This document shows positions 1-32,609 of a stretch of 32,609 nt of DNA, in pieces. The first letter of the stretch is position 1. The number at the start of each line of letters is the position of its first letter. Below the pieces are notes generated by a model. The model saw only the letters and a list, made by a program, of their open reading frames with translations. It did not search any database and was not told where the DNA came from. This DNA is from a candidate division TA06 bacterium (GTDB taxonomy: Bacteria > Hydrothermota > 32-111 > QNBC01), in assembly GCA_003641665.1 (NCBI GenBank), contig QNBC01000005.1, forward strand, positions 1-32,609, in the 5' to 3' direction. The translations under genes were made by a program, and so were the position numbers.

Positions 1-666
1 ATGCGGCTCGAATTTTCAATAGAATACGGGCCGGAAATAGAATCCGACTATTACAATTTCGAAGCGTTGAATGTACCTGAACATCATCCTTCGAGAGATA
101 TGCAGGATACGTTTTACATTGCCGGAAGTGATAGGTTGTTGAGGACTCATACGTCTCCCGTGCAAATCAGAACAATGGAAAACCGAAAACCGCCTATCAG
201 AATGATTGCACCGGGAAGATGTTATCGAAAAGATGAAATAGACCCTTCCCATTCTCCCGTTTTTCACCAGGTCGAAGGATTATATGTTGATGAGAATGTT
301 ACCTTTGCCGATTTGAAAGGGATATTATCCGCTTTTGCCAGAGAATTCTTTGGTCCGGATACGAAAACAAGATTTACGCCGTCATTTTTTCCCTTTACGG
401 AACCCAGTTCCGAGATGTATGTTTCCTGTGTCTTTTGCGGAGGCAAGGGGTGTAGTGTTTGTCAGCATACGGGATGGCTCGAAGTTCTCGGATGCGGGCT
501 TGTAAATCCGAAGGTTTTCCAATATGTAGGCTATAATACGGAAAAGTATAGTGGTTTTGCATTTGGACTTGGTGTTGAACGTTTTGCAATGTTGAAATAC
601 GGAATAGATGATATGAGGCTTCTGTTTGAAAATAACATGGAATTTTTGAAAGGCGTTATAAAATGA
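1..666 (+). CDS. pheS: Phenylalanine--tRNA ligase subunit alpha, C-terminal part (5' end outside window)
   Basis: Contains [31 protein letters not shown], the class II aaRS motif [21 protein letters not shown] and [19 protein letters not shown]; the first Met is probably internal, so the gene is truncated by the window edge. Confidence 0.97.
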
Positions 667-2687
667 GAGTATCATTGGAATGGCTTAATGAGTATATCGA
701 GACGGATGGGCTTGACCTTCCTGTAATCCTGGAAGAGTGCGGATTCCCCGTTGAAGAGATTATCAAAGTCGGAGATGATATTGTTTATGATATAGAAGTC
801 ACTGCAAACAGACCGGATATGTTATCTATGCTCGGAGTTGCGCGGGAAATTAGAGCCAAGACCGGGAGAAAACTGCGACTTCCTGAAACATATGAGTTTA
901 AAGATGAAAATAGATGGAGAGATTTTTCTGTTAAGGTGGAAAATTTTGATGATACACCCCGATACATTGCTTGCAAATTGGCTCATGTACCTGTTAAAGA
1001 ATCACCCGATTGGTTAAAAAGACGGATAAAAAGTTATGGATTAAATCCTAAAAATGTCCTTGTTGATTTAACAAATTATATTGCAGTTGAACTGGGACAA
1101 CCTCTTCATGCTTTTTCGGAATCGCTTGTTGAAGGGAAAACGATTAATGTGAGAAGAGCGGTAAAAGGGGAAGAAATCGTAACTTTACTCGGAGAGAAAA
1201 AAGAACTGGATAATTCGATTCTCGTAATTGCCGATGCAGAGAAACCCATAGCACTTGCCGGTATAATAGGTGGAGAAGAGAGTGGTGTAAAGAGAAATTC
1301 CGAGTCGTTTATTATAGAATCCGCCTATTTTAATCCTATTCTTGTAAGGAAAGGTTCAAAGAAGCTAAATATAAAGACCGATGCTTCATATCGTTTTGAA
1401 AGAGGCGGATATTTCACAAGCCCCGATTTTGCACTTAAACGTTTTCTCTATTTACTAAAAGAAATAGTACCGGAAGTAGAAATCTATCTTCCAATCGATG
1501 TGTACGATAAGATTCCGGAACCGGTTAAAATAGAATTGGATAGGGATTTTATAAGAGAACGTCTCGGCTACAATATATCCGATGAAGAAATTGACACTAT
1601 ATTGAAACGATTTGATTTTGAAGTAAAAAAGGATAGCGTTGTGATACCGGATTACAGAAGGGATCTTTTCGAGCCCATCGATCTTGTCGAGGAGGTCGGC
1701 AGAATTTTCGGTTATAGTAACATACCTGATAGAGTGAGAGTACCCGAGGGAGTGTATGCAAGAAATAACAATCTTTTTAATATGGTTAGAACGATTAGGG
1801 ACACACTGGTCGGATTGGGGTATTATGAGAATGTTACTCTCGGACTTGTTTCCAAAAGAGAACTGGGAAAAATCTATGGCAATGTAGATAATTTCGTGAG
1901 GATTGCAAATCCGATAAATGTAAACATCGAATATATGACACCAACGCCATCGATAAATCTACTGAAAGTAGTGAAGAACAATATTTTGAAAAGCATTCGA
2001 AATATCAAAATCTTTGAATTCGGGCGCGGATTTGCGAAGGGTAAAGATGCTTTTATTGAAAAGAACATCCTTTCCGTAATGCTCTTCGGAATGCCCGATG
2101 AGAAAGAGTGGTACAACTCACCGAAAAGTTTTGATCTTTTCGATATAAAGGGAGTGGCTGAATATATCTTTGATTTGATGCATGTTGCGGAGGTTAAAAC
2201 CGATAGAGGAGAATATCCTCTCTATATGAAAGATGAATCTGTCTCTTATAAAATAGGAGATGTGGAAATAGCTCAATGTGGGCGAATCAGAAAAGATATA
2301 GAAAATTTTTACGAAATTGAAAACGGAATTTACAGCCTTGATATTGACTTAGATAAATTATTGGATTATACTAAAGAAAGGAGTTACGAGAGACCTTCGG
2401 CATACCCGTCGGTATACCGTGATCTGGCTCTTGTAATGGATAGAAGTGTTCTTTTCGGTGATCTTTTAAATGTAATCTACAGCGTTAATTCGCTTCCGTC
2501 TTTGAAGGTTAAGCTCTTTGATATTTACATAGGGAAGCAAATTCCCGAAGGAAAGAAGAGCATGGCGGTAAACCTTGAATTTAACGGTTTAACGAGAACT
2601 CTAAAAGATGATGAGGTGGAAGTTGTTGTGGGAAAGATAGTGGAGTCGTTAAAAGAGAAATTCGGAGCATATTTAAGGGAGAAGTAG
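663..2687 (+). CDS. pheT: Phenylalanine--tRNA ligase subunit beta, short form lacking the N-terminal EMAP/OB tRNA-binding domain
   Basis: B3/B4 motifs ([35 protein letters not shown]) and a C-terminal FDX-ACB domain; 4-nt overlap with pheS. Confidence 0.96.
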
Positions 2688-2688
2688 T

Positions 2689-2895
2689 ATGGAAGACGAA
2701 ATCTTACGAAAGCTTGAAGAAAAGATTTCAAAAATAGAATCGTACATAAACAATTTAAAAATGGAAAATAAAGAATTAAAAAGTAAAATAGAAATTTTGC
2801 AAGAAGAAAAGTCGAAGTATGACGAAGAAAAGGAAAGTTTAAGACAACGATTATCAGCTCTTTTACAAAAATTAGAACAATTCGAGCAGATTTGA
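2689..2895 (+). CDS. Small coiled-coil protein, ZapB-like
   Basis: 68-aa heptad-rich coiled coil directly upstream of zapA; start 1 nt after the pheT stop. Confidence 0.6.
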   Translation: MEDEILRKLEEKISKIESYINNLKMENKELKSKIEILQEEKSKYDEEKESLRQRLSALLQKLEQFEQI

Positions 2896-2918
2896 ATGTA
2901 GCAGGGATTTAGAATATA

Positions 2919-3206
2919 ATGGAAGAAGAAAAGAATATTGAAATTAATGTTTTTAATAGAAAATATCTCTTTAAGATAGTCGATAATATAGATAAAAATA
3001 AACTTGATAGGATAGTATCGTATATTGAGAAAACGATAAATCAATACGCATCTAAATTATTAGGAAAGAGAACTAAAGAAGAGATATTATTACTGGCAAC
3101 TTTGAACATAACTTATGATTTGCTTACTTTGAAAGATTATAGCGAAGAGTTTAAAGATAAGCTGTTTAGACAGCTTGTAAAATTAGAGAACGAGTGTATT
3201 AACTAA
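2919..3206 (+). CDS. zapA: Cell division protein ZapA
   Basis: 95 aa, ZapA-type sequence (INVFNRKYLFKIV...LLATLNITYDLL), located between pheT and a 6S RNA as in other bacteria. Confidence 0.85.
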   Translation: MEEEKNIEINVFNRKYLFKIVDNIDKNKLDRIVSYIEKTINQYASKLLGKRTKEEILLLATLNITYDLLTLKDYSEEFKDKLFRQLVKLENECIN

Positions 3207-3212
3207 TTTAAA

Positions 3213-3396
3213 TATTCTAATCCCTGCCATATTCGTGATTGCTTAAGTTTTTTGAGCCAACACCTTACCTTTGGGGAACCGGCTCGGATATGGATTGCAG
3301 ACCATTCCGATGGTGCTATGAAATATCCGTAAGGTGCCCACTTTAAAAGTAAGGTTCAAACAGCTAAGATTTACACGGTATGGTGGGGATAGATTA
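3213..3396 (+). ncRNA. ssrS: 6S RNA
   Basis: Closing stem AATCCCTGCCATA(3219-3231)/TATGGTGGGGAT(3379-3390); internal pairings TTGAGCC(3252-3258)/GGTTCAA(3353-3359), CACCTTAC/GTAAGGTG and CGGATAT/ATATCCG; about 180 nt, directly after zapA. Exact ends are estimated. Confidence 0.85.
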
Positions 3397-3418
3397 TTTT
3401 ATAGAAAGAAGGTGATTT

Positions 3419-4981
3419 ATGAGCATGTTAATGGTAGTAATAGGAGCTATTGTAATAAGCTTGGTAATGCTTTTTCTCGGATATTTCATAGCAAAGAGGC
3501 AGAGAGAGAATCGACTTAAGACGGCAAATGAGATTGCGGAAACAATCATTGAAGAGGCAAAGAAAGAAGCTAGCGCCTATAAAAGACTTGCGGAACTTGA
3601 TATTAAAGAAGAGATGGCGCGTCGCAATGAGGATTTCGAAAAGAAAAAACAGCAGCGATTGAGAGAGGTTATTGAAAAAGAGAAGCTGATTGAGAATGAA
3701 AAGAGAGAAACGGAAAAGAGAAACGAGCTTCTGAAGATGCGTGGAGAAGAGCTGAATAGAAAAGAGCAATCCATTCAGCAGAGAGAAAAAAATATAAAGA
3801 CAAAAGAGGAAAGGATAAGGGAAATTATAGATCAGGAGAACAAAAAATTGGAACAGATTTCCGGTATGACAAGAGAACAGGCAAAGCAGATGTTGATTAA
3901 CAATATGCAATCGGAAGCGAGATATGAAGCCGCTCAACTCATAAAACGAATCAAGGACGAAGCGAGAGAGAAGGCTGAGAAAGAAGCTAAGGAAATAATT
4001 ACATATGCCATACAGAAACTTTCCACGGATCAAGTTGCCGAGACAACAGTTTCCGTTGTGTCATTACCGAATGATGAAATGAAGGGACGAATCATCGGTA
4101 GAGAGGGAAGGAATATAAGGGCTTTTGAAAATATCACCGGGGTAGAGCTTATCATTGATGATACTCCCGAAGCGGTAAGTATATCCAGTTTCGATCCGGT
4201 GAGGAGGGAAATAGCAAGGCTATCTCTCGAGAAATTGGTACAAGACGGAAGAATTCATCCTGCGAGAATAGAAGAGGTTGTCAATAAAACGGAAAAAGAG
4301 ATTGATAACATTATAAAAGAAACGGGAAAAGAAGTTGTTATGGAGCTTGGTATTTTGAATATCCATCCCGAACTCGTGAAATTACTCGGGAGATTGAGAT
4401 ACAGAACAAGCTATGGACAAAACGTACTTCAACATTCCAAAGAAGTGGCATACCTCGCTGCATTTATGGCTGACGAACTCGGGCTTGACAGGAATTTGGC
4501 AAAGAGAGCGGGGCTCTTGCATGATATAGGTAAAGCTGTGGATCAAACTATGGAAGGGACCCACGCTAAAATTGGTGGAGAACTGGCAAAGCGATACGGT
4601 GAAAGTGAAATTATAATAAATGCTATTTGGGCGCACCATGAAGAAATTGAACCCATATCACCCATTGCCGTTTTAATTCAGGCGGCCGATACTATTTCCG
4701 GGGCAAGACCCGGAGCAAGAAGAGAAAGTCTCGAAGCCTATGTCAAGAGACTTGAGAATCTTGAACATATCGCAAGTTCTTACGATGGAGTGGAGAAAGT
4801 ATTTGCCATGCAGGCGGGAAGGGAAGTCCGTGTAATTGTGGAGCCGGAAGCCATTGATGATGTTAAAGCGTCGGAGTTGGTGGATTCCATTGCAAAGCAG
4901 ATCGAATCCGAATTGAAATACCCCGGACAGATCAAAGTCACAGTTATAAGAGAATTGAGGGTATCCGAATATGCGAGATAA
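3419..4981 (+). CDS. rny: Ribonuclease Y
   Basis: N-terminal TM, coiled coil, KH domain ([15 protein letters not shown]) and HD domain ([13 protein letters not shown]). Confidence 0.97.
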
Positions 4982-5786
4982 ACTTCGGGTCATTTTTATC
5001 GGTGATATAGTTGGTAAAGGGGGAAGAAGAATTGTCAAAGAACTTGTTCCTTCGCTGAAATCGAGGTATGAACCCGATCTGGTAATTGCCAATGGAGAAA
5101 ATGCGGCTAACGGGAAAGGATTAACACCGAAAATTACAAAGGAATTGCTAAATAGTGGTATTGATATTATGACATCGGGGAATCATATATGGAACAAACC
5201 TGAAATATTTGATTATTTGAATGAAACGAAGGTTCTTATAAGGCCGAATAATTATCCCGAAGGAGTGCCGGGTAAAGGGTTTACGACAATCGAAATTGAT
5301 GATTACGGGAAAGTCGGAATTGTGAACACACAGGGTAGAGTGTTTATGCAGAGTATTGATTGCCCGTTCAGAAAGACCGAAGACGAGCTAAGTACTCTAA
5401 AAGATTGCAATGCGATAATCGTAGACTTTCATGGAGAGGCCACTTCGGAAAAGAAAACTTTTGCCAGATATTTTTCCGGAAGGGTGAGTGCGGTTCTCGG
5501 TACGCATACACATGTTCAAACGACAGATTGTGATATTTTAAACGGGACGGCGTATATTAGCGATGTCGGAATGACAGGCGCTTTTAATAGCATAATAGGT
5601 ATGAAATATGAAACGGTTATCGATCGTTTTTTAAAGGCAATACCTACCCGATTCGAAGTAGCCGACGAGGATCTGAGAATGGATTTTGTGATGCTTGATA
5701 TAACGGATGGACATACTGAGAAAATAACGGTGTTCGAATATGATATAATGGGTAACAAGGTAGTTGAAATATCAAAGGGAGCATAA
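4971..5786 (+). CDS. TIGR00282/YmdB-family metallophosphoesterase
   Basis: [39 protein letters not shown] and [10 protein letters not shown]; adjacent to rny. Confidence 0.95.
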
Positions 5787-6641
5787 ATGAAGGTTCTAAA
5801 AGGCAACCCGGTAAAAGAAAAGATAATTTCCGATGTCAAAAATTATATCGATGCCGGCAAAGATAAAGTTGGGATTTTACTTGCTACTGATGACAAGTCC
5901 GCTGCTGTTTATGCAAGAGCACAGGTTAAAATGTTCAGTAAATACGGTATAGATGTGGATCTATATAGTCCTACCAAAGATGTGAAACAGGATGAAATTC
6001 TTTCTAGGATTAAAAAGTGGAATAGCGATGAAAATTTACATGGGATTATGCTTCTCTCTCCAATGTATCGCCAATTAAACAGGAATGAAATTGTTGAGTC
6101 CTTAGAGTCCGATAAGGATATAGAGGGAATCAAAGCGATTAACCTGGGGAAACTAATGCTCAATGAGAATGGACTTTTCCCTCCGACAGCTGTTGCATCC
6201 GTTGAAATTTTGAAATATTACGGTATAGAAACAGAGGGAAAGAATTGTGTTATTGCAGGGAGAAGTGTTATAGTAGGTAAATCTCTCGCGATTCTTCTTT
6301 TACGATATGACAAAATGGGAAATGCTACTGTAACCGTATGTCATTCTAAAACGGCTAATATTAAGGATTATTTAAGGAGAGCGGATATAGTTTTTGCAGC
6401 CATAGGAAGAGCAGGTTATTTCAAAGCCTCCGATTTTAAAGAGGGATCGGTTTATGTCGATATAGGAATCAATGTCGTTGAGAAAAACGGTAAAAGAATT
6501 ATAGTTGGTGATGTAGAACCCGATAAAGTGGAACATCTATATGCTTATACACCGGTACCCGGTGGTGTCGGAACTGTAACAAATGCCATATTATTGAGAA
6601 ATTATGTCGAATCAAAGCGAAGAAAAGATTTTAACTGTTAG
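5787..6641 (+). CDS. folD: FolD-family methylene-THF dehydrogenase/cyclohydrolase homologue with altered active site
   Basis: Nucleotide-binding GKNCVIAGRSVIVGKSLA and the C-terminal TPVPGGVGTVT are conserved; the catalytic Lys and QLPLP motifs are not. Confidence 0.88.
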   Translation: MKVLKGNPVKEKIISDVKNYIDAGKDKVGILLATDDKSAAVYARAQVKMFSKYGIDVDLYSPTKDVKQDEILSRIKKWNSDENLHGIMLLSPMYRQLNRNEIVESLESDKDIEGIKAINLGKLMLNENGLFPPTAVASVEILKYYGIETEGKNCVIAGRSVIVGKSLAILLLRYDKMGNATVTVCHSKTANIKDYLRRADIVFAAIGRAGYFKASDFKEGSVYVDIGINVVEKNGKRIIVGDVEPDKVEHLYAYTPVPGGVGTVTNAILLRNYVESKRRKDFNC

Positions 6642-7812
6642 CGAAATCAATCGTATTGTTAAGGAGATTATTGAAGATAATATTCCTCCGTTATGGATAA
6701 CGGGGGAAATTTCAAATTATAAAGCCCATATTTCGGGGCATATCTATTTTTCTTTAAAGGATGAAAATGCACAAATTTCATGTATAATGTTCAAGAGTTA
6801 TGCAAAAAATATTCCGGAGAATATAGGAAATGGTATAAAGGTACGTGTATACGGAGAAATAGGGGTATATGAGAAGGGTGGCGTTTATCAAATCTATGTG
6901 AAGGAAATAAGAGAAGAAGGAAAGGGAGATCTTCAGATTGCCTTTGAGAAGATGAAACGTAAGCTCTTCGAAGAAGGCTTGTTTGCCGAAGAGCACAAAT
7001 TGCCGATTCCCGAATATCCCATGAAAATAGGCGTTATTACAGCTATTCAAGCTGCTGCATTAAGGGATATCATTAATGTCCTTTCGAGACGAGCTCCATT
7101 TGTGGAAATTATTCTGAGACCGGCGCAGGTTCAAGGGGAACAGGCAAAGTTTGATATTGTAAAAGCCATAGATGAACTAAACGAATACGGGGATGTGGAT
7201 ATTATTTTACTGGCGAGGGGCGGAGGTTCCATAGAGGATTTGTGGGCTTTTAACGAGGAGATAGTGGCAAGAGCGATTTACGATTCGAAGATACCGATAA
7301 TTACCGGTGTCGGGCATGAAATTGATTTTACAATCGCCGATTTCGTTGCGGACTTGAGAGCTCCAACTCCATCGGCAGCAGCAGAAGTTGCCGTTAGAAG
7401 CAGGCAGGAAATTGAAGGAGTTCTCTTAAATTACGAGAAAGCGTTAAGCAGAGCATTTGTTAAAATATTAAACGATTATAACGGAAAACTGAATATTTAC
7501 AAAGAGAGTTATGCTCTCAAGAAGTTTGTCGATATTGTCAGGCAGAGAAGGATAGATCTTGACAGATATGTGGAGAGAGCAAATATTTCCCTTTTAAGAA
7601 CATTAAATGAAAAGGTCAGGGAACTTTCCTTTTTTAGTAAAAGAGTTGAGAGCACTAATTATAAGAACATACTCAAAAGAGGTTTTGTTATAGCGAGAAG
7701 AGATGGAAATATAATGAAAGCGAGGAAGGATGTAAATCTCTATGATAGGTTGATTTTTGAATTCTATGATGGTAAAATTAGAGGCATTGTGGATAAGAAA
7801 ATAAAGGAGTGA
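6604..7812 (+). CDS. xseA: Exodeoxyribonuclease VII large subunit
   Basis: ILTVSEINRIVKEIIE..LWITGEISN, RGGGSIEDLWAFNEE, GHEIDFTIADFVADLRAPTPSAAAE. Confidence 0.97.
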   Translation: MSNQSEEKILTVSEINRIVKEIIEDNIPPLWITGEISNYKAHISGHIYFSLKDENAQISCIMFKSYAKNIPENIGNGIKVRVYGEIGVYEKGGVYQIYVKEIREEGKGDLQIAFEKMKRKLFEEGLFAEEHKLPIPEYPMKIGVITAIQAAALRDIINVLSRRAPFVEIILRPAQVQGEQAKFDIVKAIDELNEYGDVDIILLARGGGSIEDLWAFNEEIVARAIYDSKIPIITGVGHEIDFTIADFVADLRAPTPSAAAEVAVRSRQEIEGVLLNYEKALSRAFVKILNDYNGKLNIYKESYALKKFVDIVRQRRIDLDRYVERANISLLRTLNEKVRELSFFSKRVESTNYKNILKRGFVIARRDGNIMKARKDVNLYDRLIFEFYDGKIRGIVDKKIKE

Positions 7813-7814
7813 TA

Positions 7815-8057
7815 ATGGATAGAGAATTATCATTTGAAGAAGCGATAGAGGAGCTTGAAGAAATCACGAACAAAATGGAAAAAGGAGAAATCCCTCTTGA
7901 GAAATCCATTGAACTGTACGAAAAGGCAAAAAAGCTCATAAAATTTTGTGAAGATAAACTCAGTAATGTTGAGAAGAGGATAAAGGAACTTAAAAAGGAC
8001 GAAAATGGCAATTTTTACCTGAAAGATATAGAGGAGATCGATGAAGAATCTGATTAA
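7815..8057 (+). CDS. xseB: Exodeoxyribonuclease VII small subunit
   Basis: MDRELSFEEAIEELEEITNKMEKGEIPLEKSIELYEKAKKLI is the typical XseB signature; directly follows xseA. Confidence 0.95.
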   Translation: MDRELSFEEAIEELEEITNKMEKGEIPLEKSIELYEKAKKLIKFCEDKLSNVEKRIKELKKDENGNFYLKDIEEIDEESD

Positions 8058-8865
8058 TGCCGCATTAAACGGGATTGTCAGTGAACTTAATATAGATAGC
8101 AATTTAAATGATGCCATTTCGTATGCGATAAACAGCGGAGGAAAGAGAATCCGCCCCACAATAGCATGTATGGTTTATAAAGCCAGAAAAAACAGTGTAT
8201 CACGAGAGATCTTGAGAATGGCATCAGCCATAGAGATGATACACACCGCAAGCCTTATACACGACGATCTTCCCGGTATAGACAATGACGATTTTAGGCG
8301 TAAAAAGCCCACTGTGCATAAAAAGTTCGATGAAGCGACGGCAATTCTGGCAGGTGATCTTCTCTTTGTGAAGGGGCTTGCACTACTTTCCGAAAATGAT
8401 AAACTCGGTAAAATCGGTGCCAACATTATGGAATCACTTATTAACGGTGAATTTCTTGATATAAAGTACGAAAACAAAAAAGTAAAAATAGAAGATTGGC
8501 TGCGAATGGTAAAAGGAAAAACCGCTGCACTGATTCGATTATCATTTCTAACAGGAGCGATACTCGCGGATTACTCAAACGAAGAAACGGATAAGCTCGG
8601 TGAAGTCGGAGAATCAATAGGAATTGCTTTTCAGATGACAGATGACTTGTTAGATGTAATCGGAAGCGAAAAGGAGGTTGGGAAGAAGTTACGTAAAGAT
8701 AGAGAGAAAGGGAAATGCACGGCTCTTCAATATTGTTCGGTAAACGAGCTTAAGGAAAAAACGGAAATCTACTTTAACAGAGGTATTGATATAATAAAAA
8801 CGATAGATGGTGATTTTAACGATTTAATCGAATATTTAATTATCTTAAAAGAGAGGACAAAATGA
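8041..8865 (+). CDS. ispA: Polyprenyl synthetase (farnesyl/geranylgeranyl diphosphate synthase)
   Basis: SGGKRIRP, HDDLPGIDNDD (FARM) and FQMTDDLLDV (SARM); follows xseB and lies close to dxs. Confidence 0.93.
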   Translation: MKNLINAALNGIVSELNIDSNLNDAISYAINSGGKRIRPTIACMVYKARKNSVSREILRMASAIEMIHTASLIHDDLPGIDNDDFRRKKPTVHKKFDEATAILAGDLLFVKGLALLSENDKLGKIGANIMESLINGEFLDIKYENKKVKIEDWLRMVKGKTAALIRLSFLTGAILADYSNEETDKLGEVGESIGIAFQMTDDLLDVIGSEKEVGKKLRKDREKGKCTALQYCSVNELKEKTEIYFNRGIDIIKTIDGDFNDLIEYLIILKERTK

Positions 8866-9287
8866 CTGTCTCTGTGGGCATAAAAATTGTACTTGTCGCT
8901 TTATTTTCCGGGCTTGTGGCTCAATTTGCGAAATTTGTCTCGCATATACTTGTATATCATAAAATCGATTTCGTGAAATTGTATCAAACGGGGGGAATGC
9001 CGAGCGCTCATTCGGCAGGAGTAATGGCTCTCTCGACGATGGTGGGTGTTTACGAAGGATTCGGATCGATTATCTTTGCAATCACACTTTATTTTTCATT
9101 AATAGTCATGTACGATGCGGCAGGGATAAGGAGATCTGCAGGTCAGCAGGCACGTGTTTTGAACATGATAATTGCGAGAAGAGAAATAAGAGATGTCAAT
9201 AGATTGGTTGAGCAACTCGGGCATACTCCTTTTGAAGTCTTAATGGGGTCGATTTTAGGAATATTAATGGCGGGTGTATTTTTATGA
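8862..9287 (+). CDS. Divergent PAP2 (DUF212/YuiD) family membrane protein
   Basis: TGGMPSAHSAGVMAL, YDAAGIRRSAGQQARVLN. Confidence 0.9.
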   Translation: MTVSVGIKIVLVALFSGLVAQFAKFVSHILVYHKIDFVKLYQTGGMPSAHSAGVMALSTMVGVYEGFGSIIFAITLYFSLIVMYDAAGIRRSAGQQARVLNMIIARREIRDVNRLVEQLGHTPFEVLMGSILGILMAGVFL

Positions 9288-11152
9288 TAATTGAGCGAAT
9301 CGACAGTCCTAACGATTTGAAATCGTTGAACATTGAAGAGCTGAAAATACTGGCAAAGGAGATCAGGGAATACATTATACAAACCGTATCAAATACGGGT
9401 GGTCACCTCGCTCCCAGTCTCGGTACCGTGGAATTAACTCTTGCACTACATTATGTATTTGATGCTCCCATGGATAAAATTATATTTGATGTCGGACATC
9501 AGGCATATACACACAAAATAATTACGGGAAGAAGAGAGGCATTTAAAAATCTCAGGAAATACAAAGGATTAAGCGGATTTACAAATAGAAAAGAAAGTGA
9601 ATACGATCCATTCGGAGCGGGGCATGTGGGAACAGCCATCTCATCAGCTCTCGGTTTTGCTGTTTCAAGGGATCTTAAAGGGGGCAATAATAAGGTGATT
9701 GCCGTAGTAGGTGACGGAGGATTGACAGCGGGAATGAGTTACGAAGGTTTAAATAATGCAGGTTTTTTAAACAGAGACTTTATTGTAGTCCTTAATGATA
9801 ATGAGATGTCTATTGACAAAAATATAGGGGGCATAGCAAAATATCTTGCAAGAATAACAGCTTCGAGTGAATACTATTCCGTTAAAAGTGGCATTTGGAA
9901 TTTTGTGGACAATGTAACGAACCATAATGAAAAAGTTATAAAATTTATGAAAAGGGTAAAGGAGAGCGTAAAGAGACTTTTTATAGAAACTCCTACAATC
10001 TTTTTTGAAGAATTTGGGTTTCACTATATGGGACCATATAACGGACACAAGCTGGAAGAATTAATCGAAGTTTTCAAATTTATAAAAAATCTTAAAGAGC
10101 CTGTTTTTGTTCATGTTATAACGGAAAAAGGGAAGGGATATAAAAAGGCGGAGGAGGATCCGACTCGTTTTCACGGGCTCGGGCCATTTAATATAGAAAG
10201 CGGAAAGGTCGACAAACCCGAGAACAGCCGCCCTAAATACACATCCGTTTTTGCCGATAAAATGGTGGATATTGGTGAAAAATACGAAGATGTCGTGGCT
10301 ATTACGGCAGCGATGCCTCAGGGGACGGGATTGGTGAAATTTAGAGAACATTTCGGCGAGAGATTTTACGATGTGGGTATAGCCGAACAACATGCCGTAA
10401 CGTTTGCCGGGGGGCTAGCAGCAGGGGGAATGCACCCGTTTGTCGCTATTTATTCAACTTTTTTACAGAGAGCTTATGATTCTATTATCCATGATGTGGC
10501 TTTGCAGAATTTACCGGTTGTATTTTGTATAGACAGAGCCGGTGTGGTTGGCGCTGACGGTCCCACTCATCACGGCACATTCGACATTGCATATTTGAGA
10601 GCTGTGCCGAATATGGTTTTAATGGCTCCGAAGGATGCGGAAGAGTTTAAAGAAATGCTGGAGTTTGCAGCGAAATACCGTGAGGGGCCGATTGCAATAA
10701 GATATCCCAGGGATACAATACCGAGATCCTTCGGGAAAAATGATGTAATCGAAAAGGGGAAAGCGGAATGGATTAAGAGGGATAAAAATGATACTGTAGT
10801 TCTTGCATTTGGTACGGGAAATGTAATTGCAAGGGAGCTGGATGAGAAAAAGAAAGTGAAATTCGATATGGTCAATTTGCGTTTTGCAAAACCGGTTGAT
10901 AAGGAGCTTATCGGTAACATAGCAAGGGAATATAAAAATATGATCGTTATCGAGGAAGGGAATATCATGGGGGGCGTTGGAGAAGGGATTTTGAGAGATC
11001 TGTTTGAAAGCGGATTCAGAGGGAAATTTGCGATAATGGGATTTGACGACATATTCATTACATTTGGGGACAGGAAAATATTGCTTAATATTTCCGGTTT
11101 TTCATCGGATAAATTATTAAATGTAGTTAATAAATTGAGAGGTAGTAAATGA
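9284..11152 (+). CDS. dxs: 1-deoxy-D-xylulose-5-phosphate synthase
   Basis: GGHLAPSLGTVELTLALHYVF, VGDGGLTAGMSYEGLNNAG, DVGIAEQHAVTFAGGLA, GADGPTHHGTFDI. Confidence 0.97.
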   Translation: MIIERIDSPNDLKSLNIEELKILAKEIREYIIQTVSNTGGHLAPSLGTVELTLALHYVFDAPMDKIIFDVGHQAYTHKIITGRREAFKNLRKYKGLSGFTNRKESEYDPFGAGHVGTAISSALGFAVSRDLKGGNNKVIAVVGDGGLTAGMSYEGLNNAGFLNRDFIVVLNDNEMSIDKNIGGIAKYLARITASSEYYSVKSGIWNFVDNVTNHNEKVIKFMKRVKESVKRLFIETPTIFFEEFGFHYMGPYNGHKLEELIEVFKFIKNLKEPVFVHVITEKGKGYKKAEEDPTRFHGLGPFNIESGKVDKPENSRPKYTSVFADKMVDIGEKYEDVVAITAAMPQGTGLVKFREHFGERFYDVGIAEQHAVTFAGGLAAGGMHPFVAIYSTFLQRAYDSIIHDVALQNLPVVFCIDRAGVVGADGPTHHGTFDIAYLRAVPNMVLMAPKDAEEFKEMLEFAAKYREGPIAIRYPRDTIPRSFGKNDVIEKGKAEWIKRDKNDTVVLAFGTGNVIARELDEKKKVKFDMVNLRFAKPVDKELIGNIAREYKNMIVIEEGNIMGGVGEGILRDLFESGFRGKFAIMGFDDIFITFGDRKILLNISGFSSDKLLNVVNKLRGSK

Positions 11153-13908
11153 TACAGTTGATTAATAAGCTTTTCGGCTCGAAAAATGACAGAGAATTAA
11201 AACGATATTGGAAAATTGTTCCCCTTATCAATGAGGAATATGAAAAATTAAGAAATCTCGGTGACGACGAATTGAAACATAAAACCGTTGAGTTTAAGGA
11301 AAGATTGAAAAACGGTGAAACATTGGATGATTTAATGGTTGAAGCTTTCGCCGTTGTTAAAGATACATGTCGAAGATTGGTGGGGAGAAAATGGACTGTT
11401 ATGGGGCACGAGATGGAATGGAATATGATTCCGTTCGATGTGCAGTTGATAGGTGCGATAGTATTGCATGAGGGGAAAATTGCAGAGATGGCTACGGGAG
11501 AAGGTAAAACGCTCGTTGCGACAATGCCTCTTTATTTGAATGCTCTTAGCGGGAAAGGAGCGCACCTTGTTACTGTGAACGACTATCTGGCTCAGAGGGA
11601 CAGCGAATGGATGGGGGAAATATATAAATTCCTCGGGCTTACCGTTGGTGTGATTAAGGCGGGGATGAACCCCGAGGAAAGAAAAGAAATGTACATGAGA
11701 GACATAACATACGGAACTAACAACGAATTTGGATTTGATTACCTCAGAGATAATATGGTTATTGAGCCGGAGCAGAAGGTTCAAAGGGGATTTAACTATG
11801 CAATTGTTGATGAAGTTGATTCCGTTTTGATAGATGAGGCAAGGACTCCGCTTATCATATCCGGTCCTGTGGAAGCTTCTCTACAACAATACAAGGAATT
11901 AAAGCCGCTTGTTAGTCGTATAGTAAAATTGCAGAATAGATATGTGAATGAGTTGATAACGGGGGCTATGAAGGATTTAGAAGCCGGGAATGAGCGGGAA
12001 GCGGCAGGGAAACTTTTACTTGCCCAGAGGGGGGCACCGAAAAACAAGCGTTTGATAAGATTATACAGAGAGAAAGGGGTGAAAGTGCTTGTTGAAAATT
12101 TGGAGAATGAGCTTATCAGGGATAAGAGTTTACCGCAATTCGACGAACAGCTTTACTATGTGATAGATGAGAAGGGAAACACTGTTTCCATCACGGATAA
12201 GGGTCGAGAAGAGATGTCCAAAAACAATCCCTCATTTTTTACCGTTCCCGATCTCAGTGAAGAATTTCAGAAGATCGATAGTGACGAGAGATTATCATCG
12301 AGGGAAAAAGCCGTATCCAAGGATGCTATTCAAAGAGAGTATGCGGAGAAGAATGAAAAGATACACAATATACACCAGCTATTGAAAGCTTATTCGCTTT
12401 TTGAAAGGGATTCCGAGTATATAGTAAAAGACGGAAAGGTAATCATAGTAGATGAATTTACCGGAAGGGTCATGCCGGGAAGACGTTTTTCCGAAGGGAT
12501 TCACGAAGCTATCGAAGCGAAGGAAGGGGTTAAAATAGAGCAGGAAACACAGACCCTTGCGACAATTACATTACAAAATTTCTTCAGAATGTACGATAAA
12601 TTGGCGGGCATGACGGGAACGGCGGAAACAGAGGCGGCGGAATTCTGGGAAATTTACAAACTTGATGTTATTGTAGTGCCCACAAACAGACCTGTAATCA
12701 GAGAGGATTTTCCCGATATGATTTACAGGACGAAAATAGAAAAATACAGAGCAATAATAGAGGAGATCAAAAGGCAACACGAAAAAGGGAGACCGATACT
12801 TGTGGGAACCATTACCGTGGAGGTCTCCGAGCAGCTTTCGCGAATGCTGAAGAGGGCAGGAATTTCGCATTCCGTTTTGAATGCTAAATATCATCAGAAG
12901 GAAGCGGAAATTATCTCACATGCGGGGGAAAAGGGAAATGTAACAATTTCCACCAACATGGCAGGCAGAGGTACGGATATTAAACTGGGAGAAGGCGTAA
13001 AGGAACTCGGGGGATTGCATGTCATAGGGACGGAAAGACATGAATCACGAAGGATTGATAGGCAGCTCAGAGGTAGAAGCGGAAGACAAGGGGACCCCGG
13101 TTCTTCGGTATTTTTTATCTCTCTTGAAGATAACCTTATGAGGCTTTTTGCTTCTGACAGAATTGCAAGTGCAATGGATAGAATTGGCGTAAAGGAGAAT
13201 GAAGCGATTACACATCCTTTGATTACAAGAGCCATTGAGAATGCACAGAAAAGAGTCGAGCAGTACAACTTCGATATCAGAAAGCGTTTAATCGATTACG
13301 ATGATGTTATGAACAAACAGAGGGAAGCGATTTACGCTATGCGTGATGAAGTGTTGTATAATAAAAATCCGGATGAATTTATACTCGGCAAAATTGAAAA
13401 TGTTATTAATGACATAATCGAAAAATATACGGCAAACGGGAAGTATCCGGAAGATTGGGACTGGGATAATCTTATTATTAACTATATAAATGATTTTCTC
13501 GATGATCCACAGATAGCGGAAAAGGAGAAAGCCGAATTTACAAAAGAACGTTTATTCGATTATCTTTTTGATCGAGCTAAGAAGAATCTTGAATTGAAGA
13601 GGGAAGAATTCGGTGAGCTGTATGAGAAGGTTATGAAATTCGTTGTTTTGCAAACAATCGATTCGAGATGGAGAGACCATCTTTATGAGTTGGATGCATT
13701 GAAAGAGGGGATTGGACTCAGAGGATATGCACAGAGAGATCCTCTAGTCGAGTATAAAAAAGAATCTTATATGATGTTTGAGAACATGATAATAAATATG
13801 GATGAAGAGATTGTTGCAAAGATGTTCAGAGTGCAAATACGAAAAGAGCCACAGAACAAAACCGAACACAAAAAAACAAAAGGCAGAAAGAAAATTAAAA
13901 GGGCTTGA
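11149..13908 (+). CDS. secA: Preprotein translocase subunit SecA
   Basis: MATGEGKTLVATMPLYLNAL, VDEVDSVLIDEARTPLIISG, TNMAGRGTDIKLG; extended insertion (LLLAQRGAPKNKRLIRLYREKGVK) and a Lys-rich C-terminus with no SEC-C zinc motif. Confidence 0.98.
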   Translation: MIQLINKLFGSKNDRELKRYWKIVPLINEEYEKLRNLGDDELKHKTVEFKERLKNGETLDDLMVEAFAVVKDTCRRLVGRKWTVMGHEMEWNMIPFDVQLIGAIVLHEGKIAEMATGEGKTLVATMPLYLNALSGKGAHLVTVNDYLAQRDSEWMGEIYKFLGLTVGVIKAGMNPEERKEMYMRDITYGTNNEFGFDYLRDNMVIEPEQKVQRGFNYAIVDEVDSVLIDEARTPLIISGPVEASLQQYKELKPLVSRIVKLQNRYVNELITGAMKDLEAGNEREAAGKLLLAQRGAPKNKRLIRLYREKGVKVLVENLENELIRDKSLPQFDEQLYYVIDEKGNTVSITDKGREEMSKNNPSFFTVPDLSEEFQKIDSDERLSSREKAVSKDAIQREYAEKNEKIHNIHQLLKAYSLFERDSEYIVKDGKVIIVDEFTGRVMPGRRFSEGIHEAIEAKEGVKIEQETQTLATITLQNFFRMYDKLAGMTGTAETEAAEFWEIYKLDVIVVPTNRPVIREDFPDMIYRTKIEKYRAIIEEIKRQHEKGRPILVGTITVEVSEQLSRMLKRAGISHSVLNAKYHQKEAEIISHAGEKGNVTISTNMAGRGTDIKLGEGVKELGGLHVIGTERHESRRIDRQLRGRSGRQGDPGSSVFFISLEDNLMRLFASDRIASAMDRIGVKENEAITHPLITRAIENAQKRVEQYNFDIRKRLIDYDDVMNKQREAIYAMRDEVLYNKNPDEFILGKIENVINDIIEKYTANGKYPEDWDWDNLIINYINDFLDDPQIAEKEKAEFTKERLFDYLFDRAKKNLELKREEFGELYEKVMKFVVLQTIDSRWRDHLYELDALKEGIGLRGYAQRDPLVEYKKESYMMFENMIINMDEEIVAKMFRVQIRKEPQNKTEHKKTKGRKKIKRA

Positions 13909-13933
13909 CAAAAAGATTGTAAAATAATATTAT
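13905..13933 (+). promoter_or_regulatory. Predicted sigma70-type promoter for the response regulator
   Basis: TTGACA (13905-13910), 17-nt spacer, TATTAT (13928-13933); the -35 box contains the secA TGA stop. Confidence 0.7.
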
Positions 13934-13950
13934 TGTTAAAGAAGGTTTTT

Positions 13951-14316
13951 ATGGCGAATATATTGATAATCGATGATGATAGGTTTTTGCTGGATATACT
14001 CTCTTTCACCCTTAAGAAAGCGGGGTATGATATCCTTACTGCAATGGATGGTAATGAGGCATTACAGATTATTGAAAATGATACCCCGGATCTTGTGATT
14101 AGTGATATTATGATGCCCAATATGGACGGATATACGATGCTTGAGAAGATAAGAAACAATCCAAAGACGATATCAACGAAGGTTATATTTTTAAGTGCCA
14201 AGGGAAACCCAAAAGATATTGAAAAGGGATATAATCTCGGTGTCAATGCCTATATTACAAAACCTTTTAACCTCCAGGAACTTCTAGAGAAGATAGAAAA
14301 TCAACTCAAAAGCTAA
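13951..14316 (+). CDS. Single-domain response regulator (CheY-like receiver)
   Basis: ILIIDDD, DLVISDIMMPNMDG, FLSAKG and ITKP receiver-domain residues; ATG at 13951 preceded by GAAGG. Confidence 0.92.
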   Translation: MANILIIDDDRFLLDILSFTLKKAGYDILTAMDGNEALQIIENDTPDLVISDIMMPNMDGYTMLEKIRNNPKTISTKVIFLSAKGNPKDIEKGYNLGVNAYITKPFNLQELLEKIENQLKS

Positions 14317-14325
14317 GAGGGAAAT

Positions 14326-16083
14326 ATTAACGAGGATCTTTTTGAAAAACTAAAAAAGTTAATTGACTTAACGAAAAACGATAAAAATCAAAATCGGGAT
14401 ATTTCCGATTCGCTCAAGAAAATTCTTAACATTTCCAGGGAGCTCACTAAATCCGAGTATATTCTTATTTTTTTACTCGAAAGTAACGGGTTTGTTGTGA
14501 AATACGGCATCGGAAGAAAGGTTGACGAATTAATCGGTCATGTCCTTAACTCGGGAAAAGGGATACCCGGTTGGGTGATGCTGCACAATCAAATGGTAAA
14601 TCAGATTAATGTATCAAGAGACATACGATTTGATTTTGATAATAAAATCTCTCTCACTATTTTACCCGATTCTGTCCTTGCCGTTCCCATAAAACGCGGG
14701 AACATAGCGGGTGGTGCTGTTGTTTTCTACAATAAGTCGCTGCATAGAAAGTATATGAAATCTGATGAGGAAGTAGCAAATTTAATTGCCGATATTTTTA
14801 GTTCCGAGGAATCGGAGATTACTATTGAGGACAGCATTATAAACGAAGCGGCTTCAATAAATGATATGGAAGTTAAAACAGAAGCAAAAGAAGCGGAGAA
14901 GACACCTGTTGAAACTACAGCCGAGGAAGAGAAAATCGAGAATAAAATGGAAATTGCTGCCAAAAAGGAAAGATCGACTGTTTCTGGGACCGCCAATGAT
15001 ATTTATAAAATTGCATTGGAGACTGTTACTTTACCCATTGTTCTCATTGATAAAGATTTGAAGATTCTGTTTATTAACAGAGCTTTTTCCGATGCGTTTG
15101 ATATATCAAAAGACAATGTAATTTTAAAGGACATAACTACGGTTATGGATTTTCGAACGGAAAATAATGATAATTTATGGGAAAAAATTAAGATTGATTT
15201 TTTTAATCCATCACAGGATATAGCGGCGAGTAAAGCCACAATTGTTATAAAATCCGAAGAATCCAATGAGAAAAAGTATAATGTTGTATCTCATTATGTC
15301 AAATTAAACGAATATATTTTTGGAAAAGTCATAGAATTTGCTCCTCTCCCTACGGAGGAAGAGCTTCAGGCAAAAGAGGAAGAATTTATACAGAATGTTT
15401 CCCATGAGTTAAGAACACCTCTTAGTGCAATTTTAGGCAGTATACAAATTCTTATGTCGTCCATAGGCGATCAATCTGCGTTGGGAGAAACCGAAAAGCG
15501 TTTTCTATCCATTATAAACGAGGAAGGAGAGAAATTTTCAAAGGTTCTTGAAAATATCATCAGTATGAATATGAGCGCAAGTGGAGAGGTCGGGACGATA
15601 AAGAAAGAAGAGGTGGATTTAGTTGAAATAATAAATGATGCCGTGAAACAGTATGAAGAAAAAGCGAAGAGTAAAAATATTAACATTGTTGTTGATCTCA
15701 GCGATAAATTGGGCTCGATTAAAGGTGATAAAATGGCGCTTTTCTATGTTTTCAGTCAATTGATAGATAATGCTATAAAATTCAATAAGGAAAACGGGGA
15801 AGTGAAGATATCGAGCCCCGGTTTGATCATCTTCGATAATATATGGCAAGCGCAGGTTACCGTTAGGGATACCGGTATCGGAATAAGTAAAGAGGATATA
15901 CCTCACGTTTTCGATAAATTTTTCAGAGTAGAAAATAAAGTGCATACGGAAGCAGGAACGGGGCTTGGTCTATCCACTGCAAAAGATATTATAACAAATC
16001 ATGGCGGAATGATTACATGCAAGAGCGAACCGGGGAAATGGACCGAGTTTATTGTGATGATTCCTGCGGAATCCATGCTATAA
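14326..16083 (+). CDS. GAF/PAS sensor histidine kinase, proposed ATT start
   Basis: H-box FIQNVSHELRTPLSAILGSIQIL, N-box DNAIKFN, G-boxes DTGIGISKEDIPHVFDKFFR and GTGLGLSTAKDI. The GAF domain reads upstream of the listed GTG at 14497; the reading frame is open back to the TAA at 14314-14316. Confidence 0.85.
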   Translation: MNEDLFEKLKKLIDLTKNDKNQNRDISDSLKKILNISRELTKSEYILIFLLESNGFVVKYGIGRKVDELIGHVLNSGKGIPGWVMLHNQMVNQINVSRDIRFDFDNKISLTILPDSVLAVPIKRGNIAGGAVVFYNKSLHRKYMKSDEEVANLIADIFSSEESEITIEDSIINEAASINDMEVKTEAKEAEKTPVETTAEEEKIENKMEIAAKKERSTVSGTANDIYKIALETVTLPIVLIDKDLKILFINRAFSDAFDISKDNVILKDITTVMDFRTENNDNLWEKIKIDFFNPSQDIAASKATIVIKSEESNEKKYNVVSHYVKLNEYIFGKVIEFAPLPTEEELQAKEEEFIQNVSHELRTPLSAILGSIQILMSSIGDQSALGETEKRFLSIINEEGEKFSKVLENIISMNMSASGEVGTIKKEEVDLVEIINDAVKQYEEKAKSKNINIVVDLSDKLGSIKGDKMALFYVFSQLIDNAIKFNKENGEVKISSPGLIIFDNIWQAQVTVRDTGIGISKEDIPHVFDKFFRVENKVHTEAGTGLGLSTAKDIITNHGGMITCKSEPGKWTEFIVMIPAESML

Positions 16084-18045
16084 GTATTCTACCGAATCAA
16101 CATAAATTCTGGATTTTCCTTTTCTTTGAATCGATTTTAAGAATGTAAAATCGGAAAGTTTTTTTGTTTTGATGATTATTTCATTATTTGATTTCGATAT
16201 TGTTGTGGAATTACTTTCGTATCTTGACAATTGTTCGTAGAGTCTCTCGGGAAAAGGTCTGTTTTCAGATGTTTTGACGGTGATTGTGTGGAAGTAAGGT
16301 GGAAGAGAAAATTCTCTTCTCAAATTTAATGTATACGATATGTAATTTTCTATTTTGTTTGATGATAAATATGGGACGAAATCATAGTAAATAGGAGACT
16401 GTGTTATGATTTTTCCCCGAGGAACGAGAAATGATTTCAGATATTCAATGATACGTACGAAATGCCATTCGCTTTTGATTATATATTCGTTTAAAATATT
16501 CTCGATGGAAGGGATAATTATTGTGTGAAATTTATTGGGATAAAGGTCTCTGAATATAAAGGAGGTTGTAATAATCAGGTCATATCGACTTATTTCATTA
16601 ATATTTAGGGGAGTATTCGCTGAAATTGTCTTAATATCTCCTTCGGTAAATTCATTTCTGAGTTGCGAAGCGATTTTTTCCATACCTGTTCCGGAAAAAT
16701 TCAGATTGTTTGAACCACAGTTAATGCACCTTTTTATCGTAAAATACTTCTTGCATTTTTGACAGTAGTAAAGGTTATTCTTTCCAGTGAATGTGAGAGG
16801 AGTATTGCAAACGGGACAGCTTACGATTGTGTTACAATTGTTGCATTTCACAAAAGGATAGTAACCGAGTTGATTGTATATTATTAAAGTTCGTTCCTTT
16901 CTCTTTATACCGGATTTTATTTCCGATATTATCTGTTTTGTGAGAATATCGTAGGGATTCTTACTTTTGAGATAGTAGAATTCGGATTTTGTAGAATCGT
17001 TTTCAATCAATCTGGTTCTTCCCGCATTGATTGAAGGAAACAGGTTTATAGAGGGAGTTTTTCCTATTATATAGAGAGGAATGGCATATTCTTTGGCAAA
17101 AATTCCTGCTACGATTTCTGCATTGTAAAACGGCATGCTGTCGTAGTGAAAGTGATAAGGAGATTCCGGCATAAGGAATACAAGGGAAGCAATATTTTCA
17201 TAGGGAAGGAAAAGAGCATCTCCCGTTCCTACAATTATTTTCGGATTCCCGGCAATTATATTATGGAATGAAATATTTTTCTCTCTATTGTGTAACGCGG
17301 ATGAATAAAAACAGACATCATTTTTATAAACGGATCTTAAAAAATCAATAAGGTACTGATGAGAGAGAAGTTGAGGAAGAATAATTAAAATTCTTTTGTT
17401 CTCACTTAAATTAATGCGGATAATTTTGTTAATATAATCATACATGACAGGTGATTTGCGTATAAAAACGGTTCCTTTTCTGTCAATCGGTGTATTACTC
17501 TTGGGAAGTGAAGAAAAATCGGTGAATTCTGTTTTTATAGCATCATTACGACAGTTGAGGAGTGTTTTTACTTCCTTTATTAGACCGTGTTCAATCATTT
17601 TATTAACGGTGGAACGAGTCGTGTGCGAAAGTAATTCCCTTTTATCGATTCTGTCATTAATCAAAGCTAAAATCTCTTTTTCTCTTTTTGATGCCTTTTC
17701 ATTCGATATTCTTTGATATTCGATTCGATAATTCGGGTTGGATGGAGGTATTAATTTTGTGCAGAATTTCCCGATATTTTGCAGAAAATAGTTTGAAGTC
17801 TTTTTTATAACGTTTAATGAGTTATTATTTATGACTTTAATCTTGTATTTTATGTCAATGATCTCTTTTAGATTTTTTACTTTTGTTTTTGAGCCGATTG
17901 TGACGACAATACCGTGAATTTTTCTGTTTCCAAGAGGAACAGTAACGATATTACCTATCTCTATTTTCCCGATAAAATTGTCCGGAATTGCGTATGTAAA
18001 CAGTTGATCCACATTGCCATTAACGAGAACATCACATGTTTTCAT
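16078..18045 (-). CDS. priA: PriA-like primosomal protein (probable pseudohelicase)
   Basis: N-terminal 3'-DNA-binding domain (CDVLVNGNVDQLFTYAIPDNFIGKIEIGNIVTVPLGNRKIHGIVV), winged helix and eight zinc Cys (CNNC, CPVC, CQKC, CINC); ATPase motifs absent. Start reassigned to the second Met, 7 nt downstream of a TATAAT box. Confidence 0.88.
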   Translation of the reverse strand: MKTCDVLVNGNVDQLFTYAIPDNFIGKIEIGNIVTVPLGNRKIHGIVVTIGSKTKVKNLKEIIDIKYKIKVINNNSLNVIKKTSNYFLQNIGKFCTKLIPPSNPNYRIEYQRISNEKASKREKEILALINDRIDKRELLSHTTRSTVNKMIEHGLIKEVKTLLNCRNDAIKTEFTDFSSLPKSNTPIDRKGTVFIRKSPVMYDYINKIIRINLSENKRILIILPQLLSHQYLIDFLRSVYKNDVCFYSSALHNREKNISFHNIIAGNPKIIVGTGDALFLPYENIASLVFLMPESPYHFHYDSMPFYNAEIVAGIFAKEYAIPLYIIGKTPSINLFPSINAGRTRLIENDSTKSEFYYLKSKNPYDILTKQIISEIKSGIKRKERTLIIYNQLGYYPFVKCNNCNTIVSCPVCNTPLTFTGKNNLYYCQKCKKYFTIKRCINCGSNNLNFSGTGMEKIASQLRNEFTEGDIKTISANTPLNINEISRYDLIITTSFIFRDLYPNKFHTIIIPSIENILNEYIIKSEWHFVRIIEYLKSFLVPRGKIITQSPIYYDFVPYLSSNKIENYISYTLNLRREFSLPPYFHTITVKTSENRPFPERLYEQLSRYESNSTTISKSNNEIIIKTKKLSDFTFLKSIQRKGKSRIYVDSVEYL

Positions 18046-18052
18046 GAAAATG

Positions 18053-18081
18053 ATTATATTCTTTAAAGCGACCAGCGTCAA
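18053..18081 (-). promoter_or_regulatory. Predicted sigma70 promoter for priA-like gene, apparently leaderless
   Basis: On the - strand: TTGACG (18081-18076), 17-nt spacer, TATAAT (18058-18053), then 7 nt to ATG at 18045. Confidence 0.7.
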
Positions 18082-18165
18082 CATAATGAAAGGAGAGATG
18101 TGAATCCGGGGAGCAATTTATTAATGTTTAATGTGTCCATACATATTTTTCGAAACTTTAGTGAA

Positions 18166-18181
18166 GGTAGACTTGTCTACC
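18166..18181. repeat. Perfect inverted repeat GGTAGACTTGTCTACC
   Basis: Read directly; 7-bp arms in the priA/DUF6506 divergent intergenic region. Confidence 0.75.
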
Positions 18182-18210
18182 AAAAGAGCCATTTTTCGCT
18201 TGACTTTGTC

Positions 18211-18231
18211 ATTCCGAACTTGTTTCGGAAT
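18211..18231. repeat. Inverted repeat ATTCCGAA-CTTGT-TTCGGAAT within GTCATTCCGAACTTGTTTCGGAATCTCA
   Basis: Read directly; 8-bp perfect arms and 5-nt loop; resembles dispersed GTCATTCCGRACTTGTTYCGGAATC intergenic repeats known from several bacterial groups. Confidence 0.75.
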
Positions 18232-18288
18232 CTCATTCTTGCCGGTTAATATGTTCATACCTATCTACCCAACCTCCTTCCAAACTTC

Positions 18289-18317
18289 TTGATTTTTTAT
18301 TTTCAATGTAATATACT
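18289..18317 (+). promoter_or_regulatory. Predicted sigma70 promoter upstream of DUF6506 gene
   Basis: TTGATT (18289-18294), 17-nt spacer, TATACT (18312-18317). Confidence 0.5.
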
Positions 18318-18417
18318 CATTTTATGATATTACAATTTTGGGCGACTGAACTGCTTCCGCAAAACAAATTGTATGGAAAGGAATCTATAAGTGTGAATTT
18401 TAGAAGGAGATGCAAAA

Positions 18418-18735
18418 ATGGCTTTTAAAGCATTGTTTTTAGCCCATGCACCTGATGCGGATTATAAAAAACACAGGAGTGTTATTGACACGGGGAAGTA
18501 CAGACTTTTAACCGTTGTTGTGAAATCCCAGGACGAGGCAATAAAAGTTGCAAAAAGTGTCTATAAAAAGGAAAAAATCGATGCCATTATGCTTTGCCCG
18601 GGCTTTACACATAGCGATGTTGCAGAGATATTTCAGGCTTTGGAAGGCAAAGTATCCGTTAATGTTGCAAGGGGAGATGGTCCAAGCGGTAAAATATCGC
18701 AGGAAGTTTTACAAAAAGAATTTTTCAACAAATAG
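18418..18735 (+). CDS. DUF6506-like small protein
   Basis: 105 aa, MAFKALFLAHAPDADYKKHRSVIDT...IDAIMLCPGFTHSDVAEIFQAL; preceded by AGAAGGAGATGCAAAA RBS. Confidence 0.75.
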   Translation: MAFKALFLAHAPDADYKKHRSVIDTGKYRLLTVVVKSQDEAIKVAKSVYKKEKIDAIMLCPGFTHSDVAEIFQALEGKVSVNVARGDGPSGKISQEVLQKEFFNK

Positions 18736-18842
18736 TGCGAAAAGTTGACAATATTACTCGTATCCTCAAAATTAGATAAAAAATCATCTTTCCCTTTCAA
18801 GGAAGAGCATTGATGAATACATGCAAAAATTTCATATATAGT

Positions 18843-18871
18843 TTGACTTTATTTTATAATTCTGGTATCAT
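18843..18871 (+). promoter_or_regulatory. Predicted sigma70 promoter for tldD-tldE
   Basis: TTGACT (18843-18848), 17-nt spacer, TATCAT (18866-18871); strong RBS AAGGAAGGAG before ATG 18898. Confidence 0.6.
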
Positions 18872-18897
18872 TCGATAAATAAAAGGAAGGAGTCATA

Positions 18898-20289
18898 ATG
18901 AACAAGTTAGAATTTATCAAAGGGATTTACCCGTTTGTTAAAGAACAGATAGATCGCCTTAATAAAAAGTTCTATCACAGTTATTTTCTCTTTGAAAACG
19001 AAACGGGACTCGATGTGATTAAGCAAGGACGACAGGAGCATATAAGTGAACACCCCGCTATTTTGGGAGGAGTAATTTCCGTATACAACGGAAAATATTT
19101 TGTAGAATATTCCATTTCCGATGTGGATAAGAATACTATCGCAAAAGTTGTTGACGATATGCTGGCTAATGTGCCGGTATTTAATATGGAGTATCGCGTT
19201 CCGGAAGAGGAATTGGGAGAGAAATATTTTAAAACAGAGCAAAAAATACCTCTCGATTCAATAAAACTTGAAGAAAAAATCGATAAGATAAGAGAACAGA
19301 GTGAACAAATTGCGAAAAAAGACGAGAGAATAAAAAATGTTATTAATGTATATAAAGAAAACTTTATTTTCAAATCGTTTATTTCCGCAAACAACTTTTT
19401 AACGCAGGATATTACGCGATTAGACAGGTTTATCCAGATTATAGTCAGTGATGGGAAATCGGTCAAATATAACTATGACGGTATATCGAAACAGGGAGGA
19501 TACGAATATGCAGAACTTCCCGATAATATGATAGATATGACCGTAAGGGATGCAATTAAACTGCTTGGTGCAGGGCAAATTAAATCGGGAATTTATGATA
19601 TTGTAGCATCTCCCGAAGTTGCCGGACTTATAGCTCATGAAGCCTTCGGACACGGCATGGAGATGGATATGTTTTTAAAGGAAAGGGCTATGGGGGCACA
19701 TTATATCGGCGAGCAGATTGCCAGCCCTCTTGTGACGATGTATGATTCCGCTACTGAACCGGGTGAATCAGGCAGTTTTTTCTTTGATGATGAAGGAATG
19801 CCGTCTACAAGTACGAAAATTATCGACAAAGGTATCCTCGTAAGAGGAATGACGGATCTCAATTCTGCAATGCGATTAAATGTGGAGAGAAGTTCCAACG
19901 GGAGGAGAGAGTCTTACAAAAGAAAACCTTATGCGAGGATGACAAATACGTACTTTGCCCCCGGCGAGTCTACAAAGGAAGAAATGATCAAATCCGTCGA
20001 TGAAGGTATATATTTGATAAAAGGCGGCAGCGGTATGGAAGATCCGAAAAATTGGGGAATCCAGATTGAGTGTCTCATCGGTGAAGAGATAAAAAACGGC
20101 GAACTTACGGGTAAAATCTTTTCCCCCATTTTTATTACCGGATATGTCCCTGATCTTCTTAAATCCATATCGATGGTAGGTAACGATCTTGAAATAAGCG
20201 GTCTCGGATATTGCGGCAAAGGGCACAAAGAGTGGGTAAAGGTATCCTCAGGTGGTCCGCATATTAAATTTAAAACAAGATTGGGATAG
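18898..20289 (+). CDS. tldD: TldD-family metalloprotease
   Basis: HExxxH motif in AHEAFGHGMEMDMFLKERAMG; conserved C-terminal GGPHIKFKTRLG region. Confidence 0.92.
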   Translation: MNKLEFIKGIYPFVKEQIDRLNKKFYHSYFLFENETGLDVIKQGRQEHISEHPAILGGVISVYNGKYFVEYSISDVDKNTIAKVVDDMLANVPVFNMEYRVPEEELGEKYFKTEQKIPLDSIKLEEKIDKIREQSEQIAKKDERIKNVINVYKENFIFKSFISANNFLTQDITRLDRFIQIIVSDGKSVKYNYDGISKQGGYEYAELPDNMIDMTVRDAIKLLGAGQIKSGIYDIVASPEVAGLIAHEAFGHGMEMDMFLKERAMGAHYIGEQIASPLVTMYDSATEPGESGSFFFDDEGMPSTSTKIIDKGILVRGMTDLNSAMRLNVERSSNGRRESYKRKPYARMTNTYFAPGESTKEEMIKSVDEGIYLIKGGSGMEDPKNWGIQIECLIGEEIKNGELTGKIFSPIFITGYVPDLLKSISMVGNDLEISGLGYCGKGHKEWVKVSSGGPHIKFKTRLG

Positions 20290-20300
20290 GAGAGTTTATT

Positions 20301-21602
20301 ATGATTAAGAAAATAAAAGAAGCACTTAACAAGAACAATGAAATATATGCATGGGAGATAAAATCCGTTGAAAGTAAGTCCAGTCAACTGTTTTTAATAA
20401 AAAATTACATAGAGCAGCTGCGAGAGGTGAATACTGTGTCCTACTTTGTTAAAATCTATAATTTACATGAAGTGAACGGTGAAAAGCAGTTGGGGCTTTC
20501 TCTAATAAACATACAGCACAATGAAGAAAATATTGATGCGAGAATAGAATCGGCGATAAGAATTGCAAAATATTCGAATAATATCCCCTGGGAAATATAT
20601 GGGGGCGGAGATTATTACTACGATAAAAATAGTGTTTCGGAAAAAATAGCTAAGGATAGAAAGGGACTGCTATTTGAATTTTACGACAAGTACAAGTCCG
20701 TTGAAGATAGTATAAAACCCGCAAGATACAGTAGCCTTGAATTGTTCGCAACATTGAACGATATAGAGTACATGAACAGTAAAGGGGTTAACGAAACGGA
20801 CAGAAGAACCGTATTTGAAATCGATACTGTTGTTCTATCCGGGAATGAAACGAAGGATATGGAATGTCACAATTACAGGAAAGTCGTATTCCCCGAGATG
20901 CTTGATCTCGAAAATGAGATAAAAAAATCAGCCAAGTATGCAACGGATTCATTAAATTCAAAATTGCCGAAAAGCGGGAATTATCCGGTCGTTTTTATGG
21001 AAGAACCTCTTGAGAACCTATTTTCTCCACTCGTTTTCCAAACGAGCGGAAGGGCTTATTTCCAAAAACAATCCATGCTGAAAATAAATGAAGAAATCGT
21101 TGATTCTGCAAATGGAGATAAAATAACTCTAAAGTCGAATTCAAATGTTAAAAATGGTTTAAAAACGACCAAATTTGATGAAGATGGTGCTCCGTTGCAA
21201 GATTTTACTGTTATAGAAAATGGTATTTTTAAAAAGAGATGGAATGATGTCAGATATTCGGAGTACAACAAAGAGGAACATACGGGAAATTTCGCAAACA
21301 TAGAGATAGGAACCGGCAATATTAGTATGGATGAATTTACAGATGATGAAGAGACAATTTACTATGTTATGTCATTTTCTTCATTTAGCCCGGATCCCAT
21401 TTCAGGAACATTCGGAGGAGAAATCAGACACGGTTATGAAGTCTCTAAGAACGGAATAATACCTGTTAAGGGAGGTTCCGTGTCGGGAAGTATAAATGAA
21501 TCATTTAAAAACATATACCTATCGAAAGAAAAGGTGTTGCGAGGTGAGTATTTAGGTCCGAAAGCCGTTAAGTTCAAATCATTGAACATAACAGGAGAGT
21601 GA
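20301..21602 (+). CDS. TldE/PmbA-family protein
   Basis: PmbA/TldE-like C-terminus (SFSPDPISGTFGGEIRHGYEVSKNGIIPVKGGSVSGSINESFKNI); directly downstream of tldD. Confidence 0.88.
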   Translation: MIKKIKEALNKNNEIYAWEIKSVESKSSQLFLIKNYIEQLREVNTVSYFVKIYNLHEVNGEKQLGLSLINIQHNEENIDARIESAIRIAKYSNNIPWEIYGGGDYYYDKNSVSEKIAKDRKGLLFEFYDKYKSVEDSIKPARYSSLELFATLNDIEYMNSKGVNETDRRTVFEIDTVVLSGNETKDMECHNYRKVVFPEMLDLENEIKKSAKYATDSLNSKLPKSGNYPVVFMEEPLENLFSPLVFQTSGRAYFQKQSMLKINEEIVDSANGDKITLKSNSNVKNGLKTTKFDEDGAPLQDFTVIENGIFKKRWNDVRYSEYNKEEHTGNFANIEIGTGNISMDEFTDDEETIYYVMSFSSFSPDPISGTFGGEIRHGYEVSKNGIIPVKGGSVSGSINESFKNIYLSKEKVLRGEYLGPKAVKFKSLNITGE

Positions 21603-21603
21603 G

Positions 21604-23037
21604 ATGTTACCGAAAAAGCACATTGAAGATTTTTATAAAGTCTGTCAGGTCCTTTTGAATAATGAAAATGTCAACGATATTATAAAGAAAACATTCAAAG
21701 CAATATTTAAGATTATTTCAGCCCAAAGAGGGATTTTGTTGATTAAATCCAATGAAAACAAATTTAATATTTTTTGCAGTATAAATATCAATGACAATGA
21801 GATAGAGGAAGAAATGAGTATCATAAGTAGAACAATCGGTGAAATAGAAAAAAGTGAGAAATCGATTCTAAAAAACAATATTCAGATGGAGGAATTTAAC
21901 GACTCTCATTCCAGTGTGGAGATCTATGATATCTATTCGCTGATTGCCGTGCCGATTTTCAGAAACGGTGAGTTACACGGTGTAATCTATTTTGATACGA
22001 AAACTTCACACAAACAATTTGATAGAAGTTCTCTGGAGTTTGTGGATTTGATTGTTAAATGGTTGGCGTTACTAGTGGAGAACCACAAACTATACGATAT
22101 AATCAATGATAAATTGTTAAACCCCAGTATAAGAGAACGCAATATTAAGATGGAAGATATAGTCGTAAAATCGCCGGTTAGTTATCAGATTTTTGAAAAA
22201 TTAAAATATTATGCCAATAATTCCATACCGTTCCTCATAGTCGGAGAAAAGGGCACGGGAAAAAGTTTTTCTGCTCGTACAGTTCACAATAGCTCCCAAA
22301 GGAGCTCAAAGCCTTTTATTGTAATCGATTGTACTGAAATTACAGATAATAATTACAAAGATTACATAACGGCAAAAGAAAGCGGGAAAAGCAGCATGTT
22401 AAATGGTGATGGGGGAACGGTGCTGTTTAAATATTTAGAGAAGATGCCTCTGAAAATGCAAAAAGAGATACTAAAGATTCTTAAAAAAGGAATTGAGATT
22501 AGCTTAAGTGGAAATATTAAAAAGAAACTTGATGTTAGATATATATTCAGCGCAACGAAATATCTTGATGAAGAGGTTAAAGAGGGGAAATTTCTCGATG
22601 AACTTTATTTTTTTCTGAAAGGAAATATCATTTATATTCCCCCCTTAAGAGATAGAAAAGAGGATATCGAAGCCTTTGTTGAAGATTACCTTAGCAAAGT
22701 TTCATTTTCGAAAAAGAATTTTACGAAAAAAACGATGCAAGTTCTAAAGAACTATGAATGGAACGGTAATTATGATGAACTGAAAAATGTAATCTCATCG
22801 GCGCTACTTGCTTCAAGGGACAGGTATATAGGGATTAAGGATTTACCTCTTGAGATTCAGCGTTCCAAATCCAATATATTTAATATTCCGGTAAAGACAT
22901 TGAAAGAAGTTGAAAAAGAGACAATTTTAAAAACACTTGAGATATTTAATGGCAACAGAAAAATAACTGCTGAAAAACTCGGTATAAGCCTGAGGGCATT
23001 GCAGTATAAAATTAAAGAGTATTCGGAAGGCAAGTAG
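21604..23037 (+). CDS. GAF / degenerate sigma54-activator-type AAA+ / Fis-HTH protein
   Basis: N-terminal GAF-like region, Walker A VGEKGTGKS, IPPLRDRKEDIEAFVEDYL, Fis HTH LKTLEIFNGNRKITAEKLGISLRALQYKIKEY; GAFTGA and Walker B are missing. Confidence 0.88.
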   Translation: MLPKKHIEDFYKVCQVLLNNENVNDIIKKTFKAIFKIISAQRGILLIKSNENKFNIFCSININDNEIEEEMSIISRTIGEIEKSEKSILKNNIQMEEFNDSHSSVEIYDIYSLIAVPIFRNGELHGVIYFDTKTSHKQFDRSSLEFVDLIVKWLALLVENHKLYDIINDKLLNPSIRERNIKMEDIVVKSPVSYQIFEKLKYYANNSIPFLIVGEKGTGKSFSARTVHNSSQRSSKPFIVIDCTEITDNNYKDYITAKESGKSSMLNGDGGTVLFKYLEKMPLKMQKEILKILKKGIEISLSGNIKKKLDVRYIFSATKYLDEEVKEGKFLDELYFFLKGNIIYIPPLRDRKEDIEAFVEDYLSKVSFSKKNFTKKTMQVLKNYEWNGNYDELKNVISSALLASRDRYIGIKDLPLEIQRSKSNIFNIPVKTLKEVEKETILKTLEIFNGNRKITAEKLGISLRALQYKIKEYSEGK

Positions 23038-23049
23038 GGAAGGAAATGC

Positions 23050-23078
23050 TTGACATAAAAAATAGGTTGGTGTAGTAT
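23050..23078 (+). promoter_or_regulatory. Predicted sigma70 promoter for lolA-like gene, apparently leaderless
   Basis: TTGACA (23050-23055), 17-nt spacer, TAGTAT (23073-23078), ATG at 23085. Confidence 0.7.
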
Positions 23079-23084
23079 ATCCAA

Positions 23085-23621
23085 ATGAAAAGAGCGATAT
23101 TATTTATATTACTGTTTCCGTGTTTTGTTTTTGCTACTTCTTTGAATTTTTCTACATTTGTGTCTGATTTTTCAGAGAAGATATATGATGCGGATTCCAT
23201 GCAAATTGCTAAAATTACGGGGAAATTGTATATTCAAAAACCCAATCTGTTGAGAATGGATGTTAAAACACCGGAAGAACAGGTGATGATTGTTAAGGGC
23301 GATTCGGCAATGATTCAAATAAAAAATACAAAGCAAATAACATATTCTATAATCCCGAAAGAAAACGCGTGGTTGATTCCTTCCAACATACTTTTTAATA
23401 CGGATAGCCTTTTCAATGTCAATAAAACCGGGGATACGCTCGTTATCACTCCGAGAGATTCCACGATTCCTCTGGATAGTATAAAAATAAATAAAAATTC
23501 ACCAATTGAATTTATGGATATCTTTACGAAGGATCAGATGTTGAAGTTTCGTTTTTCAAAACAGCAAATTGACAAAAAATTAAATCCGAAACTGTTTTTA
23601 TTTCCTAAAAGTAGCAAGTAG
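23085..23621 (+). CDS. lolA: LolA-like outer-membrane lipoprotein carrier protein
   Basis: Signal peptide (MKRAILFILLFPCFVFA) and LolA-like repeat pattern (ITGKLYIQKPNLLRMDVKTPEEQVMIVKGDSAMIQ). Confidence 0.82.
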   Translation: MKRAILFILLFPCFVFATSLNFSTFVSDFSEKIYDADSMQIAKITGKLYIQKPNLLRMDVKTPEEQVMIVKGDSAMIQIKNTKQITYSIIPKENAWLIPSNILFNTDSLFNVNKTGDTLVITPRDSTIPLDSIKINKNSPIEFMDIFTKDQMLKFRFSKQQIDKKLNPKLFLFPKSSK

Positions 23622-23626
23622 GAGCA

Positions 23627-24514
23627 ATGAAAATCCGGGATTATTTAAACGAATCCTTTAGAGTTTCCATGCTAAAATTGTTCCCGTTGAGTATGATTTA
23701 CTATTTGTATTTTATGATAGTTTCTGTTGTTATGAACATAACAGTTTCTCCGCTTCTTGCAGGTATTGATAAAACTTCTCTACAGGTGAATCCTTTTGAT
23801 GTAATTGAAATAATGAGAAATAATTTTTATGCTATGGGGAGTGCGGGGATTATCAAATTTTTTGTGGCAATATCATTGGCTATTACTTTGCTTGTGTCCA
23901 TTTTCCTTTTTATGGATGCTGCAAACAGATTCATCCTTATGGATGCAATGCTCAATGGGAAAACAAAATTCAGCATAAAAGCATATCTTTTTATCGGAAA
24001 TGTCTTTTTGAAGCGTTTTTTTCAGATAGCCATATGGTTTATCTTGCTTTTTGCCGTTGCATTTTTATTTAATTATGCTTTAAACAATCTTTCTGTCTAT
24101 CTTTCGAGAATAATGGCAAACATGGTACCGATGTTGAAGTATTCCGTACAGATAATTATTTTTACTTTTATAACGGGAATACTGATTTTCGTCTATATTT
24201 TCACTGCTTTCCTGTATTTCTTTTTCCCTGCTATTGTAATAGTTGAAAATTGCTCCGTTAGAAGTGCGATGCAGAAAATTTTGGCAATTGTAAAATCCTT
24301 CGAAACATTTGTTAAATATCTCGTATTTACAGTAGTTGTTGTCTTTATAACACTTTTATTTTCTATTGCAGCGATGGGAATTGTTTCCGTTTCGGTTATA
24401 GCTCCCGCCCTTTATCCGTTTTTATTCGTGCTATATACTTTTGTTTTGATTTACACGATTTTATTTGCAGAAGCGGCAACGCAGATCTTCTATTTGGACA
24501 ACAGAATTAATTAA
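23627..24514 (+). CDS. Polytopic membrane protein of unknown function
   Basis: 295 aa with about six hydrophobic segments; RBS-like AGGAG upstream; no family recognised. Confidence 0.75.
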   Translation: MKIRDYLNESFRVSMLKLFPLSMIYYLYFMIVSVVMNITVSPLLAGIDKTSLQVNPFDVIEIMRNNFYAMGSAGIIKFFVAISLAITLLVSIFLFMDAANRFILMDAMLNGKTKFSIKAYLFIGNVFLKRFFQIAIWFILLFAVAFLFNYALNNLSVYLSRIMANMVPMLKYSVQIIIFTFITGILIFVYIFTAFLYFFFPAIVIVENCSVRSAMQKILAIVKSFETFVKYLVFTVVVVFITLLFSIAAMGIVSVSVIAPALYPFLFVLYTFVLIYTILFAEAATQIFYLDNRIN

Positions 24515-27062
24515 GATCCTCTATTTCTTTAATTAATTTATTCAAAAAATTAAGTGATTCCACAGGTGTCATTGAGTTAATATCGATAGATTTTATCATG
24601 GAAATTATATGCGAGCGCTTATCGAAAAGTTCCATTTGATAAGCCGTTTCTTTTTTACTCTCTAATTTACGGAATGTAATTTTTCCCTCTTCTTCCAACA
24701 TTTCAAGAATCTCATTGCTCCTTTTTATGACATTTTCAGGTATGCCCGCAAGTTTTGCAACATAAATCCCGTAGCTGCGGTCACTTTTTCCTCTGACGAC
24801 CTTTCTTAAAAAGATAACCTTATCCTGCCACTCCTTTACGGATAAGCAATAGTTTCTCAAATGGGGGAGATAATTTTCCAATCGAGTTAACTCATGGTAA
24901 TGAGTTGCAAAAACGGTTAACGGATTTCGATTTGCATTGTTGTGGATATATTCGATTGTCGCCCAGGCAATACTCATTCCGTCATAGGTGCTTGTACCGC
25001 GACCGATTTCATCTAGCAGAACGAGGGATCTTGATGTCGCGGTATGCAGAATAAAAGCCGTTTCAACCATCTCTGCAAGGAAAGTGCTGATTCCCTTTGA
25101 GAGGTCATCACTTGCGCCTATTCTTGTCAAAATTCTGTCGAATATGCCGATTTCAATTTCATCGGCAGGAACAAAGGAACCGATCTGTGTAAGTATGGCT
25201 ATCAAACCGATTTCTCTGAGATAGGTGGATTTGCCTGCCATGTTGGGACCTGTTAGAAGCATGATTCTCTCGTCAGAATCGATATGAATATCATTAGGGA
25301 CAAATGATTCCGTGTATTTTTCAACAATAGGATGCCTACCATTCTTAACATAAATGCAAGAATTATCCGATAATTTAGGTTTCGCCGTATGTGTGGAAAG
25401 GGCGTATTTGGCAAGAGAGCAGATACAATCAATTTCCGAAATTGCTTTAGAGACCTGCACAATTGATTTAGAGTATTTGTTGAGTTCTTTAAGAAGTTCG
25501 GCATATAGCTCTTCTTCGAGCTTTTCGGCTCTCTCCTCAGCACTCAAAACTTCCGTTTCGAATTTCTTCAATTTTTCCGTATAATATCTCTCGCTGTTTA
25601 CAAGCGTTTGTTTTCTGATATAATCTTCCGGTACTTTTCCCGTATGTGATTTGCTTACTTCAATAAAATAACCAAAGACATTGTTGTATTTAATTTTAAG
25701 GTTCGGTATTCCCGCTCGTATCCTCTCTTCACTCTGATAATTTGCTATCCAATTTTTTCCGTTAAAAGCAATTTCTCTGAGCCTGTCGAGTTCTTCGTTA
25801 AAACCGGTTTTTATATACCCCCCGTACTCGGAAACATCTGTTCCATTCATCCGTTTTTCGATAATCTCAACGATGCTATAATCGAATTTTAATCGCTCCT
25901 TAAGCCTTTTCAGAAGAGGTGTTTCAAATACAATTTCATCAACAATTGATTTAATGATTTTTAAGCTGTTATTAAATGCAATCAGTTGCAAAGGATGTAT
26001 TCGAGCATTTGTAATTTTTGAATTCAAGCGTTCAATGTCCGAAATATTTTTTAATTTTGATGTTAACTCATTTAGAATACGATTATCATTTGTCAATTCT
26101 CCAACGGCTTCCTGTCTCTCGTATATTCTGTTTTTATCAATAAGGGGGAATGTTAACCACTCGCGTAATTTGCGTGAGCCCATGGTCGTAACGGTGTAGT
26201 CTATGATTTTAAGAAGTGATGGTTTTTCTGTTTCCGCTCCGGGTAGTACATCGAGAGTATCCATTGTTTTTTTATCAAGAATGGCAAAATCGGATGTGTC
26301 AATGAGATTTATCGATTCTATTCTCGGCAGAGTCTCCATTTTGATTTCCTGCAGGTAAGAAAGCAAACCGCCGCAGGCTGAAATATAACCGGATTCTTTT
26401 AATCCGAAACCGTCGAGATTCGCAACTTTGAAATACTCGCATAGCTCCTTTTCGGCAAATTCTCTGTCAAAAACTATGGATGTATACGGTTTTGCAATAT
26501 TGTTCTCAAAATTGATATTATCAGGATAAATAATTTCAACAGGGCTAATACGGTCTATTTCACCGGGGAGGGAATCCTTATCCGTTTTCATAACATTTAG
26601 AATCGCAATGGAAATATCGATGTATGCAATGTAAAATGTATCATTGTCCTTGTAAATGGACATTAAGTAGTTGTATTCCTTTTCTTTCAGGAGTGTATCA
26701 TCTAAGATTGTACCACTTGTTATGATCTCGGTAACCCCTCTTTTCACTATTCCTTTGGCGAGTTTGGGGTTTTCGAGTTGTTCGCATATTGCAACTTTAT
26801 AACCGGCTTTGACCAGTTTTGATATGTAGATGTCTTTTGCTTTTACGGGAAAGCCCGCAAGAGGAGGGGCTGTATCCTTGTTCTTTTCCGTTGAACGCTT
26901 TGTCAGAACAATATTTAAAACCTTCGATGTTATATTCGCGTCTTCAAAGAAAGTTTCATAAAAATCTCCCATTCGAAATAAAAGAATGGCATCCTTATGC
27001 TTTCGCTTAATTTCCAGATATTGTTTCATTAACGGAGTGATATTTCTCTTTTTATCTGTCAT
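24507..27062 (-). CDS. mutS: DNA mismatch repair protein MutS
   Basis: MGDFYETFFEDA mismatch-binding motif, LLTGPNMAGKSTYLREIGLIAILTQIGSFVPA, LLDEIGRGTSTYDGMSIAWA. Confidence 0.98.
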   Translation of the reverse strand: MTDKKRNITPLMKQYLEIKRKHKDAILLFRMGDFYETFFEDANITSKVLNIVLTKRSTEKNKDTAPPLAGFPVKAKDIYISKLVKAGYKVAICEQLENPKLAKGIVKRGVTEIITSGTILDDTLLKEKEYNYLMSIYKDNDTFYIAYIDISIAILNVMKTDKDSLPGEIDRISPVEIIYPDNINFENNIAKPYTSIVFDREFAEKELCEYFKVANLDGFGLKESGYISACGGLLSYLQEIKMETLPRIESINLIDTSDFAILDKKTMDTLDVLPGAETEKPSLLKIIDYTVTTMGSRKLREWLTFPLIDKNRIYERQEAVGELTNDNRILNELTSKLKNISDIERLNSKITNARIHPLQLIAFNNSLKIIKSIVDEIVFETPLLKRLKERLKFDYSIVEIIEKRMNGTDVSEYGGYIKTGFNEELDRLREIAFNGKNWIANYQSEERIRAGIPNLKIKYNNVFGYFIEVSKSHTGKVPEDYIRKQTLVNSERYYTEKLKKFETEVLSAEERAEKLEEELYAELLKELNKYSKSIVQVSKAISEIDCICSLAKYALSTHTAKPKLSDNSCIYVKNGRHPIVEKYTESFVPNDIHIDSDERIMLLTGPNMAGKSTYLREIGLIAILTQIGSFVPADEIEIGIFDRILTRIGASDDLSKGISTFLAEMVETAFILHTATSRSLVLLDEIGRGTSTYDGMSIAWATIEYIHNNANRNPLTVFATHYHELTRLENYLPHLRNYCLSVKEWQDKVIFLRKVVRGKSDRSYGIYVAKLAGIPENVIKRSNEILEMLEEEGKITFRKLESKKETAYQMELFDKRSHIISMIKSIDINSMTPVESLNFLNKLIKEIEDLN

Positions 27063-27880
27063 TAATCGTTAATTTTCGTAATCCAACAGGAAACTCCCTC
27101 GGCTTTTCTGAATATTTTAATATAATCTTCGGCATTGTTTTTATTATTAAATTTACCGATAATAACTTTATATCGTGTAGTGCCGTTTGAGAAATCCTTA
27201 AAAATGAATACGTTATAACCTTTCGCTTTGTATTTTTTTTCCAATTTTTTTGCATTATTTTTATTTGAAAAGACGCCGATCTGTATGCCGTATTTGGTTG
27301 TCGTATCTTTAGCAGTTTCAATGGTGATATTGTTGTTCTTGTTATTCCCTTTGGAGAGCTTTTCGAGAGATGTTTTAGAGAGCTTATAATAGGGAGAAAG
27401 CGTATCTTCGTTTACAACAAGGGAAAAATAGATTCTCGCGGAATCCGTCTTATCTATCATTGCGAATGATTTTCCGAGCCAGTACTGAACCTTTTGTCTT
27501 GCAAAATTGGAAAGAGGGCGTTTTAATGCTTTTGAAAAATAAGATATTGCCATCTTATACGCTTCCATTGCATAGTAATATTGCCCCAACCTTATAAGAG
27601 CCAGTGTGGCTTCCTTTCTCTTGGGGAATCTCTTGCAAATCTCCTTATAGTACTTTGAGGAAAGTTCCGCATCTGATGTAAGATCGGCAAGATGCAAAAT
27701 TACTCCGGGTAAAATGGAAGTGTCTCGAGATGTCTTATAGAGGTTTGTAAGAATTCTAACGGCATCATCCAACTTATTTTTAGAAATGTACGATTCCGCT
27801 TTTCTGTAATCGGAAATGTCCGATGCAATCAACGGGGAGATTATTAAAAAAATCAGGGACAGATAGATTAATTTTTTCAT
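27062..27880 (-). CDS. TPR-like protein with C-terminal SPOR domain, exported
   Basis: N-terminal signal peptide, helical repeats, C-terminal YGIQIGVFSNKNNAKKLEKKYKAKGYNVFIFK...RYKVIIGKFNNKNNAEDYIK. Confidence 0.85.
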   Translation of the reverse strand: MKKLIYLSLIFLIISPLIASDISDYRKAESYISKNKLDDAVRILTNLYKTSRDTSILPGVILHLADLTSDAELSSKYYKEICKRFPKRKEATLALIRLGQYYYAMEAYKMAISYFSKALKRPLSNFARQKVQYWLGKSFAMIDKTDSARIYFSLVVNEDTLSPYYKLSKTSLEKLSKGNNKNNNITIETAKDTTTKYGIQIGVFSNKNNAKKLEKKYKAKGYNVFIFKDFSNGTTRYKVIIGKFNNKNNAEDYIKIFRKAEGVSCWITKIND

Positions 27881-27881
27881 T

Positions 27882-29030
27882 TCAAATCATTTCCATGGTT
27901 TTAAAGTTCTTGCAAACGGGACACCTCATATAATATCTATCGAACTTGGAATGACATTTATTGCAGATAAATACCCCTTTATGGGATAAGGCTATGCGGT
28001 TCAAATCGGAAATTGCATCAAGAAGTTTACTATCCTGATTTGTTACGGCATAGATGTATGCAAGGTCCACATGACTCTTTAAATTGTCGGGATCTGCTTG
28101 TATAATCTCGTTTATAATCGAAAGAGTTTTATCGTAATTTCCTTTTTTCAGGTAAATATCTTCAACTTCCTGAAGAATGATATAATTGTTTTTCGCATAT
28201 TTTGATATTTGCAAAATGACATTTTCAAATTGATCCAACTGTTCCGGAGATCTGTACTCTTCCCTCAGCATTTTTGCAATTGTGTGTGATAGGTTACTAT
28301 TGTGGTTCAGAACGAAGCCAAGGAGTTCCGCTGCCTCCTCCAATTTCCCCTTTTTAAGGAGTATCTCGGCTTTGTACATGGATGCAAAATCACTTTTTTT
28401 ATTGATACCATACGCTTTGTTTATAAGTTTTTCCCCTTCACGTTCTTTTCCCTCATTGATCATTTTTGAAGCAATAAATGCAAGATAATCGGCATATTCA
28501 TATTTGGAAAACACTTTCTTTGCTATTTTCAGGGCTTTATCGTAGTTTTTTAGCGATTCATAGCATGTTAGCTCCAGCTCTTTTATAATTTTATCTTGCC
28601 CCTTGGAGATTTTATATTGGTTCCTTAACTGAGAAATAATATCAAGAGCCTCGTCATAGGCATTCAGAAATAGGTTATCTCGTATTATTTCAATATTAAT
28701 ATCTATGAGTCGGACATCGGGAAGACCGACTCTTTTGGAAAGAAATGTATGTAAATCGAGAGCCTTTTTGTAACGTTTCGTAGCTCTGTAAATATCAGCA
28801 AGCATAAGGAAATAATCTATGTTATCCGTATCCTTTTCGATAAGATCATTCAATCTGGTTTCGGCATCCCTGTAATTTTCCTTCGCAATGAATCCCTGTA
28901 TTTCTCTTATATTTTCTTCAAGTCGATTTTTTCTATATTGCTTGTTTTTATTTAAAATATGATTTATGTAAAGTAAAATTATGAGGAGTAGAAAAAGAGA
29001 TAAAATGATGTAAAATGTAGTAAGGGTCAT
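27882..29030 (-). CDS. lapB: LapB/YciM-like TPR protein with C-terminal zinc ribbon
   Basis: N-terminal TM, TPR repeats, C-terminal FICNKCHSKFDRYYMRCPVCKNFKTMEMI. Confidence 0.82.
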   Translation of the reverse strand: MTLTTFYIILSLFLLLIILLYINHILNKNKQYRKNRLEENIREIQGFIAKENYRDAETRLNDLIEKDTDNIDYFLMLADIYRATKRYKKALDLHTFLSKRVGLPDVRLIDINIEIIRDNLFLNAYDEALDIISQLRNQYKISKGQDKIIKELELTCYESLKNYDKALKIAKKVFSKYEYADYLAFIASKMINEGKEREGEKLINKAYGINKKSDFASMYKAEILLKKGKLEEAAELLGFVLNHNSNLSHTIAKMLREEYRSPEQLDQFENVILQISKYAKNNYIILQEVEDIYLKKGNYDKTLSIINEIIQADPDNLKSHVDLAYIYAVTNQDSKLLDAISDLNRIALSHKGVFICNKCHSKFDRYYMRCPVCKNFKTMEMI

Positions 29031-29347
29031 GATTCCTCCTCTTCTTCCGTTTCGTCTCTTCCTTTAATAGGGAGTTTTCTTATCTCATCGAGCTCCGTTT
29101 TCATCTCGCGTATTTTTTTCTCGAGGGAGCGAATTCTCCTTCTGAATCTGATTTCGTCACCGATTTTAATTATTAACATAAAGACTAAACCGGCAAGGAA
29201 AGAGTACAATAAAATCAAAAAGAGGGGAACAGTATTGTATGTTTGGTTAAAGAATTTAAAAGAGATGAAAATCGAATTGTTTTCTATTCCGACTATAGCT
29301 CCGATAACTACAAAAATGACAAGCACTATTATTGTAAAAATACCCAT
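29027..29347 (-). CDS. lapA: LapA-domain membrane protein
   Basis: Two TM segments (IVLVIFVVIGAIVGIENNSIFISFKFFNQTYNTVPLFLILLYSFLAGLVFMLI) plus coiled coil; adjacent to lapB-like gene. Confidence 0.78.
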   Translation of the reverse strand: MGIFTIIVLVIFVVIGAIVGIENNSIFISFKFFNQTYNTVPLFLILLYSFLAGLVFMLIIKIGDEIRFRRRIRSLEKKIREMKTELDEIRKLPIKGRDETEEEEES

Positions 29348-29356
29348 TTTATCCTC

Positions 29357-30637
29357 CTAAATCTTGAGCCCGAAGGGGGTATGCCCCCTTATTGATTTTA
29401 TTACGACTTTGGCTGTTCTTGAATATTCACCGTTATAAACAACAATTTTATTACCATCCGTTCTTCCGTAAAGTTCTTTTGGATTGCGTTTGCTTGTTCC
29501 TTCAAAAAACACTTCATATGTTTTTCCTATCATTTCTCTGTTTTTATCATAACTGATTCTGTTTTGTATGTCAATCAATCTATTAAGTCTGTATAGCTTA
29601 ATCTCTTCAGGAATTTGTTCTTTAAACTTCGCCGCTGGAGTCCCTGTTCGTGGAGAATATTTGAACATATAAGCAAAATCATATCTTATGTCGTTTACAA
29701 GTTCCAGAGTCATATTGTAATCTCCTTCCGTTTCTCCCGGAAACCCCACGATTATATCCGTCGTTATTACGAACTCCTTATCCACATTTCTTATTCGATT
29801 AATAATCTCTTTATATTCTTCAATTTTATAACCTCTATTCATTTTTGTCAATATTTTATTCGAACCGGACTGAACGGGGAGATGAAGCGACTTGCATATT
29901 CTCTTCGTTGAGAAAATCGTGTCAATAAGCTTATCGCTGAGATCTTTTGGATGTGAAGTTAAAAATCGTATTCTCGGAATATCGGTTTCTTTTACAATCC
30001 GATTTAAAAGAGCGGGAAAATCAAGGTCTTTGTAGTTGTATGAATTCACATTTTGTCCCAATAATGTTATATCCAGTCCTCCCTTTTCGTATATCAGATT
30101 GATTTCCTTTATTATATCGTCAGCACTTCGTGATTTCTCCCGTCCCCTTGTATAAGGAACGATACAATATGTGCAAAAGTTATTGCAACCTCGCATAATG
30201 GGGACGAAATTTGTTCCGTTGTGTATATGCTTATTATATAGCCCCTCATATGTTGCCGTATCGTAATCGGTCAGGTCGTAAATGTTATTGGAAACGATCT
30301 CATATACTCTGTCATATTGATTGGGACGAATGACAAAATCCACATCGGGAATGATTTTCTTTATGTCGGATCTGTGAGCTTCCACCATACAGCCGGCAAC
30401 GCCGATTTTCGTATTGTGTAATTTTTTATATTTCATGAGATTTTCTATACGTCCTATTGCTCTTTTCTCGGCATGTTCCCTTACGCTGCACGTGTTTACT
30501 ATTATAAGATCGGCTTCTTCTTCGTTCTGTGCTTGTACATATCCGTTATTTTCCAATACACTGCCGATTAAATCGGAATCGTACATATTCATCTGGCATC
30601 CGTATGTGATAATATAATATTTAGGTGATTTTTCCAT
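29357..30637 (-). CDS. miaB: tRNA-2-methylthio-N6-dimethylallyladenosine synthase
   Basis: YIITYGCQMNMYDSD, VNTCSVREHAEKRAIGRI, GVAGCMVE, radical SAM CNNFCTYCIVPYTRGRE, TRAM-like C-terminus. Confidence 0.97.
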   Translation of the reverse strand: MEKSPKYYIITYGCQMNMYDSDLIGSVLENNGYVQAQNEEEADLIIVNTCSVREHAEKRAIGRIENLMKYKKLHNTKIGVAGCMVEAHRSDIKKIIPDVDFVIRPNQYDRVYEIVSNNIYDLTDYDTATYEGLYNKHIHNGTNFVPIMRGCNNFCTYCIVPYTRGREKSRSADDIIKEINLIYEKGGLDITLLGQNVNSYNYKDLDFPALLNRIVKETDIPRIRFLTSHPKDLSDKLIDTIFSTKRICKSLHLPVQSGSNKILTKMNRGYKIEEYKEIINRIRNVDKEFVITTDIIVGFPGETEGDYNMTLELVNDIRYDFAYMFKYSPRTGTPAAKFKEQIPEEIKLYRLNRLIDIQNRISYDKNREMIGKTYEVFFEGTSKRNPKELYGRTDGNKIVVYNGEYSRTAKVVIKSIRGHTPFGLKI

Positions 30638-31769
30638 ACAATTCCTCTTCTTTTATACCCTCTATTTTTATGTTTACAATATTACCGCTTGTGTGAGTGG
30701 AAGGTATTTTAACATTCAAATAGTTTGTAGTAAGTGCAATATTATTACCGAGCAGTGTTGATCTAAGCGTGTTTCCTATGTTCTTTTTTTTGAATTCCCT
30801 CTTTTTCCCGTCGATAATTTTGTGCAATTCTCTCGTATGTTCTTTAATTGTTCTGTTTGAAAATTTATTTTTATATAAGCCTGCAAGCGTTCCTTCTCGC
30901 GGGGAGTATTCAAAAATATGGAGATATGAAACGGGTAAATTTATAATATTTTTCTTTGTTTCTTCGAATTCTCTTTTCCCCTCTGTAGGAAATCCTAAAA
31001 TTAAATCTCCCCCAATGGCGAATAACGGATCAATACGTAATAATTCTTCTATAATTTGGTATATATCTTTGACGGTGTGTCTTCGTTTCATTTCTTTTAA
31101 AGTGTCATCCGAAAGACTCTGCAGAGAGAGATGTGCCGTATGGGCTACATTCCCTCGCGTGAAAATTTCAATGTTATCTTTAATAACAGCGGGATCAAGC
31201 GATGAAAGTCGAAACACAAGATCATTGTGCTTCTTTTCCGCCCAATCAAGTATTCTTAGGATTGTTTTAATAGCTATGGCAATATTTGTTCCGGTTAACA
31301 CAAACTCAAAAAAACCTTTTGAAATAAGGAATTCGATTTCTTTTTCGATATCGTTTTTATCACGAATAATTGGTTTTCCTCGGAGATACGGGACTATACA
31401 GTAACTGCAAAATTCATCACAACCTGTTTCTACGGAGATCAGCGGGCGGGATAATGCGGGTTGATAATAATTCGATTGTCCGTAAATAAGTTTATGTTTT
31501 GTAGCATTATTGATAAAAAGAATATCTTTATCCTCGATAATAGTTTTATCTGCAAGGCAACCGGTAACAACGATATTCTTCCCTTCGCTTTTTGCCTTAC
31601 GTATAATCTTTCTGGTATCCCTCGTGGCTTTTGAAGTTACCGAACATCCGTTAATAATAATTACATCTCCATGAAGATTGAAAGGATTCTCAGATATAAA
31701 AATATTTCTTAGTACAGCCGATTCGTATTGATTTTGCCTGCAACCAATCGTTTTTATTTCAATATTCAT
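30621..31769 (-). CDS. mtaB: tRNA (N6-threonylcarbamoyladenosine(37))-methylthiotransferase MtaB-like
   Basis: IKTIGCRQNQYES, INGCSVTSKATRDTRKIIR, VTGCLAD, radical SAM CDEFCSYCIVPYLRGKP. Confidence 0.92.
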   Translation of the reverse strand: MNIEIKTIGCRQNQYESAVLRNIFISENPFNLHGDVIIINGCSVTSKATRDTRKIIRKAKSEGKNIVVTGCLADKTIIEDKDILFINNATKHKLIYGQSNYYQPALSRPLISVETGCDEFCSYCIVPYLRGKPIIRDKNDIEKEIEFLISKGFFEFVLTGTNIAIAIKTILRILDWAEKKHNDLVFRLSSLDPAVIKDNIEIFTRGNVAHTAHLSLQSLSDDTLKEMKRRHTVKDIYQIIEELLRIDPLFAIGGDLILGFPTEGKREFEETKKNIINLPVSYLHIFEYSPREGTLAGLYKNKFSNRTIKEHTRELHKIIDGKKREFKKKNIGNTLRSTLLGNNIALTTNYLNVKIPSTHTSGNIVNIKIEGIKEEELYGKIT

Positions 31770-32032
31770 TAATGGCGAGGATTATTCTTTATCAGCTTGA
31801 TTCCCTCAAGAATGACTGAAATTATTTCCGCTTTTTCCTGATCGGAAGACATTTCTACTTCGGTAAATATATGACCTTCGTCGGATACAACATACTTCGG
31901 TTGAAGATGATTTAAAGCATAAGCGGCCACATCAGCTTTACATTTTTCACATTGGCACATATCCTTATCTTTTCTTATCAAGTCTTCGGTCAACCTTAAA
32001 ACTTCGCTTTCGAGGTAGTTTTTAATCTCCAT
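31769..32032 (-). CDS. ComFB-family late competence protein
   Basis: MEIKNYLESEVLRLTEDLI..CQCEKCKADVAAYALNHLQPKYVVSDEG; start moved to the Met at 32032, which has the AGGAGAGAGG RBS. Confidence 0.85.
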   Translation of the reverse strand: MEIKNYLESEVLRLTEDLIRKDKDMCQCEKCKADVAAYALNHLQPKYVVSDEGHIFTEVEMSSDQEKAEIISVILEGIKLIKNNPRH

Positions 32033-32033
32033 T

Positions 32034-32609
32034 TTAACCTCTCTCCTTTTTATAAACATTTCTTAAGATTTCAACGGTTTTATCATTAAGGTTTACATCT
32101 CTTCTTCTCATTGTTATACGAATCGTATCAATGGCTTTTTCGAAGGAATAGATCGTACTACTATTTCCCCATGAAAAGGAGGGATAAAATTTATCGGTGA
32201 CATTTCCGCCGAAAATATTGCAGGAGATTCCCATAACTGTTCCGGTATTGATAAGTGTTCCGATTCCTGTCTTGGAAAAATCTCCTATTAATGTTCCCAT
32301 CTTTAGCATTCCCGTATCTATCGTTTTTCCGTTTATAACCATTTTAACATTATGATAGTTGTTTTTTAAATCGGAATTTGTAGTAAGTGCCCCGAGATTC
32401 ACCCAATCTCCTACAATCGAATGCCCTATAAATCCGTCGTGATGTTTGTTGACATAATCGAGAAACAGGGAATGCTCGATTTCTCCGGATATTCTGTTCA
32501 CCTTTCCGAAGCTGCAACCCGGTCTTATCTTTGCGCTGTCCACGATGGAGCTTTTACCTATATAACAGGGACCCTCGATAAAGTTAACCCCCTTAAATGT
32601 AACATCGTC
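32034..32609 (-). CDS. GlmU-like sugar nucleotidyltransferase, C-terminal left-handed beta-helix part (5' end outside window)
   Basis: Open in frame to the window edge (DDVTFKGVNFIEGPCYIGKSSIVDSAKIRPGCSFGKVNRISGEIEHSLFLDYVNKHHDGFIGHSIVGDWVNLGALTTNSDLKN...); resembles TIGR03991-type proteins. Confidence 0.85.
   Translation of the reverse strand, partial: DDVTFKGVNFIEGPCYIGKSSIVDSAKIRPGCSFGKVNRISGEIEHSLFLDYVNKHHDGFIGHSIVGDWVNLGALTTNSDLKNNYHNVKMVINGKTIDTGMLKMGTLIGDFSKTGIGTLINTGTVMGISCNIFGGNVTDKFYPSFSWGNSSTIYSFEKAIDTIRITMRRRDVNLNDKTVEILRNVYKKERG

Follow-up and report, generated by a model that had tools for sequence, protein, structure and literature searches.

The ATPase of PriA is dispensable for replication restart in E. 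coli, yet it is conserved in most bacteria, and its purpose is unsettled. A locus on contig QNBC01000005.1 raises the question of what a PriA may do once its motor has been erased. The stretch of DNA analysed (32,609 nt, referred to here as the window) belongs to a 97% complete WOR-3 MAG of 1.75 Mb in 184 contigs. A preliminary description had noted an intact open reading frame for a PriA homologue that kept its 3'-DNA-binding domain (3'BD), winged helix and eight zinc cysteines but lost its helicase motifs, and had proposed an additional pseudohelicase lineage. The features of the locus are as follows.

18053..18081, minus strand: promoter TTGACG-17-TATAAT, 7 nt ahead of the priA ATG, 11/12 consensus matches
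16078..18045, minus strand, including the stop codon: priA, PriA pseudohelicase of 655 aa (profile, PDB, AlphaFold and structure searches)
17731..18045, minus strand: 3'BD, residues 1-105 (Pfam PF17764)
17476..17730, minus strand: winged-helix region and linker, residues 106-190 (AlphaFold helices 120-128, 135-139 and 144-152 with flanking strands)
17434..17469, minus strand: former motif I (Walker A), now VFIRKSPVMYDY (alignment)
17161..17175, minus strand: former motif II (DEEH), now LMPES (alignment)
17041..17067, minus strand: former motif III (GSATPS), now IGKTPSINL (alignment)
16717..16845, minus strand: cysteine-rich region with eight zinc Cys (Cys columns conserved 75/75)
16537..16572, minus strand: former motif V (GTQMxxKGxD), now ITTSFIFRDLYP (TTSFIFRDLYP) (alignment)
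16411..16482, minus strand: former motif VI (DFRxxER..QVAGRAGR), now IIKSEWHFVRIIEYLKSFLVPRGK (alignment)
16081..16329, minus strand: C-terminal domain (CTD), residues 573-655 (AlphaFold; structural match to PriA)

The sole Pfam domain recognised in the window PriA was the PriA 3'BD (PF17764, E 8.8e-18, 64.4 bits against a cut-off of 22.7), in which Y18 and G31 are invariant across 67 PriAs; F16, the G39 or G40 region and K60 fall on the known 3'-end pocket positions of E. coli PriA, with T17 replacing Asp. The eight zinc cysteines (residues 401, 404, 410, 413, 428, 431, 440 and 443) aligned with those of 74 other PriAs, and an eight-cysteine zinc region inserted in lobe 2 was present in 75 of 75 genomes. 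A sequence search of the PDB matched solely PriA (E 9e-17). The AlphaFold model, based on 67 sequences (pLDDT 88, pTM 0.87), predicted that both RecA-like lobes, the zinc region, the winged helix, the 3'BD and the CTD are all formed. A structure search of the PDB likewise recovered the six-domain PriA fold: the nine top matches were all PriA (E 1e-26 to 1e-37), with the highest TM (0.73/0.74) for 8fak, E. coli PriA on a fork with PriB. The domains first described as kept are therefore indeed present by Pfam, structural modelling and cysteine conservation. NCBIfam matches were likewise to PriA throughout. The NCBIfam equivalog for priA (TIGR00595) gave 134 bits, under its cut-off of 230; this match starts at profile position 16, beyond the Walker A columns, and the shortfall in score thus lies in the motor motifs.

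When aligned with 74 further PriAs from the phylum, the window PriA proved to lack helicase motifs I, II, III, V and VI, in agreement with the open reading frame, frame and positions given previously; the loss of motif V had not been mentioned and was seen here. In the alignment motif VI reads KSEWHFVRIIEYLKSFLVP, with FLVPRGK at 16411-16431. None of the elements of an SF2 3'-5' PriA helicase (Walker A and B, motifs III, V and VI) survives, and the protein is a pseudohelicase in the sense of a PriA homologue minus its catalytic residues. All four species of the family lack the five motifs in intact frames. Family f2, its sister, has the canonical motifs (GQPATGKTEVY, DEEQ, GRAGR). The other two species of the genus closely match the derived forms SPxxYDYI, FLMPESP and IIGKTPSI, and a partial likeness was found in the sister genus (YDRI, FLSSESP, IFGKTLSI). 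The lost motifs have not drifted neutrally, since they have turned into new conserved sequence within the genus. From the sequence we infer that the window PriA is without ATPase activity and retains fork binding.

The gene starts at ATG 18045, and its last codon ends at 16081, followed by the stop at 16078-16080. A longer reading from ATG 18084, taken from the list of open reading frames, is unlikely and was dropped, because 18045 aligns with relatives and the conserved promoter sits between both ATGs. This promoter (TTGAC-17-TATAAT, 6-7 nt before the priA ATG) is kept in G001, G002 and G003, that is, in four species including the window's own, with the homologous sites at loci L010, L011 and L012. 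No Shine-Dalgarno sequence was visible at the priA start in the four genomes; together with the short distance from promoter to ATG this points to a priA mRNA that is likely leaderless. A kinase gene lies tail-to-tail with priA in all four genomes. Elsewhere in the window, lolA at 23085 has the same promoter layout (TTGACA-17-TAGTAT-6-ATG), and a 6S RNA (Rfam RF00013, 86 bits) lies at 3218-3393 on the plus strand, upstream of the RNase Y gene. An inverted sequence, GATTCCGAAACAAGTTCGGAAT, in the intergenic region upstream of priA (~18190-18260) resembles a dispersed repeat or terminator.

An assembly or sequencing artefact was considered and ruled out: the 655-aa frame carries no frameshift and agrees with the intact frames of the three other species, as the preliminary description would have it. 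The secA of locus L089 (G001:C153) has internal stops and a split frame, most likely a frameshift in that MAG. A profile search of the window's own assembly turned up no second priA, although the 97% completeness of the assembly leaves slight room for a missed copy; RecG (C1) and a frame of Mfd size (C61) are among the other TIGR00595 matches there. The closest named relatives of the window PriA come from a candidate division WOR-3 MAG (58% identity) and from a MAG labelled 'Proteobacteria' (78%), which is probably mislabelled, given that it groups within the window's genus.

The loss extends well beyond this family. Among 75 WOR-3 PriAs, one per genome, 35 lack Walker A and are referred to here as motorless (without GxxxxGK[ST]); they come from about 13 of the 30 sampled WOR-3 families. 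On a species tree of the 75 genomes built from RpoB and RpoC (2415 columns; SecA had been searched as a marker and was replaced), motorless PriAs occupy four places, which requires no fewer than four changes. These places are the window's own family, with f2 as canonical sister; a clade of 15 genomes (f20, f25, f18, f4 and f13), with f10 and f30 as canonical sister; a clade of 13 genomes (f24, f9, f28, f15, f12 and f3); and genus g40 of f27, with the canonical genus g46 as sister. When PriA itself was placed on a tree under a mixture model, after removal of every motif column, four changes were again required and the outline agreed with the RpoB+RpoC tree; forcing the motorless PriAs into a single clade was rejected (AU p 1.9e-6). 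The motor was therefore lost at least four independent times within WOR-3, the direction being set by the canonical state of most bacteria and by the improbable regain of all motifs; the additional lineage proposed earlier is real, and the proposal was too small. All 35 motorless PriAs have lost motif I as well as the KGxD of motif V, and 33/35 have lost the GR of motif VI; the DEE of motif II is kept in 11/35. This uneven survival indicates graded erosion, with the window's family near the far end.

In a TIGR00595 scan of 120 genomes of the phylum, matches began at profile position 6 or later in motorless families and at position 1 in canonical ones. Eight fairly complete WOR-3 genomes (G076, G107, G110, G111, G092, G100, G054 and G044) gave no PriA match at E 1e-15, for which PriA loss or assembly gaps are possible explanations. 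Within WOR-3, the range weaker than 1e-105 held motorless PriAs only. In other phyla ~18 of ~190 genomes fell into this range, by score alone and with two or more of them split matches; these may represent further unreported pseudohelicases.

PriA was the fastest-evolving gene of its block, with identities of 78/58/40% compared with 84/73/67% for the kinase and about 92/92/79% for SecA, which may suggest that part of its former functions has been relaxed. Between the window's genome and G001, dN was 0.133 and dS 1.27 for the whole gene (0.125 and 1.35 for lobe 1), and dN was 0.025 for the zinc region; the resulting dN/dS of ~0.1 is approximate, dS being close to saturation, and is low, in line with the selection assumed at the outset. 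Conservation between the two genera was weak in the winged helix (22% identity) and CTD (36%). Where RpoB/C identity was the same (~0.86), the lobes had an identity of 0.59 in motorless and 0.76-0.79 in canonical PriAs, and the 3'BD one of 0.56 versus 0.59. Lobe/3'BD distance ratios, taken as one value per family, had medians of 0.66 vs 0.90 (p 0.0006) and 0.56 vs 0.91 (p 0.0002), with no difference in the ratios for the zinc region and CTD (p 0.67 and 0.37); these p values are indicative, as families are not fully independent. Extra constraint has gone solely from the motor lobes in motorless lineages. Motor and fork recognition are thus separable in evolution: the lobes speed up after the loss, unlike the zinc region and 3'-end domain.

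A search for restart partners recovered DnaB in nearly all WOR-3 genomes, the window genome's own copy being a fragment at a contig edge. DciA is present in the window genome and in two of the three other family members. At the level of search matches, no DnaC/DnaI-type loader was clearly recognised; most matches were frames of DnaA size or short fragments resembling IstB. RecG is full length in the window genome, and a UvrD-type helicase is a short fragment there and whole in G003. DciA as compensation for motor loss was unsupported, as it occurs with both PriA states: it was undetected in f7, f19, f14 and f27/g46, all of which keep the canonical motor, and the motorless genomes without detected DciA (G002, G009 and G068) are mostly incomplete.

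In E. coli every domain of PriA takes part in gripping the fork, and a pore for the ssDNA of the lagging strand is made up of the zinc region, lobe 2 and CTD (PMC10175261). PriA-PriB restart works in vivo without PriA ATPase, and in vitro the K230A variant of PriA still supports the loading of DnaB (PMC10175261). DciA has been proposed as a partner of PriA (PMC9825169) and as an aid to reloading where PriB, PriC and DnaT are missing (PMC12547741). The domains kept in the window PriA are those needed for the ATP-free role of E. coli and D. radiodurans PriA, and we consider it quite likely that the organism's own PriA has become an ATP-independent fork-recognition scaffold that guides the reloading of DnaB with DciA. 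The two RecA-like lobes would stay as a folded scaffold unable to bind or hydrolyse ATP. Abandoned forks and D-loops would be recognised by the 3'BD, which would take the leading-strand 3' end, and by the winged helix, which would contact the parental duplex, with lagging-strand ssDNA held in the pore of zinc region, lobe 2 and CTD; the fork-bound protein may then guide DnaB reloading with the DciA loader. A double-stranded lagging strand would not be clearable by such a protein, and it would therefore serve forks already single-stranded or pre-processed by RecG or a UvrD-type helicase. Restart with another helicase, as suggested in the preliminary description, is accordingly possible; it is not required, because E. 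coli PriA without ATPase can restart forks (PMC10175261).

Other explanations were weighed against these data. PriA's rank as fastest-evolving gene of its block and the family's very long branch in the PriA tree (1.87 changes per site) could indicate a dying gene, functionless since its helicase was lost and drifting to loss. This is highly improbable, as the 655-aa frames are intact in four species of two genera at a dN/dS of ~0.1, the promoter and all eight cysteines are kept, and motorless PriA persists throughout multi-family clades. We give just as little credence to a cryptic ATPase that binds ATP by non-standard residues: the lobes do fold, and in the family the loop that follows the first strand retains its length, but the Walker A Gly and Lys, both motif II acids and the motif VI arginines are gone, the P-loop is three residues shorter in most of clade C, and a single K to R change kills the ATPase of E. 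coli PriA (PMC4504706). Long branches might also conceal a single ancient motorless PriA that spread by gene transfer, in which case the losses would not be independent. Such a history is barely credible, since the motif-stripped PriA tree fits the RpoB+RpoC tree with four changes each, the one-clade topology was rejected under this model, and the degenerate P-loop differs from lineage to lineage.

A changed role, in which DNA binding is kept for a job outside restart, for instance to block or mark forks, is unlikely but has more in its favour. The new motifs, which the genus conserves and the sister genus shares in part, suggest that the former ATP site may have acquired a new use or a new interface; nevertheless, every fork-binding module is kept in the sole PriA found, and other lineages repeat the loss without a common replacement motif. 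Within the scaffold reading, we offer as a tentative and rather doubtful extension that the PriA motor is a module readily discarded where DciA loads DnaB, with PriA turning time and again into an ATP-free scaffold for fork recognition, and that the family's dead ATP site has been rebuilt as a new conserved interface, perhaps for DciA-DnaB. The natural removals of the motor in WOR-3, at least four and each with motor-keeping relatives, allow the accompanying changes to be compared. Annotation models keyed to the helicase motifs miss motorless PriAs or label them helicases.

A literature search found no paper linking WOR-3 and PriA. Canonical PriA (E. coli and Klebsiella; 8fak, 4nl4) has domain order, fold, eight zinc cysteines and 3'BD in common with the window PriA, but carries the ATPase and helicase motifs that the latter is without; the loader recognised in the window genome is DciA, not DnaC. 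To our knowledge, helicase motifs are not clear in actinobacterial PriA. The window PriA matches one PriA model, PRK14873, over most of its length, far below the cut-offs of those models; its likeness to PriA of this separate phylum comes from models and description. Actinobacterial PriA has been described as 'smaller and very divergent' (PMC1193525). The precedent is the Deinococcus-Thermus pseudohelicase, in which Walker A and B function is likewise gone; D. radiodurans PriA is without ATPase and binds ssDNA, forks and DnaB (PMC4504706), and for the window PriA such binding is predicted from its retained domains. DciA was detected in the Thermus and Deinobacterium controls, as in the window genome. 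The two losses are independent, in unrelated phyla, and differ in extent: the D. radiodurans P-loop is still recognisable (GKT to GRT), whereas the window PriA has lost motifs I, II, III, V and VI altogether. PriA pseudohelicases and a divergent actinobacterial PriA are thus already known; the WOR-3 lineages, the recurrence of the loss, its complete erosion of the motor and the domain-specific relaxation are new.
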